Shown: positions 1 to 64,000 of the stretch, one piece after another
How positions within the stretch are numbered: position 1 is the stretch's first letter
How the letters are laid out: each line of letters begins with the position of its first letter
Assembly (NCBI RefSeq): GCF_004153545.1
Contig: NZ_SDVA01000009.1
Coordinates: forward strand, 62,001-126,000
Direction: 5' to 3'
Source of the DNA: Serinicoccus sediminis
GTDB taxonomy: Bacteria > Actinomycetota > Actinomycetes > Actinomycetales > Dermatophilaceae
Length of the DNA stretch: 64,000 nucleotides
Position numbers and translations under genes: made by a program
Notes under the pieces: model-generated
The model's input: only the letters and a program-made list of their open reading frames with translations
Told to the model about the DNA's origin: nothing
Database searches by the model: none

Positions 1-133
1 TGCCGTCCTCCCGCGCGCTGGCGAGCACCCGCTCGCCAGCGCCCAGCCCGGGCCGGGCCGCCTGGGGCAGGTCAGTCGGGTCCTCCTCCGGCTTGGGGGG
101 CTTGCCGCCCGTGCGCGTGCGCCAGAAACGCAT
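1..133 (-). CDS. Conserved actinobacterial protein downstream of dnaG (5' part only)
   Basis: Only the first 44 codons lie in the window. The reading frame starts at an ATG five bases after the dnaG stop and begins M-R-F-W-R-T-R-T-G, followed by a Lys/Pro/Glu-rich linker and then G-E-R-V-L-A-S-A-R. Proteins that follow dnaG in many actinobacteria have this look: a short polar N-terminus, the G-E-R-V-L-A segment, then a small PH-like beta domain. That assignment is from memory of the family. The domain itself is outside the window, so no function is proposed. The tight spacing implies co-transcription with dnaG. Confidence 0.6.
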   Translation of the reverse strand, partial: MRFWRTRTGGKPPKPEEDPTDLPQAARPGLGAGERVLASAREDG

Positions 134-138
134 CCGTC

Positions 139-2070
139 TCACTCCATCCTGGACCGCAGCCGGGCCCGTTCGCGGTGCAGCTCCATGAGCCGCTCGTCCA
201 GCCGACGCTTGTCCGGGCTGCCCTCCGGCGCCCGGGACTGCTGACCCAGCAGGTCGGCCACCTCCTGCTCGACGCCGGCCAGCCGCACCCGCAGGACCAG
301 CCAGTCGACGAAGGCCTCCCGGGGCAGACCGGTCTCGGTGTCGAGGCGGTCCGGCAGCATCGCCACCGACAGCTCGTGCACCAGCGGGTGGACCGGCGGC
401 GGCGTGCCGGCGAGCACCGCCTCCACCCAACCCCGCACGCTGCGCTGCGCCGCCCCCTGGATGCCCCCGGCCTGGCGCATGGCGTGCCAGACCGCCCGGT
501 GCATCGGGGCGCGCAGCGCCTCGGGCTCCAGCTCGTCCATGTCCTCGGGCACGACGGCCAGGGGGTACTGCAGTGCCACCTGCACCAGCTGGCGCTCGGC
601 GACCTGCACCGGGTCGCGCAGGTCGGGCTGCGGCAGCGTCGGCGCCGCTGGGCCCTCCTCCTGCGGTGAGGAGGGGCGAGCCGTCGGTGCGGCGGGGGCC
701 GGCCTGCTGGCGGCGCGTCCCACCTCGGTGGTCAGGGCGTCCGGGTCGATGCCCATCCACCCGGAGACGTCCCGGATGACCTCGGGCCGCAGGGTGCGGT
801 CCTTGATCTGCGCCAGGATCGGTGCCACGGCCCGCATGGCCTGCACCCGCTGCGCCGCCTCGGACAGGTCGTAGGGCGCCAGGGTCGTGCGGACCGCGAA
901 CTCGAACAGCGGGGTCGCGGACGCCACCAGCTCGCGCACCGCCCGGCCCCGCTCCTCCCCCTCGTCGTCCTTCGTCACGATCCACAGGTCGTTCGGGTCC
1001 TGCCCGTCGGCGGCGACGGCGACGTAGGACTGCGCCGCCCAGCGCTGGTCCTGCTCGAAGGCCTTCATCGCCGCCTTCTGCCCGGCGGCGTCCCCGTCGA
1101 AGGTGAAGATGACCTTGGCCGGGGCCCGGCCCGCCTCGTCGCGCAGGATCCGCCGCAGGATGGAGATGTGGTCGCTGCCGAAGGCGGTGCCGCAGGTGGC
1201 CACGGCCGTGCCGACCCCGGCCAGGTGGGCCGCCATCACGTCGGTGTAGCCCTCGACGACCACCGCCGTGCGCTCGGTCGAGATCGCCTTCTTGGCCAGG
1301 TCGAGGCCGTACAGCACGCCGGTCTTCTTGTAGATCGGCGTCTCGGAGGTGTTGAGGTACTTCGCCGGGCTCCAGTCGTCGTCGTAGAGCCGCCGCGCCC
1401 CGAAGCCCACCGTGTCGCCCGTGATCGCCCGGATCGGCCACAGCACCCGGCCCTGGAAGCGGTCCGAGAGCCCGCGGCCGCGCCGGTTCGCCAGCCCCCC
1501 GAGCACCAGCTCCTCCTCGGTGAACCCCTTGAGCCGCAGGTGCGACACCAGCGCGGTGCCCTCGCGCGGGGCATACCCCACCATGAACTGCGTCGCGTGC
1601 TCGCCGGTGAACCCCTTGTCGCGCAAGAAGTCCCGGCCCTTGCGCCCCTCGCCCGAGCGCAGCAGCGCCTCGTGGTAGAACTCCTCGGCCACCCGGTGCG
1701 CCTCCATCAGGCGGGTCCGCTGCCCGACCGGCGCCTGCTCCCCGCGGCCGCGCCCGCCCGGCCCGCTCTCCTCGTAGCGCAGCGTGATCCCCAGCTTGTC
1801 CGCCAGCCGCTCCACCGCCTCGGAGAAGGTGAGGTGGTCGATCTCCATGAGGAAGGAGATGACGTCACCGCCGACCCCGCACCCGAAGCAGTGGTAGCTG
1901 CCGACCGCCGTGCGGATCTGGAAGGACGGCGTCTTCTCGTCGTGGAACGGGCACAGACCCTTCATCGCCCCCACCCCGGCGGTGCGCAGGGTGACGTGCT
2001 CGCGCACGACCTCCTCGATGGAGGCGCGCTCCTTGACCGCCTTGACGTCCTCGTCCTTGATCCTGGGCAC
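139..2070 (-). CDS. dnaG: DNA primase
   Basis: Synthesises the RNA primers of chromosomal replication. Domains in order: N-terminal zinc ribbon (C-P-F-H near residue 40 and C-F-G-C near 61), DnaG catalytic core, TOPRIM with V-E-G-Y-T-D near residue 270 and F-D-G-D-A-A-G near 325, then a C-terminal helicase-binding region after a Pro/Ala-rich linker. About 643 residues, normal for actinobacteria. Two GTG codons compete as start. The one at 2070 is preferred because GGAGG lies six bases upstream, whereas the upstream GTG at 2076 overlaps that Shine-Dalgarno sequence; the resulting M-P-R-I-K-D-E-D is also the family N-terminus. A TAGACT -10 hexamer sits at 2104-2109 on this strand. Confidence 0.97.
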   Translation of the reverse strand: MPRIKDEDVKAVKERASIEEVVREHVTLRTAGVGAMKGLCPFHDEKTPSFQIRTAVGSYHCFGCGVGGDVISFLMEIDHLTFSEAVERLADKLGITLRYEESGPGGRGRGEQAPVGQRTRLMEAHRVAEEFYHEALLRSGEGRKGRDFLRDKGFTGEHATQFMVGYAPREGTALVSHLRLKGFTEEELVLGGLANRRGRGLSDRFQGRVLWPIRAITGDTVGFGARRLYDDDWSPAKYLNTSETPIYKKTGVLYGLDLAKKAISTERTAVVVEGYTDVMAAHLAGVGTAVATCGTAFGSDHISILRRILRDEAGRAPAKVIFTFDGDAAGQKAAMKAFEQDQRWAAQSYVAVAADGQDPNDLWIVTKDDEGEERGRAVRELVASATPLFEFAVRTTLAPYDLSEAAQRVQAMRAVAPILAQIKDRTLRPEVIRDVSGWMGIDPDALTTEVGRAASRPAPAAPTARPSSPQEEGPAAPTLPQPDLRDPVQVAERQLVQVALQYPLAVVPEDMDELEPEALRAPMHRAVWHAMRQAGGIQGAAQRSVRGWVEAVLAGTPPPVHPLVHELSVAMLPDRLDTETGLPREAFVDWLVLRVRLAGVEQEVADLLGQQSRAPEGSPDKRRLDERLMELHRERARLRSRME

Positions 2071-2252
2071 CGACACCTCCTCCGCTCCACGCCGCCTCCC
2101 CCGAGTCTAGGTCGCGACGCCGACGCCTCCCGGACCGGCCGGAGACCTGGGGACGACCAGGTATGCCCGTGTCTAGGATGGAATGCGACGGCCCACCGAT
2201 GAGTTGTCCCGGCCACCGCCGTCCCACCCCCATGACCCGCGAGGAGACCCCT

Positions 2253-3773
2253 GTGTCGACAGCGCCCGAGCGCACCACCACCGCCGCACCACCGGACGAC
2301 GCCCGCGTCCGGCTCGTGCTGCGGGTGCTCACGGCGTCGGCGTTCGTCGTCATCCTCAACGAGACGCTCATGCTCAACGCGCTCCCGCCGCTCATGGACG
2401 CCTTCGGCGTGGACGCGGGGACCGGTCAGTGGCTCACCACCGGGTTCATGCTCACCATGGCCGTGGTCATCCCCATGACCGGCTGGCTGCTGCAGCGGCT
2501 GAGCCTTCGCACCGCCTACCTGCTGGCCATGGGGGTCTTCGTCGCGGGCACGGCCCTGGCCGCCGCAGCACCGACCTTCGAGGTCCTGCTGCTGGCACGT
2601 GTCGTGCAGGCCAGCGGCACCGCGGTGATGATGCCGCTCCTCATGACGACGATCATGACCCTGGTGCCGCCGGAGCGGCGCGGCGGCGTGATGGGCAACC
2701 TCACGCTGGCCATCTCCGTGGCCCCCGCGATGGGGCCGCCGGTGTCCGGCCTGATCCTGCAGTTCGCCTCGTGGCGCTGGCTGTTCGGCCTGGTCCTGCC
2801 GATCGCCGTCCTCATGGCCCTCGCCGGGGGGCGGCTGCTGCGGGGTGACGAGCCCGGCCGTCCCGCACGCCTCGACGTGCTGAGCGCACTGCTCACCGCC
2901 CTCGGCTTCGGCGGTCTCGTCTACGGCCTGTCCGCCCTCGGCGAGGGTGCCGCCGGCCCGGTCGGCCCGGCCTGGTCGCTCGGCGTGGGCGTCGGCGCGC
3001 TCGCCGTCTTCGTCTGGCGCCAGCTCTCGCTGGCCCGCAAGGACGAGTCCCTCGTCTTCCTCGACCTGCGCGCCCTGCGCATCACCCGGTATGTCGTGCC
3101 CCTCGCCCTGCTCTGCCTGGGCTTCATGGCGCTCATCGGGGCGATGCTGCTGCTGCCCATCCTGCTGCAGCAGGTGCGCGGCTTCGGCACCCTGGCCTCC
3201 GGCCTCATGCTCATGCCCGGCGGACTCGCCATGGGCCTGCTCGGCCCGACCGTCGGCCGGGTCTACGACCGCGTCGGGCCCCGGCCGCTCGTCATCCCCG
3301 GCGGCGTCGGCCTGGTGGCCGGCATGGCCGGGATGGCGCTGCTCGCGGACCAGGTGCCCTGGTGGGGCCTCGTCGGCCTGCACGTCGTCGTGAGCCTGTC
3401 GCTGGCCTGCCTCTTCACGCCGTGCTTCACCACCGGCCTCAGCTCGCTGCCTGGGCGGCTCTACTCCCACGGCAGCGCCATGGTCGGCACCGGCCAGCAG
3501 GTCGCGGCTGCCGCCGGCACCGCACTGGTCGTCACCGTCATGGAGACCCGGGCCTTCCAGCTCGGCGCCTCGGGGCTCGGCGAGCGGGAGGCCCTGGAGG
3601 GTGGCATCGGCACCGCCCTGCTCGTCTCGACCGGGATCGCGGTCTGCGTCCTCGTCCTGAGCCTCTTCGTCCGCCGCGCTCCCCAGGACGTGGACCACGA
3701 CCGGGAGCCGGCGGCCCCGCACGAGCGCGAGGCCGCGGCGACGGGCACGGCATACCCCGAGCCCGTAGCCTGA
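2253..3773 (+). CDS. DHA2-family multidrug MFS exporter
   Basis: A 506-residue integral membrane protein with about 14 hydrophobic segments, the size and layout of the EmrB/QacA (DHA2) drug:proton antiporters. Motif C-like G-P-P-V-S-G-L lies in the fifth helix, and D-R-V-G-P-R-P resembles the loop repeat in the second half. The start is taken as GTG at 2253 because GAGGAG lies six bases upstream; an in-frame ATG at 2163 would add a non-homologous, Pro-rich 30 residues. Divergent from dnaG, with TAGGAT at 2174-2179 as a plausible -10. The end of this gene contains the promoter of the next one. Substrate unknown. Confidence 0.88.
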   Translation: MSTAPERTTTAAPPDDARVRLVLRVLTASAFVVILNETLMLNALPPLMDAFGVDAGTGQWLTTGFMLTMAVVIPMTGWLLQRLSLRTAYLLAMGVFVAGTALAAAAPTFEVLLLARVVQASGTAVMMPLLMTTIMTLVPPERRGGVMGNLTLAISVAPAMGPPVSGLILQFASWRWLFGLVLPIAVLMALAGGRLLRGDEPGRPARLDVLSALLTALGFGGLVYGLSALGEGAAGPVGPAWSLGVGVGALAVFVWRQLSLARKDESLVFLDLRALRITRYVVPLALLCLGFMALIGAMLLLPILLQQVRGFGTLASGLMLMPGGLAMGLLGPTVGRVYDRVGPRPLVIPGGVGLVAGMAGMALLADQVPWWGLVGLHVVVSLSLACLFTPCFTTGLSSLPGRLYSHGSAMVGTGQQVAAAAGTALVVTVMETRAFQLGASGLGEREALEGGIGTALLVSTGIAVCVLVLSLFVRRAPQDVDHDREPAAPHEREAAATGTAYPEPVA

Positions 3774-3777
3774 CCCC

Positions 3778-4734
3778 ATGCCGCCGACCAGCCCGTCCAC
3801 CGAGCTCGAGGTGGGTGGGCGCACGGTGCGCATCTCCAACCCGGACCGGGTCTACTTCCCCGAGATCGGGCTGACCAAGCTCGACCTGGCGCACTACTAC
3901 CTGTCGGTCGGCGACGGCATCGTCACCGCGCTGCGGGAGCGCCCCTGCATGATGCACCGCTTCCCCGAGGGGATCACCGGCGAGCGGGTGCACCAGAAGC
4001 GGCTGCCGCGCGGGGCGCCGGACTGGATGGAGACGGTGCACGTCACCTTCCCGCGGTGGAACCGCACGGCCGACGAGCTGTGCGTCACCGAGCTGGCCCA
4101 GGTGATCTGGTCGGTCCAGATGAGCTGCGTGGAGTTCCACCCGTGGAACAGCCGGCGCGGCCATGTGGAGCAGCCGGACGAGTGGCGCATCGACCTGGAC
4201 CCTGGCGAGGACTGCGACTTCGCGACCGTGCGGCGGGTCTGCGGCGTCGTGCAGGAGGTGCTGGCCGAGCTCGGCGCGGTGGGATGGCCCAAGACGACCG
4301 GCTCGCACGGCATCCACGTCTACGTCCGCGTCCCGCCCGAGCACGGCTTCACCGACGTCCGGCGGGCGGCGCTCGCCTTCGCGCGCGAGGTCGAGCGGCG
4401 CACCGACGAGGCGACGACCGTGTGGTGGCGCAAGGACCGGGACCCGCGGCGGGTCTTCGTCGACTTCAACCAGAACGCCCGCGACCACACCATCGCGGCG
4501 GCCTACTCCGTCCGGGCGACCCAGGACGCGCGCGTCTCCGCGCCGCTGCGCTGGGAGGAGGTCCCTGACTGCGAGCCGGCCGACTTCACCGTGCGCACCA
4601 TGCCGGCCCGGTATGCCGAGCTCGGCGACCTCCACGCCGGCATCGACGACCAGCCCTTCGACCTCGCACCCCTGCTGGAGTGGGCCGCCCGGGACGAGGC
4701 GGAGGGCGCCGCCACCCCGGACGACCCCGACTGA
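3778..4734 (+). CDS. Stand-alone LigD polymerase/primase domain protein
   Basis: The 318 residues are the polymerase domain of bacterial NHEJ protein LigD, an archaeo-eukaryotic-primase fold that adds nucleotides, preferring ribonucleotides, at DNA ends. The metal-binding aspartates are visible: D-L-D-P-G-E-D gives D139 and D141, and R-V-F-V-D-F-N-Q-N gives D229, spaced as in the mycobacterial domain (137/139/227). The T-G-S-H-G-I-H motif is at 174-180. No ligase or nuclease domain and no Ku gene occur here, so it is a detached PolDom. TAGCCT at 3766-3771, inside the end of the preceding gene, sits six bases before the ATG, suggesting a leaderless transcript. Confidence 0.92.
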   Translation: MPPTSPSTELEVGGRTVRISNPDRVYFPEIGLTKLDLAHYYLSVGDGIVTALRERPCMMHRFPEGITGERVHQKRLPRGAPDWMETVHVTFPRWNRTADELCVTELAQVIWSVQMSCVEFHPWNSRRGHVEQPDEWRIDLDPGEDCDFATVRRVCGVVQEVLAELGAVGWPKTTGSHGIHVYVRVPPEHGFTDVRRAALAFAREVERRTDEATTVWWRKDRDPRRVFVDFNQNARDHTIAAAYSVRATQDARVSAPLRWEEVPDCEPADFTVRTMPARYAELGDLHAGIDDQPFDLAPLLEWAARDEAEGAATPDDPD

Positions 4735-4789
4735 GGCCGGGCCCCCGTCCGGTCGGCGCCCCGTGGTCATCGGCACTACGGTGTCTGCC

Positions 4790-6034
4790 GTGACCTCGAT
4801 CCCTGTCGACCTGCGCACCCTCGCCGTCGTGCAGGCCGGCGGGCAGGGCAGCCGCATGGACGTGCTCACCCGCGAGCGGGCCAAGCCCGCCCTCCCCTTC
4901 GCCGCGACCAACGCGCTCATCGACTTCCCGCTGTCGGTGCTGGCCGCCGCCGGTGTCAGCGACGTGTGGGTCTCGGTGCAGTTCCAGTCCAGCTCGCTGG
5001 ACGGCTACCTCGCGGGGGGCCGGCCGTGGGACCTGGACCGCAACCGTGGCGGCTTCCGCCGGCTGACCCCCGAGGAGGGCACCGGGTCGGCCCACGAGGA
5101 GGGCTTCAGCCACGGCAACGCCGACGGCCTCTTCCGGATGCGCGAGGCGATCCGGGTCGCCGACCCGCACGTCCTCATCGTCATGTCCGCCGACCACGTC
5201 TTCAACCTCGACCTGCGACCGGTGGTGGCCGAGCACCTGGCCCGCGAGGCCGAGTGCACCCTCGTCACCGCCGAGATCGGCGTCCTGGAGGCCACCCAGA
5301 AGGTCGTGGTCGAGCACGACGCCGACGGACAGGTCACCGCCGTCCGCGCCAAGCCGCGGTCCACCGACTCGGGCACCGTGGCGACGGAGATCTTCCTCTA
5401 CCGGCCGCAGACCCTGCTGGCCGAGCTGGAGCGGCTGCACGCCGAGCTGCAGGCCGCCGCGGACGACGACCGCGACACCGGGCTCGGCGACTTCGGTGAG
5501 CACCTGCTGCCCGCCCTGGTGCAGCGGGGCCGCGTCCGGGCCGTCCCCATCACCGGGTACTGGAAGGACGTGGGCCGGCCCCAGGCATACCTGCAGGCCC
5601 ACCGTGACCTGCTCACCGGCACGGTGGACGTCTTCGGGCACGCCGACCGGCCGGTCCTCGGTCAGACGCTGCCCGGCCCGCCCGGCTGGGTGGGCGAGGA
5701 GGGCGAGCTCGTGGACGCCATGGTCGGGCCGGGCTCCCGCGTCCGCGGCCGGGTCGTCCGGTCGGTGCTGGGTCGAGGCGTCCAGGTCCAGGCCGGTGCC
5801 CTGGTCGAGGACAGCGTGCTGCTCGACGACGTGCTCGTCGAGGCCGGCGCGCGGGTGCGGACGAGCGTCGTCGACCGGGGGACGCGGGTCGGCCGGGACG
5901 CCACCGTCGGCGCCTGCCCGCCCGGCACCCGGCTCACCGACGAGGCCGTGACCCTCGTGGGGCAGGACTGCCGGGTGCGCGGCGGGACCACGGTGGAGCC
6001 CGGCGCCCGGCTGGAGCCCGGCAGCACCACGTGA
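4790..6034 (+). CDS. GlgC-like sugar-1-phosphate nucleotidyltransferase
   Basis: 414 residues. The N-terminal nucleotidyltransferase domain opens with A-G-G-Q-G-S-R-M and continues to R-A-K-P-A-L-P-F, the signature of glucose-1-phosphate adenylyltransferases; the C-terminal third has hexapeptide-like repeats expected of a left-handed beta-helix. It is shorter and more divergent than typical GlgC (G-Q-G-S-R instead of G-R-G-T-R), and no glycogen genes are nearby, so the sugar and nucleotide are uncertain. GTG at 4790 is chosen because TACGGT (4777-4782) lies seven bases upstream with no Shine-Dalgarno sequence, a leaderless arrangement. It converges on the next gene with three bases between stops. 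Confidence 0.8.
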   Translation: MTSIPVDLRTLAVVQAGGQGSRMDVLTRERAKPALPFAATNALIDFPLSVLAAAGVSDVWVSVQFQSSSLDGYLAGGRPWDLDRNRGGFRRLTPEEGTGSAHEEGFSHGNADGLFRMREAIRVADPHVLIVMSADHVFNLDLRPVVAEHLAREAECTLVTAEIGVLEATQKVVVEHDADGQVTAVRAKPRSTDSGTVATEIFLYRPQTLLAELERLHAELQAAADDDRDTGLGDFGEHLLPALVQRGRVRAVPITGYWKDVGRPQAYLQAHRDLLTGTVDVFGHADRPVLGQTLPGPPGWVGEEGELVDAMVGPGSRVRGRVVRSVLGRGVQVQAGALVEDSVLLDDVLVEAGARVRTSVVDRGTRVGRDATVGACPPGTRLTDEAVTLVGQDCRVRGGTTVEPGARLEPGSTT

Positions 6035-6037
6035 GCG

Positions 6038-7129
6038 TCAGCCGAAGGCCGGGTAGGGCGGCAGCACCAGGTCGTTCCCCCGCCAGGCCCGACCGGCCCA
6101 CCCCAGCGCCTCCTCGCACGCGGCCGCGACGTCCGGCAGCTCGTCGGCGCACTCCCGCACCACCCATCGCCAGCGGGCGACGAGCAGGCCCCTGAAGGCC
6201 GGGCCGGTGCGACCCTCGGGCGCCATCGTCCGGTCGGCCACGGCACCGTCGAGCAACCACAGGGTCCCTGCGAGCACCCAGAGCGCCACCGCGCCCCGCA
6301 CCTGCCGCCGCCAGTCCGGGTCGTGCTCGAGGCCGGGGACGGCGCGGGACGCGGCGCGGGTGAAGGCTGCCAGCGTCGCGTCGGTCAGACCCTGAGGCGG
6401 GGTGAAGACGCACCAGCAGGTGCTGAACGGCTCGGCCGCGTAGGCCGCCTCGTAGGCCAGGTGGCGCACACCGGTGCCCTCGAGGTCGAGCAGCCGGACG
6501 CCGGCCGGGGTGAGCAGCGCGTTGTCCGGGCACGCGTCGCCGGGCCCGAGGACGTGCTTGGTCGCGTCGTGCTGCAGCTCGTCGACCAGGTCACGGGCCT
6601 GGGCGGCGGCCGCCCTCCCGGCCCGGACGCCGGCGGTCCCGGCGAGCCGCTCCAGCCCGCGGCGCGGGTACTCCACCTGCCAGCGGCGCTCCTCCACGAC
6701 CAGTTCGCTCCCCAGGTCGCGGCGGGCCGCCTCCACGCCCGCCCCGCCCGCGACGGCGCCCCCGTGGGCTCCCGCCCAGGCCACGGTATGCCGCCACGCC
6801 GCCCCGGGGTCCGCGCCGAGGAGGGCGTCGGCCAGGGTCGGGTGGTGGCCGAGGTCCTCCATGACGACCGTCTGCGAGGTCTCGTCCAGCGCGAGCAGGC
6901 ACGGGGAGCCGCGCAGGTGGCGGAGCCCGGCGACCTCGCGCCGCCAGCCCATGGCCGCACCCCGGCCCTCGGGACGGGGCAGGAACCGCTTGACGACCAC
7001 CGAGCCACCCCAGCCGTCCGGTCCGTCGAGGACCGCGCGGCGGTGCACCTCCGAGCGGGCCGAGCCGCCCAGCGGCACCCGCTCCCCCAGGGCGACGCCG
7101 TCCGGCAGCCACGCCCCGTGGTCCCTCAC
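6038..7129 (-). CDS. Kinase-like phosphotransferase (APH/choline-kinase fold), function unknown
   Basis: 363 residues from a GTG start. A basic V-V-V-K-R-F-L segment near residue 45 could hold the ATP-binding lysine. G-D-A-C-P-D-N near residue 205 followed by L-L-D-L-E-G near 220 matches the catalytic H/G-x-D-x-x-x-x-N and D-x-E motifs of the aminoglycoside-phosphotransferase superfamily, with the usual catalytic His-Gly replaced by Gly. Trp and Cys are abundant in the C-terminal helical part. No substrate can be assigned from sequence; proximity to the nucleotidyltransferase is convergent, not operonic. Confidence 0.7.
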   Translation of the reverse strand: MRDHGAWLPDGVALGERVPLGGSARSEVHRRAVLDGPDGWGGSVVVKRFLPRPEGRGAAMGWRREVAGLRHLRGSPCLLALDETSQTVVMEDLGHHPTLADALLGADPGAAWRHTVAWAGAHGGAVAGGAGVEAARRDLGSELVVEERRWQVEYPRRGLERLAGTAGVRAGRAAAAQARDLVDELQHDATKHVLGPGDACPDNALLTPAGVRLLDLEGTGVRHLAYEAAYAAEPFSTCWCVFTPPQGLTDATLAAFTRAASRAVPGLEHDPDWRRQVRGAVALWVLAGTLWLLDGAVADRTMAPEGRTGPAFRGLLVARWRWVVRECADELPDVAAACEEALGWAGRAWRGNDLVLPPYPAFG

Positions 7130-7187
7130 CGTGCTGGCCCGCCGACCGGTGGCAGGGCGACGCAGCGACCCGCCGCCCCGGGCGTCG

Positions 7188-8462
7188 TCACCCGCCCTCC
7201 AGGCGGGCGTGGACGGCGAGGGCGCGGGCGTCGGAGAGGCTGGCCACCTGGTCGACGACCGCCCGCAGGAGCTCCACGTCGTCCCCGGCCCGCTGCGCGC
7301 GGACCGCGGCCTCGGCGTGGATCGGGTCGAGCCGTGCGACGTCGCCCGCGTAGTGCTCGACGAGCCGGGTGAGGATGCGCTGCTCGCGCTCCATGGTGGC
7401 GCGCCGCTCCTCGCTGAGCATGACGAAGTGCGCGGCGACCGCCTTGAGGACGGCGGCCTGCGCCCGCACCCGGTCCGGGACCACGAGGTCCGCCGCGTAG
7501 CGGGTCAACGGCCCCGGCCCGTGCCGCTCCCTGGTCGCCAGCTCGACGGTGTGCACGAAGTGCCCGATGAGCCGCGAGGTCATGTCCTTGAGGGCGGCGA
7601 GGTCGGCCCGGGTGCCGGTATGGGCGGTGGGGACCCACCCGGTGGCCAGGAGGTCGGCCAGGGCACCGCCCAGCGCGTCCTCGGTGAGGTCGGAGGCGTA
7701 CCAGTCGCGGGCGAGCGTCGCGACGGTCACCTGGACGTCGTCGTCGCGCAGTGCCCGCGGGTCCACCCGACCCGAGGCGATGGCGTCCTCCACGTCGTGC
7801 ACGCAGTAGGCGACGTCGTCCGACCAGTCCATGACCTGCGCCTCCAGGCAGCGCCGGCGCGGCGCGTCGGCCGGGGCGTCCGCGCGGACCCAGGCGAAGA
7901 CGTCACGGTCGTCGTCGTAGACGCCGAACTTGCCGGCGCCCGCCTCCGCCGGCCCGTCGCCGCGCGCCCAGGGGTACTTCGTCGCCGCGTCCAGGCTGGC
8001 CCGGGTGAGGTTGAGCCCGGCCGGCCGCCCGTCGTCGTGGCTGCGCTTGGCCTCCAGGCGGGTCAGCACCCGCAGGGTCTGCGCGTTGCCCTCGAAGCCG
8101 CCGGCGGGCGCCGCCAGCTCGTCCAGCACCGCCTCCCCGTTGTGCCCGAACGGCGGGTGGCCGATGTCGTGCGCCAGGCAGGCGGTGTCGACGACGTCGG
8201 CGTCGCACCCGAGGGCAGCGCCGAACTCGCGGCCGATCTGGGCGACCTCCAGGGAGTGGGTCAGCCGGTTGCGGACGAAGTCGTCGGTCGTGGGCGCCAG
8301 CACCTGGGTGGTCGCCGCCAGCCGCCGCAGCGCCGCGGAGTGCACCACGCGCGCCCGGTCCCGGGCGAAGTCCTGCCGGTCTGACCGCTTCTGCGCCGGG
8401 TCCTCGGCCACCCATCGTTCGCGCGCGGAGGCGGCATACTCACCGGTCGGCTGGACGGTCAC
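7188..8462 (-). CDS. dgt: Deoxyguanosinetriphosphate triphosphohydrolase-like protein
   Basis: Hydrolyses dNTPs, classically dGTP, to the nucleoside and tripolyphosphate. The HD-domain residues are present: N-R-L-T-H-S with H69, A-H-D-I-G-H with H98-D99, and a later D-W-S-D-D for the last metal ligand; P-F-G-H-N-G-E follows as in the family. 424 residues is the normal actinobacterial length. In most actinobacteria dgt sits near dnaG, as here. The GTG start overlaps the stop of the upstream HELTH-motif gene in a GTGA, so translation is probably coupled. Substrate preference cannot be read from sequence. Confidence 0.93.
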   Translation of the reverse strand: MTVQPTGEYAASARERWVAEDPAQKRSDRQDFARDRARVVHSAALRRLAATTQVLAPTTDDFVRNRLTHSLEVAQIGREFGAALGCDADVVDTACLAHDIGHPPFGHNGEAVLDELAAPAGGFEGNAQTLRVLTRLEAKRSHDDGRPAGLNLTRASLDAATKYPWARGDGPAEAGAGKFGVYDDDRDVFAWVRADAPADAPRRRCLEAQVMDWSDDVAYCVHDVEDAIASGRVDPRALRDDDVQVTVATLARDWYASDLTEDALGGALADLLATGWVPTAHTGTRADLAALKDMTSRLIGHFVHTVELATRERHGPGPLTRYAADLVVPDRVRAQAAVLKAVAAHFVMLSEERRATMEREQRILTRLVEHYAGDVARLDPIHAEAAVRAQRAGDDVELLRAVVDQVASLSDARALAVHARLEGG

Positions 8463-8956
8463 ACCGCCGAGGGTATGCGGTGGCGCCGGCGCACGACGTC
8501 GCGCACCTGCCGCGCGCCCTGCGCGAGCACCGGACCGACCGGTCGCGTCGGGACGTCGCGGTAGCCCCCGCGCTCGAGCCCGGCGTGCCGCTCGAAGACG
8601 CTGCGGGCCGCCCGGTCGCCGGTCCGCAGCCAGGACCAGCCCATGGAGGCGAGGTAGAGCGGCAGGAACGGCAGCCCCAGGCAGGCCGCCCACTGCCGGG
8701 AGTGGGTGAGCTCGTGGTCCAGCAGCCCGGGCCGCAGCGCCGCCAGCCGGTCGAGGTCGTGCCGGGAGATGACCACGTCACCGATGGTGAACGCGCCCGC
8801 GACCGGGAAGGACCAGCGGTAGTGGTCGGCGAGGTAGCAGCGGGAGGGGCCGCGCCGGACCCTGGCCCCGCCCAGGGCGGCGACGGTCAGCCCCAGCGGT
8901 GTCGACAGGTTCACCCAGTTGAGCAGGTGCCGTCGACGGTCCGCCCGGGTGGCCAT
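8459..8956 (-). CDS. Small HExxH protein of unknown function
   Basis: 165 residues. The conspicuous feature is H-E-L-T-H-S-R-Q-W near residue 82, a HExxHxxQ zinc-peptidase-like signature of the kind seen in DUF4157-type proteins, followed by a hydrophobic stretch L-G-L-P-F-L-P-L-Y-L. The N-terminus is basic, then weakly hydrophobic; there is no signal peptide. Whether it is a protease is unproven, and a third zinc ligand is not obvious. The gene is locked between its neighbours: its ATG shares one base with the DUF2277 stop (TGATG) and its stop overlaps the dgt start (GTGA), so the three proteins are likely made together. Confidence 0.75.
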   Translation of the reverse strand: MATRADRRRHLLNWVNLSTPLGLTVAALGGARVRRGPSRCYLADHYRWSFPVAGAFTIGDVVISRHDLDRLAALRPGLLDHELTHSRQWAACLGLPFLPLYLASMGWSWLRTGDRAARSVFERHAGLERGGYRDVPTRPVGPVLAQGARQVRDVVRRRHRIPSAV

Positions 8957-9228
8957 CAGGTGGTGGCGTAGCGCTGGGCCGCGCGGGCCCGGGCCTTGGC
9001 CGCCTCGGTCTCCCGGTCCTTGGGCGGCGCGGTCGTCACCAGCGCGTCGAGCAGGTCCTGCGTGGCCCGGGTGATCTCGGCGACGGCCACGGCGTAGGCC
9101 TGCTCGTTGGCCTTGGACGGCTTGCTGGCACCGCCCACCTTGCGGACGTACTGCAGCGCGGCGGCCTGAACCTCCGAGCGGGTGGCCGGGGGCTCGAAGT
9201 TGTGGAGCTGGCGGATGTTGCGGCACAT
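8956..9228 (-). CDS. DUF2277 family protein
   Basis: 90 residues starting M-C-R-N-I-R-Q-L-H-N-F-E-P-P-A-T, with V-R-K-V-G-G and S-K-P-S-K-A-N-E later, which is the DUF2277 pattern. Function is unknown for the family. The conserved Cys at position 2 and the Lys/Arg-rich C-terminus are the only notable features. It is the first gene of a three-gene coupled cassette ending in dgt. Upstream on this strand, CACAGT lies seven bases before the ATG, a weak match to the leaderless -10 pattern seen at many other genes here. Confidence 0.88.
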   Translation of the reverse strand: MCRNIRQLHNFEPPATRSEVQAAALQYVRKVGGASKPSKANEQAYAVAVAEITRATQDLLDALVTTAPPKDRETEAAKARARAAQRYATT

Positions 9229-9288
9229 GGGACTCACTGTGCCACGTCCGGGGCGAGCCTGTCCGGCGTCGGCGCTAGGGTGCCCGGC

Positions 9289-10170
9289 ATGGGCACCCAG
9301 ACCTTTCCCCCTGCCGGTCCGCTGGTCACCGTCGACGAGGTGCAGGCGGCGCTCGTCGGCCCGCCGGGGGCGCGACCCGTCCTGGTCGACGTGCGCTGGG
9401 CCCTGGGGTCCGACGCCGAGGCCAACCGGGCGGCATACCGGGAGGGGCACCTGCCCGGCGCGGTGTTCCTGGACCTGGAGTCGGCGCTGTCCGGTCCGGT
9501 GAGCCCCGGGGGCGAGGGCGGACGGCACCCCATGCCGTCGCGGGAGACCGTCGAGCAGGGCCTGCGTGACGTGGGGGTGGAGGCGGCGCGACCGGTGGTG
9601 TTCTACGACGCAGGGCCGGGCCTGGCGGCCGCCCGGGCGTGGTGGGTGTCGGCCTACTACGGCCTCGACGGCGGCCGTGTCCTCGACGGCGGCCTCGCCG
9701 CCTGGGCGACTGCCGGGCTGCCCACGCCGGCGGGCCCGGTGGACACCGAGCCGGGCGACGTGGTGCTGCAGGACGAGGGAGCCGGGCGCGAGCTTCTCGA
9801 CGCCGAGGCGCTGACCCAGCACCTGGACGCCGGCGGACAGGTGCTCGACGCACGTCCCGCGGACCGCTACCGGGGCGAGAACGAGACGATCGACCCGGTC
9901 GCCGGGCACGTGCCCGGGGCGCTGAGCCTGCCGGCCCTGTCGCTGGTCGGACCGGATTCCCGGTTCGTCGACGCCGAGCACGTCGTCCAGGCGCTGACCG
10001 CCGCCGGCGGGCGCACGGACCTGGCCACCGCCGTCTACTGCGGGTCCGGGGTGCAGGCCGCGCACCTCGCGCTGGCGCTGGAGGCCCGGGGGGTGGGCCC
10101 CCGCCCGGCGGTCTACGTCGGCTCGTGGAGCGACTGGGTCAGCGACCCCCGCCGGGCGGTGGACCGGTGA
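9289..10170 (+). CDS. Rhodanese-type sulfurtransferase (two domains)
   Basis: 293 residues with two rhodanese domains. The N-terminal copy is inactive-looking; the C-terminal copy has the active-site loop Y-C-G-S-G-V with the sulfur-carrying Cys near residue 247. C-G-S-G-V resembles the CG(S/T)GV loop of 3-mercaptopyruvate sulfurtransferases (SseA type) more than thiosulfate rhodaneses. D-A-R-P-A-D-R-Y-R-G-E and G-H-V-P-G-A are the usual second-domain motifs. TAGGGT (9276-9281) lies seven bases before the ATG with no Shine-Dalgarno sequence, so it is probably leaderless. The stop abuts the stop of the convergent PfpI-type gene with no spacer. Confidence 0.9.
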   Translation: MGTQTFPPAGPLVTVDEVQAALVGPPGARPVLVDVRWALGSDAEANRAAYREGHLPGAVFLDLESALSGPVSPGGEGGRHPMPSRETVEQGLRDVGVEAARPVVFYDAGPGLAAARAWWVSAYYGLDGGRVLDGGLAAWATAGLPTPAGPVDTEPGDVVLQDEGAGRELLDAEALTQHLDAGGQVLDARPADRYRGENETIDPVAGHVPGALSLPALSLVGPDSRFVDAEHVVQALTAAGGRTDLATAVYCGSGVQAAHLALALEARGVGPRPAVYVGSWSDWVSDPRRAVDR

Positions 10171-10695
10171 TCAGCCCCCGATCGCGCTGACCATCTCGCG
10201 GTTGAACGCGGGCAGGTCGTCCGGCGTGCGGCTGGAGACCAGCCGCCCGTCGACGACGACCTCCTCGTCCTTCCAGGTGACACCCGCGTTGCGCAGGTCG
10301 GTCTGCAGCGACGGGAAGGACGTCATCGTGCGGCCCTGGAGGACGCCCGCGTCGGTGAGGATCCACGCCCCGTGGCAGATGACCGACACCGGCTTGTCCT
10401 GCTCGCCGAAGTGGCGGGCGAAGGCCACGGCGTCGTCGTTCATCCGGAGGTTGTCCGCGTTGCCGACACCCCCGGGCAGCACGAGCGCGTCGTAGGAGGC
10501 GGGGTCGGCGTCCGTGACGACGAGGTCGACGTCCTGGGTGTGTCCGTTCTTGCCGGTCACGGAGCCGGCCTCGAGGGAGATGAGGTGGGCGGTGCCACCG
10601 GCCTCGACGACGGCGTCCCACGGGCTCGTGAGCTCGCTGTCCTCGAAGTCGTCGGTGAGCAGGAAGGCTACGGTCTTTCCATCAAGAGATGCCAT
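10171..10695 (-). CDS. DJ-1/PfpI family protein
   Basis: 174 residues of the DJ-1/PfpI (class I glutamine-amidotransferase-like) fold. The nucleophile elbow is V-I-C-H-G-A with Cys near residue 106, and the conserved acidic residue lies in the early D-D-F-E-D-S-E-L segment. Relatives such as E. coli YhbO act in stress resistance and have been debated as deglycases or proteases; which applies here is unknown. The ATG at 10695 has GGAG about five bases upstream; a longer reading to an upstream ATG lacks homologous sequence. Confidence 0.87.
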   Translation of the reverse strand: MASLDGKTVAFLLTDDFEDSELTSPWDAVVEAGGTAHLISLEAGSVTGKNGHTQDVDLVVTDADPASYDALVLPGGVGNADNLRMNDDAVAFARHFGEQDKPVSVICHGAWILTDAGVLQGRTMTSFPSLQTDLRNAGVTWKDEEVVVDGRLVSSRTPDDLPAFNREMVSAIGG

Positions 10696-10740
10696 GTGCT
10701 CCACGGTAGGAGCCACGGACGGCGGATGCACGGCGAGCCG

Positions 10741-11958
10741 TCAGCCGCCGCTGACCGACAGCTCGGCCTGGGCCACGGCCGCCTGCTGCTCGCCGTCCAG
10801 GTGCCGGCCCTCGAGCCAGCGGTCCGGCAGTGCCACGACCCGCGGTGAGCCGGCCCGCCCCCGCTGCCCCTCGGCGGCCTCCCCGGGCCACGGCTGGTCG
10901 AGGTCGAGGGTCCCGATGAGACGGTCGAGGTCGGCGAGGGTGTGCACGAGCCCGAGCTGGTGCCGCAGCTCGCCTCCGACCCGGAAGCCCTTGGTGTACC
11001 AGGCGATGTGCTTGCGGATGTCGCGGCAGCCGTGCCCCTCGTCCCCGTGGAACTCGGCGAGCAGCTCGGCGTGGCGCCGCAGCACCCGGCACACCTCGCG
11101 CAGGGTCGGCTCGACGCGCACCGAGGAGCCCGCGAAGGCCGCCGCGAGGTCGGTGAACAGCCACGGTCGCCCGAGGCAGCCGCGCCCGACGACCACCCCG
11201 TCGCAGCCGGTGCGCTCGACCATGGCCAGCGCGTCCTCGGCCGACCAGATGTCGCCGTTGCCGAGCACCGGGATGGAGGTCACCGCGGCCTTGAGCTCGG
11301 CGATCCGGGCCCAGTCCGCCTGCCCCGAGTAGGCCTGGGCGGCCGTGCGGGCGTGCAGCGCCACCGCGGCCGCCCCCTCCTGCTCCGCGGTGCGGCCGGC
11401 GTCCAGGAAGGTCTCGTGGTCCTCGTCGATGCCCACCCGCATCTTCACCGTCACCGGGATCCCGGCCGGGCTCGCCTCGCGGACCGCCGCGCGGACGATC
11501 CCGCGGAACAGCTCGCTCTTCCACGGCAGCGCCGCACCACCGCCCTTGCGGGTGACCTTGGGCACCGGGCAGCCGAAGTTGAGGTCGACGTGGTCGGCCC
11601 GGTCCTCCTCGACGACCATCCGGACGGCCGCCCCGACCGTGGCCGGGTCGACGCCGTAGAGCTGGATGGAGCGCGGGGACTCCCCCGGGTCGTGCTCGAT
11701 GAGCTTCATCGAGACCGGGGTGCGCTCGACGAGCGCCCGCGAGGTGATCATCTCGCTGACGTAGAGGCAGTCCGCGCCCTTCGCCGACCCGGCCGCCGCC
11801 AGCCCCTCCTGGCCGTACTCCCGGCACAGCCGCCGGAACGCGCGGTTGGTGATGCCGGCCATCGGCGCGAGCACCACCGGGGAGTCGATGGTGTGCGGGC
11901 CGATCTGCAGGGGCGGCAGGACGGGGGCGGTGGTCGGGACTGGGGCGGTGGTCGTCAT
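10741..11958 (-). CDS. dusB: tRNA-dihydrouridine synthase
   Basis: FMN- and NADPH-dependent reduction of uridines in tRNA D-loops. A TIM-barrel opening V-L-A-P-M-A-G-I-T-N is followed by the signature L-N-F-G-C-P-V-P-K-V near residue 125, whose Cys is the catalytic acid, and by V-L-G-N-G-D-I-W near 240 and G-V-V-V-G-R-G-C-L-G for phosphate binding. 405 residues including a C-terminal helical tRNA-binding part. The DusB assignment rests on general similarity; actinobacteria usually have one Dus. The ATG at 11958 gives the family N-terminus. Upstream lies the remnant of a LysG gene in the same direction. Confidence 0.93.
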   Translation of the reverse strand: MTTTAPVPTTAPVLPPLQIGPHTIDSPVVLAPMAGITNRAFRRLCREYGQEGLAAAGSAKGADCLYVSEMITSRALVERTPVSMKLIEHDPGESPRSIQLYGVDPATVGAAVRMVVEEDRADHVDLNFGCPVPKVTRKGGGAALPWKSELFRGIVRAAVREASPAGIPVTVKMRVGIDEDHETFLDAGRTAEQEGAAAVALHARTAAQAYSGQADWARIAELKAAVTSIPVLGNGDIWSAEDALAMVERTGCDGVVVGRGCLGRPWLFTDLAAAFAGSSVRVEPTLREVCRVLRRHAELLAEFHGDEGHGCRDIRKHIAWYTKGFRVGGELRHQLGLVHTLADLDRLIGTLDLDQPWPGEAAEGQRGRAGSPRVVALPDRWLEGRHLDGEQQAAVAQAELSVSGG

Positions 11959-12040
11959 GGCGCACCCATTGTCCCACCGCCGGCGCCCCTCGACGGCCCG
12001 CGGGACGCCGGTGCCGGCGACGTCGCCGCCTGCTCGGTGA

Positions 12041-12381
12041 CGCAGCGGGTGAGAACGTCCAGGCCGGGGGGTCGACCTCGCGGCGGGCCCACCGTCGGGA
12101 GACACGGTGCTGCATCCGGTCGCGCTCGTCGAAGCGGACGACCGGAGCCGTGTCGAGGGCGTCGGCGCGCAGCCCGTCGGCGAACCACCTGCGGTGGAAG
12201 GCGGGGGTGCAGGCCGCGACGTAGCGCACCCGGTGCCGGGCTGCAGGATGCCGCGGGTGTCGGGCACCAGCTCGGCCAGCGCGTCCCCGACGAGGACCTC
12301 CCACTGCCCGGCCAGCCGGAGCAGCACCTCGCCCGCCGGGGTCGCGCGGACCAGCTTGGTGCGGGTGACGACGACGCGGCT
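12041..12381 (-). pseudogene. Relic of a LysG/ArgP-type LysR regulator
   Basis: Two fragments in different frames resemble LysG. Fragment 1 (12381-12229) reads S-R-V-V-V-T-R-T-K-L-V-R-A-T-P-A-G-E-V-L-L, the end of the DNA-binding domain and start of the linker helix. Fragment 2 (12229-12041, another frame) reads V-A-A-C-T-P-A-F-H-R-R-W-F and A-P-V-V-R-F-D-E-R-D-R-M-Q, the middle of the effector domain. Missing are the helix-turn-helix N-terminus, about 90 residues between the fragments, and the C-terminus. The relic is divergent to lysE, exactly where lysG normally sits. Identification is by eye, but the two matching pieces in order make it convincing. Confidence 0.78.
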
Positions 12382-12409
12382 GGCGCGGCGTCGACATACC
12401 GTGGTGGGC

Positions 12410-13018
12410 GTGCCCCTCCCCCTCGTCGCCACCGGCCTGCTCACCGGCCTCGCCCTCATCGCCGCCGTCGGTGCGCAGAACGCCTACCTGCTGCGCCAGG
12501 GCCTGCGCCGCCAGCACGTCGGGGCGCTCGTGACGCTGTGCGCCGCCTCCGACGTGGTGCTCATCGGGCTCGCCGTCCTGGGGGTGGGAGCAGCGGTCGA
12601 GCAGTGGCCGGCGTTCCTCACCGTCGCGCGGTGGGGCGGCGGGCTGTTCGTCATCGGCTACGGCCTGCACGTGGGCTGGCGGGCGCTGCGCCCCGGCGAG
12701 AGCCTGGTGGCCGGAGGGGGCGGGCGGGTGTCGCTACGCCGCGCGCTGACCACCATGGCCGCCCTGACCTGGCTGAACCCGCACCTCTACCTCGACATCA
12801 TCGTGCTCGGGTCCATCGCCAACACCCACGGCCCGCAGGACCGGTGGTGGTACTACGCCGGGCTCGTGGCGGCGAGCGTGCTGTGGTTCAGCGCGCTCGG
12901 CTTCGGCTCCCGCAGCCTGGCGCCCCTGCTGGCCCGGCCGCGGGCCTGGCAGGTCCTGGACGCGCTCATCGCCCTGGTCATGCTGGGCCTGGGCGTCGCC
13001 CTGCTCGCCGGCGGCTGA
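12410..13018 (+). CDS. lysE: LysE/ArgO-family basic amino acid exporter
   Basis: Inner-membrane exporter of about 202 residues and six hydrophobic segments. G-A-Q-N-A-Y-L-L-R-Q-G near residue 20 and the later L-T-W-L-N-P-H-L-Y-L-D segment are LysE family hallmarks; substrates of relatives are lysine and arginine. GTG at 12410 is chosen because TACCGT (12397-12402) lies seven bases upstream, with no Shine-Dalgarno sequence. This gene is normally activated by the divergent LysG regulator, which is destroyed here, so expression probably depends on the remaining promoter alone or on a regulator elsewhere. Confidence 0.92.
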   Translation: MPLPLVATGLLTGLALIAAVGAQNAYLLRQGLRRQHVGALVTLCAASDVVLIGLAVLGVGAAVEQWPAFLTVARWGGGLFVIGYGLHVGWRALRPGESLVAGGGGRVSLRRALTTMAALTWLNPHLYLDIIVLGSIANTHGPQDRWWYYAGLVAASVLWFSALGFGSRSLAPLLARPRAWQVLDALIALVMLGLGVALLAGG

Positions 13019-13081
13019 GGCCTGCCCCGGCTCCCGGCGCAGGGGACCGGCGCGGCGGCTGTCGGCCCGACCGCGCTCCGG

Positions 13082-14479
13082 TCAGCAGCCGACGAGACGC
13101 TGCGCGAGGTAGGACTCCACCTGGTCCAGCGAGACCCGCTCCTGGCCCATCGAGTCGCGGTCGCGGATGGTCACCGCGTGGTCCTCGAGGGTGTCGAAGT
13201 CCACCGTGACGCAGTAGGGGGTACCGATCTCGTCCTGGCGGCGGTAGCGCTTGCCGATCGCCCCGGCGTCGTCGACGTCCACCATCCAGTGCTGGCGCAG
13301 CCGGGCGGCGAGGTCCTTCGCCTTCGGGGTGAGGTCGGCGTTGCGCGACAGCGGCAGCACGGCCACCTTGACGGGCGCCAGGCGCGGGTCGAGGCGCAGG
13401 ACGACGCGCTTGTCCACGCCGCCCTTGGTGTTGGGCGCCTCGTCCTCGGCGTAGGCGTCGACGAGGAAGGTCATGAGCGAGCGGGACAGGCCGGCCGCCG
13501 GCTCGATGACGTAGGGCACGTAGCGCTCCCCGCTGGCCTGGTCGAAGTAGGACAGCTCCTGGCCCGAGTGCTCGCTGTGGGTGGACAGGTCGAAGTCGGT
13601 CCGGTTCGCGATGCCCTCGAGCTCGCCCCACTCGCTGCCGGCGAAGTTGAAGCGGTACTCGATGTCGACGGTGCGCTTGGAGTAGTGCGACAGCTTCTCG
13701 GCCGGGTGCTCGAAGTGGCGCAGGTTGTCGGGGTCGATGCCCAGGTCGGTGTACCAGCGGGTGCGCTCGTCGATCCAGTACTGGTGCCAGTCCTCGTCCT
13801 CCCCCGGCTTGACGAAGAACTCCATCTCCATCTGCTCGAACTCACGGGTGCGGAAGATGAAGTTGCCCGGCGTGATCTCGTTGCGGAACGACTTGCCGGT
13901 CTGCGCGATGCCGAACGGCGGCTTCTTGCGCGACGTGCCGAGGACGTTGGCGAAGTTGACGAAGATGCCCTGCGCGGTCTCCGGGCGCAGGTAGTGCAGA
14001 CCGGACTCGTCCTCGATGACCCCGAGGTAGGTCTTGAGCATCATGTTGAACTCGCGCGGGGCCGTCCACGCCTTGTTGCCGCAGTTGGGGCAGGTGATGT
14101 CCTCCAGCGGCACGTCGTCGGGGTCGATCTCCTTGCCCTTGCGCGCCGCCTTCTCCGCCACCGCCTCCTGCATGTGGTCGACCCGGAAGCGCTTGTGGCA
14201 CGACTGGCACTCGGTGAGCGGGTCGGAGAACTCCCCGACGTGGCCGGAGGCGACCCAGGTCTGCCGGGGCAGGATGATCGAGGAGTCCAGGCCGACGACG
14301 TCGTCGCGGGTCTGCACCATGGAGCGCCACCACTGCCGCTTGATGTTCTCCTTGAGGGCCACGCCCAGGGGGCCGTAGTCCCAGGCCGAGCGGGTGCCTC
14401 CGTAGATGTCTCCCGACGGGAACACGAAGCCTCGACGCTTGCACAGGGACACGACGGTATCGACGGTGGAGGGAGCCAT
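13082..14479 (-). CDS. glyS: Glycyl-tRNA synthetase (dimeric type)
   Basis: Class II aminoacyl-tRNA synthetase charging tRNA-Gly; 465 residues, the single-chain alpha2 type of actinobacteria. Motif 1 region [12 protein letters not shown], motif 2 around F-R-N-E-I-T-P, motif 3 near the C-terminal third with G-L-S-R-S, and paired cysteines C-Q-S-C and C-P-N-C near residues 92 and 125 are visible. TAGACT (14486-14491 on this strand) sits six bases before the ATG, a leaderless arrangement; a Shine-Dalgarno sequence is absent. Confidence 0.97.
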
Positions 14480-14534
14480 GCGCCCAGTCTAAGCGGCGTG
14501 CGGAGGGCCTCCGGACGAGGATTAGGCTGGCCCG

Positions 14535-14876
14535 GTGAGCACCAGCGAGCCCTCCCCCGACCGCGGGTCACCGTCCGCCGCACCGGGTCCCGGACCGGTG
14601 CGCAGCGCCGTGGAACGGGCCAGCCAGCCGGCCCTCCTGCAGCTGGCGAAGCTCCCGGTGTGGCTGCCCTTCCTGGCCCTCCTGCTGCTCATCCTCGGTG
14701 GTGGCCTCCTCGGCGGGGTGGTGGGCTGGGTCCTCGTGGCCGTGGCCCTGGCCTTCGTCGGCTGGCTGCTCTACCTCTCCTGGCCCCGGCTCACCGGCGT
14801 CGAGCGCCTCATGCGGGTGGCGGTCCTGCTGCTCTTCCTCGCCATCACCGTCGTCCAGCTCGTCCCCCGCGGCTGA
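14535..14876 (+). CDS. Small membrane protein, DUF6703-like
   Basis: 113 residues. A Pro/Ser-rich cytoplasmic N-terminus leads into R-S-A-V-E-R-A-S-Q-P, then three hydrophobic segments in the second half (roughly residues 38-55, 56-72 and 92-110). Size and layout recall the DUF6703 family of actinobacteria; that name is from memory and moderately certain. Function unknown. The GTG start is six bases after TAGGCT (14523-14528) and lacks a Shine-Dalgarno sequence, so the mRNA is probably leaderless. It diverges from glyS, leaving only 55 bases for both promoters. Confidence 0.75.
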   Translation: MSTSEPSPDRGSPSAAPGPGPVRSAVERASQPALLQLAKLPVWLPFLALLLLILGGGLLGGVVGWVLVAVALAFVGWLLYLSWPRLTGVERLMRVAVLLLFLAITVVQLVPRG

Positions 14877-14923
14877 CCGGCGCCGGGGCCGCGCGTCGGC
14901 CCCGGCGGCTCGTGAGCAGCGTT

Positions 14924-14952
14924 TTGACAATCATTCTCATTCTGCTGACACT
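14924..14952 (+). promoter_or_regulatory. znuA promoter with embedded Zur-type box
   Basis: A -35 TTGACA (14924-14929), 17-base spacer and GACACT -10 (14947-14952) precede the znuA ATG by six bases, so the transcript is likely leaderless. The spacer contains the AT-rich segment AATCATTCTCATT, which stands out in 72 % GC DNA and resembles Fur-family operators such as the actinobacterial Zur box. With the zur gene at the end of the same operon, repression of this promoter by zinc-loaded Zur is the obvious model. The site is not a perfect palindrome. Confidence 0.7.
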
Positions 14953-14958
14953 GGTGGT

Positions 14959-15927
14959 ATGCCCGCACTGCGCACCCCCGTCGTCCTCGCCTCCTCCCTC
15001 GCCCTGGTCCTCGGGGCGTGCGGCTCGACGTCGGAGAGCAGCGGGGGTGACGGGACCGGCGGGTCGGGCGGGGACGCCGCCGTCGAGGTGGTCGCCAGCT
15101 TCTACCCGCTGGAGTACCTCGTCGAGCGGATCGCCGGGGACCGCGCCGAGCTGAGCGTCCTCACCGGTCCGGGCGCGGACCCGCACGACGCCGAGCTGAG
15201 CCCGCGGGCGGTCGGGTCGGTGGGCAGCGCCGACCTGGTCGTCTACTCCTCCGGCCTCCAGCCTCCCGTCGACGACGCGGTCGCCGGGCAGGCCCCCGAC
15301 AGCTCCCTCGACGTCACCCCGGTGGCCGACCTCATGGACGCCGACGAGAGCGCCGAGGAGCACGAGGAGCACGCCGACGAGGAGGGCGAGGCCCACGACC
15401 ACGGGGGCGAGGACCCCCACTTCTGGCTGGACACCCAGCGCTACGGCGACGTCGCCGAGGCGATCGCCGAGCGGCTCGCGCAGATCGACCCCGAGGGCGC
15501 GGACGGCTACGAGGCCAACGCCGCCGACGTCGTCGCCGACCTGGAGGCGCTGGACGAGGAGTACGCCGCGGGTCTCGCCCGGTGCGAGAGCCGCGACCTG
15601 GTCACCTCGCACGAGGCGTTCGGCTACATCGCGGCTCGCTACGACCTGCACCAGCACGGCATCACGGGCATCTCGCCCGAGTCCGAGCCCTCCCCCGCCC
15701 GGCTGGCCGAGGTCAGCGCCCAGGTCGAGCAGCTCGGGGTCGACACGGTCTTCGCCGAGCCGCTCGTCGGCGACCAGATCGCCCGCACCGTCGCCCAGGA
15801 GACCGGGGTCGAGGTGCTCACCCTGGATCCGGTCGAGAGCCTCACGGAGCAGACGGCGGACCTGGACTACCTCGAGATCATGCGCGCCAACCTGGAGGCC
15901 CTGACCGCAGGACTAGGCTGCTCGTGA
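14959..15927 (+). CDS. znuA: Zinc ABC transporter substrate-binding lipoprotein
   Basis: 322-residue cluster A-I metal-binding protein. Signal peptide with lipobox L-G-A-C puts the lipidated Cys at 21. After V-E-V-V-A-S-F-Y-P-L-E-Y come a first histidine in G-A-D-P-H-D-A-E, then a His/Asp/Glu-rich loop (residues about 134-156, with H-E-E-H and H-D-H), then D-P-H-F-W-L-D and S-H-E-A-F-G-Y, the other metal ligands. Such acidic His-rich loops are typical of zinc rather than manganese binders. First gene of znuA-znuC-znuB-zur; its stop overlaps the znuC start. Confidence 0.93.
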   Translation: MPALRTPVVLASSLALVLGACGSTSESSGGDGTGGSGGDAAVEVVASFYPLEYLVERIAGDRAELSVLTGPGADPHDAELSPRAVGSVGSADLVVYSSGLQPPVDDAVAGQAPDSSLDVTPVADLMDADESAEEHEEHADEEGEAHDHGGEDPHFWLDTQRYGDVAEAIAERLAQIDPEGADGYEANAADVVADLEALDEEYAAGLARCESRDLVTSHEAFGYIAARYDLHQHGITGISPESEPSPARLAEVSAQVEQLGVDTVFAEPLVGDQIARTVAQETGVEVLTLDPVESLTEQTADLDYLEIMRANLEALTAGLGCS

Positions 15928-16667
15928 GCGCCGCCGCACCACCCCCCGTCGTCGACCTGCGGCACGCGAGCTTCGGGCACCAGGGCCGCCCGGTCGTCAG
16001 CGACGTGGACCTGACGATCGCCCCGGGGCAGGTCGTCGCCGTGCTGGGGCCGAACGGTTCGGGCAAGACCACGCTGGTCACGGGTCTGCTGGGCCTGTCC
16101 GACCACCTGGGCGGGACGGTCGAGGTGCTGGGCACCCCGCTGGCCCGGCTCAAGGACCGGACGCGCATCGGCTACGTGCCGCAGCGGCACACCCTCAGCG
16201 GGGGCGTCCGGGCCACCGTCCAGGAGATCGTCGCCACCGGACTCCTCGCGACCCGCCCCTGGTGGCGGCCGACGGGGCCGCCCGACCGGGAGGCGGTCCG
16301 TCGGGCGCTCGAGACGGTCGGCCTGGGCGACCGTGCGCGCTTCGACGTCGACACCCTCTCCGGCGGGCAGCAGCGCCGCGTGCTCATCGCCCGCGCCCTC
16401 GTCGCGCAGCCCGAGGTGCTCGTCATGGACGAGCCCACGGCAGGCGTCGACGAGGCCAGCCAGGTGGTCCTCGCCGGGGTGCTGCGACGCCTCGCCACCA
16501 GCGGCACCACCATGCTCGTCGTCACCCACGAGCTCGGCGCCCTCCGGGGTACCGTGGACCGGGTCGTCACGGTCGACGCCGGGCACCTCGGCTTCGACGG
16601 CACGCCGCAGGAGTATGCCGCACACCAGGCCGAGCGCGCTCGCGCCGCCGGACGGGAGGGCGCATGA
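15924..16667 (+). CDS. znuC: Zinc ABC transporter ATP-binding protein
   Basis: 247-residue ABC ATPase that powers uptake through ZnuB. Walker A is G-P-N-G-S-G-K-T-T near residue 41, the ABC signature is L-S-G-G-Q-Q-R-R near 147, Walker B is L-V-M-D-E-P-T-A-G-V-D near 170, and the H-loop is V-V-T-H-E near 203. GTG at 15924 overlaps the znuA stop as GTGA, indicating coupled translation. Confidence 0.95.
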   Translation: MSAAAPPPVVDLRHASFGHQGRPVVSDVDLTIAPGQVVAVLGPNGSGKTTLVTGLLGLSDHLGGTVEVLGTPLARLKDRTRIGYVPQRHTLSGGVRATVQEIVATGLLATRPWWRPTGPPDREAVRRALETVGLGDRARFDVDTLSGGQQRRVLIARALVAQPEVLVMDEPTAGVDEASQVVLAGVLRRLATSGTTMLVVTHELGALRGTVDRVVTVDAGHLGFDGTPQEYAAHQAERARAAGREGA

Positions 16668-17722
16668 GCGACATGCTCGCGCTGGACTTCATGCGCAACG
16701 CGCTGCTGGCCGCGCTCGTCGTCGGGCTGGCCGCGCCCATGGTCGGCATCTTCCTCGTGCAGCGCCGCCTCTCCCTCGTCGGCGACGGCCTGGGCCACGT
16801 GGCGCTGGCCGGCGTGGCGATCGGGGTCGTCACCGACAGCAGCCCGGTATGGACGGCGCTGGTCGCAGCCACCCTGGCCGGCGTGGTGATCGAGCTCATC
16901 CGGGCCCGCGGCCGCACCTCCGGGGACGTCGCGCTCGCCCTGATGTTCTACGGCGGTCTGGCGGCCGGAGTCGTCATCATCAACAAGGTCCAGGGGGCCC
17001 AGACCGCCAACCTCACCGGCTACCTCTTCGGCTCGATCACCACGACCACCCGCGCCGACGTCGTGGTCTTCGCGGCCCTGTCGGCGGTCATCGTCGTCGT
17101 CACCGTGGTGCTGCGGCAGCGCCTCTTCGCCGTGGCCGGTGACGAGGAGTTCGCCCGCGCCTCGGGACTGCCCGTCCTGGCGCTCAACATCGTCCTGGCC
17201 GTGCTCACCGCGGTGACCGTGGTCGTCGCGATGCGGGTCATCGGGCTGCTGCTCATCAGTGCGCTCATGATCATCCCCAACGCCGCGGCGCAGCAGCTGT
17301 CGGCCAGCTTCCGCTCCGCCACGTGGTGGGCGGTCGGCATCGGCGTGGTCTCCTCGGTGGGCGGGGTCGCGACGAGCTACTACGCCGACACGGCCTCCGG
17401 CGGCACGATCGTCCTGCTCGCCATCGCCCTCTTCGCGGTCGCCGTCCTCGGCGGGGTCCTGCGCAAGGCCGTCGCCACCGCACGTCACCGGCGCGCTGAG
17501 CGGCACCCGCACGAGCACGGCCTCGAGTGCGGTCACGAGGCCGTCGAGCACGGCGACCACGTCGACTACCTGCACGACGGGCACCGGCACGCCGCGCACG
17601 AGGGGCACTACGACGAGCACGCCCCGCCCGAGTACGACGCCGCCGGGACGCGCCCGGGCCGTGGGCGGGGCGACCGGGCCGGACGGCATACCCTGGAGGA
17701 CCGCGAGGAGGTGACCCGATGA
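16664..17722 (+). CDS. znuB: Zinc ABC transporter permease with His-rich tail
   Basis: 352 residues; the first 280 form the ABC-3 permease with about eight membrane segments, including R-R-L-S-L-V-G-D-G-L-G-H and G-L-L-L-I-S-A-L-M-I-I-P-N-A. The unusual part is the C-terminal 65 residues, a soluble tail holding about 13 histidines with many H-x-H and E-H pairs, probably a cytoplasmic zinc-binding extension. Starts with ATGA overlapping the znuC stop and ends overlapping the zur start. Confidence 0.94.
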   Translation: MSDMLALDFMRNALLAALVVGLAAPMVGIFLVQRRLSLVGDGLGHVALAGVAIGVVTDSSPVWTALVAATLAGVVIELIRARGRTSGDVALALMFYGGLAAGVVIINKVQGAQTANLTGYLFGSITTTTRADVVVFAALSAVIVVVTVVLRQRLFAVAGDEEFARASGLPVLALNIVLAVLTAVTVVVAMRVIGLLLISALMIIPNAAAQQLSASFRSATWWAVGIGVVSSVGGVATSYYADTASGGTIVLLAIALFAVAVLGGVLRKAVATARHRRAERHPHEHGLECGHEAVEHGDHVDYLHDGHRHAAHEGHYDEHAPPEYDAAGTRPGRGRGDRAGRHTLEDREEVTR

Positions 17723-18105
17723 CCACGACCCGACGCCCCACCCGCCAGCAGTCGGCGGTGATGGACGCCCTCGGCTCGACGCGGGACTTCACCAGCGCCC
17801 AGGACCTGCACGCCCAGCTGCGGGAGTCGGGCGAGAAGGTGGGCCTGGCGACCGTCTACCGCACCCTGTCGAGCCTGGCCGACGCCGGTGACGTCGACGT
17901 GCTGCGCACCGGCGAGGGGGAGGCGGTCTACCGCAAGTGCTCCACCGGGCACCACCACCACCTCGTCTGCCGCGCCTGCGGGCGCACCGTGGAGGTCGAG
18001 GGCCCCACCGTCGAGCGCTGGACCGACGCCGTCGCCGCCGAGCACGGCTTCAGCGACGTGGCGCACACGCTGGAGATCTTCGGCACCTGCGGCTCCTGCC
18101 ACTGA
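17719..18105 (+). CDS. zur: Zinc uptake regulator, Fur family
   Basis: 128 residues. Winged-helix N-terminus with V-G-L-A-T-V-Y-R-T-L recognition region, then G-H-H-H-H-L-V-C-R-A-C-G near residue 75 and F-G-T-C-G-S-C-H at the C-terminus, which supply the structural CxxC pairs and regulatory zinc site. Position in the znu operon and the His-rich signature favour Zur over Fur or MntR. It should repress the znuA promoter when zinc is plentiful, giving feedback over its own transcript. ATGA overlap with znuB. Confidence 0.93.
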   Translation: MTTTRRPTRQQSAVMDALGSTRDFTSAQDLHAQLRESGEKVGLATVYRTLSSLADAGDVDVLRTGEGEAVYRKCSTGHHHHLVCRACGRTVEVEGPTVERWTDAVAAEHGFSDVAHTLEIFGTCGSCH

Positions 18106-18133
18106 GGACAGCCCTGAGGCGGCGGACCGGCGG

Positions 18134-18916
18134 TCAGGCCGTCGGGGTGTCCACGGCGCCGCCGTAGCGGCGGTCGCGCGCGGCATACTGCTCGACCGCG
18201 CGCCACAGGTCGCGCCGGTCGTAGTCGGGCCACAGCACGTCCTGGAAGACCATCTCGGCGTAGGCGCTCTGCCACAGCAGGAAGTTGGACGTGCGCTGTT
18301 CCCCCGAGCTGCGGACGAAGAGGTCCACGTCGGGCACCTCGGGGTGGTAGAGGTAGCGCCCGATGGTGCGTTCGTCGACGCCGCGGGGCGACAGGCGACC
18401 GGCCTGGACGTCGTCGGCGATGCGCCGGACCGCGTCGCCGATCTCGGCCCGCCCGCCGTAGTTGACGCAGAAGTTGAGGGTGATGACGTCGTTGCCCTGC
18501 GTCTGCCGCTGCGCCGACTCGAGCTCGGAGATGACCGACCTCCACAGCCGGGGTCGGCGCCCGGACCAGACGACCCGCACCCCCCAGGAGTCCAGCTCCT
18601 CGCGGCGCCGGTGGATGACGGCGCGGTTGAAGCCCATGAGGAAGCGCACCTCGTCGGGGCTGCGCCGCCAGTTCTCGGTCGAGAAGGCGTAGGCGCTGAT
18701 GCACTGCACCCCGATCTCGATGCCGCCGGCGATGACGTCCAGCAGCGAGGCCTCCCCCGCCTCGTGCCCCTGCGTGCGCGTGAGGCCCCGCTGGTTGGCC
18801 CACCGGCCGTTGCCGTCCATGACGATGGCGACGTGCCGCGGGACGAGGTCGCGCGGCACCGGCGGCGGCGTCGCACCCGAGGGGTGGGCGAAGGGCTGCC
18901 GGGGTGGGGTGGTCAC
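18134..18916 (-). CDS. uppS: Isoprenyl diphosphate synthase (undecaprenyl type)
   Basis: Cis-prenyltransferase making the lipid carrier for cell-wall precursors. 260 residues with I-V-M-D-G-N-G-R-W (catalytic Asp at about 34), [10 protein letters not shown], and the C-terminal [15 protein letters not shown]. Chain length (decaprenyl in some actinobacteria) cannot be told from sequence. The GTG start follows the recO stop directly (TGAGTG). Confidence 0.95.
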
Positions 18917-19648
18917 TCAGGGGGTCCTCTCCAGGTGTCGCAGTGAGCGCACGCCACGCTCCAGGTGCCACTGCAGGTATGCCGCGACCAGCCCGCTCGC
19001 CTCGCCGCGGTGCCGGCTCTGGCTGCCGTCGGCGACCCCCCAGTCGCTGGTGAACAGCGCCGCCAGCAGCGCCATGGTCTCCGGTGCCGGTGCGGTCGAG
19101 CCGGGCGGACGGCATACCGGGCAGACCGAGCCTCCGGAGGGCACGTGGAACGCGCGGTGCGGCCCGGTCATGCCGCAGCGCGCGCAGTCGACGAAGCTCG
19201 CCCGCCAGCCGGCGATCGCCAGCGCCCGCAGCAGGTAGGAGTCGAGCACGAGCCGGGCGTCGTGGTCGCCGGCCGCGAGGGCGGCGAGCCCGCCGGCGAG
19301 CAGCCGGAAGTGCTGCAGCGCGGGCGTGCCCTCCTCGGTGAGCTGTTCGCAGGTCTCCAGCATGACGCTGGCCGCGGTCCAGGCCGGGTAGTCCCGGGCG
19401 ATCGCGTCGCCGTAGGGCGCCAGGCCGTCCGCCTGGGTGATGGTGTCGAGGCTGCGGCCCTCGTAGCACTGGACGTCGACGACCATGCCGGGCTCGAGCC
19501 GGGCGCCGAACTTGCTGGAGGTGCGCCGGATGCCCTTGGCCACGGCGCGGATCCGGCCACGCGTGCGCCCCAGCAGGATGACGATGCGGTCGGCCTCACC
19601 GAGCTTGTACGTCCGCAGCACGATGGCGGCGTCACGGTAGGTGGGCAT
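18917..19648 (-). CDS. recO: DNA repair protein RecO
   Basis: 243 residues. OB-fold N-terminus with A-I-V-L-R-T-Y-K-L-G-E-A-D-R-I-V and a central zinc-type motif C-A-R-C-G near residue 174 paired with C-P-V-C near 197. RecO loads RecA with RecR at gaps. Upstream on this strand, GACACT sits six bases before the ATG, the same unusual -10 as at znuA, and there is no Shine-Dalgarno sequence. Forms an operon with uppS and diverges from alkB. Confidence 0.94.
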   Translation of the reverse strand: MPTYRDAAIVLRTYKLGEADRIVILLGRTRGRIRAVAKGIRRTSSKFGARLEPGMVVDVQCYEGRSLDTITQADGLAPYGDAIARDYPAWTAASVMLETCEQLTEEGTPALQHFRLLAGGLAALAAGDHDARLVLDSYLLRALAIAGWRASFVDCARCGMTGPHRAFHVPSGGSVCPVCRPPGSTAPAPETMALLAALFTSDWGVADGSQSRHRGEASGLVAAYLQWHLERGVRSLRHLERTP

Positions 19649-19744
19649 ACGACCAGTGTCCCACCGCCGACGGCTGCGGGCCGGCATACCGCTCCGACGG
19701 GCGGGAGGCGTGCGCGAATCGCACAGGTGTTCTAGAGTGGCGCC

Positions 19745-20380
19745 ATGATGCTGCAGGGATCGCTGCTGGACCAGGTCGACGAGGTCGGCCTGCGCCCCCT
19801 GGCCGGCGGTGTGCGCCGCACCACTCTCGACCACGGCGCCTGGGTCGACGTGCGGCCGGGCTGGGTCACCGGGTCCGACGAGCTCTTCTCGCGGCTCGCG
19901 CTGGGCGGCCCGGCCGGGGTCGAGTGGCACGGCGAGGAGCGGCAGATGTGGGACCGGCAGGTCACCACGCCGCGGCTGCTGCGCTTCTACGGCGAGCGCG
20001 AACCGCTCCCGGACCCGGTGCTGAGCAGCGCCAGGGAGGAGCTGAGCCGCTGGTATGCCGCCGAGCTGGGCGAGCCGTTCGCGACCGCCGGGATGTGCCT
20101 CTACCGCGACGGGCGTGACAGCGTGGCGTGGCACGGGGACCGGATCGGCCGGAGCAAGGAGCACGACACGATGGTGGCCATCGTCTCGCTGGGCGCGCCC
20201 CGGGCACTGCTGCTGCGGCCCCGGGGCGGCGGCGAGAGCATCCGGCACGTGCTCGGCCACGGTGACCTGCTCGTCATGGGCGGGTCGTGCCAGCGCACAT
20301 GGGACCACTGCGTCCCCAAGACGTCCGCACCGGTCGGCCCGCGGATCAGCATCCAGTTCCGGCCGCGCGGGGTGCGCTGA
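19745..20380 (+). CDS. alkB: AlkB-type 2-oxoglutarate/Fe(II) dioxygenase
   Basis: 211 residues. Iron ligands are readable as V-A-W-H-G-D (His and Asp near 132-134) and T-W-D-H-C-V-P-K (His near 191); R-I-S-I-Q-F-R near 202 holds the arginines binding 2-oxoglutarate. W-D-R-Q and L-R-F-Y-G are nucleotide-recognition-lid features of the AlkB2/3-like group. Role: direct reversal of N-alkyl base damage. TAGAGT (19733-19738) lies six bases before the first ATG, so a leaderless mRNA is likely; a second ATG follows immediately. Confidence 0.9.
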   Translation: MMLQGSLLDQVDEVGLRPLAGGVRRTTLDHGAWVDVRPGWVTGSDELFSRLALGGPAGVEWHGEERQMWDRQVTTPRLLRFYGEREPLPDPVLSSAREELSRWYAAELGEPFATAGMCLYRDGRDSVAWHGDRIGRSKEHDTMVAIVSLGAPRALLLRPRGGGESIRHVLGHGDLLVMGGSCQRTWDHCVPKTSAPVGPRISIQFRPRGVR

Positions 20381-20396
20381 GCTCCCGCCCGAGGTC

Positions 20397-20486
20397 CTGA
20401 GCGCACGTCCGGTGCGGGCCGAGCACGCGTCCGGTGAGTGCTGAGCGCGCGTCCGGTGCGGGCTGGACGCGCGTCCGGTGCGCGGT
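20397..20486. repeat. Four imperfect 21-23 bp tandem repeats
   Basis: Units begin at 20397, 20420, 20441 and 20464 and share a core of the form GCGCGTCCGGTGCG. The cores are partly self-complementary (CGCAC/GTGCG), so each can fold into a small stem. The array fills the gap between the convergent alkB and dhaM genes and could serve as a bidirectional termination region. It has no coding sense. Confidence 0.8.
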
Positions 20487-22969
20487 CAGCCCTGGATGTG
20501 CAGGGTGAGGAGGTCACGCACGGCGGCGGCGTCCCGGGCGGTGACGGCGCTGGCCGCGAGGTCCTGCAGCTCGCGCAACGAGACCGCCCGCAGCCGGGCC
20601 TTGATCGTCGGGACGGCGCTCGGCGAGGCGCTCAGCTCGCGCACGCCCAGCCCGACGAGCAGCCCGGCGACCTCGGGGTCGCTGGCCAGCTCGCCGCAGA
20701 GGCTGACGACGACCCCCTCCGGGGCACGGTCGCAGATCAGGCGGATGAGCTGCAGCACGGAGGGGTCGAGCCCGTCGGACCACGTCGCCACGTTCGGGTT
20801 GCCGCGCTCGGCGGCGAGGGTGTACTGGCTGAGGTCGTTGCTGCCGATGGAGATGACGTCGAGACCCTGCGCCAGCCGGGCCAGCCGCACCGCGACGGCG
20901 GGCACCTCGACCATGATGCCGACCCCCAGCTGGTGCGGCGGCGCCGACAACCCGATGCGCCGGGCCGCCTCCTGCAGCCTCGCGCGCGCCCAGTCGACGT
21001 CGTCCAGTGAGGTGACCATGGGGAAGAGCACGTTGATCCGGTGGCTGCGGGCCACCCGGCACAGCGCCTCCAGCTGGTCGAGCAGCAGGGCCGGGTCCTG
21101 CCGGAAGGCGCGGATCCCGCGTACGCCGAGGAAGGGGTTGGCCTCCTCCTCGATGGGGATGAAGTCCAGCGGCTTGTCGCCGCCGACGTCCCAGGTACGG
21201 ATGGTCACGGCGTGCGGATCGAAGGCGTCCGCGATGGCGGAGTAGACCTCCACCTGCTGGTCGACGGTCGGGGCGCGGTGCCACTGGGCGAAGACCGCCT
21301 CCGTGCGCACCAGCCCGGAGCCCTCGGCACCCAGCCCGGCGCCGAGCCGGGCGACGGCCACGGAGGAGACGTTGGCCTTCACCGTGACCCGCACGCCGTC
21401 GCGGGTCACGACCGGCAGGTGGGTGTCGGCCAGGGCCTGCTGTCGCTCGGCGGCGCGCCGCTCCAGCATCTGGGAGAAGGCGGTCTGCACCTCCGGTGCC
21501 GGGTCGATCTCCAGCCGGCCGGCGCGGGCGTCGAAGGCGATGAGCGTGCCGGCCTCGACGTCGGCCCGGGCCCCGGCGCCGGTCAGCACCGGCACCCCGC
21601 GGGCCCGGGCGATGAGCACCCCGTGCCCGAGCGCGCCCCCGTGCCGGGTGACGACCCCCTGGATGGCACCCGCGTCGAGGGAGATCGCCAGGGCCGGGTC
21701 CAGCTCGTCGACGACGAGCACCCCCTCCCCCAGCGCCTCCGGCTCGGCGACCTCCAGCAGCACCCGCATGACCCGTTCGCCGACCGAGCGCACGTCCTGC
21801 GCCCGCTCCTGCAGGTAGGCGTCGGGCAACGCCTCGAAACGGGCGGCGATCTCGTGCACGGCCTGCTGCCAGGCGAGCGGCGCAGCCTCCCCCGCGGAGA
21901 TCCGCCGGCCGACGTCGCCGAGCAGCTCCGGGTCGCGCAGCAGGGCAGCGTGCGCCTCGAACACCTCCGCCTGCCCGTCGCCCAGGTGCCGGCGCGCCCG
22001 TGCGCACAGCTGGTCGAGGGCTTCCAGCGCCTGGCCGACCGCCCGGTCCAGCCGGTCCTGCTCCTCCTGCTCGGTGCCGGCCACCAGGTCGTCGGGCTCC
22101 GGGACCGTCTGGTCGAGCACGGCCGGGCCCATGGCGGCCTCGAGCCCCGACCCGGCGACACCGGGCTCCTCGCTCACCGAGGGGGCGGGCGCGGCGGCGT
22201 CGGCCAGGGGCTGGGCGGGGCCGGGCTCGTCGCCGAAGGCGGTGGCCGCGAGCCGCTCGATCTGCCCCAGCACCTCCTCGGCGCGCTCGCCCGACGCCTC
22301 GACCCGCAGCACGTGGCCCTGCCGGGCGCCGAGCGTCGCGACACCGGACAGGCTCAGCGCGTCCACCGGGCCGGTCCCGGTGGTCACGTTGCGGACACGG
22401 ACCCGGGTGTCGGGGGCAGCGGTGGCCGCCGTCGACACGAGCCGGGAGGCGGGCCGGGCGTGCAGGCCGTGCTCCCCGGTGACCGAGACCTCCACGGCGT
22501 CCCAGTCGCCGGGCTCGTCGACCTCCTCCGTCGGGGGCGCCGTCGCACCAGGAGCATCGCCCAGGTGGGAGGCCTTGGCGTCCAGCCCACGCCCGGCCTC
22601 GGTGGCGCACGTGGGCAGGTCGGCCCCGGTGCCGGCGGCCACGGTGGCGGCGATGAGTCCTTCGACGAGCGGTGCCGGGCTGATGACGACCCGGGCGGCG
22701 ACGTCGGGATCGACCATCTCCAGCGCCATCTCGGCGGACAGCACGGCACTGCCGAGGTCCACCAGGACCAGCACACCGGCGCCCCCGGACGCGTCGTCCG
22801 CCCGGCCGAGCGCCTCGGCGATGGCGACGGCGTCGGTCCCGGTCGTCTGCTCGTCGAGCCCGGCGGCGACCTCCAGGGCCGGTCCGTCGTCCGGGCTCAT
22901 CTCCGCCGCGAGGGCGACGGCGGCCTCCGCCAGGGCGCGGCTGTGCGAGACGACGACCAGCCCGATCAT
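20486..22969 (-). CDS. dhaM: Dihydroxyacetone kinase phosphotransfer protein DhaM with full Enzyme I
   Basis: 827 residues carrying a whole phosphorelay. Residues 1-135 are the EIIA-like DhaM domain with phospho-His in V-V-S-H-S (His 9). HPr follows, with G-L-H-A-R-P-A near 180. Then comes Enzyme I: phospho-His in G-G-A-L-G-H-G-V-L-I-A-R near 460, R-T-W-D-V-G-G-D-K-P-L-D, G-S-N-D-L-S-Q-Y-T, and the C-terminal active-site S-L-C-G-E-L near 765. E. coli DhaM has only a truncated Enzyme I and depends on PtsI/PtsH; here the PEP-binding half is complete, so the protein could draw phosphate directly from PEP. Ten bases separate it from dhaL. Confidence 0.93.
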   Translation of the reverse strand: MIGLVVVSHSRALAEAAVALAAEMSPDDGPALEVAAGLDEQTTGTDAVAIAEALGRADDASGGAGVLVLVDLGSAVLSAEMALEMVDPDVAARVVISPAPLVEGLIAATVAAGTGADLPTCATEAGRGLDAKASHLGDAPGATAPPTEEVDEPGDWDAVEVSVTGEHGLHARPASRLVSTAATAAPDTRVRVRNVTTGTGPVDALSLSGVATLGARQGHVLRVEASGERAEEVLGQIERLAATAFGDEPGPAQPLADAAAPAPSVSEEPGVAGSGLEAAMGPAVLDQTVPEPDDLVAGTEQEEQDRLDRAVGQALEALDQLCARARRHLGDGQAEVFEAHAALLRDPELLGDVGRRISAGEAAPLAWQQAVHEIAARFEALPDAYLQERAQDVRSVGERVMRVLLEVAEPEALGEGVLVVDELDPALAISLDAGAIQGVVTRHGGALGHGVLIARARGVPVLTGAGARADVEAGTLIAFDARAGRLEIDPAPEVQTAFSQMLERRAAERQQALADTHLPVVTRDGVRVTVKANVSSVAVARLGAGLGAEGSGLVRTEAVFAQWHRAPTVDQQVEVYSAIADAFDPHAVTIRTWDVGGDKPLDFIPIEEEANPFLGVRGIRAFRQDPALLLDQLEALCRVARSHRINVLFPMVTSLDDVDWARARLQEAARRIGLSAPPHQLGVGIMVEVPAVAVRLARLAQGLDVISIGSNDLSQYTLAAERGNPNVATWSDGLDPSVLQLIRLICDRAPEGVVVSLCGELASDPEVAGLLVGLGVRELSASPSAVPTIKARLRAVSLRELQDLAASAVTARDAAAVRDLLTLHIQG

Positions 22970-22979
22970 CACGCCCGGC

Positions 22980-23606
22980 TCACGCGAGGGTCTTCGCGGC
23001 GGCCTCGATGAGCAGGGTGGCGCTGGTGGCCCCGGGGTCCTGGTGCCCGGCGCTACGCTCCCCCAGGTATGACGCGCGGCCCTTCCGGGCGACCATCGGC
23101 TCGGTCGCGTCCCGGCCCTGGGCAGCAGCGTCGGCGGCGGCCTGCAGCGCCTCGGCGAGACCGGCCCCCGAGCCCGCGGCCGACTCGAAGGCCTCCAGCG
23201 CGGGTGAGAACGCGTCATACATCGTCTTGTCCCCGGCCTCGGCCTTGCCGCGCGCGACGATGCCCTCGACACCGGCCCGCAGCGCCTGCCCGAACTCGCG
23301 CGACCCGACGTCCTCGCTCGCGGCCAGCGGCCCGGCGAGGCGCAGGAAGAAGGTGCCGTAGAGCGGGCCCGACGCCCCGCCCACCGTGCTGACCAGCGTC
23401 ATACCGACCTTCTTCAGGTAGGCGTCGATGCTGGAGAAGTCCTCCTGGTCGGCGAGGGCCGCGCACGCGCTGAGGCCACGCCTCATGTTGCTGCCGTGGT
23501 CGGCGTCGCCGATCGCGCGGTCGAGCTCGGTCAGGTCGTCGGCGTGGGTCGTGATGCTCTCGGAGCACGCGGCGATCCAGGACTGGAATGCGGTGAGGTC
23601 AGCCAT
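22980..23606 (-). CDS. dhaL: Dihydroxyacetone kinase ADP-binding subunit
   Basis: 208 residues. E-L-D-R-A-I-G-D-A-D-H-G-S-N-M near residue 27 supplies the Asp ligands that hold Mg-ADP in PTS-type DhaL, and T-V-G-G-A-S-G-P-L-Y-G follows. DhaL receives phosphate from DhaM on its permanently bound ADP and passes it to dihydroxyacetone held by DhaK. Starts four bases after the dhaK stop, with GGGAGG overlapping the end of dhaK. Confidence 0.95.
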   Translation of the reverse strand: MADLTAFQSWIAACSESITTHADDLTELDRAIGDADHGSNMRRGLSACAALADQEDFSSIDAYLKKVGMTLVSTVGGASGPLYGTFFLRLAGPLAASEDVGSREFGQALRAGVEGIVARGKAEAGDKTMYDAFSPALEAFESAAGSGAGLAEALQAAADAAAQGRDATEPMVARKGRASYLGERSAGHQDPGATSATLLIEAAAKTLA

Positions 23607-23610
23607 GCGC

Positions 23611-24612
<1,002 letters not shown>

Positions 24613-24700
24613 GGTGCCCACTCTGCCACGGATGGGCCCGCTCGGGAATGCCTCCGTCCTGCCGGTCAGGGACGTCGCGTCCTCGCGACGCGAGGGTCGA

Positions 24701-24739
24701 GGACGGCTCAAGCCGCTCACGTGCGCGGCTGAGCCGTCC
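24701..24739. promoter_or_regulatory. Long inverted repeat between divergent dhaK and a PH-like gene
   Basis: Arms GGACGGCTCA (24701-24710) and TGAGCCGTCC (24730-24739) match perfectly, and an inner GCCGC/GCGGC pair extends the symmetry. A second smaller inverted repeat (CGTCGCG/CGCGACG) lies at about 24673-24690. Neither is followed by T runs. It lies about 90 bases upstream of dhaK, where a regulator of the dha operon would bind, but it could also be only a structural element. Confidence 0.5.
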
Positions 24740-24839
24740 GGGCCGGGCCTGTCGCCGGGATGGCCACGTCCGGGCTGCTGGGGAGCAGCCAAGCCGTCCT
24801 CGGCGGGCGCCCGTCCGTGGCCTGGGGCAGGATGCCGCC

Positions 24840-25358
24840 ATGAGCGGGGACGAGGCGCAGCCACCGGGGATGGCCGCGAGCAGGGGGCAGCGGCACGCAG
24901 AGACAGCCGAACCCACCGGGCAGGGACCCCAGGAGAGGGCCGGCCCGACCGAATGGCGCGCGGGCGGCCGCCGTGCCCGCCTCTGGGTGACGATCTGTCT
25001 GCTCGTGAGCGCGCTCCTTCTCTTCGTCCCCGTCCTGGAGGTGGCCAGGAACGGATGGAGCCTGTGGGTGCTGGCGAGACTCCTCGGGACTCTCTCCCCC
25101 CTGATGCTCGTGCTCGTCGTCGTCCTTCCCCGGACTCGGGGGACCGAGGACGGCCTGGAGCTACGGAGAGGTCTGACGCGGCCACTCGTCGTCCCCTGGT
25201 CCGAGGTGGCCGACCTGAGGGCCGAGGGCGGGCGGTGGGCGACGGTGGTCACCGTGCACCTCGACGACGGTCGGCGCTACCCGTTGCCCGGGGTCCAGAC
25301 CGAGCAGCTCGGCGAGGTGCAGGCGGCGCGAGCGTCTGTCACCGGGCAGGAGCGCTAG
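24840..25358 (+). CDS. Membrane protein with PH-like C-terminal domain
   Basis: 172 residues. A polar Gln/Glu-rich N-terminus of about 45 residues is followed by two hydrophobic segments (roughly 48-70 and 80-97) and then a soluble domain with [12 protein letters not shown] and [14 protein letters not shown], the pattern of bacterial PH-like domains. No function can be assigned. ATG at 24840 is used because the upstream frame is low-complexity Arg-rich sequence; CAGGAT lies six bases before it. Confidence 0.72.
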
Positions 25359-25411
25359 GCCCGTCGGCCCCGGGTGCGCGCGGGGGTGCCGGGTCGGGCA
25401 GGGCGGCCGGC

Positions 25412-26332
25412 TCAGAAGCCCAGGCGGTCCAGGGCCTTGGGGTCGCGCTGCCAGTCCTTGGCCACCTTGACGTGCAGGTCGAGGTGCACCCGGTGACCGA
25501 GCAGCTCCTCGATGCCGCGCCGCGCCTCGGTGCCCACCTCGCGCAGCCGCGAGCCGCCGCGGCCGATGATGATGGCCTTCTGGCTGGAGCGCTCCACGAA
25601 GACGTTGACGCGCACGTCCGACAGGGGTGCGTCCTCGGGGCGGTCCTCCCGGGGGACGATCTCCTCCACCTGCACGGCCAGGCTGTGCGGCAGCTCGTCG
25701 CGCACCCCCTCCAGGGCCGCCTCGCGCACCAGCTCGGCGATCTGCACCAGCGTCGACTCGTCGGTGATCTGGTCGGCGGGGTAGAGCGGCGGGCTCTCCG
25801 GCAGGTAGGACGCCAAGAGCTCGGCGACCTCCTCCACCTGCTCACCGCCGGTGGCCGAGCAGGGGATGATCGCGTCCCAGTCGCCGAGCTGGTCGATGGC
25901 GACGAGGTGCTCGGCCAGCCGGTCGCGGCTCACGGCGTCCGACTTGGTCGCGATGGCCACCACCGGCACCTTGCGGACCCGGTGCAGGTCGCCCAGGTCG
26001 CGGGCGATGAAGGTGTCCCCGGGCCCCACCCGCTGGTCGCTGGGCAGGCAGAAGCCGATGACGTCCACCGAGAGCAGGGTCTCGCGCACGAGGTCGTTGA
26101 GCCGCTGGCCCAGCAGCGAACGGGGTCGGTGCAGCCCGGGGGTGTCGACGAGGATGAGCTGAGAGCGCTCCGTGGTGCGGATGCCCCGGATCGCGTGGCG
26201 GGTCGTCTGCGGCTTGGACGACGTGATCGCCACCTTGCTGCCGACGAGGGCGTTGGTCAGGGTCGACTTGCCCGCGTTGGGCCGCCCGACCAGGCTGACG
26301 AAACCGGCGCGGTAGGCCTGCTCATCGGACAC
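25412..26332 (-). CDS. era: GTPase Era
   Basis: Ribosome-assembly GTPase that binds the 3' end of 16S rRNA. 306 residues. G1 is G-R-P-N-A-G-K-S near 16, G3 is D-T-P-G near 63, the G4-equivalent is T-K-S-D near 128, and the KH domain carries I-I-I-G-R-G-G-S-R-L near 255. GTG start overlaps the last 11 bases of the upstream CorC-like gene, so translation is coupled. Confidence 0.97.
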   Translation of the reverse strand: MSDEQAYRAGFVSLVGRPNAGKSTLTNALVGSKVAITSSKPQTTRHAIRGIRTTERSQLILVDTPGLHRPRSLLGQRLNDLVRETLLSVDVIGFCLPSDQRVGPGDTFIARDLGDLHRVRKVPVVAIATKSDAVSRDRLAEHLVAIDQLGDWDAIIPCSATGGEQVEEVAELLASYLPESPPLYPADQITDESTLVQIAELVREAALEGVRDELPHSLAVQVEEIVPREDRPEDAPLSDVRVNVFVERSSQKAIIIGRGGSRLREVGTEARRGIEELLGHRVHLDLHVKVAKDWQRDPKALDRLGF

Positions 26333-27758
26333 TCGTGCTCACCTCGTCGTCGTGGGGGGCGCGCCGCTCGCCGCGTCGCGTGGGGGTGTCGGTATGCCGG
26401 TCCGCCACGGGGCTCGGCTCGTCGGGCCCGCGGTCCGCGCCGCCGTCCTCGCCACGGGCACCAGCGCGGTCCTCGTCCTCGGTGTCGTCAGGCTCGGGAG
26501 CGCGGCGCACGAGGACGGTGGCCACCCGTCGCCGACGGCCGGCCATCCGCTCGGCCGTGAGCTCCAGCCCGGCGACCTCGCCGACCGCTCCCTGGATGGG
26601 CACCATGCCGATCGCCGTGGACAGCAGTCCGCCGACGGAGTCGACGTCCTCGGTCTCGATCTCGACGTCGAACATCTCCGCCAGGTCGTCCACCGGCAGG
26701 TTCGCCGGCACCCGGGTGCGCACGGTGCCGTCGTCGAGCGTGACCTCCTCGACGTCGACGCTGTCCCGGTCGTACTCGTCGGTGATCTCGCCCACGATCT
26801 CCTCGACGATGTCCTCGATGGTGACGAGGCCGGCGGTGCCGCCGTACTCGTCGATGACGATGGCCACGTGCTGCCGGCCCTGCTGCATCTCCTTGAGCAG
26901 CTCGTCGACCCGCTTCATCTCGGGGATGCGCTGCACGGGCCGCATGACGTCGGTGACCGGGACGACCGCGGCCGCCTCGGCGCGGCTGTTGACCGCCCGC
27001 GCGACGTCCTTGAAGTAGAGCATGCCCAGCACGTCGTCGGTGTCCTCACCGACGACCGGCACCCGAGAGAACCCGGATCGCAGCAGCAGCGACATGGCCT
27101 GCCGGAGGACCTTCTCGGCCTTGATCGTCACCAGGTCCGGGCGCGGCACCATGACCTCGCGGGCCACGGTGTCGCCCAGCTCGAAGATGGAGTGGATCAT
27201 CTCCCGCTCGTCGTCCTCGATGACCGAGGACTCCCCGGCGAGGTCGACCAGCTCGCGCAGCTCGGTCTCGTTGGCGAACGGCCCCTCGGCATACCCGCGA
27301 CCCGGCGTGACGGCGTTGCCGAACAGGACGAGCAGCTTGGCGACCGGGCCGAGGAAGAGGCGCAGCAGCCGCACGACGGGTGCCGCCATGAGCGCGACCG
27401 CCTCGCTGTGCTGGCGACCCAGGGTCCGCGGCGAGACGCCGACCACGACGAAGGTCACGACCACCATGATGGCGATGGCGATGAGCGCGGTCTGCAGGTG
27501 CGAGTCGGTGAGGATGTCGACGGCCACGGTCACCATGACCGCCGTGGCCGCCTCCGCGGCGACCCGGACGAACGTGGCGACCGCGAGGTAGGGAGCCGCG
27601 TCGCCCGAGATGCGCAGCAGCGCCCGGGCGCCGGACCGACCCTCGTCGACGAGCTGCTCGGCCCGCCGGACGCTGACCCGCTGCAGCGCGGTCTCCCCGG
27701 CGGCCAGGAGGAAGGCGATGACGGTCGTCGCGACCGCGACGAGCACGAGGGTGGTCAC
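26322..27758 (-). CDS. CNNM/CBS-domain transporter-associated protein (HlyC/CorC family)
   Basis: 478 residues: an N-terminal CNNM/DUF21 membrane domain with four segments (to about residue 140), two CBS domains in E-V-M-V-P-R-P-D to [10 protein letters not shown], then the CorC_HlyC transporter-associated domain, then a charged disordered tail of about 70 residues. The family is linked to Mg/Co handling; the old hemolysin name is not supported by function. GTG start overlaps the ybeY stop (GTGA). Position between ybeY and era is conserved in actinobacteria. Confidence 0.92.
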
Positions 27759-28276
27759 GGGCGGCCCACCACGTCGTCGTCGGCCGCACGCGTGGTCCGG
27801 CCCCGGTGGGCCAGGAAGGTCAACAGCAGCGTCCGCTGCAGGTCGAACATCTCGCGCTCCTCGGCCTTCTCGGCGTGGTCGAAGCCGAGCAGGTGCAGGA
27901 TCCCGTGCGTGGTGAGCAGCAGCAGCTCGTCCCCGACCGCGTGGCCCGCCTGCTGGGCCTGCGACCGCGCCACCGCGGGGCACAGCACGACGTCGCCCAG
28001 CACCCCGGCCTCCTCGGGGGTCTCGTCCTCGCCACGCCCGGCGTAGCCCCCGGGGCGCAGCTCGTCCATGGGGAAGCTCATGACGTCCGTCGGCCCGGGG
28101 AGGTCCATCCAGCGCTGGTGCAGGTTGGCCATCGTCTCCTCGTCGACGAGGGTGATGGTCAGCTCCGCCCGCGGGTTGACCTGCAGCTGGTCGAGGACGT
28201 GCCGGCCGAGGTCGGCCAGCTCCTGCTCGGGGACGGGCGCCGGCACCTCCCCCGACTCGTTGAGCACCTCGATCAT
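27755..28276 (-). CDS. ybeY: Endoribonuclease YbeY (rRNA maturation)
   Basis: 173 residues. [11 protein letters not shown] near 125 is the HxxxHxxxxxH zinc motif of Ybe[17 protein letters not shown] is the other invariant stretch. It takes part in 16S 3'-end maturation and ribosome quality control, which fits its place beside era. The start shares one base with the phoH-like stop (TGATG). Confidence 0.96.
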
Positions 28277-29331
28277 CAGCTGCCCTCCTGCGGGGCCGGC
28301 CCCCCGCCGGCCGCGCCCGGTGCCGACCGCCGCGGACCGCGCCCCTGACGACGCTCGTCGAACCGGCCGTAGGCGTCGACGATGTCGCTCACCAACCGGT
28401 GCCGCACGACGTCCTGGCTGGTCAGGTGGGAGAAGTGGATGTCCTCGACGTCGGCGAGGATGTCCTGCACGACCCGCAGGCCGGACTGGGTGCCGCCGGG
28501 CAGGTCGACCTGGGTGGTGTCGCCGGTGACGACCATCTTGGAGCCGAACCCGAGCCGGGTGAGGAACATCTTCATCTGCTCGGGCGAGGTGTTCTGGGCC
28601 TCGTCGAGGATGATGAAGGCGTCGTTGAGGCTGCGGCCGCGCATGTAAGCCAGGGGCGCCACCTCGATGGTGCCCGCGGCCATGAGCTTGGACATCGACT
28701 CGCTGTCGACCATGTCGTGCAGCGCGTCGTAGAGCGGACGCAGGTAGGGGTCGATCTTGTCGGTGAGGGTGCCCGGCAGGAAGCCCAGCCGCTCCCCCGC
28801 CTCGACCGCCGGACGGGTGAGGATGATCCGGTTCACCTGCTTGGCCTGCAGCGCGGCGACCGCCTTGGCCATCGCCAGGTAGGTCTTGCCGGTGCCGGCG
28901 GGCCCGAGCCCGAAGACGATGGTGTGCTCGTCGATCGCGTCGACGTAGTGCTTCTGGTTCAGCGTCTTGGGCCGGATCGTCCTGCCCCGGCTGGACACGA
29001 TGTTCATCGTCAGCACGTCGGCCGGCCGGTCGGAGGTCGCGGTCCGCAGCATGCCGATGCTGCGCTCGACGGCGTCCCGGTTGAGCGGCTGGCCTCGGCC
29101 GACGATGGCGAGCAGCTCGTCGACGAGGCGCTCGACCAGCGCCAGCTCCGCGGAGTCGCCGGTCAGCCGGAACTCGTTGCCGCGGACGTGGACGTCCACC
29201 TTCGGGAAGGCGCGCTCGACGGTGCGCAGCAGCTCGTCGCGCGGACCGAGGAGGGTGACCATGGGCACCTCGTCGGGGATGACGACGGTGTGGGTGGCCT
29301 GGGGTCGTGGGCTGGTGTCGGTCTGCGTCAT
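28276..29331 (-). CDS. PhoH-like ATPase (YbeZ type)
   Basis: 351 residues. An N-terminal RNA-binding-like region precedes Walker A G-P-A-G-T-G-K-T near 150 and Walker [10 protein letters not shown] near 246. YbeZ-type PhoH proteins partner YbeY, with which this gene overlaps by one base. ATG at 29331 follows GGAGG by six bases, which decides the start. The older link to phosphate starvation is a name inherited from E. coli PhoH. Confidence 0.94.
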
Positions 29332-29344
29332 CAGGGCCTCCACT

Positions 29345-30742
29345 CTAGACGCCGGCGCCGACGGACGCCGTGCGTGCAGGCCTCGCCCGCACCGCGGTGA
29401 GCACGGACAGCGCCCCGACGACGATCGCGACGACCAGGGTCCCGACGAACGCGGTATGCGGCGCCGTGCCGTAGGTGAGGCCGAAGACGACCCCGGTGAC
29501 GGCCAGGGCGAGGGCGCTGGCCAGTGCCTCACCCACCTGCAGGGCAGACGAGTTGCGGCCCACCTCGCGGTCGCTGGACAGCCGCAGGGTCAGCACCGAG
29601 GTGTTCGGGTAGGCGATGCCTACCCCGAAGGTCGCGAGGCCGTAGAGGGCGATGACGGCCCAGCCCGGCCAGGACGCCCACACGGCCACCCCGAGGACCG
29701 CCATGACCGCGGCATACCCGCAGACGCCGGCGAGCATGAGCAGGTAGCGGTCGCGGTCGGGGGCGGCCCGGCCCTGGCACCAGGAGCCGAGGGCCCAGGT
29801 GACCGACGCGGCGGCCAGGACCCCGCCGGCCTGTGCCGGGCTGTAGCCGTGCTCGTCGCGCAGCATGAGCGGGAGGTAGGCCTCGGCGGCCACGAAGGAC
29901 GCCCCCAGGACGGCCCGGACGCCGACGACCGAGGGCAAACCGCGGGCGAGGACGAGAGCGCCGCGGGGCAGCAGGTGCCGCGCGGAGAGCCCCAGCAGGA
30001 CCAGCAGGACGGCCCCCAGGACGTACTCGTAGGCCTCGATCCGCTCGCCGGCGAGGTTGAGCAGACCCACGCCCACCGCGGCGAGGACGGCCCAGCCGAT
30101 GATGCCCGGCCGCAGGTGCCCGGCGTCGCTGCTGGGACGGGTGGACCGCAGCGCCGGCCGCAGCACGAGCGCCGCGAGCACGATGCCCGGGGCGACCCCG
30201 AGGAACACCCAGCGCCACGACAGGTGCTCCACCACGAGGCCGGTGAGCAGCGGGCCGGCCAGGCCCGGCAGCACCCACGCCGCGGCGAGCAACGAGAAGA
30301 CGGGCGGCCGTAGCACGTCCGGGACCCGTTGGGCGATGACGACGTAGAGCGCCACGCTGGCCAGCCCGCTGCCGAGGCCCTGCAGACCGCGGCCGACGAC
30401 GAAGATCTCCATCGAGGTGGCGAGGCCGGCGACGAGCAGGCCGGCGACGAAGGCTCCTCCCCCGGCCAGCACCACCGGCCGCGGGCCGGAACGGTCGGAC
30501 CACCACCCGCCCACGATCATGCCGACCACGCTCGCGGCGACGGTGGCGCCGAAGGCCATGTTGTAGAGGTGGTAGCCGTCGAGGGCGGCCGCGACGGTGG
30601 GCATGGCCGCACCGACCGCGATGTACTCCAGCGCGAAGATGGCGATGAGGACGGTCGCGCCGACCGAGGCGCTGCGGATCCCGGGCGAGAAGACGGTGAG
30701 CTGCTCCTCGCGCAGGCCGTCCGCCCGCGCGCGGATGGTCAT
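29345..30742 (-). CDS. MFS transporter, drug-exporter type
   Basis: 465 residues with about 14 hydrophobic segments, DHA-like: G-G-W-W-S-D-R-S-G-P-R-P is the loop 2-3 motif and R-G-L-Q-G-L-G-S-G follows. It lies between phoH and rsmE, where other actinobacteria usually have no transporter, so it is probably an insertion into the conserved cluster. The ATG overlaps the rsmE stop (ATGA) and 13 bases separate it from phoH, so it shares their transcript. Substrate unknown. Confidence 0.85.
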   Translation of the reverse strand: MTIRARADGLREEQLTVFSPGIRSASVGATVLIAIFALEYIAVGAAMPTVAAALDGYHLYNMAFGATVAASVVGMIVGGWWSDRSGPRPVVLAGGGAFVAGLLVAGLATSMEIFVVGRGLQGLGSGLASVALYVVIAQRVPDVLRPPVFSLLAAAWVLPGLAGPLLTGLVVEHLSWRWVFLGVAPGIVLAALVLRPALRSTRPSSDAGHLRPGIIGWAVLAAVGVGLLNLAGERIEAYEYVLGAVLLVLLGLSARHLLPRGALVLARGLPSVVGVRAVLGASFVAAEAYLPLMLRDEHGYSPAQAGGVLAAASVTWALGSWCQGRAAPDRDRYLLMLAGVCGYAAVMAVLGVAVWASWPGWAVIALYGLATFGVGIAYPNTSVLTLRLSSDREVGRNSSALQVGEALASALALAVTGVVFGLTYGTAPHTAFVGTLVVAIVVGALSVLTAVRARPARTASVGAGV

Positions 30743-31476
30743 CGCCACGACCGCGAGGACGCGGCGCCGAGGACCGCCAGCGCGGCCGGCCCGGCGGTGG
30801 AGGTGCGCAGCACGCTGCGGCCGAGGCGCACGGCCCGGCCACCGACGTCGACCAGCTCGCGCAGCTCCTCGGGCGAGATGCCGCCCTCGGGGCCGACGAC
30901 GAGCAGGACCTCGCCGGCGTCGGGCAGCTGCACCGTGCTCAGCGGCTCCTGCGCCTCCTCGTGCAGCACGAGGACCAGGTCGGCCCGGGCCGCCCGGTCG
31001 AGCAGGCCGCGCCGGGCCACCGGGTCCGCGAGGAGCGGGCGGCGCAGCCGTCGGGACTGCTTGGTCGCCGCGACGATGGTCTGGTCCCACTTGCGCAGCG
31101 CCTTGGTCGCCCGCTCACCGCGCCACCGCACGATGCTGCGGTCGGCCTGCCAGGGCACGACCTCGTCGACGTCCAGCTCGGTCGCCGTCTCGACGGCCTG
31201 CAGGTCCCGGTCCGCCTTCGCGAGCGCCTGGACGAGGACCAGCCGCAGCGCAGGCGGCGGGTCGGTCAGTCGCTCGGTCACCCGCAGGCGCAGCGCCCCG
31301 TCGGCGGCGTCCAGCACGAGGCACCGGGCACCGTCCCCGACCCCGTCGGAGACGATGACGCTCTCCCCCGCTCCGATGCGCTGCACGGTCGCCGCGTGGC
31401 GTCCCTCGGGGCCGTCCAGCACGACCTCCTCGCCGGAGAGCGCGCCGGGGGGCAGCAGGAAGAGCGGGTCGCTCAC
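30739..31476 (-). CDS. rsmE: 16S rRNA m3U1498 methyltransferase
   Basis: 245-residue SPOUT methyltransferase. N-terminal PUA-like domain, then the trefoil-knot motifs L-L-V-V-G-P-E-G-G-I-S-P-E-E-L near 200 and L-G-R-S-V-L-R-T-S-T-A near 228. K-W-D-Q-T-I-V-A-A-T-K-Q-S is the family mid-segment. GTG start three bases after the dnaJ stop. Confidence 0.96.
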   Translation of the reverse strand: MSDPLFLLPPGALSGEEVVLDGPEGRHAATVQRIGAGESVIVSDGVGDGARCLVLDAADGALRLRVTERLTDPPPALRLVLVQALAKADRDLQAVETATELDVDEVVPWQADRSIVRWRGERATKALRKWDQTIVAATKQSRRLRRPLLADPVARRGLLDRAARADLVLVLHEEAQEPLSTVQLPDAGEVLLVVGPEGGISPEELRELVDVGGRAVRLGRSVLRTSTAGPAALAVLGAASSRSWR

Positions 31477-31479
31477 GGC

Positions 31480-32604
31480 CTACCTGCCACGCAGCGCGTC
31501 CCACAGGCTGTGCCGACGGGCGTGGCCGCTCGGGGAGCCCATGCGCCCGGTCGGGCTGGACTCGCCCCGGCTCTCGGCGAGCTGCGCCAGCAGCTCGCGC
31601 TGGCTGTCGTTGAGCCGGGTCGGCACCTTGACGTCCAGGTGCACCACGAGATCCCCGCGGCCCTCGCCGCGCAGGTGGGTGATGCCCTTGCCGGCCAGCG
31701 GCAGCGTCTGCCCGGGCTGGGTGCCGGGGCGCAGGTCCACCTCGACCGGGCCGTCCAGGGTCTCGACCGGCAGGGTCGCCCCCAGCGCAGCAGCGGTCAT
31801 CGGCACCTCGAGGGTGCAGTGGAGGTCGTCGCCCCTCCGGGTGAAGACGTCGTGCGGCTCCACCTGGATCTCGACGTAGAGGTCGCCCGGCTCACCACCG
31901 TAGGGACCCACCTCGCCCTCGCCCGCGAGCGCGATCCGGGTGCCGGTGTCGACACCGCCCGGCACCTTGAGGGTGAGGTCGCGGCGGGTGCGGACCCGGC
32001 CCTCGCCGGAGCAATCGAAGCACGGGTGCTCGATGACGTCGCCGAAGCCGCGGCACGCCTGGCACGGACGCGAGGTCATCACCTGGCCGAGGAAGGAGCG
32101 CTGCACCTGCTGCACCTCGCCGCGGCCGCTGCACACGTCGCAGGTGCGGGTGCCGCTGCCCGGCTGCGCCCCGGCGCCCGAGCAGGTGCTGCAGACCACC
32201 GCGGTGTCGATCTGCAGCGTCTGCTCACCGCCGAAGGCCGCGGTGGGCAGGTCGATGTCGAGCCGGATGAGCGCGTCGTGACCGCGCTGGGTGCGCGAGC
32301 GCGGGCCGCGGGCGCCGGCGGCCGTGCCACCGAAGAAGGCGTCCATGATGTCGCTGAAGGTGAAGCCCTGGCCGAAGCCGCCGGTGGCGCCGCCGTAGGG
32401 GTCCTGGCCACGGTCGTAGGACGCGCGCTTGGCGGCGTCGCCGAGCACGTCGTAGGCCTGGCTGACCCTCTTGAACTCGGCCTCGGCCTCCGCCCCCGGG
32501 TTGACGTCGGGGTGCAGCTGGCGGGCCTTCTTGCGGTAGGCCTTCTTGATGTCCTCGGGGGTGGCCTCGCGGGCGACGCCGAGGTCGGCGTAGTAGTCGT
32601 TCAC
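31480..32604 (-). CDS. dnaJ: Chaperone DnaJ
   Basis: 374 residues: J domain with H-P-D near 32, Gly/Phe region, four CxxCxGxG zinc motifs (C-S-T-C, C-D-V-C, C-Q-A-C, C-F-D-C between about 137 and 205), then the substrate-binding C-terminal part. This is the DnaJ2 copy that travels with hrcA in actinobacteria. It stimulates DnaK ATPase. GTG at 32604 is fixed by the J-domain N-terminus N-D-Y-Y-A-D-L-G-V. Likely under HrcA/CIRCE control through the shared transcript. Confidence 0.97.
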
Positions 32605-32698
32605 AGCGTGGGACGTCCTTGCGGTCGTGTCGTGTGCGGTCTGGTGCGGGTCCGGATGGTGCAACGGTCGGACGGGCGCGGGTATGCCGTGAGGTGGC

Positions 32699-33718
32699 TC
32701 ACCCGTCCAGGATGTCGGCGACGTAGTGCGCGACGGCCCGGACCGTGGCCATCGCCTGCGGGTAGTCCATACGGGTCGGCCCCACGACGCCCAGGCCACC
32801 GGCGGTGCCGTAGGTGGTGGCGACGACAGAGGTGGTCCGCAGCGGTTCGTAGGGGTTCTCCGTGCCGATCGCGACGGCCACGGTCTCGCCGTCGTCGAGC
32901 GAGGCCATGCTCCCCATGAGGCGCAGCAGCACGACGTGCTCCTCGAGCGCCTCCAGCACCTGGGACAGCGAGGTCGGGAAGTCGCTGCCGACCCGGGCCA
33001 GGTTGGCGGTGCCGGCCATGGCGATCCGCTCCTCGGTGCGCTCCTGCGCCGCCTCGGCGAGGGTGTCCACGACGACCTGCGCCAGGGGGCGGTCGGTGGG
33101 GGTGACCCGCTCCTCCACCTCGGCGAGGCGGGCGGGGATGCGGACGAGGAGCTCCCCGACGGCCAGCTCGTTGACCAGCGTGCGCAGGGTGGCGACCACG
33201 TCGGGCTCGAGGGTGAGGTCGCGGCCGACGTCGACCACGCGCTGCTCGACCCGGCCGGTGCTCGTGATGAGGACGATCATGAGGCGGGTGCCGCCGACCG
33301 GCACCAGCTCCACGTGACGCAGCGTGGACCGGGACAGGCTGGGGTACTGCATGACCGCGACCTGCTGGGTCAGGCTGGACAGCAGCCGGGTGGTGCGGGA
33401 GACCACGTCGTCGAGGTCCAGCGCCCCGTCGAGGAACCGGGCGATGGCGGCGCGCTCGGCGCGGCTCATGGGCTTGATCTGCTGCAGCCGGTCGACGAAC
33501 AGCCGGTAGCCGGCGTCGGTGGGGATCCGCCCGGCGCTCGTGTGCGGGGCGGTGATGAGGCCCTCGTCCTCGAGCGCGGCCATGTCGTTGCGCACGGTCG
33601 CGGCGGAGACCCCGAGCTGGTGACGCTCCAGCAGGGCCTTGGAGCCGACCGGCTCGGAGGTCCGGACGTAGTCCTGCACGATCGCGCGCAGGACCTCCAG
33701 GCGACGGTCCTCGCTCAC
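32699..33718 (-). CDS. hrcA: Heat-inducible transcription repressor HrcA
   Basis: 339 residues. Winged-helix N-terminus with E-P-V-G-S-K-A-L and [17 protein letters not shown], the DNA-recognition helix of HrcA. It represses chaperone genes via CIRCE until GroE is titrated by misfolded protein. GTG at 33718 has AAGGAGG eight bases upstream. It precedes dnaJ on the same strand, and a CIRCE element lies in its own leader, so it should repress itself. Confidence 0.96.
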
Positions 33719-33739
33719 GTCGGCTGCCTCCTTCCTGTC

Positions 33740-33771
33740 ACTGGCACTCACGGGGGCGGAGTGCCAGTCTA
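33740..33771 (-). promoter_or_regulatory. CIRCE operator and hrcA -10
   Basis: Perfect 10-base arms ACTGGCACTC (33740-33749) and GAGTGCCAGT (33759-33768) separated by nine bases give the standard CIRCE layout. On the minus strand TAGACT (33771-33766) forms the -10 and overlaps the outer arm, so bound HrcA would block the hrcA-dnaJ promoter directly. The far arm lies about 24 bases upstream of the fumC -10 (TACCAT, 33792-33797), so fumC may feel the repressor too. Confidence 0.92.
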
Positions 33772-33804
33772 CGCGAGCCGGAGGCACGTCATACCATGTG
33801 CGCC

Positions 33805-35208
<1,404 letters not shown>

Positions 35209-35216
35209 CCCTCCTT

Positions 35217-35348
35217 CCACCGAGCGCCGCGAATGGTTGGCTGATCCGGCGAGAGCAACCATTGACGACGCTCGGTGGGATGCGAGAGCAACCATTGGCG
35301 ACGCTCGGTGGGGTGCGAGAGCAACCATTGGCGACGCTCGGTGGGATG
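35217..35348. repeat. Three 33-bp tandem repeats preceded by an inverted copy
   Basis: Direct units at 35250-35282, 35283-35315 and 35316-35348 are each exactly 33 bases and differ at only one to two positions; each contains CAACCATTGGCGACGCTCGG. At 35217-35239 a reverse-complement copy of the same core (two mismatches in 23) faces unit 1 and can pair with it across a 16-base loop, making a large hairpin just after the fumC stop. The inverted copy plus unit 1 probably act as a terminator; the extra tandem copies look like later expansion. The frame through it is not a gene. Confidence 0.88.
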
Positions 35349-35399
35349 GGTGGCGCGCCTCGACCGTCACATGAGCCACAGGCGTTACCGTCGTCGGTT

Positions 35400-36287
35400 G
35401 TGAACGACCGCTACGGCTACGGCACCGACGTCCTCGCCTCCGACTGGCGCGCCCCCCGTCGGGGACGCGCGCAGGAGGTGCCCGCCGAGCCCGGTCTGGT
35501 GGTGGAGGACGTCGACACCGGCTGGTGCGGCGCCGTGGTCGGGGTGGAGCGGGCCGGCGGGATGCAGGTCGTGCACCTGGAGGACCGGCGTGGGCGGCGC
35601 AAGGGCTTCCCGCTCGGCCCCGGCTTCCTCGTCGACGGCAGGCCGGTGGTCCTCACCCGGCCCCGCGACCGCGCCTCGGACGAGCGGCTGGCCCAGGCCC
35701 GTCAGGCGGCCTCCCGGACCGCCAGCGGCTCGGTGCGGGTGGGCGACGCGCCGGCCCGCGTGGCCAGCGGCTCGCGCATCTGGGTCGAGGGGCGCCACGA
35801 CGCGGAGCTGGTGGAGAAGGTGTGGGGCGACGACCTCCGGGTCGAGGGCGTCGTGGTGGAGATGCTGGACGGCGTCGACGACCTGGCCTCCCTCATCCGG
35901 CAGTTCGCGCCGACCCGCGAGCGGCGGCTCGGCGTCCTGGTGGACCACCTCGTGCCGGGCACGAAGGAGACCAGGATCGTGCAGGCGGCGGAACGGGTGA
36001 GCCCCTGGGTCCGCATCCTCGGGCACCCCTACGTGGACGTCTGGCAGTCGGTCAAGCCGGCCCGCCTCGGCCGGGAGGCCTGGCCGGTCATCGAGCGCGG
36101 ACGGTCCTGGAAGCACGGGGTGCTGGCCGAGCTCGGCTGGCCGCACCGGACGCAGACCGACGTGGCCTTGGGCTGGAAACGGATACTCTCGACCGTGCGG
36201 TCCTACAGCGACCTGGAACCTACGCTGCTCGCCAGCGTCGAAGAGCTGATCGACTTCGTCACCGTTCCACCACCTCACGAGGAGTGA
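35400..36287 (+). CDS. DUF3097 family protein
   Basis: 295 residues; the N-terminal domain is beta-rich, the rest contains W-V-E-G-R-H-D-A-E-L-V near 125, V-V-V-E-M-L-D-G-V-D-D-L near 148, and L-V-D-H-L-V-P-G-T-K-E near 178. These recall the E, then D-x-D-x-x-G spacing of TOPRIM domains in RNase M5-like proteins, with the second Asp degenerate. That reading is inference. Conserved in actinobacteria near hemW/lepA; function unknown. GTG at 35400 is used because TACCGT (35386-35391) lies eight bases upstream. Confidence 0.82.
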   Translation: MNDRYGYGTDVLASDWRAPRRGRAQEVPAEPGLVVEDVDTGWCGAVVGVERAGGMQVVHLEDRRGRRKGFPLGPGFLVDGRPVVLTRPRDRASDERLAQARQAASRTASGSVRVGDAPARVASGSRIWVEGRHDAELVEKVWGDDLRVEGVVVEMLDGVDDLASLIRQFAPTRERRLGVLVDHLVPGTKETRIVQAAERVSPWVRILGHPYVDVWQSVKPARLGREAWPVIERGRSWKHGVLAELGWPHRTQTDVALGWKRILSTVRSYSDLEPTLLASVEELIDFVTVPPPHEE

Positions 36288-36292
36288 GCAGC

Positions 36293-36805
36293 ATGACCCA
36301 GACACCGCAGTCCCCCAGCGACCAGCCCTGGCAGGACCCGCAGCGAGCCGGCGGGCCTTCCGGCTCCCAGCCTGCCTCGGGGCCTCAGGCCTACGGCCAG
36401 CCCTCGTCGCCACCGCCCGGTCCCGGCGCGCCCTCGGGGGCGCCGCAGGGCGACGAGCGCACCATGATGTTGCTCGCCCACCTCTCCGCGCCCCTGGCGA
36501 TGCTGCTCAGCGTCGGCTGGGTCCCCTTCCTCGGCCCGCTGCTCATCTGGCTGTTCTACAAGGACCGGTCGGCGGCGGTCCGCACCGCGTCGGCCGGCGC
36601 GTTCAACTTCAACCTCACGCTGTCCATCATCAGCATCGGGCTCTGGATCTCGGTGATCCTCACCCTGGGCATCGGTTTCCTGTGGGCGATCCCGGCCTGG
36701 ATCGCCCTGTTCGTCATCCAGCTGTGGTGCCACATCAAGGGCGCGATGCGGGCGGCCGACGGTCGGGTCTACGACTACCCGTTCCAGCTGCGCCTGCTCA
36801 GCTGA
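36293..36805 (+). CDS. DUF4870-type membrane protein
   Basis: 170 residues. A Pro/Gln/Gly-rich disordered N-terminus of about 55 residues precedes D-E-R-T-M-M-L-L-A-H-L-S-A-P and three membrane segments with F-Y-K-D-R-S near 100, the DUF4870 (Tic20-like) pattern. No function known. ATG at 36293 has GAGGAG about nine bases upstream, overlapping the DUF3097 stop, so the two genes are co-transcribed. A strong hairpin follows the stop. Confidence 0.85.
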   Translation: MTQTPQSPSDQPWQDPQRAGGPSGSQPASGPQAYGQPSSPPPGPGAPSGAPQGDERTMMLLAHLSAPLAMLLSVGWVPFLGPLLIWLFYKDRSAAVRTASAGAFNFNLTLSIISIGLWISVILTLGIGFLWAIPAWIALFVIQLWCHIKGAMRAADGRVYDYPFQLRLLS

Positions 36806-36826
36806 CCCCGCCCGTCACCCCCGTCA

Positions 36827-36864
36827 CCGGCCCCGGCGTGTCCCTCGCGACACGCCGGGGCCGG
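36827..36864 (+). terminator. Strong intrinsic hairpin after the DUF4870 gene
   Basis: Perfect 16-base stem: arms at 36827-36842 and 36849-36864 with the six-base loop CCTCGC. There is no T run, as is common for actinobacterial terminators. It lies 22 bases after the stop codon and should end the DUF3097-DUF4870 transcript. Confidence 0.8.
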
Positions 36865-36887
36865 CGTCGTCGTGCGGCGCCAGCCCC

Positions 36888-37143
36888 TTGCGCCCGGTGA
36901 ACAGCGGGCGTAGACATGACCTCACGCACTCCCCTCGGGGAGCGCGGGTCGCGAGACTGGCCGAGGATTCACACCGTCCGCAGGGACGGAGCTGCGGTGA
37001 TGCGCAGCTGAGCCTCTGGCACCTTGCGCACCGCCCGGTGACATCGCCCCGGGTCGTGGCCCGGTTGGCGAACTCATACTTCGCCGACCGGGCCACATCT
37101 CGTCCCCCCGGTGTCCGGCCCTGCAGGCTCATACCCCGCAGGG
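36888..37143 (+). ncRNA. Candidate structured non-coding RNA with its own promoter
   Basis: In the 430-base gap before hemW a promoter-like pair, TTGCGC (36888-36893), 17 bases, TAGACA (36911-36916), would start a transcript near 36923. Five stems follow: 36925-36944 (TCCCC/GGGGA), 36974-36989 (CCGTCC/GGACGG), 36994-37034 (GCGGTG/CACCGC with inner CGCA/TGCG), 37056-37096 (17-base stem, loop exactly CTCATAC) and 37119-37143 (CCCTGC/GCAGGG, loop again containing CTCATAC). The long stem has one U-G wobble on the plus strand that would be an A-C mismatch on the minus strand, favouring plus-strand RNA. Reading frames on both strands look non-coding. I could not match it to RNase P, tmRNA, SRP or 6C RNA. 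Confidence 0.5.
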
Positions 37144-37235
37144 TCTGCCGTCAGTGTGGCTCGCCGGGACGACGGACCGGCGGACCCGGTATGGCGTGTC
37201 GGTGAACCGGGAGCGACCGCCACCTGGGGCCCGGG

Positions 37236-38456
37236 TCAGAGCAGCAGCCGGTGCACGACCGTGTCCGCCAGGAGGCGGCCGCGCAGCGTCAGCACGGCCC
37301 TGCCCCGCACCGCGGCGCGGCCCTCGAGCAGCCCGTCGGCGACCAGACCCGCGACCGCCTGTCGGCCCGTGGGGCGCAGGTGCTCGACCGGGAGCCCGTC
37401 CGCGAGCCGGACGCCGAGCAGCACCCGCTCGTCGTGGCGCTCCTCGTCGTCGAGCACCTCGCGCGCGTGCGCCGGGCTGAGCCCCTGCGCCAGCCGGTCG
37501 CCGTAGGCGCGGGGGTGCTTGACGTTCCACCACCGCACCCCGCCGACGTGGCTGTGCGCCCCTGGCCCGACGCCCCACCAGTCCGCACCCTGCCAGTAGG
37601 CCAGGTTGTGGCGGCACCGGCGCTCCGGGCTGCGGGCCCAGTTGGAGATCTCGTACCACCCGTACCCCGCCGCGCCCAGGACCGCGTCGGCCAGCTCGTA
37701 CTTGTCCGCCTCGTCGTCGTCCTCGGGGGCGGGGACCTCGCCGCGGCGCACCTGCCCGTGCAGCCGGGTCCCCGGCTCGACGACCAGCGCGTAGGCCGAC
37801 ACGTGGTCCGGCTCCAGGGCCACCACGGCGTCCAGGCTCGCCCGCCAGTCCTCCAGCGACTCCCCGGGGGTGCCGTAGATGAGGTCCAGGCTCACCTGCA
37901 GGCCGGCGGCCCGGACGGCGTCCACGGCGGTGGCGACGCGGGCCGGGTCGTGGGTGCGGTCCAGGGTCCGCAGCACGTGCGGGACCGCGGACTGCATCCC
38001 GATGCTCACCCGGGTGAAGCCCGCCCCCGCCAGCTGCTCCGCGACGGCCGGGGTGATGGTGTCCGGGTTGGCCTCGGTGGTGACCTCTGCCCCCGGCGCC
38101 AGGCCCCAGCGCTCGCCCACCGCCGCCACGAGGGCCCCGAGGGACGTGGCCGGCAGCATGGTCGGGGTGCCGCCCCCCACGAAGACGGTCGAGACGGACG
38201 GCGTCCCGGCCCCCTCGAGCACGCCGCCGGCCATCTCGACCTCGGCGAGGGCGGACCGCAGGTATCCCTGCGGGGCGGCGTCGTCCGCCAGCTCGGGCAG
38301 CGTGTAGGTGTTGAAGTCGCAGTAGCCGCACCGGACCCGGCAGAAGGGGACGTGCAGGTAGACCGAGAAGGGGCGCTGCGGCATACCGGTCAGCGCGGAC
38401 GCGGGGAGGGAGCCGTCCGCGGGGGCGGGGTCACCCGGGGGGAAGCTGGACGGCAT
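37236..38456 (-). CDS. hemW: Radical SAM heme chaperone HemW
   Basis: 406 residues. C-R-V-R-C-G-Y-C near 39 binds the 4Fe-4S cluster, V-G-G-G-T-P near 93 binds SAM, and the HemW C-terminal domain is present. HemW proteins were long annotated as oxygen-independent coproporphyrinogen oxidase, but lack its extra Cys and act in heme delivery. Upstream of the ATG on this strand lies GACACT at a seven-base distance, the same -10 variant as at znuA. Confidence 0.93.
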   Translation of the reverse strand: MPSSFPPGDPAPADGSLPASALTGMPQRPFSVYLHVPFCRVRCGYCDFNTYTLPELADDAAPQGYLRSALAEVEMAGGVLEGAGTPSVSTVFVGGGTPTMLPATSLGALVAAVGERWGLAPGAEVTTEANPDTITPAVAEQLAGAGFTRVSIGMQSAVPHVLRTLDRTHDPARVATAVDAVRAAGLQVSLDLIYGTPGESLEDWRASLDAVVALEPDHVSAYALVVEPGTRLHGQVRRGEVPAPEDDDEADKYELADAVLGAAGYGWYEISNWARSPERRCRHNLAYWQGADWWGVGPGAHSHVGGVRWWNVKHPRAYGDRLAQGLSPAHAREVLDDEERHDERVLLGVRLADGLPVEHLRPTGRQAVAGLVADGLLEGRAAVRGRAVLTLRGRLLADTVVHRLLL

Positions 38457-38542
38457 ACCCTCCAGTGTCCCACCCGCGACGCCCCGCGCCGTACCGTCGG
38501 CCAGGCCTGCCCGACCGGGGTCGGCGCGCTAGGGTCGGTGGC

Positions 38543-39433
38543 GTGCAGCAGCGGCTTCGTGAGTACATCGACAGCCTGCGGGAGCAGGGCTACACCGTCC
38601 GGGACGACCAGGGCTCCGACCCTGACCTCATCACGCCCGACGGCAGCGCCGTCGACACCTGGCGCGAGGACTACCCCTACAGCGAGCGGATGACCCGGGA
38701 CTACTACGAGGTCGAGAAGTGGCTGCTCCAGGTCGAGCTGCTGAAGTTCCAGTACTGGGCCAAGGACAACGGCAGCCGGCACGTCCTCGTCTTCGAGGGG
38801 CGCGACGCCGCCGGCAAGGGGGGCTCGATCAAGCGCTTCACCGAGCACCTCAACCCGCGTGGAGCCCGCGTCGTCGCGCTCAACAAGCCGACCGAGGTCG
38901 AGGCCGGGCAGTGGTACTTCCAGCGCTACATCCAGCACCTGCCGAGCTCCGGGGAGCTCGTCCTCTTCGACCGCTCGTGGTACAACCGGGCCGGCGTGGA
39001 GCGGGTCATGGGGTTCTGCTCGGAGGCGGAGTACGACCGGTTCATGCTGCAGGCGCCGCAGTTCGAGCAGATGCTCGTCGACGCGGGGACCTCCATCACC
39101 AAGTTCTGGTTCTCGGTGACCCAGACCGAGCAGCGCACCCGCTTCGCCATCCGCCAGCTGGACCCGGTGCGGCAGTGGAAGCTGTCCCCCATGGACCTGG
39201 AGAGCCTGGACCGCTGGGAGGACTACACGGCCGCCAAGGAGGAGATGTTCCGGCGGACCGACTCGGACTGGGCGCCGTGGGTGACGATCAAGAGCAACGA
39301 CAAGAAGCGGGCCCGCATCAACGCCATGCGCCACTTCCTCTCGCAGTTCGAGTACGAGGGCAAGGACCACGACGTGGTGCTGCGTCCGGACCCACGGCTG
39401 GTGAAGCGGGCCAAGGACAGCGCCGGCGACTGA
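38543..39433 (+). CDS. ppk2: Polyphosphate kinase 2 family protein
   Basis: 296 residues. Walker A is E-G-R-D-A-A-G-K-G-G near 90, Walker B-like L-F-D-R-S-W-Y-N-R near 146, and F-W-F-S-V-T-Q-T-E-Q follows, all typical of single-domain PPK2 enzymes that phosphorylate nucleotides with polyphosphate or the reverse. The class (I, II or III) cannot be decided by eye. GTG at 38543 lies seven bases after TAGGGT (38530-38535), so the mRNA is probably leaderless. Confidence 0.93.
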   Translation: MQQRLREYIDSLREQGYTVRDDQGSDPDLITPDGSAVDTWREDYPYSERMTRDYYEVEKWLLQVELLKFQYWAKDNGSRHVLVFEGRDAAGKGGSIKRFTEHLNPRGARVVALNKPTEVEAGQWYFQRYIQHLPSSGELVLFDRSWYNRAGVERVMGFCSEAEYDRFMLQAPQFEQMLVDAGTSITKFWFSVTQTEQRTRFAIRQLDPVRQWKLSPMDLESLDRWEDYTAAKEEMFRRTDSDWAPWVTIKSNDKKRARINAMRHFLSQFEYEGKDHDVVLRPDPRLVKRAKDSAGD

Positions 39434-39439
39434 CGCCGC

Positions 39440-40149
39440 TCAGGTGCGGCGGTAGGCGAGGTCGACGATCTCCCGGTCCGCCTCCCGGCCGCGACGCTCA
39501 AAGCGGGTCTGCGGCCGCAGCGGCGCCCGCTCCCGCGAGTCCAGCTCCCAGGAGGGGTGCGCGTCCAGCACCCGGCGCATGGCGCGCGCGTAGTCGCCCC
39601 AGTCGGTGGCGAGCCGCCACAGCCCGCCGGGGGGCACCAGGTCGGCGACGGTCGTGGCGAACTCCGGGGAGACCAGACGCCGCTTGTGGTGCTTGTTCTT
39701 GGGCCAGGGGTCGGGGAAGAAGGTCCACACCTCGTGGGCGCTGGCCGGCGGCAGCAGGGTCTGCAGGGCGAGCGCGGCGTCCGCCTCCACGAAGCGCACG
39801 TTGGGCAGCGCCTCACCCATCTTGGCCATCGCGTGGCCGATGCCCGGACGCCACACCTCCAGCGCCAGGAAGTCCCAGTCCGGCCGCTGCGTGGCCGCGT
39901 GCACGAGGGCGTCGCCGGAGCCGCAGCCGATCTCGACCACCATCGGTGCGCTCCGGCCGAAGACCTGCGCCGGGTCGACGCGGTATGCCGGGTCCACCGA
40001 GGTCGACCCGCCCGGAGGGCGCGGGACGTCGAGGACCAGCACGTCGGCATACCGGTCCCAGGCGTCCTGGTGGGACTGCTTGAGCATCCGGCCGCCCCGC
40101 CGGGTGAAGGAGCGCGTGCGGGCGGGCGGCCGCTCGTCGGTGGCGTCGC

Positions 40150-40153
<4 letters not shown>
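39440..40153 (-). CDS. trmB: tRNA (guanine-N7-)-methyltransferase
   Basis: Methylates G46 of tRNA. 237 residues with SAM motif V-V-E-I-G-C-G-S-G near 72 and the diagnostic [14 protein letters not shown] near 145. GTG start overlaps the lepA stop (GTGA), so it is coupled to lepA; the stop lies six bases from the convergent ppk2 stop. Confidence 0.95.
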
Positions 40154-42024
<1,871 letters not shown>

Positions 42025-42111
42025 CTCGCAGAGACGGGCAGGGGTGGACGGTGGTCTTCCGGCCAGTGTCCCACGTCCCCCGGCCGCGGGCGGCACGGCG
42101 ACCACCGGCAC

Positions 42112-42153
42112 GGACCTGCCCGCACCCCCGGAAGGTGGGGTGCGGACAGGTCC
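42112..42153 (-). terminator. Hairpin downstream of the fasciclin gene
   Basis: Arms 42112-42128 and 42137-42153 pair over 17 positions with one C-A mismatch around an eight-base loop. A second stem, CCGCCGCC/GGCGGCGG, lies nearer the fasciclin stop (about 42160-42190). Together they should terminate the molybdoenzyme-fasciclin transcript before lepA. Confidence 0.7.
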
Positions 42154-42199
42154 GTCGATCCGCCGCCCGGTGTCTCGGGCCCGGCGGCGGTCCGCAGGG

Positions 42200-42943
42200 T
42201 CAGCCCTGCGGCATCAGCACGCCGTCGATGAGGTAGACGGTGGCGTTGGCGGTCTGCACACCGCCGCAGATCACCGAGGCGTCGTTGACCATGAGCTCGT
42301 CACCGGAGCCGGTGACCTCGAGGGTCTCGCCCTGCACGGTGGTCTGCTCGCCCATCACCTCGTCCGGGGTCATCTGCCCGGGCACGACGTGGTAGGTCAG
42401 GATCGACTGCAGCAGGTCGGCGTCCTCCTGCAGCGTGGCCATTGTCTCCTGGTCGATGGCCTCGAAGGCCTCGTCGACCGGCGCGAAGACGGTGAACTCG
42501 TCGCCGTTCAGGGTGTCGACCAGGTCGACGTCCGGGTTGACCTCGCCGGAGACGGCGGCGGTCAGCTGGGTGAGCAGCGGGTTGTTACCGGCGGCCACCG
42601 CGACCGGGTCCTGGGCCATGCCCTCGACCGAGCCGTCGCCGTCCGGCACCTGCTCCGCGTAGTCGGCGCAGCCCGGGCCGACGAGGTTGGCGGCGGGGTC
42701 CATCTGGCCGCCGGCCATGTCCTCCTCGGTCTGCATGTCGTCGTCGGCCATGTCGTCCTCGGACTCCATGTCGTCGTCGGCCATGTCGTCCTCGGACTCC
42801 ATGTCCTCGGAGGCCATGTCCTCGCTGGACTGCTCGGTGGAGCCGCCCTCGGCGGCCATGTCGTCGCCCTCGCCGCCGCACGCGGACAGCGCCAGCGCGG
42901 AGGCCATCGAGACGGCCAGGATTCCCTTGGAGATACGCATCAT
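42200..42943 (-). CDS. Fasciclin-domain lipoprotein with acidic Met repeat
   Basis: 247 residues. Signal peptide and lipobox L-S-A-C place the lipidated Cys at 22. Residues 41-82 are an acidic, Met-rich repeat: methionines at 43, 48, 54, 59, 65, 70, 76 and 81, spaced 5, 6, 5, 6, an 11-residue (33-base) period, each preceded by Asp except the last. A FAS1 domain follows ([11 protein letters not shown] to Y-L-I-D-G-V-L), as in mycobacterial MPT83/MPT70. It lies 28 bases after the molybdoenzyme stop, so it is probably co-transcribed. AAAGGA precedes a double ATG. Confidence 0.9.
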
Positions 42944-42971
42944 GCATTCCTTTCTGATGGGGTCGGACGGC

Positions 42972-44495
42972 TCAGGAGACGGTGACCGTCACGCTGTGCC
43001 ACCCGGTGGACCCGTCAGGAGCGATGGGCTCCCGCCGGGAGGTCTGGGTCTGGCCCGCGCGGTCGGTCGCGCGGACCTCGAGCCGGTGCGAACCGGGCTC
43101 CGCCGACCAGGTCCAGCGCCAGGCGCGCCAGGTCTGGTCGGAGTCCTCGACGCCGAGCTCGGCGTCCTGCCACTCCCCCTCGTCGGCGCGCACCTGCACG
43201 CGCTCGATGCCCACGGTCTGCGCCCAGGCGACACCGGCGACGGTGACCTCGCCGGCCTCCAGCTGGGCGAACGAGCCGGGTACGTCGATCCGGGAGGACA
43301 GCTTGATGGGGGCCTTCGCGGCATACCCGCGGTCGGTCCAGTAGGCGGTGAAGTCGGCGAACCGGGTGACCTCCAGCTCGGTCAGCCACTTCGTCGCCGA
43401 CACGTAGCCGTAGAGGCCGGGGGTGACCATGCGCAGGGGGTACCCGTGCTCGGCCGGGAGGGGCCCGCCGTTCATGCCGACGGCGAGGAGTGCCTCGCGG
43501 TCGTCGGTGAGCACGTCCAGGGGGGTCCCGGCGGTGTAGCCGTCGGTGCTCACCGAGCGCACGGCGTCGGCGCCGGGCTGCACCCCGGCCTCGGCGAGCA
43601 GCTCGCGGACCGGGATGCCGATCCAGGTCGCGGTGCCCAGCAGGTCCCCCCCGACCTGGTTGCTCACGCAGGTGAGGGTGATGCGGCGCTCGACCAGCTC
43701 GCGGGACAGCAGGTCGCCCATGGTCAGCTCGAGCGGCTCGTCGACCATCCCGGTGATCCGCAGCACGTGCGAGCCGGCGGCCACCGCGGGCACCTGCAGC
43801 GCGGTGTCGACCCGGTAGAAGTCCTGGGTGGGAGTGACGTGTGCGGTCAGCCCGTCGACGTCGAAGCTCACCCCGTCGGGCACCGGCTCGGCCGGCATCG
43901 CGGGAGCGGGCAGGTCCAGCCCGTCCCCGGGCGTCGAGCCCCCGAGGGTGCGCGTGGCCCCTCCCGCCGCGCCCAGCGCCGCCACGCTGGAGGTGGCGAG
44001 CAGGAACCGGCGACGGTCCAGCCCCGCCCCCTCGCCCGTGCGCACGAGGAGTGACGAGAGGAGCCATGCCAGCCCGCCGATCCCGACGACCAGCATCCCC
44101 GCAACGGATGCCGCGACGGCCGGGGCTCCCCCGCCCTGGGCGGGGTCGAGGACCATGGCCAGGGCCGCGATCGCGACCAGGAGGGTGATACCGCCCAGCG
44201 CGACGGCACGGTGGCGGGCCCCGACCCAGCCGAGCGCCAGGAGCAGGACCACGAGCGTGAGCACGACGCCACCCAGCAGGACTGCCTTGTCGGCCTGTCC
44301 GAAGGTCTCGATGGCCCACTCCTTGACCGGGCGGGGGGTGAGGTCGACCGCTCGGTTGCCGACGGCCACGACCGGGCCGGTGACGTCCAGGAGCTGCGCA
44401 AGACCCTCTCCGGCGAGCACCCCGGCACCGCCGGCGAGCAGGCCGGAGAAGGCTCCGGCCACCCGCTGGCCCCGTGAAGGAGATGTCGTCGTCAT
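42972..44495 (-). CDS. Membrane-anchored sulfite-oxidase-family molybdoenzyme
   Basis: 507 residues. Four hydrophobic segments (to about 152) precede D-R-R-R-F-L-L-A near 165, a Tat-like motif, then the Moco domain with the molybdenum-ligating Cys in L-T-C-V-S-N near 277 and a C-terminal Ig-like dimerisation domain. The family includes sulfite oxidase and the periplasmic methionine-sulfoxide reductase MsrP; which activity applies is unknown. The membrane segments fused in front are unlike MsrP, whose partner MsrQ is separate. A CRP-type palindrome lies 36-51 bases upstream of the ATG. Confidence 0.9.
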
Positions 44496-44530
44496 GCCCA
44501 GGATTCGGCGCCCACCCCGGGTACGGATGG

Positions 44531-44546
44531 TGTGACCTAGGTCACA
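44531..44546. promoter_or_regulatory. Perfect CRP/GlxR-type palindrome
   Basis: TGTGACCTAGGTCACA is a perfect 16-base palindrome that fits the CRP/GlxR consensus TGTGA-N6-TCACA. Its centre is 43.5 bases from the ATG of the molybdoenzyme gene, so with a start site just before the ATG it would sit near -41.5, an activator position. It also lies immediately after the GNAT stop. No CRP-family regulator is encoded in the window. Confidence 0.82.
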
Positions 44547-44552
44547 CCCGGC

Positions 44553-44981
44553 TCATCGCAGCTGGACGAAGGCCCGCAGCCGGCCGTCCTCGTGGTCGCG
44601 GATCTCGGTCCACCCGAGCGACTCGTAGAAGGCCCGCTGGCCGGGCTCGTCCTCGGTGAGGAGCACCTTCTGACGGCACCGGGCGAAGGGCTCGAGCGCC
44701 GCCACCACGAGGGCGCGGCCGACGCCCTCGCGCTGCAGCTCGGGGCGGACGAGGACGTCCTGGAGGTAGGCGATCGTGGCCCCGTCCGAGATGACCCTGG
44801 CGAGGCCGAGCAGGTCGTCGCCGTAGCGTGCGGTGACCACCCGGGTGGACCCGGCCACGGCGGCCTCGAGGGTGTCGGGGTCGGTCGTGTAGGACGACCA
44901 CCCGACGGCGTCGTAGAGCCCGAGCAGCTCCTCGCGGCCGGGGCGGTCATCAGCGCTGATGAGGATCTCGTGGCCACCCAC
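44553..44981 (-). CDS. GNAT family N-acetyltransferase
   Basis: 142 residues. The acetyl-CoA loop is L-Q-R-E-G-V-G-R-A-L-V near 82, with Y-L-Q-D-V-L-V-R-P before it and F-Y-E-S-L-G-W-T near 118, the usual GNAT motif order. Acceptor unknown. The GTG start has TAGGCT (44994-44989) seven bases upstream on this strand, so the mRNA is probably leaderless. Confidence 0.88.
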   Translation of the reverse strand: MGGHEILISADDRPGREELLGLYDAVGWSSYTTDPDTLEAAVAGSTRVVTARYGDDLLGLARVISDGATIAYLQDVLVRPELQREGVGRALVVAALEPFARCRQKVLLTEDEPGQRAFYESLGWTEIRDHEDGRLRAFVQLR

Positions 44982-45119
44982 GGGCCACAGCCTAGCCAGC
45001 CGGTCCGCCCCCCGCCATCGGTGCCGTCAGGACGCGCGCGTCGCCGGGCGGATCGACCCTGGGAGGGTGGACGGCCACCCGCGGTGACGCTAGGCTCATT
45101 CCATCCAGCGAACTCATCG

Positions 45120-45134
45120 TTCCGCACAGCGGAA
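45120..45134. promoter_or_regulatory. Candidate IclR-type operator of the aceB-glc operon
   Basis: TTCCGCACAGCGGAA is a perfect inverted repeat (six-base arms, three-base centre), of the size and style of IclR-family operators. It lies between a TAGGCT -10 (45091-45096) and the aceB Shine-Dalgarno sequence GGAGG (45141-45145), where a bound repressor would block elongation or initiation. The iclR gene is the fifth gene of the same operon. Confidence 0.65.
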
Positions 45135-45149
45135 TACCTCGGAGGCGTC

Positions 45150-46766
45150 ATGACGAGTCCACCCACCCCCGCACTGGACCTGCCGGACGGCGTCGAGGTC
45201 ACCGGTCCCGTGCACCCGGGGTACGAGCAGATCCTGAGCCGGCCCGCCCTGGAGCTCGTCGCCGCGCTGCACCGGGAGCTCGAGCCGCGGCGGCAGGAGC
45301 GGCTGGCCGCCCGCGCCGAGGTCGTCGCGCGGGTCGCCGCAGGCCAGGACCTCGACTTCCTGCCGGAGACCGAAGGGGTGCGCTCCGACCCCTCGTGGAG
45401 GGTGGCCCGGCCCGCGCCCGGCCTGGAGGACCGGCGGGTCGAGATGACCGGGCCGACCGACCGCAAGATGACCATCAACGCGATGAACTCGGGCGCCCGC
45501 GTCTGGCTGGCCGACCAGGAGGACGCCAACACCCCGCTGTGGGAGAACGTCGTGGAGGGCCAGATCAACCTGCGCGACGCGGTCCTCGGGACCATCTCCT
45601 TCACCTCGGCCGAGGGCAAGGAGTACTCCCTGGAGACCACCGACCAGGCCGCGCTGCCGACCATCGTCATGCGGCCCCGCGGATGGCACCTGGACGAGAA
45701 GCACGTCACCGTGGACGGGGAGCGGGTCGCCGGGGGCCTGGTCGACGTCGCGCTCTACCTCTGCGCGAGCGCCCGCGCCCAGCTCGACGCCGGCAAGGGC
45801 CCCTACTTCTACCTGCCCAAGATGGAGCACCACCTCGAGGCGCGGCTGTGGAACGACGCCTTCGTGCTGGCCCAGGACCGGCTCGGCATCCCCCGAGGGA
45901 CGATCCGCGCCACCTGCCTCATCGAGACCTTCCCGGCGGCCTTCCAGATGGAGGAGATCCTCTACGAGCTGCGTGAGCACTCCTCCGGGCTCAACGCGGG
46001 GCGCTGGGACTACCTGTTCAGCGTCATCAAGACCTACCGCACCCGCGGTGCGGACTACGTGCTCCCCGACCGGGCGGCGGTCACGATGACCGCGCCGTTC
46101 ATGCGGGCCTACACCGAGCTGCTGGTGAGCACCTGCCACCGGCGCGGCGCGCACGCCATCGGCGGGATGGCGGCCTTCATCCCCTCCAAGGACGAGGCGG
46201 TCAACGCCGCGGCCTACGAGAAGGTCACCGCCGACAAGCAGCGGGAGGCCGACGACGGGTTCGACGGCTCGTGGGTGGCGCACCCCGGCATGGTCCCCAC
46301 CTGCCGGGAGGTCTTCGACGCGGTCCTGGGCGACCGCCCGCACCAGCTGGGCCGCCTGCGCGACGACGTGCAGGTCCGGGCGGCCGACCTGCTCGACGTC
46401 GCCGCCACCCCGGGCGAGGTCACCGAGCGGGGGCTGCGCGCCAACATCGAGGTGGGCATCACCTACCTCTCGGTCTGGCTCACCGGCCGCGGGGCGGTCG
46501 GCATCCACCACCTCATGGAGGACGCCGCGACCGCCGAGATCAGCCGCAGCCAGGTGTGGCAGTGGCTGCACCAGGGCGTGACCCTCGCCGACACCGGCGA
46601 GCAGGTGACCCGCGAGCTCGTGCACCGGCTGACCGACGAGGTGCTGCGGGAGCTGCCGGGCGAGGAGTCCGACCACCGCGCGGCCACCGCGCTGTTCCTG
46701 CAGGTGGCGGTCGGCGAGGAGTTCGTGGACTTCCTCACCGTGCCCGCCTACGAGACGATGCCCTGA
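45150..46766 (+). CDS. aceB: Malate synthase A
   Basis: Condenses glyoxylate with acetyl-CoA to malate. 538 residues, the short AceB type rather than GlcB. D-Q-E-D-A-N-T-P near 126, L-P-K-M-E-H-H-L-E near 228, C-L-I-E-T-F-P-A near 257, and the C-terminal catalytic Asp in H-L-M-E-D-A-A-T near 455 are visible. GGAGG lies five bases before the ATG. No isocitrate lyase is in the window; with glcD/E/F downstream, glyoxylate is more likely fed by glycolate or purine breakdown. Confidence 0.96.
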   Translation: MTSPPTPALDLPDGVEVTGPVHPGYEQILSRPALELVAALHRELEPRRQERLAARAEVVARVAAGQDLDFLPETEGVRSDPSWRVARPAPGLEDRRVEMTGPTDRKMTINAMNSGARVWLADQEDANTPLWENVVEGQINLRDAVLGTISFTSAEGKEYSLETTDQAALPTIVMRPRGWHLDEKHVTVDGERVAGGLVDVALYLCASARAQLDAGKGPYFYLPKMEHHLEARLWNDAFVLAQDRLGIPRGTIRATCLIETFPAAFQMEEILYELREHSSGLNAGRWDYLFSVIKTYRTRGADYVLPDRAAVTMTAPFMRAYTELLVSTCHRRGAHAIGGMAAFIPSKDEAVNAAAYEKVTADKQREADDGFDGSWVAHPGMVPTCREVFDAVLGDRPHQLGRLRDDVQVRAADLLDVAATPGEVTERGLRANIEVGITYLSVWLTGRGAVGIHHLMEDAATAEISRSQVWQWLHQGVTLADTGEQVTRELVHRLTDEVLRELPGEESDHRAATALFLQVAVGEEFVDFLTVPAYETMP

Positions 46767-46819
46767 GCAGGTCCCCACCACGACCAGGGTGGGCGGCGGC
46801 TGGACCGAGGAGGCGGACG

Positions 46820-48295
46820 ATGACGCAGACGGACCCACGGGCGGGGGTCGGCGCGGTCCTGCGCGACCTGCGTGAGCGGCTGCCCGAGCACGGGCTCGTC
46901 ACCGATCCCGCGCAGCGCGAGACGTATGCCTGCGACGGGCTCGCGGCATACCGCGTCCGGCCGGCACTCGTCGTCCTCGTCGAGAGCGCGGACCAGGTCG
47001 CCGAGGTCGTCCGGGCCTGCTCACGCCACGACGTGCCCTTCGTCGCCCGCGGCTCGGGCACTGGGCTGTCCGGGGGTGCGCTCCCCCACGCCGACGGGGT
47101 CCTCGTCGTCACCAGCCGGCTGCGCACGCTGCACGAGGTGCGCCCGGAGGACCAGCGCGCGGTCGTCGACCCCGGCGTGGTCAACCTCGCGGTGAGCAGG
47201 GCGGCCGAGCCCGGTGGCTACTACTTCGCCCCGGACCCCAGCAGCCAGCAGATCTGCTCCGTCGGCGGCAACGTCGCCGAGAACTCCGGCGGCGCGCACT
47301 GCCTGAAGTACGGCTTCACCGCCGGGCACGTGCTGTCCCTCGAGGTCGTCACCCCCGACGGCGCGCAGGTCACCCTCGGCACCGAGGCCCCGGACGCCCC
47401 GGGGTACGACCTGCTCGGCGCCTTCGTGGGCAGCGAGGGGACCCTGGGCGTCGCGACCCGGGCCACCCTCCGGCTCACCCGGCTGCCCGAGGACGTCCGC
47501 ACCTGCCTCGCCGGCTTCGGCAGCACCGACGAGGCCGGCGCGGTGACCAGCGCGATCATCGCCGCCGGGATCGTGCCCGCGGCGATCGAGATCATGGACG
47601 CCCTGGCCGTCGAGGCCGCCGAGGCGGCGGTCTCCTGCGGCTATCCCGAGGGTGCGGGAGCGGTCCTCGTCGTGGAGCTGGACGGCCCCGCCGTCGAGGT
47701 GGAGCAGGAGCTGGACCGGGTGCGGCGGCTCTGCGCGGAGCACGGCGCGGTCGAGTTCCGGACCGCGGCGGACGCCGCGGAGCGCGCGGAGATCTGGAAG
47801 GGGCGCAAGTCGGCCTTCGCCGCGGTCGGGCGGATCTCGCCGGACTACATCGTCCAGGACGGCGTGGTGCCCCGGACCTCCCTCCCGGAGGTGCTGCGGG
47901 AGATGGGTCGGATCAGCGCCGAGCGCGGGGTCCGGGTCGCCAACGTCTTCCACGCCGGTGACGGCAACCTGCACCCGCTCGTGCTCTTCGACGCCGCCCA
48001 GGAGGGCGCGACCGAGCGCGCCGAGGAGGTGTCGGGCATGATCCTCGACCTGTGCGTCGCCCACGGCGGGTCCATCACCGGGGAGCACGGCGTGGGCGCG
48101 GACAAGGCGCGCTACATGCCGCGGATGTTCGAGCCCGCCGACCTCGACACCATGCAGCTGCTGCGCTGCGCCTTCGACCCCGCGGGGCTGGCCAACCCGG
48201 GCAAGATCTACCCGACACCGCGGATGTGCGGCGAGCGCCCGCGGGTGGTGCATGCGGCGGACGAGCCGTCCGTCGACGGGGCCGAGGTCTTCTGA
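46820..48295 (+). CDS. glcD: FAD-linked glycolate oxidase subunit
   Basis: 491 residues. PCMH-type FAD domain with A-R-G-S-G-T-G-L-S-G-G near 76 and S-V-G-G-N-V-A-E-N-S-G-G near 150, then the FAD-oxidase C-terminal domain with H-A-G-D-G-N-L-H-P near 378 and G-E-H-G-V-G near 419. With GlcE and GlcF it oxidises glycolate (or a similar 2-hydroxyacid) to glyoxylate for AceB. GAGGAGG precedes the ATG. Confidence 0.92.
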   Translation: MTQTDPRAGVGAVLRDLRERLPEHGLVTDPAQRETYACDGLAAYRVRPALVVLVESADQVAEVVRACSRHDVPFVARGSGTGLSGGALPHADGVLVVTSRLRTLHEVRPEDQRAVVDPGVVNLAVSRAAEPGGYYFAPDPSSQQICSVGGNVAENSGGAHCLKYGFTAGHVLSLEVVTPDGAQVTLGTEAPDAPGYDLLGAFVGSEGTLGVATRATLRLTRLPEDVRTCLAGFGSTDEAGAVTSAIIAAGIVPAAIEIMDALAVEAAEAAVSCGYPEGAGAVLVVELDGPAVEVEQELDRVRRLCAEHGAVEFRTAADAAERAEIWKGRKSAFAAVGRISPDYIVQDGVVPRTSLPEVLREMGRISAERGVRVANVFHAGDGNLHPLVLFDAAQEGATERAEEVSGMILDLCVAHGGSITGEHGVGADKARYMPRMFEPADLDTMQLLRCAFDPAGLANPGKIYPTPRMCGERPRVVHAADEPSVDGAEVF

Positions 48296-49608
48296 TGTCG
48301 CTCGAGGAGGTCCTGGGGGCGACGTGCGCGGTGCGGCCGGCCGGTGAGGAGGACGAGGTCGACGGCGTCCCCGCCGGCGTGGTGGCGCGACCGGCGTCCG
48401 CGCAGGAGACCTCGGAGCTGATGCGCGCCTGCTCGGCCCACGGTCTCGCGGTGGTGGTGCGCGGCCACGGCAGCAAGCTGGAGTGGGGTCGCCCGCCGGA
48501 ACGCGTCGACGTGGTCCTCGAGACGGGCGGCATGGCCGGGCTGGTCGAGCACGCGCGCGGCGACCTGGTCGCGACGGCCGGAGCCGGTATGCCGCTCACC
48601 CGGTTGCGCCACCTGCTGGCCGACGCGGGGCACGAGCTGGTGGTCGACGACCTCGCGGTCGGTCGTGGGGCGGACGCGGCCGGGTCCACCCTGGGTGGTG
48701 CCGTGGCGACCAACCTGTCCGGTCCCCGGCGGCTGCGGGCCGGCCCCCTGCGCGACCTCGTCCTCGGGGTGCGCCTCGTGCTCGCCGACGGGACGGTCGC
48801 CCGGGCCGGTGGCAAGGTCGTCAAGAACGTCGCCGGCTACGACCTGGGCAAGCTCATGACCGGCTCCTTCGGCACCCTGGCCGTCGTCACCGAGGTCACC
48901 GTGCGGCTGCACCCCGAGCCGCAGGAGGTCCGGCAGGTGCACGCCCTCGTGCCCCGTGAGCGCCTGGCACCCGTGCTGGCGCACCTCGTCAGGACCCAGA
49001 CCGCACCGCACGTCCTCGACGTGCACGCCGTTCCGGGGGCGGACGCCCAGGTGTCGGTCGGCCTGGGCGGGAGCCCCGGGAGCACGCGACGCCGGGCCGC
49101 GCGGCTCGCCGCCGAGCTCTCCTCGCCCGGTCTGGTGGGCTCTGCCGAGGCCGTCGTCGCCGTCGACCCGGAGCGCGTCACCGTGGAGGAGATCACCCAC
49201 GTCGTCCCGAGCGCCGCCGAGCCCTGGTCCACCGCGGAGGAGGTGGCCAGGCGGCCGACCCTGCTCCGGGTCACGACGCGGCTGAGCGGCACCGCCGAGC
49301 TGGTGCAGGTCGCGAACGACCACGGGCTGACGATCACGGGTTCCGCCGGGGTCGGAGTGCTGCGCGCCACGCTCCCCGAGGAGGCGCAGGTCGAGACGGT
49401 GCTCGGTGCCGTGATGGCCGTGCGGGCGGCGACGACGCGGCTGGGCGGGTCCACCGTGGCCCTCGACGCCCCGCCCGCCGTCAAGGCGTCGCTCGACGCG
49501 GAGGGCACCTGGGGGCCGGTGCCCGGGCTGGAGCTCATGCGCCGGGTCAAGGCGCAGTTCGACCCCGGGCGGACCCTCGCGCCGGGCCGCTTCGTGGGAG
49601 GACTGTGA
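48295..49608 (+). CDS. glcE: FAD-binding glycolate oxidase subunit
   Basis: 437 residues. The FAD-binding PCMH motif appears as V-V-R-G-H-G-S-K-L-E-W-G near 58, and T-L-G-G-A-V-A-T-N and K-N-V-A-G-Y-D-L-G-K-L lie between about 130 and 190. K-A-Q-F-D-P-G near the C-terminus is the conserved end of the family. The ATG shares one base with the glcD stop (TGATG). Confidence 0.92.
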   Translation: MSLEEVLGATCAVRPAGEEDEVDGVPAGVVARPASAQETSELMRACSAHGLAVVVRGHGSKLEWGRPPERVDVVLETGGMAGLVEHARGDLVATAGAGMPLTRLRHLLADAGHELVVDDLAVGRGADAAGSTLGGAVATNLSGPRRLRAGPLRDLVLGVRLVLADGTVARAGGKVVKNVAGYDLGKLMTGSFGTLAVVTEVTVRLHPEPQEVRQVHALVPRERLAPVLAHLVRTQTAPHVLDVHAVPGADAQVSVGLGGSPGSTRRRAARLAAELSSPGLVGSAEAVVAVDPERVTVEEITHVVPSAAEPWSTAEEVARRPTLLRVTTRLSGTAELVQVANDHGLTITGSAGVGVLRATLPEEAQVETVLGAVMAVRAATTRLGGSTVALDAPPAVKASLDAEGTWGPVPGLELMRRVKAQFDPGRTLAPGRFVGGL

Positions 49609-51023
49609 TGAGCACGCAGCCGGGACCGACACCGCGCCGCACGCTGCTCGGGATGCCCCGGGTCCGCGGCGAGCGGTCTCCCGTCCTCGCCGACCCGGCC
49701 TTCGACGCCCTCCGCCCGCCCGACCCGGACCTGCTCGACGACTGCGTGCACTGCGGCTTCTGCCTCACCACCTGCCCGACCTACCAGCTGTGGGGCGAGG
49801 AGATGGACAGCCCGCGGGGCCGGATCGACCAGATCCGGTCCGCCGCCGCGGGCGCCCCCCTGACCGCCGCGACGGTCGGGCACCTGGACGCCTGCCTGGG
49901 TTGCATGGCCTGCGTGACGAGCTGCCCCTCCGGCGTGCGCTACGACCGCATCCTGGAGCAGACCCGGGCCCAGGTCGAGCGTCGGGTCACCCGGCCCCGT
50001 CGGGAACGGGCCCTGCGTGCGTTCGTCTTCGCGCTCTTCCCCCACCCGGCGCGGCTGCGGCTGCTGCGCGGCCCGCTGCGGGCCGCCCAACGCACCGGCC
50101 TGCTCGACCTCGTGCGGCGCACCGGGCTGGTGGGCCGGGTGAGCCCCGGGCTGGAGGTCATGCAGTCGCTGGCGCCCCCGCTGGGTCCGCGGGTCGTGGT
50201 GCCCGGGCGCACCCCGGCGCAGGGGCCACGGCGGGCCGTGGTCGGGATGCTCACCGGCTGTGTCCAGCGGGAGTTCTTCGGCGAGGTCAACGCCGCCACC
50301 GCCCGGGTCCTCGCCGCCGAGGGATGCGAGGTGGTCGCCCCCGCGGGGCAGGGCTGCTGCGGCGCGCTGTCGGTCCACAGCGGGCGGGAGGAGGAGGGCC
50401 GGGCCTACGCCCGCCGCCTCGTCGACACCTTCGAGCAGGCGGGCGTGGACGCGGTCGTGGTCAACGCCGCCGGCTGCGGCTCCACGATGAAGGAGTACGC
50501 CCACCTGCTGGCCGACGACCCGGCCTACGCCGAGCGTGCCCGCGCCCTCGGCGACCGGGTCCGCGACCTCGCGGAGTTCCTCGTCGAGCTGGGCCCGGTG
50601 GCTCCCCGGCACCCGGTCGGCGACGCACCCGTCACCGTGGCCTACCACGACGCCTGCCACCTGCGCCACGCCCAGGGCGTGGTGGACGCCCCGCGCGAGC
50701 TGCTCGACGGCATACCGGGGGTGCGGCTCGTCGAGATCCCCGACGGCGAGATCTGCTGCGGCTCGGCGGGGGTCTACAACATCCTCCAGCCCGAGCCGGC
50801 GGCCGAGCTCGGCGACCGCAAGGCGGCCGGCATCCTGCGCACCGGCGCCGGGCTCGTCGTCACCGCCAATCCCGGCTGCCTCATGCAGATCACCCGGGCG
50901 CTGGAGCGCGCCGGCCATCCGCTCCCGTTCGTCCACACCGCCGTGGTGCTGGACGCCTCGCTGCGCGGGGTGCCGCTGGCCGGGGTGGCCGGACGGCGCG
51001 CGCCGGGCGGGGTCGCGCCGTGA
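49608..51023 (+). CDS. glcF: Iron-sulfur glycolate oxidase subunit
   Basis: 471 residues. Two 4Fe-4S motifs, C-V-H-C-G-F-C-L-T-T-C-P near 45 and C-L-G-C-M-A-C-V-T-S-C-P near 95, precede two CCG domains (G-C-C-G-A-L near 250 and C-C-G-S-A-G near 380) that probably hold a noncubane cluster. Carries electrons from GlcD/E to the quinone pool. ATG at 49608, overlapping the glcE stop (TGATG), is preferred to the GTG one codon earlier; GGAGG is seven bases upstream. Confidence 0.93.
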   Translation: MSTQPGPTPRRTLLGMPRVRGERSPVLADPAFDALRPPDPDLLDDCVHCGFCLTTCPTYQLWGEEMDSPRGRIDQIRSAAAGAPLTAATVGHLDACLGCMACVTSCPSGVRYDRILEQTRAQVERRVTRPRRERALRAFVFALFPHPARLRLLRGPLRAAQRTGLLDLVRRTGLVGRVSPGLEVMQSLAPPLGPRVVVPGRTPAQGPRRAVVGMLTGCVQREFFGEVNAATARVLAAEGCEVVAPAGQGCCGALSVHSGREEEGRAYARRLVDTFEQAGVDAVVVNAAGCGSTMKEYAHLLADDPAYAERARALGDRVRDLAEFLVELGPVAPRHPVGDAPVTVAYHDACHLRHAQGVVDAPRELLDGIPGVRLVEIPDGEICCGSAGVYNILQPEPAAELGDRKAAGILRTGAGLVVTANPGCLMQITRALERAGHPLPFVHTAVVLDASLRGVPLAGVAGRRAPGGVAP

Positions 51024-51769
51024 GCCCGGCGCAGGAGCGGCCCCGGGGCGTGCAGTCGGTCGACCGCGCCCTGGACATCGTCGAGCTGCTCGCGGCCGGC
51101 TCACCGCTCGGGGTGACCGAGATCGCCCGGGGGGTGGGCCTGTCACCGGCGACGGCGCACCGGATCGTCGCCGGGCTCGCGTCGCGCGGGTGGGTGCGCC
51201 AGGACGCCGACCGCCGGTATGCCGTGGGGCCGGCCGCCCTGCGCGTCGGGGACGCGTCCTACCGCGCCCTCGGTGCCGCGGCGGCACCCGCGCTCCGCGA
51301 GGCCGTCCGCCAGACCGGGGAGACAGCCAACCTGGCGGTGCTCGAGGGCGGGGTGATGGTCTACGTCGCCCAGTCCCCCTCCCCGCACACCCTGCGGATC
51401 TTCGCCGAGGTGGGCCGTCGGGTCCCGCTGCACTCCACCGCCGTCGGCAAGGTAGCGCTCGCGGCGCGACCCCGCGACACCTGGGTCGAGCTGCTGGCGA
51501 GGTCGCCGCTGGAGGCCCGGACCCCGCAGACCCTGACCACCGTCGAGGAGCTCACGTCCGAGCTGCTGACCGTGCGCGACCAGGGTTTCGCCTTGGACGA
51601 CGAGGAGCAGGAGCTCGGGGTCCGGTGCGTGGCCGTGCCGGTGCCGGTCGCGGCGCTCGAGGTCGCGCTCTCGGTGAGCGGGCCGACCGAGCGCCTCACC
51701 CGGGAGCGGGCCCGTGCGGTCGTCCCCGCGCTCCGTCGCGTCGCGACGACCCTGGCCGACCCGTCGTGA
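51020..51769 (+). CDS. IclR-family transcriptional regulator
   Basis: 249 residues: winged-helix domain with L-G-V-T-E-I-A-R-G-V-G-L-S-P-A-T-A-H-R near 33-50, then the effector domain with V-P-L-H-S-T-A-V-G-K near 135 and F-A-L-D-D-E-E near 193. In the operon with aceB and glc genes it probably senses glyoxylate or a related acid and binds the palindrome ahead of aceB. GTGA overlap with glcF. Confidence 0.92.
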   Translation: MSPAQERPRGVQSVDRALDIVELLAAGSPLGVTEIARGVGLSPATAHRIVAGLASRGWVRQDADRRYAVGPAALRVGDASYRALGAAAAPALREAVRQTGETANLAVLEGGVMVYVAQSPSPHTLRIFAEVGRRVPLHSTAVGKVALAARPRDTWVELLARSPLEARTPQTLTTVEELTSELLTVRDQGFALDDEEQELGVRCVAVPVPVAALEVALSVSGPTERLTRERARAVVPALRRVATTLADPS

Positions 51770-52043
51770 GGACGCGCGGGGTCGGCCGCCTGCTGATCCG
51801 GGCCGTGCGGGTCGCGGGGCACGCGGCCGGGCGGACGGCACGGCCCGCCCGGGCCGACCCGGGCGAGGTGGTGTGGGCGTGGGTGCCGTACGAGGAGGAC
51901 CCGAGCCAGGGCAAGGACCGCCCGGTCCTCGTGGTGGGACGCGACGGTCCCCTGCTGCCGTGCGGCGCACGGGCGCCGCGGTGCACGAACGGGTCTTCGA
52001 CCGCGTCGTGGCGCAGGTGCGTCGGCACTACCCCGGGGTGTGA
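51766..52043 (+). pseudogene. Decayed PemK/MazF-family toxin gene
   Basis: The first frame begins with an Arg-rich lead, then D-P-G-E-V-V-W-A-W-V-P-Y-E-E-D and Q-G-K-D-R-P-V-L-V-V-G-R-D-G, matching the N-terminal half of actinobacterial PemK/MazF-like toxins of about 190 residues. It then runs off family. A different frame, ending at 52043, gives V-H-E-R-V-F-D-R-V-V-A-Q-V-R, like the family C-terminus. About 50-60 codons between are deleted and the frame has shifted, so the toxin should be inactive. The GTG overlaps the iclR stop (GTGA). No antitoxin gene is visible. Confidence 0.75.
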
Positions 52044-53272
52044 GCGGCCCCGACCCGACGGCGGCGGTCGATGCGGCCGACCCGGTGCGCCACCCAGCCG
52101 GTCCCGAGCAGGCACAGCGAGCCCACGGTGACGCAGACGGCGGCGAGCGGGACGACCAGGGACAGCCCGGAGACGAGCAGCGGCCCGCCGAGACCCCCGA
52201 GGTCGCCGGCGAGGCGGTAGCCACCGAGGTACTGTGCGCGGCCCTCGCGCGGCGCGGTGTCGGCGCCCAGCGTCATGACGATGCCTGAGCCGAGCCCGTT
52301 GCCGACCGCCATGAGCAGCGCCAGCAGGGTGAACCCGAGCAGGCCACCGGTGAGCGGCAGGACGAGCACCCCCAGCCCGATGAGGGCGACGACGGGCACG
52401 GCCACCACGGCGCGCCCGGCCCGGTCCATGGCCCACCCGGCGGGGTAGAAGAGACCGATCTCGAGCAGGGCCGCCGCGCCGAAGACGAGCGAGGTGGTGG
52501 CGGCCGAGATGCCGACGTGGTCGGCCCACAACGGCAGCAGGACCATGCGCAGCGACCGGGCTCCCGAGATGACGACGACCGCGCTGCCGACCGAGGCCAG
52601 GGTGCGCCGGTGGTCGCGCAGGACCGCCAGCACCCGGGTGGGACGCGCCCCACCCGCCCGTGCGGCCCGTTCGTGCCGCGCCGTCAGGTCCGGGGCCAGC
52701 TGCACGACGACGGCGGACAGCAGCGCCGTCGCGGCCGCCAGCCAGAAGACCGAGCGCAGCTCGCCGGTGGCCGCGAGCAGGGCGCCGCCCAGCACGGGCC
52801 CGAGGAAGCCGCCGATGCGGTGCGAGCCGCCCAGGGTCGACATGGCCCTGGCCCGCAGGTGCGCCGGGGCGACGACGATGAGGAAGCCCTGCCGGGCCAG
52901 CAGGAAGACCGCCCAGGTCACCCCGCTCGCCAGGACGCCTGCGCCCAGCACCGCCAGCGACGGCGCCGAGGCGACGACCGCGAGGGCGACGGCATCGGCC
53001 ACCCCGGCGAGCACCATGGCCCGCCGTTCCCCGATCCGGGCGACGAGGGCGCCTGCCGGCAGCGCCCCCAGCAGGCTGCCCACCCCGAGCAGGGCCACCA
53101 CGAAGGCGGCCTGACCGACGCTGGCCCCGAGGTCTCGAGCGAGCAGCGCCAGCACCGGGGTGATCGCCCCCAGGCCCACCGCGTTGACGACCGTGGGGGC
53201 GAAGGCGGGCACGGCGATGTGCCGTAGCCGGAACCCCGTGTCGGCCGCGCCCGCGCCATCCTGCCTGGACAC
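52028..53272 (-). CDS. MFS transporter, SetA/drug-exporter-like
   Basis: 414 residues, 12 hydrophobic segments. G-A-L-V-A-R-I-G-E-R-R-A near 78 is the loop 2-3 motif, and M-D-R-A-G-R near 280 is the equivalent in the second half. It converges on the toxin relic, overlapping its end by 16 bases. Substrate unknown. Confidence 0.85.
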   Translation of the reverse strand: MSRQDGAGAADTGFRLRHIAVPAFAPTVVNAVGLGAITPVLALLARDLGASVGQAAFVVALLGVGSLLGALPAGALVARIGERRAMVLAGVADAVALAVVASAPSLAVLGAGVLASGVTWAVFLLARQGFLIVVAPAHLRARAMSTLGGSHRIGGFLGPVLGGALLAATGELRSVFWLAAATALLSAVVVQLAPDLTARHERAARAGGARPTRVLAVLRDHRRTLASVGSAVVVISGARSLRMVLLPLWADHVGISAATTSLVFGAAALLEIGLFYPAGWAMDRAGRAVVAVPVVALIGLGVLVLPLTGGLLGFTLLALLMAVGNGLGSGIVMTLGADTAPREGRAQYLGGYRLAGDLGGLGGPLLVSGLSLVVPLAAVCVTVGSLCLLGTGWVAHRVGRIDRRRRVGAAHTPG

Positions 53273-53299
53273 CGCGTCCCTCCCTCGGAGCAGCGAGAA

Positions 53300-53325
53300 G
53301 GGCCGGGCACCTGGGTGCCCGGCCC
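53300..53325 (-). terminator. Terminator of the tRNA-Ala gene
   Basis: Perfect 11-base stem (53300-53310 with 53315-53325) and a four-base loop, starting nine bases after the tRNA 3' end on the minus strand and followed by TTCTCG. Confidence 0.82.
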
Positions 53326-53331
53326 TATACC

Positions 53332-53406
<75 letters not shown>

Positions 53407-53467
53407 GGGTCGCCCCGTGAGGACTTGGATACTTTACCCAGCGCGTTCGGCAATCACCAAATCCCCG

Positions 53468-54115
53468 TCACGGCACCGGGTGCGCGATCGTGCCCACCGA
53501 CCCGGCGTCCGGTGGCCCCGCGTTCCAGGTCTCCAGCCGCCACCCCGTCGGGTGCTCGACGAGGTCCGCCCAGTGGCAGTTGCGCAGGCCGACCAGCGCC
53601 TGGGCGGCCTGCCCGACGTGGAGGCCCACGACCACGCAGACGAGCGCCCGGGTGGCCAGGCCGTGGGTCGCGAGCACCGCCAGACCGTGCTCGGGCAGCC
53701 CCGCGACGACGTCCTCGAACGCCGCCCGGGTGCGGGCCGCGACGTCGGCCAGCCGCTCACCGGTCTCGCCCCGGACGACGTCCTCGCCGCGCTCGAGGGC
53801 CAGCTGTGCCTCCGGGTAGCGAGCGCTCACCTCGACGTGGGTCAGGCCCTGCCAGCGCCCGACGTGGATCTCCCGCAGCCGGGCGTCCGGCTCGAGGTCC
53901 AGCCCGGTCAGCTCGGCCAGCTCGGCGGCGGTCTGCCGTGCCCGGGCCAGGTCGGAGGAGACGAGGCGGGAGACCCCACGAGCGGCCAGCACGCGGGCTG
54001 CCCGCCGGGCCTGCTCGCGTCCCGTCGCGGACAGCTCGGTGTCCAGCTGCCCCTGGTAGACCCCGCCGGCGTTGTGCGCGGTCTCGCCGTGCCGCCAGAC
54101 GACGACGCGCCGCAC
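53468..54115 (-). CDS. Histidine phosphatase family protein
   Basis: 215 residues. The R-H-G-E-T motif at 8-12 carries the phospho-His of the phosphoglycerate-mutase-like superfamily; S-S-D-L-A-R-A-R-Q-T near 53 and A-T-H-G near 148 complete the active site. It follows rsfS at four bases, as in many actinobacteria. Substrate unknown; glucosyl-3-phosphoglycerate phosphatase or cofactor-dependent mutase activity are both possible. Confidence 0.88.
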   Translation of the reverse strand: MRRVVVWRHGETAHNAGGVYQGQLDTELSATGREQARRAARVLAARGVSRLVSSDLARARQTAAELAELTGLDLEPDARLREIHVGRWQGLTHVEVSARYPEAQLALERGEDVVRGETGERLADVAARTRAAFEDVVAGLPEHGLAVLATHGLATRALVCVVVGLHVGQAAQALVGLRNCHWADLVEHPTGWRLETWNAGPPDAGSVGTIAHPVP

Positions 54116-54119
54116 CGGC

Positions 54120-54503
54120 TCAGGCCCCGTCGGGTGCGGCCGGCGCCGGCGGGCCGGCGAGCACGTGCGGGCAGTCCTTCCAGAGCCGCTCGAGGTCGTA
54201 GAACTGGCGGTCCTCCGCGTGCATGACGTGCACGACGATGTCGCTGAAGTCCAGCAGGACCCAGCGTCCCTCGTGCTGCCCCTCGCGTCGCAGCGGCTTG
54301 GCCCCCAGCTGCAGCAGGCGCTCCTCGACCGCGTCGACGACAGCGCCGACCTGCCGCTCGTTGGGCGCCGAGGCGATGACGAAGACGTCGGTGAGGGCGA
54401 GCTGTCCGGAGACGTCGAGCCCGACCACGTCCTGCGCCAACTTGTCCTGCGCCGCGGCGGCCGCGGCCTGCGCCAGCTCGATCGCGCGTTGGGTGGCTGC
54501 CAC
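54120..54503 (-). CDS. rsfS: Ribosomal silencing factor RsfS
   Basis: 127 residues of the DUF143/Iojap fold: D-V-F-V-I-A-S-A-P-N-E-R-Q near 39 and W-V-L-L-D-F-S-D-I-V-V-H-V-M near 81 are characteristic. Binds L14 and blocks subunit joining when nutrients are short. GTG start follows the nadD stop directly (TGAGTG). Confidence 0.95.
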   Translation of the reverse strand: MAATQRAIELAQAAAAAAQDKLAQDVVGLDVSGQLALTDVFVIASAPNERQVGAVVDAVEERLLQLGAKPLRREGQHEGRWVLLDFSDIVVHVMHAEDRQFYDLERLWKDCPHVLAGPPAPAAPDGA

Positions 54504-55088
54504 TCAGGGGTCCTTCCGGTAGAGGTCGTACTTGCCGATGTACTGGACGACGCCGTCGGGCACGAGGTACCAGACCGGCTCGCCCTGGGCGGTGCGCTCG
54601 CGGCAGCCCGTGGAGCTGATGGCCATGGCCGGCACCTCGAGCAGGGTCACCTTGTCCTCGGGCAGCCCGGCGTCGGTGAGGACGTGCCCGGGGCGCGTGA
54701 CCCCGACGAAGTGAGCCAGGTCCCACAGCTGGGAGACGCCCTTCCAAGACAGGATCTGGGCCAGCGCGTCGGCCCCGGTGATGAAGAACAGCTCGTCGTC
54801 CGGCCGCTCGTCCCGCAGGTCGAGCAGGGTGTCCAGGGTGTAGGTCGGGCCCTCCCGGTCCACGTCGACCCTGCTGACGGTGAAGCTGGGGTTGGACGCG
54901 GTGGCGATGACGGTCATGAGGTAGCGGTGCTCGGCGTCCGTGACCTCGCTGGCGTCCTTGCGGTAGGGCTGCCCGGTGGGCACGAACACGACCTCGTCCA
55001 GGCCGAGCAGGTGTGCGGCCTCGCTCGCGGCGACGAGGTGGCCGTGGTGGATGGGGTCGAAGGTCCCACCCATCACTCCGAGCCGCAT
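54504..55088 (-). CDS. nadD: Nicotinate-nucleotide adenylyltransferase
   Basis: 194 residues. [12 protein letters not shown] at residues 6-17 holds the ATP-binding T/HxGH motif, and S-S-T-G-C-R near 163 the second. Makes deamido-NAD in the NAD pathway. ATG at 55088 shares one base with the stop of the small membrane gene (TGATG). Confidence 0.96.
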
Positions 55089-55312
55089 CAGGACTGGGTT
55101 CGGCCCAGGTCGGGGTCGTGGTGCGCGTCGGACACCCCGTGCGGGTCGAGGGCCAGCGTGTTGCGGAAGGCCCACAGGAAGCCCAGCAGCAGCACGAACG
55201 CCAGGATCGCGATGACGCCGAACATGATGGGCGGGAAGGGCAGCTCGTGGACGACGTGGTGGCCCCCTTCCTCGGCGGCGGCGAGGAGGTGCAGGCTCTG
55301 CGCTGGCGACAT
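55088..55312 (-). CDS. Small single-pass membrane protein
   Basis: 74 residues with one strong membrane segment (roughly 30-49: [19 protein letters not shown]), a His/Glu-rich N-terminus and an Asp/His-rich C-terminus. Conserved in position between proA and nadD in relatives, to my knowledge without function. ATG at 55312 is used since TAGAGT (55325-55320) lies seven bases upstream on this strand; the GTG at 55321 would fall inside that spacer. Confidence 0.8.
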
Positions 55313-55352
55313 GGGCGTCACTCTACCTGCCGCACCACGGTGCCCGGCAGGG

Positions 55353-56633
55353 TCAGCGGATCTGCCCGTCGCCCTCCACGACCCACTTCGTGGTCGTCAG
55401 CTCCGGCAGCGCCATGGGCCCGCGGGCGTGCAGCTTCTGCGTCGAGATGCCGATCTCGGCGCCGAACCCGAACTCCCCGCCGTCGGTGAACCGGGTGGAG
55501 GCGTTGACCAGCACCGCGGCGGCGTCGATCTCGGTGGTGAACCGGCGGGCGGCGGCGCGGTCCGCCGTGACGATCGCCTCGGTGTGCCCGCTGCTGTGCT
55601 GCTGCACGTGGGCGATGGCCGCGTCGAGGTCGTCGACCACCCGGGCCGAGATGTCGAGGGAGAGGAACTCGGTGTCGTCGTCCTCGGCGGTGACCGGCTG
55701 GTGCACCGCGCCGGCGGCCTCGGCATACCGGCACATCTGCTCGTCGCCGCGCACGGTGACCCCGGCCGCGGCGAGCTGCGCCATGATCCCCGGCAGCACC
55801 CGCTCGGCGGCCTCCCGGTGGACGAGGAGCGACTCGGCCGCGTTGCACACCGAGGTCCGGTGCGTCTTGGAGTTGGTGACGATGGCGACGGCCATGTCGG
55901 TGTCCGCGCTGGCGTCCACGACGACGTGGCAGTTCCCGACACCGGTCTCGATGACCGGCACCGTCGACTCGGTGACCACCGTCTGGATGAGGCTCGCGCC
56001 TCCCCGGGGGATCACGAGGTCGACCAGCCCACGCGCTGTCATCAGCGCCCGCGCCGCGTCGTGCCCGCCCTCGGAGAGCAGGTTGACGGCGTCCGGGGAG
56101 ATGCCCCGCTCCTCCAGCCCGGCACGCAGGATCGCCACCAGGGCGGCGTTGGTGGACCCGGCGGCCGAGCCGCCGCGCAGGATGACCGCGTTGCCGCTCT
56201 TGAGGCCGAGCCCGGCGGCATCCACGGTGACGTTGGGGCGGGCCTCGTAGATCATGCCGACGACCCCCATGGGCACCCGCACCTGGCGGATCTGCAGCCC
56301 GTTGGCGAGGGTCGACCCGCGCACCACCTCCCCGACCGGGTCGGGCAGCGAGGCGACCTGCCGCAGCGCGTCCGCGACGGCATGGGTGCGGTCCGCGTCG
56401 AGGGTCAGCCGGTCCAGCAGGTTCTCCGGCAGCCCCTGGGCGCGCCCGCGCTCGAGGTCCTCGCGGTTGGCCGCGACGACGCGCTCGGCCCCGGCGTCCA
56501 CGGCGTCGGCGAGCGCGAGCAGGGCGGCGTCCTTCTCGGCGCGGGTCAGCAGCGCGAGCTGGCGGGCGGCGGTGCGCGCGGCCCGGGCGACCGCGGCGAC
56601 CTGGTCGACGACCTCGGGGGCGATGGTGCTCAT
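55353..56633 (-). CDS. proA: Gamma-glutamyl phosphate reductase
   Basis: 426 residues. N-A-A-E-S-L-L-V near 267, preceded by V-C, holds the catalytic Cys; R-G-G-S-A-A near 142 and E-A-R-P-N-V-T near 118 are family segments. Second step of proline synthesis, reducing gamma-glutamyl phosphate to the semialdehyde. Follows proB on the same strand with a 55-base gap. Confidence 0.96.
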
Positions 56634-56688
56634 GTGACCTCCTGGTCCGGTGGACCGGCGATGGTGGGGTATGTCGTGTCTGACGGGG

Positions 56689-57813
56689 CTAGAGGACGAC
56701 GAGGTCGTCCCGGCGGACGACGGGTCGGGGCGCGGGGGCGCCCGAGCGCAGGGCGGCGTCGCGGACCATCCGGCGGCCCACGAGCGGGCCCAGCTCGGCG
56801 GCGTCGTAGCCGACGAGGCCGCGGGCGACCACGCGGCCCGCCTGGTCGCACAGGTCGACGGTGTCGCCGGCGCTGAAGCGACCCTCGACCCGGGTGATGC
56901 CCACCGGCAGCAGGGAGGTCTGGCGACGGACGACGGCCTCGACCGCCCCGTCGTCGAGGACGACCCGGCCGGTGGCGCTGCTCGCGTGCGCCAGCCACCG
57001 TCGGCGCGCGGGGCTCTTGGTGCCGACGGGTGTGAACAGGGTGCCGACGTCCTCGCCGCGCAGGGCCTGGTGGACCTGGTCGGCGCTGGTGACGAGCACC
57101 GGGATGCCCTCGGCGACCGCCATCTGCGCGGCGGTGACCTTGGTCTGCATACCCCCCGTGCCCACGCCGGACCCGGCGGTGCTCACGTCCACTGCGGCCA
57201 GCGCCTCGACCCCCGCGACCAGCGGGATGCGGGCCGAACCGGGGCGGGACGGGTGCGCGGTGTAGAGGGCGTCGACGTCGGACAGCAGGACCATGGCGTC
57301 GGCGTCGACGAGGTGGGCGACGAGTGCCGCGAGCCGGTCGTTGTCGCCGAACCGGATCTCGTCGGTGGCCACGGTGTCGTTCTCGTTGATGATGGGCACC
57401 ACCTCCAGCTCCAGGAGCCGCTCCAGGGTGCGGGAGGCGTTGACGTAGTGGCTGCGCCGGTGCATGTCGTCGGCGGTCAGCAGCACCTGCCCGACCTGGA
57501 CGCCGTGCAGGGTGAAGGCCTGGGTGTAGGCCGCCATGAGCGCGCCCTGCCCGGTGCTCGCCGCGGCCTGCTGGGTGGCCAGGTCCTTGGGCCGGCGGTC
57601 CAGCCCCAGCGGCACCATGCCGGCGGCGATCGCCCCCGACGACACCAGGACGACCTGGGTCCCCGCCAGCGACAGCTTGGCCAGGCTGCTGGCCAGCGCC
57701 TGCAGGCGGAAGCCGTCCAGACCGCCCTGCGGACCGGTCAGCGAGGAGGAGCCGATCTTGACGACCATGCGGTGCGCGTCACGGATGACGCTGCGGTCGA
57801 CGGTCGAGGCCAT
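56689..57813 (-). CDS. proB: Glutamate 5-kinase
   Basis: 374 residues: an amino-acid-kinase domain with V-V-K-I-G-S-S-S-L near 16, I-N-E-N-D-T-V near 140 and G-T-G-G-M-Q-T-K near 215, and a C-terminal PUA domain. First enzyme of proline synthesis, the feedback-controlled step. ATG at 57813 lies seven bases after TAGTAT (57826-57821 on this strand), so it is probably leaderless; the longer reading to 57852 is rejected. Confidence 0.96.
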
Positions 57814-57863
57814 GGGACGAATACTATTCCACTTGCGTGCATAGTCATGCACCTGAGCCCGGC

Positions 57864-59369
57864 TCAGTCGTCGTCGGTCCAGTGACCGGCGCGGCGCTCG
57901 GCCGCGAGCTCCTCGCGGGCCGCGGTCGCGGCGTCCTTGCGGCCGTGGAAGGCCTCCCGCTTCTCGGCTCGGGTCGGCCGGGACCGGTCGTCCAGCCGCA
58001 GGTCGGTCCCGCGGCTGCCGAGCAGCTCGGCGCCGCCGGCCATCGTCGGCTCCCAGTCGAAGACGACCGCGTCGTCCTCGGGTCCGATGAGCACGGTCGA
58101 CCCGGCGACCGCTCCGGCCTTGAGCAGCTCCTCCTCGACCCCCAGCCGGGCGAGCCGGTCGGCGAGGTAGCCGACGGCCTCGTCGTTGGCGAAGTCGGTC
58201 TGCCGCACCCAGCGCGTGGGCCGCTCCCCCAGCACCCAGAAGACCTCGTCCTCGCCGCCGCCCTCGCGCCGCACGGTGAAGCCCTGGTCGTCCATCGCCT
58301 TCGGCCGGACGACGACCCGCGCAGGCTCGGTCTCGACGTGCTCGGCGCGGGCCCGGGCCACGTGCCCGGCCAGCGCGAAGGTCAGCTCGCGCAGACCCTG
58401 GTGCGCGACCGCGGAGACGACGTGCACCTCATAGCCCTGCTCCTCCAGGTCGGGCTGCACCATCTCGGCGAGCTCGCGGGCCTCGGGGACGTCCGCCTTG
58501 TTGAGCACGACGACGCGCACCCGCTCGGCCAGCGGGATGCCGCCCAGCTGGCCGTGGGGCACGTAGGCCGCGAGCTCGGCCTCGATGACCTCGAGGTCGG
58601 TGAGCGGGTCGCGTCCTGGCTCCAGGGTCGCGCAGTCGATGACGTGCACCAGCACGTGGCAGCGCTCGACGTGCCGCAGGAACTGCAGCCCCAGACCCTT
58701 GCCCTCGCTCGCCCCCGGGATGAGCCCGGGCACGTCGGCCATGGTGAAGCGCTCACCTCCGGCCGTCACCACGCCGAGGTTGGGCACCAGCGTGGTGAAG
58801 GGGTAGTCCGCGATCTTGGGCCGCGCGGCGGACAGCACGCTGACCAGGGACGACTTGCCGGCCGACGGGAAGCCGATGAGCGCCACGTCGGCGAGCGTCT
58901 TGAGCTCGAGGACGACCTCGGTCTCCTCGCCCGGCTCGCCGAGCAGGGCGAACCCGGGGGCCTTGCGACGCGGGGAGGCGAGGGCCTTGTTGCCCAGCCC
59001 GCCCCGGCCGCCGCGCGCGGCGACGAACTCGGTCCCGTCCCCCACCAGGTCTGCGAGCACCTCTCCCCCGCGGGTGGTGACGACGGTGCCCGACGGCACC
59101 GGCAGCACGAGGTCCTCACCCTGGGCGCCGTTGCGCTCGTCGCCCTCGCCCGGGCGGCCGTTGGGCGCGCTGCGGTGCGGCCCGTGGTGGTAGTCGATGA
59201 GCGTCGTCACCTGGGCGTCCACCCGGAGCACGATGTCACCCCCACGGCCGCCATTGCCGCCGTCGGGGCCGCCGAGCGGCTTGAACTTCTCCCGGTGCAC
59301 CGAGGCCACCCCGTGGCCGCCCTTCCCGGCGCGCAGATGCAGCACGACCCGGTCGACGAAGTTGGCCAT
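57864..59369 (-). CDS. obg: GTPase Obg/CgtA
   Basis: 501 residues: Gly-rich Obg domain (1-157) with [12 protein letters not shown], the GTPase domain with G-F-P-S-A-G-K-S-S near 166 and N-K-A-D near 284, and a C-terminal OCT domain plus a charged tail. Works in 50S assembly and stringent response. Directly after rpmA/rplU as in most bacteria. Confidence 0.97.
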
Positions 59370-59399
59370 GTGGTGATCCTCTCAGGTGGTGCAGACAGC

Positions 59400-59437
59400 G
59401 CGACGCCGGCGGGTCGTGTCGGACCCACCGGCGTCGC
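59400..59437 (-). terminator. Hairpin between rpmA and obg
   Basis: Arms 59400-59415 and 59422-59437 form a 16-position stem with one mismatch and a six-base loop. It lies 55 bases after the rpmA stop and should attenuate or end the rplU-rpmA transcript before obg. Confidence 0.78.
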
Positions 59438-59491
59438 CGATGCCGTGCGCCGGGTGGTCCCGGCGTCTCATCAGGTATGTGGTGCCGCGCC

Positions 59492-59761
59492 TCAGGCGTC
59501 GACGGTCGCGCTCTGGCCGACGATGTTGACGGTCTTGCGGCCGCGCTTGGCGCCGAACTCGACGACGCCCGGGACGAGCGCGAACAGCGTGTCGTCACCG
59601 CCGCGGCCGACACCCTCGCCGGGGTGGAAGTGGGTCCCGCGCTGGCGGACGATGATCTCGCCGGCGCCGACGACCTGGCCGCCGAAGCGCTTCACGCCGA
59701 GGCGCTGCGCGTTCGAGTCACGACCGTTGCGGGTCGAGGACGCACCCTTCTTGTGTGCCAT
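59492..59761 (-). CDS. rpmA: 50S ribosomal protein L27
   Basis: 89 residues starting [16 protein letters not shown], the mature-type N-terminus that reaches the peptidyl-transferase centre, and no cleavable extension. G-T-H-F-H-P-G is the conserved middle. In the rplU-rpmA pair. Confidence 0.98.
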
Positions 59762-59791
59762 CTGCTGACTCCTCCTTGGCTCGGGTGACGC

Positions 59792-60106
59792 TCAGGCGTC
59801 GATCGCGGTGATCTTGACCTGGGTGAGCGGCTGACGGTGACCCTGCCGCTTCTTGTACCCGGTCTTGTTCTTGTACTTCTGGATGACGATCTTGGGGCCC
59901 TTGACGGCACCCACGACCTCGGCGGTGACCGTGGCCTTGCCGAGGGCGTCGGCGTCGGTGGTCACGGCGTCACCGTCCACCAGGAGCACGGGCGCGAGCT
60001 CGACGGTGTCGCCGGCCGCAGCGTTGCCGCCGACCTTGTCGATGGTCAGCACGTCGCCGACGGAGACCTTCTCCTGGCGGCCGCCAGCACGGACGATCGC
60101 GTACAC
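59792..60106 (-). CDS. rplU: 50S ribosomal protein L21
   Basis: 104 residues: [14 protein letters not shown] start, and near the C-terminus [10 protein letters not shown]. The GTG start at 60106 gives the exact family N-terminus; longer readings add unrelated sequence. Thirty bases separate it from rpmA. Confidence 0.98.
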
Positions 60107-60270
60107 GTTGAACTCGCTTTCTGCTTCTCTCGCGGTGGGCTCGGACAAGCCCTGGTCGACGTCTGGACCCGGTCGAGCCGACATACCAGGATGTCGTCTG
60201 CGAGACCGGCCCCGGACGTCCGGGCGAACCGACGCACCAGACTACCGTGCGCGGCGCCCCGGCTCCAAAC

Positions 60271-63096
60271 TCAGGACGGCGTCCCGGCGGACTCGTCCGG
60301 TGCCTGCTCCTGCGGGGTGGTCCCGGTGTCCTCGGCGGCGTCGTCGTCGACGGTCGTCGCCCCTGTCGCAGCCTCCCCCACGGGCGGTCCTGCCGGGGCG
60401 ACGACCCGGCCCCGTCGCCGTCGCCGGGGGGCGGGGGCGGGTTCGTCCACGACCGGCGCCACCGGGGCCCGGTTTTCCGCGGTGGCCGGCGCCGCCGGAG
60501 CATCCGGCTCCTGCTGCGGCACGGCGGGAGTCTCGGGCTCCGGCGCCGCGGGTGCAGGGTCCGGGACGGGCTGAGCGGCCGGCGTCTGCGCGGCACCGGG
60601 GCCCCGGTCGGCCACCTGGTGGGCGGCCGCCCCGGCCGCGGCGTCGGCGGCCTCCGAGCTCGCCCCTGCGCTCAGCGCCGCGGCGTGGGCAGCGGCGGCG
60701 ATCTGCGCCGGGGTCGGGCCGGAGGGGTTGGGGGTCGGCAGGACGTTCTTGGGCTCGGCGGACCCGCCGTTGCCGCCGTTGCCGCCCCGGCCCTTGCCAC
60801 GCCGCTTCCCGCCGCCGTTGCCCGCGTTGCCGCCGTTGCCCTCGTCGCCGCTGCCGCGCACGACCGGCTCGGTCTGCACGACGACGCCACGGCCCGAGCA
60901 GTGGGTGCAGCTCTCCGAGAACACCTCGATGAGCCCCGAGCCGACACGCTTGCGGGTCATCTGGACCAGCCCGAGCGAGGTGACCTCCGCGACCTGGTGC
61001 TTCGTGCGGTCGCGGCCGAGGCACTCGAGCAGCCGGCGCACCACGAGGTCACGGTTGCTCTCCAGGACCATGTCGATGAAGTCGACGACGATGATGCCGC
61101 CGATGTCGCGCAGCCGCAGCTGCCGGACGATCTCCTCGGCAGCCTCGATGTTGTTCTTGGTGACCGTCTCCTCCAGGTTGCCGCCGGAGCCGGTGAACTT
61201 CCCGGTGTTGACGTCGACGACCGTCATCGCCTCGGTGCGGTCGATGACGAGGGACCCGCCCGAGGGCAGCCACACCTTGCGGTCCATGGCCTTGGCGATG
61301 GCCTCGTGCACGCGGTAGGTGGTGAAGACGTCGGTGGTGCCGGTGTCCTTCTCGACCCGGTCGGCGAGGTCGGGGGCCACCTCGTCGATGTAGCGCTTGA
61401 CCTCGGTCCACGCCTTGTCACCGGAGACCACCAGCTTGGCGAAGTCCTCGTTGAAGACGTCCCGGATGACCCGCACGGTCATGTCCGCCTCACCGTGCAG
61501 CAGGGAGGGGGCGTTGGCCGTCGTCGACTTCTTCTCGATCCGCTCCCACATCGCGGTGAGCCGCTCGACGTCCGCGCGCAGCTCCGCCTCGGAGGCACCC
61601 TCGGCGGCGGTCCGCACGATGACGCCCGCGTCGCCGGGGACGACCTCCTTGAGGATCTTCTTGAGCCGGTTGCGCTCGGTGTCCGGCAGCTTGCGCGAGA
61701 TACCCGTCATCGAGTTCCCGGGCACGTAGACCAGGTAGCGGCCGGGCAGGGAGACCTGCGAGGTCAGCCGTGCCCCCTTGTGGCCGATCGGGTCCTTGGT
61801 GACCTGGACGAGGACCGACTCGCCGGACTTCAGGGCGTTCTCGATGCGCTTGGGCTGGTTGCCCTCGAGACCGGCGGCGTCCCAGTTGACCTCGCCGGCG
61901 TAGAGCACCGCGTTGCGCCCCTTGCCGATGTCGACGAAGGCCGCCTCCATGCTGGGCAGCACGTTCTGGACCCGACCCAGGTAGACGTTCCCCACCATCG
62001 TGGACTGCGCCGAGCGCGAGACGTAGTGCTCGACCGGGACGCCGTCCTCGAGCACGGCGATCTGGGTGCGGTCCTCGAGGCCGCGCACGACCATGACCCG
62101 CTCCACGCTCTCGCGGCGGGCGAGGAACTCGGCCTCGGTGATGACGGTGCGTCGCCGACCGGCCTCCCTGCCCTCGCGCCGGCGCTGCCTCTTGGCCTCC
62201 AGGCGGGTCGACCCCTTGACCGAGGTCACCTCGTCCTTCGCGGACCGCTCGCTGCCGCTGCGCGAGCGGCGGCGCCGACGCTTCGTGCCCCCCGACCCGT
62301 CGTCCTCCGACTCCTGGGCGTCGCGCTGCTGGTCGCCGGGCTCGGCCCTGGCGTCCCCGCCCTTCTGGTCCGACTGGCCGGAGCCGGAGTCCTTGCCGCC
62401 GCCCCCGCCGCGGCGTCGACGCGAGGACCCGGACGGCTTGTCCCCGTTCGACGGCTTCCGGTCCTCCTCGTCCGCATCACCCTTGCCCTCGGGCTCCTGG
62501 TCCGGGCCGCCGTCCTCGCCGGCGCGCGAACGTCGGCCCTTGCCGCCGCGGCGCCGACGGCGCCGCCCGCGACCCCCGTTGTCCCCGTCGTCGTCGGCGT
62601 CCCCGCGGCGGTCGTCGTCGGCACCGGCGCCATCCGGGGTGGTGTCGCCGCGGTCGGTGTCGTCGTGGTCGGTGTCCTCGCGCTCCGTGGCGGGCCCGGC
62701 CTCGGGTGCCGGGGCGGGTGCGGTCGACGCCGAGGTCGCCCGGCGGGACCGACGCCTGGGCAGGTCGGTGAGGTCGGGAGCCTGGAACACCAGGCCGAAC
62801 GAGGGCTGCGCGGCGGGGGCCTGCTCCTCCTCCTCCTCGGCCGCCTCCTCCTCGGTGGCCTCGTCAGCGTCCTGCTGCGGGGCCTCCTCCTCGGCGGCCT
62901 GCTGCGGAGCCTCCTCCTCGGCGGCCTGCTGCGGAGCCTCTTCCTGAGGGACGTCAGCCGGGGGGGTGTCCTGCTCGGCCGCCTCCTGCGGCGTCGCGTC
63001 CTGCTGCTGGGCCCCGCCGGCGTCGACGGTCTCGTCGGACGGTCCGGGTGAGTGCTCTTCGTCGGTCGGTGCTGCGGAGGTGCGCTCGTCAGACAC
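60271..63096 (-). CDS. rne: Ribonuclease E/G
   Basis: 941 residues. The catalytic core lies centrally: S1-like domain with V-Y-L-G-R-V-Q-N-V-L-P near 370, RNase-H-like and DNase-I-like parts with V-V-D-V-N-T-G-K near 620 and the Zn-link C-T-H-C near 725. Long disordered arms flank it: an acidic, Gln/Glu-repeat N-terminus (about 1-330, with tandem E-E-A-P-Q-Q-A-A-E units and Arg-rich patches) and a Pro/Ala-rich C-terminus. This core-in-the-middle layout is usual in actinobacteria. GTG at 63096 has GGAAGGA six bases upstream. Confidence 0.96.
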   Translation of the reverse strand: MSDERTSAAPTDEEHSPGPSDETVDAGGAQQQDATPQEAAEQDTPPADVPQEEAPQQAAEEEAPQQAAEEEAPQQDADEATEEEAAEEEEEQAPAAQPSFGLVFQAPDLTDLPRRRSRRATSASTAPAPAPEAGPATEREDTDHDDTDRGDTTPDGAGADDDRRGDADDDGDNGGRGRRRRRRGGKGRRSRAGEDGGPDQEPEGKGDADEEDRKPSNGDKPSGSSRRRRGGGGGKDSGSGQSDQKGGDARAEPGDQQRDAQESEDDGSGGTKRRRRRSRSGSERSAKDEVTSVKGSTRLEAKRQRRREGREAGRRRTVITEAEFLARRESVERVMVVRGLEDRTQIAVLEDGVPVEHYVSRSAQSTMVGNVYLGRVQNVLPSMEAAFVDIGKGRNAVLYAGEVNWDAAGLEGNQPKRIENALKSGESVLVQVTKDPIGHKGARLTSQVSLPGRYLVYVPGNSMTGISRKLPDTERNRLKKILKEVVPGDAGVIVRTAAEGASEAELRADVERLTAMWERIEKKSTTANAPSLLHGEADMTVRVIRDVFNEDFAKLVVSGDKAWTEVKRYIDEVAPDLADRVEKDTGTTDVFTTYRVHEAIAKAMDRKVWLPSGGSLVIDRTEAMTVVDVNTGKFTGSGGNLEETVTKNNIEAAEEIVRQLRLRDIGGIIVVDFIDMVLESNRDLVVRRLLECLGRDRTKHQVAEVTSLGLVQMTRKRVGSGLIEVFSESCTHCSGRGVVVQTEPVVRGSGDEGNGGNAGNGGGKRRGKGRGGNGGNGGSAEPKNVLPTPNPSGPTPAQIAAAAHAAALSAGASSEAADAAAGAAAHQVADRGPGAAQTPAAQPVPDPAPAAPEPETPAVPQQEPDAPAAPATAENRAPVAPVVDEPAPAPRRRRRGRVVAPAGPPVGEAATGATTVDDDAAEDTGTTPQEQAPDESAGTPS

Positions 63097-63510
63097 GTGG
63101 TGTCCTTCCAGGCCGCGCGGCTCAGGCCCACACCGGGCCTCGGTGGCCCACCTCCCGCGCGGCGCGGGTGCGATGTCGTCGCGACCGGCCGGCCACGACG
63201 GAAGTCGTCCTGTCGTCACCGGCTGCGGCTCGCGCGCTCGCGCGGCACCGGTTCCGGCGCGGCACGGGCTCGCGACGCGGTGTGACCACCGCCGTCGTCT
63301 CCTGCGGGGGCCCAATCTCGGGGGCCGCACCGCAAGGGCTCGTGCCGGGCCGCACGACGCTGTGGGACGCCGTCCGACCGAGTGGCAGTATCGCACATCC
63401 CGGGTCGACGACGGCACCGATCACGCGGTGCGCCGTACCTCGTGCCCGGCCGCCGGCGACCACGGCCCCGTGGCCGGGACGGGCCGTGGTTGACGGTACG
63501 GTAGGGCCCC
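63097..63510. other. Intergenic region between divergent rne and serC
   Basis: About 410 bases with no convincing reading frame. It must hold the rne leader, whose actinobacterial counterparts are long. GATACT on the minus strand near 63385-63390 is a possible rne -10. Toward serC there is an inverted repeat CCACGGCCC/GGGCCGTGG (63460-63468 and 63481-63489), then the serC -10 TACGGT (63497-63502). Nothing else stands out. Confidence 0.55.
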
Positions 63511-64000
63511 GTGCGAGTCTTCAACTTCTCAGCCGGTCCAGCCACCATGCCGCTCGAGGTCCTCGAGCGCGCCCAGTCCGAGCTCACCGACTGGCGCGGG
63601 TCCGGGATGTCCGTCATGGAGATGTCCCACCGCAGCCCTGAGTTCGTGTCCATCGCCGCCGAGGCCGAGCGGCGCCTGCGCGCGCTGCTCGAGGTGCCTG
63701 ACGACTACGCGGTGCTGTTCCTGCAGGGCGGCGCCACCGGGCAGTTCTCCGCCGTCCCGCTCAACCTCGCCGCCCCCGGCGCGCCCGCGGCATACCTCAA
63801 CACCGGGTCGTGGTCGAAGAAGGCGATCGCCGAGGGTCGCAAGTACGTCGACGTGCAGGTCCTCGCCGACGAGAAGCAGTCGAACTACGCCACGGTCCCG
63901 GCGGAGGGCTCCTTCGAGGTCCCCCAGGACGCGAGCTACCTGCACTACACGCTGAACGAGACGATCGGCGGGGTGGAGTTCCCCTACGTCCCCGACGCCG
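63511..64000 (+). CDS. serC: Phosphoserine aminotransferase (5' part)
   Basis: 163 codons before the window ends. Begins M-R-V-F-N-F-S-A-G-P-A-T-M-P, the SerC start, with G-G-A-T-G-Q-F near 72 and N-E-T-I-G-G near 150. Converts 3-phosphohydroxypyruvate to phosphoserine. GTG at 63511 lies eight bases after TACGGT with no Shine-Dalgarno sequence, pointing to a leaderless transcript. Confidence 0.93.
   Translation, partial: MRVFNFSAGPATMPLEVLERAQSELTDWRGSGMSVMEMSHRSPEFVSIAAEAERRLRALLEVPDDYAVLFLQGGATGQFSAVPLNLAAPGAPAAYLNTGSWSKKAIAEGRKYVDVQVLADEKQSNYATVPAEGSFEVPQDASYLHYTLNETIGGVEFPYVPDA

Follow-up and report, generated by a model that had tools for sequence, protein, structure and literature searches.

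The closest functional model for the locus described here is provided by proteobacterial systems in which an ECF sigma factor and its anti-sigma factor control a Met-repeat protein of the MXKDX (five-residue) type, together with MsrPQ, for resistance to HOCl (PMC8315932). The Azospira version comprises SigF/NrsF, MrpX and YedYZ (Melnyk et al., 2015, as cited in PMC8315932), and the Brucella version BcrS/AbcS and BcrXQP; induction by HOCl is reported for these systems (PMC8315932). A second related arrangement is the mpt83-sigK-rskA cassette of mycobacteria, where genes of the mpt83 type are known SigK targets (PMC7509140; for the mycobacterial SigK regulon, Veyrier et al., 2008, as cited there). 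SigK sites are reported to be highly conserved in Actinobacteria, one of them being located upstream of mpt83, and the signal sensed by SigK/RskA was stated to be unknown in 2020 (PMC7509140). As to the enzymes, a review of the sulfite oxidase (SO) family sets an uncharacterised group beside MsrP and the sulfite-oxidising groups.

A molybdoenzyme gene precedes the gene for a fasciclin lipoprotein

We analysed a stretch of 64,000 nucleotides from Serinicoccus sediminis (hereafter, the window). A reading of the letters alone (the sequence-only reading) had noticed an SO-family enzyme gene 28 bases upstream of a gene for a surface lipoprotein with a Met-rich arm. Open reading frames and Pfam matches confirm this observation, with the enzyme gene first:

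42972-44495, minus strand: gene for a membrane-bound molybdoenzyme of the sulfite oxidase family, 507 aa (ORF, Pfam, predicted structure)
42200-42943, minus strand: gene for a fasciclin lipoprotein of the MPT70/MPT83 family, 247 aa (ORF, Pfam, alignment)

The intergenic gap of 28 nt contains, as read from the sequence, a AGAAAGGA-like ribosome site. The assignment of the enzyme to the SO superfamily also stands (Pfam Oxidored_molyb, 7.7e-42). The same genome encodes two more SO-superfamily enzymes (L002 and L004), a full paralogue (G000:C36:138378-139922; 51% identity) without an adjoining fasciclin gene and a more distant one (G000:C86:37932-38378), 13 kb from the sigK-rskA pair (see below).

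The lipoprotein carries an acidic arm with regularly spaced methionines

The lipoprotein matches Pfam Fasciclin (8.8e-28); among solved structures the best match is to MPT70 of M. tuberculosis (1nyo; E 1.8e-56, residues 86-246). From its N-terminal extension and lipobox Cys it is assigned to the MPT70/MPT83 group of FAS1 lipoproteins. Its features are:

42878-42943, minus strand: signal peptide of the lipoprotein, lipobox LSAC, lipid anchor at Cys22 (sequence, alignment)
42680-42877, minus strand: acidic Met arm, residues 23-88 (66 residues), predicted disordered (sequence, AlphaFold2)
42701-42817, minus strand: eight Met, at residues 43, 48, 54, 59, 65, 70, 76 and 81, spaced 5, 6, 5, 6, 5, 6, 5 (sequence)
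42712-42831, minus strand: 33-bp (11-codon) tandem repeat, 3.6 copies, source of the rhythm (DNA repeat analysis)
42209-42532, minus strand: FAS1 (fasciclin) domain, residues 138-245 (Pfam, structure match, AlphaFold2)

In the AlphaFold2 model the arm has no secondary structure and a pLDDT of 51-59; most of the protein outside it scores over 90. The lipobox, C92, M109 and C226 are invariant in the lipoprotein alignment. Met109 (42617-42619) belongs to a motif G-x-GS-x-x-GM outside the variable arm and is found in 37 of 37 aligned lipoproteins. Distant FAS1 relatives without a recognised lipobox arm occur in Psychromonas, Halomonas and Marinomonas (L281-L283).

Nine Met residues lie between Cys22 and the FAS1 region, and eight of them follow the strict 5/6 rhythm first remarked on from the sequence. 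Such spacing is unlikely to arise by chance (these Met residues, placed at random, give seven consecutive 5/6 gaps with P about 1e-5), but its strictness comes in part from the 33-bp repeat. The closest homologue, the orthologue in S. chungangensis (the nearest named genome, with a FAS1 region 96% identical to that of the window's lipoprotein), has an arm one repeat unit shorter. The 33-bp repeat and this difference of one unit show the strictness to be partly the product of recent duplication, in the DNA, of a unit that contains Met.

The molybdoenzyme is closer to sulfite dehydrogenases than to MsrP

Alignment of 121 homologues and a confident structure prediction (pLDDT 90.6) divide the enzyme as follows:

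44055-44474, minus strand: membrane domain of four helices, residues 8-147; the loop that follows TM1 is conserved (alignment, predicted structure)
43944-44021, minus strand: internal twin-arginine motif (LDRRRF; invariant R161 and R162) and fifth helix (alignment, predicted structure)
43341-43799, minus strand: Moco-binding domain PF00174, residues 233-385 (Pfam, alignment)
42975-43304, minus strand: Ig-like C-terminal domain (SO dimerisation type), at residues 398-507, which MsrP does not have (predicted structure)

The closest structures are those of chicken SO and SorA (VIA Z about 31-32 over 298-303 residues, about 32 for chicken SO), vs a Z of 21 over 200 residues for E. coli MsrP (1xdq). 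MsrP shares the Moco fold but, besides being without the C-terminal domain, is the weaker match in both sequence and structure, and on the MsrP model NF003767 the enzyme scores 42.8 bits, below the cut-off of 207. In view of the SO fold, the C-terminal domain and the Z scores, the kinship with MsrP that the first reading had brought in is not supported in that form. That reading had also put a four-segment membrane domain in the place of MsrQ. Four TM helices are indeed fused to the enzyme, but the fifth helix, with its Tat motif, is present besides, and no conserved His was found in TM2-4 across the 121 homologues (no column above 15% His, with one exception in the region, loop position 95, at 19/121), so that the replacement of MsrQ by this domain is not supported by haem ligands. 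An MsrP with a built-in MsrQ is rejected in that form, since the C-terminal domain is of the SO type, the MsrP score is weak and no haem His is present. Neither an electron donor nor a haem site could be recognised in the alignment of the 121 homologues, and the four-helix domain was given no name by the curated families or by the fold search, which covered it together with the rest of the enzyme.

With SorA and chicken SO, to which it is about 28% identical, the enzyme shares the Moco and C-terminal domains, the Mo-ligand Cys (Cys276 in TCVSNxVGG, invariant across the 121 homologues) and an Arg, R228, that aligns with R55 of SorA. However, the sulfite-site Arg present in SorA and SO at Mo-Cys+5 is replaced (V281 in the window's enzyme), Val being found there in 117/121 homologues and Arg never among the residues listed; and the position of Tyr236/322 is occupied by Trp in most homologues, the window's enzyme having Tyr (Y391). 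L361 was considered as a substitute for the active-site Tyr; aligned to SorA and to the SorA mutant Y236F, however, the enzyme has Y391 at that position, which rules L361 out. The enzyme also falls below the curated cut-offs for sulfite dehydrogenases (SorA, 113.6 bits vs 600; SoxC, 109.2 vs 420; SorT, 71.1 vs 570). Since the Arg at Mo-Cys+5 is changed to Val in nearly all homologues, ordinary sulfite oxidase activity is unlikely.

The pair is conserved and preceded by a SigK-type promoter

Co-occurrence of the enzyme with the fasciclin lipoprotein, a check proposed along with the original observation, was surveyed in two genome sets, 150 from the bacterial family and 297 from the class. The family set has the enzyme in 121/150 genomes and a FAS1 match in 96/150; among the strong FAS1 matches, 76/104 lie directly downstream of an enzyme homologue on the same strand. 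At the level of the class, 54 of the 143 FAS1 matches listed adjoin the enzyme, in ten families, 52 of them on the same strand. The pair is thus conserved. Unpaired enzyme homologues are also common in the 150 family genomes. The distances between enzymes track those between FAS1 proteins (Mantel r 0.81 for 60 loci, reached in 0/2000 permutations), a correlation to which shared species history also contributes.

Upstream of the enzyme gene three elements are found:

44531-44546, no strand assigned: perfect palindrome TGTGACCTAGGTCACA, Crp/GlxR-like, abutting the −35 element (motif search)
44525-44530, minus strand: SigK-type −35 element CCATCC (motif search, homologue comparison)
44503-44508, minus strand: SigK-type −10 element CCGAAT, 16 nt from the −35 element (motif search, homologue comparison)

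CCATCC-N16-CCGAAT (44530-44503) is the sole match in the 64 kb of the window. In the whole genome the motif has 10 matches, vs 3 for a reversed control, and of the 10 no other than the window site ends in CGAAT. Because the −10 element stops 7 nt before the ATG, the enzyme transcript is probably leaderless. The strict motif was found before 46 of 82 non-redundant paired enzyme genes (0.1 expected) and, with at most one mismatch in the −35 element, before 75 of the 82 (2.0 expected); the corresponding counts for unpaired homologues are 0/22 and 3/22. The motif is also present before mpt83-type genes, at named mycobacterial loci and at other loci without the enzyme. We take CCATCC and CCGAAT to represent the SigK consensus, an identification that rests on the co-occurrence of the motif with the paired genes and with the mpt83-type genes. 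Pairing of the two genes and their putative control by SigK are, in our judgement, very probable.

The palindrome TGTGACCTAGGTCACA is the only match in the 64 kb to the Crp/GlxR-like consensus, which we take to be TGTGANNTANNTCACA, where none is expected, and a similar palindrome is found in four related genomes (L138, L149, L150 and L151); it suggests a second control of the operon, of the cAMP/Crp type.

Downstream of the pair, most loci of the family encode an ECF sigma factor together with an anti-sigma factor of the RskA type (sigK-rskA). In the window's genus sigK-rskA is absent from the locus and found elsewhere in the genome (in trans); the RskA encoded in trans in the window's genome matches Pfam RskA_C (4.4e-20). 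The SigK homologues of the genus (L284-L295) are 60-70% identical to the family type in several genomes and about 50% in others, and one sigK copy (L284, in G128) has an in-frame TAG.

These arrangements bear on the idea that the arm is a sensor, whose oxidation would alter how the lipoprotein contacts RskA or the enzyme and so report envelope oxidation to SigK, in place of a bulk sink. The lipoprotein gene makes up a conserved cassette with sigK and rskA, for which the RskA signal is stated to be unknown (PMC7509140), and with about 2-9 Met per arm the capacity of a sink would be small. However, sigK-rskA is unlinked in the window's genus, and we regard a sensor as improbable.

Methionine is enriched and non-randomly spaced in arms across the family

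In 134 unique arms Met averages 6.5%, vs 0.7% in a control set of 50 lipoproteins of other kinds, drawn from these loci and genomes, an enrichment of about 9-fold over other lipoprotein linkers; at least two Met are present in 78% of the arms vs 2% of the controls. Spacings between Met residues peak at 5-6 residues family-wide, and the excess persists, in statistics that rest on related sequences, in 57 representative arms below 80% identity (34 observed vs 12.2 ± 3.2 expected), in 22 arms after clustering at 70% (12 vs 4.1 ± 1.8) and without the window's genus (z 6.0). In the redundancy-reduced arms, 1-3 residue spacings fall below expectation. A 5-6 effect is absent for Asp, Glu, Gly, Ala and Ser and slight for Thr; because Pro is also partly spaced in this way (z 4.7 vs 6.8 for Met), part of the rhythm may represent low-complexity or micro-repeat structure. 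That the rhythm is unique to the window is ruled out by the family-wide 5-6 spacing, its strict alternation there being the 33-bp repeat.

Conservation of Met in homologous lipoproteins, on which the first interpretation had been made to depend, holds as a family-wide enrichment but not site by site, since 13/134 arms (about 10%) are free of Met; the nearest relatives of the enzyme outside the genus have arms with 0-2 Met. Most arms of the family are rich in Ser/Thr rather than acidic. Acidic, Met-rich arms are also found in Demequina (L224) and Nesterenkonia (L241), and from their sequences such arms look to be of repeated origin. A dependence of the Met arm on an adjacent enzyme is ruled out: where the surrounding 6 kb hold no enzyme gene the arms have 5.4% Met, little less than the 6.7% of arms that have one beside them. 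Because Met in the arms is far above that of other lipoproteins, an oxidation sink is a reasonable role for the arm.

Two other roles were weighed against these figures. The substrate of the enzyme could be sulfite or a small compound, oxygenated at S or N, in the envelope, with FAS1 as an adhesion or scaffold partner and the arm as a flexible, redox-inert stalk. The closest structures to the enzyme, the sulfite dehydrogenases SorA and SO, would agree with this, as would the many unpaired homologues, which imply that the enzyme can work without the lipoprotein, and an arm composition that otherwise varies freely between Ser/Thr-rich and acidic. Yet the roughly 9-fold enrichment and a non-random spacing that survives removal of redundancy are hard to explain for an inert stalk, and sulfite as the substrate is opposed by the loss of the SO active-site Arg at Cys+5; we consider this explanation rather unlikely, if a serious one.

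The second builds on the metal-binding arm suggested by the sequence-only reading: the acidic Met arm would bind or hand over a metal (copper), the pair serving homeostasis of copper or of another metal. Met-rich, acidic extracellular segments are a known way of binding copper, and this is what speaks for it. The Met motifs that bind Cu(I) are, however, spaced as MxM, MxxM or MxxxM, and since the 1-3 residue spacings are depleted in the arms, 5-6 being preferred, a copper role is disfavoured. Most arms of the family are also Ser/Thr-rich rather than acidic and the commonest neighbour clusters included none recognised as copper-handling, which leaves a copper arm quite improbable.

DipZ adjoins the lipoprotein gene only where the enzyme is absent

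DipZ, a protein with a DsbD-type membrane domain and thioredoxin domains, is encoded next to the lipoprotein in 13 of 76 named loci, from all of which the molybdoenzyme is absent (L213, L217, L223, L224, L226, L227, L240, L242-L246 and L250), and at 0/35 enzyme loci (Fisher p 1.3e-4, with kinship ignored); the exclusion follows lineages. Two electron routes for extracytoplasmic Met-sulfoxide repair are known in other bacteria, a molybdoenzyme or a thiol relay. The alternation of DipZ and enzyme fits a role in Met-sulfoxide repair without proving it.

A candidate envelope redox operon

By analogy with the Azospira and Brucella systems, we tentatively propose, at somewhat below an even chance, that the two genes form an envelope redox operon under SigK, in which the arm is a sink for Met oxidation and the enzyme resets it. 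On the outer side of the membrane the lipoprotein would hang from its lipid anchor by the disordered Met arm; oxidants in the envelope (HOCl, chloramines, H2O2) would turn arm Met residues into sulfoxides, making the arm a sacrificial, reversible sink; and the molybdoenzyme would reduce S-oxides, those of the arm included, with electrons drawn from the membrane. An oxidant would be the signal on which SigK switches on both genes, and where the molybdoenzyme is missing the thiol relay of DipZ might serve instead. Against this proposal stand the closer affinity of the enzyme to sulfite dehydrogenases than to MsrP and the independence of arm Met from the presence of the enzyme. Of the initial interpretation of enzyme and arm, the pairing and the Met enrichment are supported, and the link to MsrP and the replacement of MsrQ are not. 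The conserved molybdoenzyme partner, the shared SigK promoter and the family-wide Met arm nonetheless make the sink a concrete, testable hypothesis.

We know of no established function for MPT70 or MPT83. A wider extension, which we think unlikely, is that the SigK/RskA regulon with its MPT83/MPT70-type lipoproteins would be the actinobacterial envelope defence against Met oxidation: arms with Met at a pitch of 5-6 residues would act as sink or sensor, to be recharged by the molybdoenzyme in most lineages and, where that is lacking, by the DipZ thiol relay, mycobacteria included. If true, it would give the first biochemical role for a major family of tuberculosis antigens.

Comparison with known systems

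The five TM helices, the twin-arginine motif before TM5 and the Moco domain on the outside are also features of Sco3746, a dual Sec/Tat Moco protein whose homologues have TM helices with conserved His residues predicted to bind two haems (PMC5449189), whereas the 121 homologues studied here have no such His pattern. With the mycobacterial mpt83-sigK-rskA cassette the locus shares the lipoprotein family, sigK-rskA and conserved SigK sites (PMC7509140), but the mycobacterial loci have DipZ and no enzyme nearby. Our literature search, by which Veyrier et al. (2008) was not covered, found no paper linking a molybdoenzyme to this cassette, nor any link between fasciclin and Met-sulfoxide or between MPT83 and HOCl.

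The MrpX and BcrX peptides resemble the window's arm in Met spacing only; no model of the MXKDX repeat family was among the NCBIfam matches at E up to 0.1, a search in which short repeats score poorly. In contrast to the Azospira and Brucella systems, here the Met segment forms the arm of a FAS1 lipoprotein of the MPT83 type; the enzyme is of the SO type, with a C-terminal domain and a fused five-helix anchor without haem His, and there is no MsrQ; the sigma factor is SigK; and the role in HOCl resistance shown there is a proposal here. What is alike is an ECF sigma factor with its anti-sigma factor, and a small extracytoplasmic Met-repeat protein beside an SO-superfamily molybdoenzyme. With these systems as the closest functional model, the logic of an ECF sigma factor governing a Met sink is proposed here, a logic that would be that of MrpX/YedY and BcrX/BcrQP carried out with unrelated parts. 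Our best reading is that the pair is an actinobacterial analogue, under SigK, of the MrpX/MsrP type of defence against Met oxidation, with a chemistry that is inferred; if so, bacteria would have invented the combination of ECF sigma factor, Met sink and molybdoenzyme twice, from unrelated proteins.
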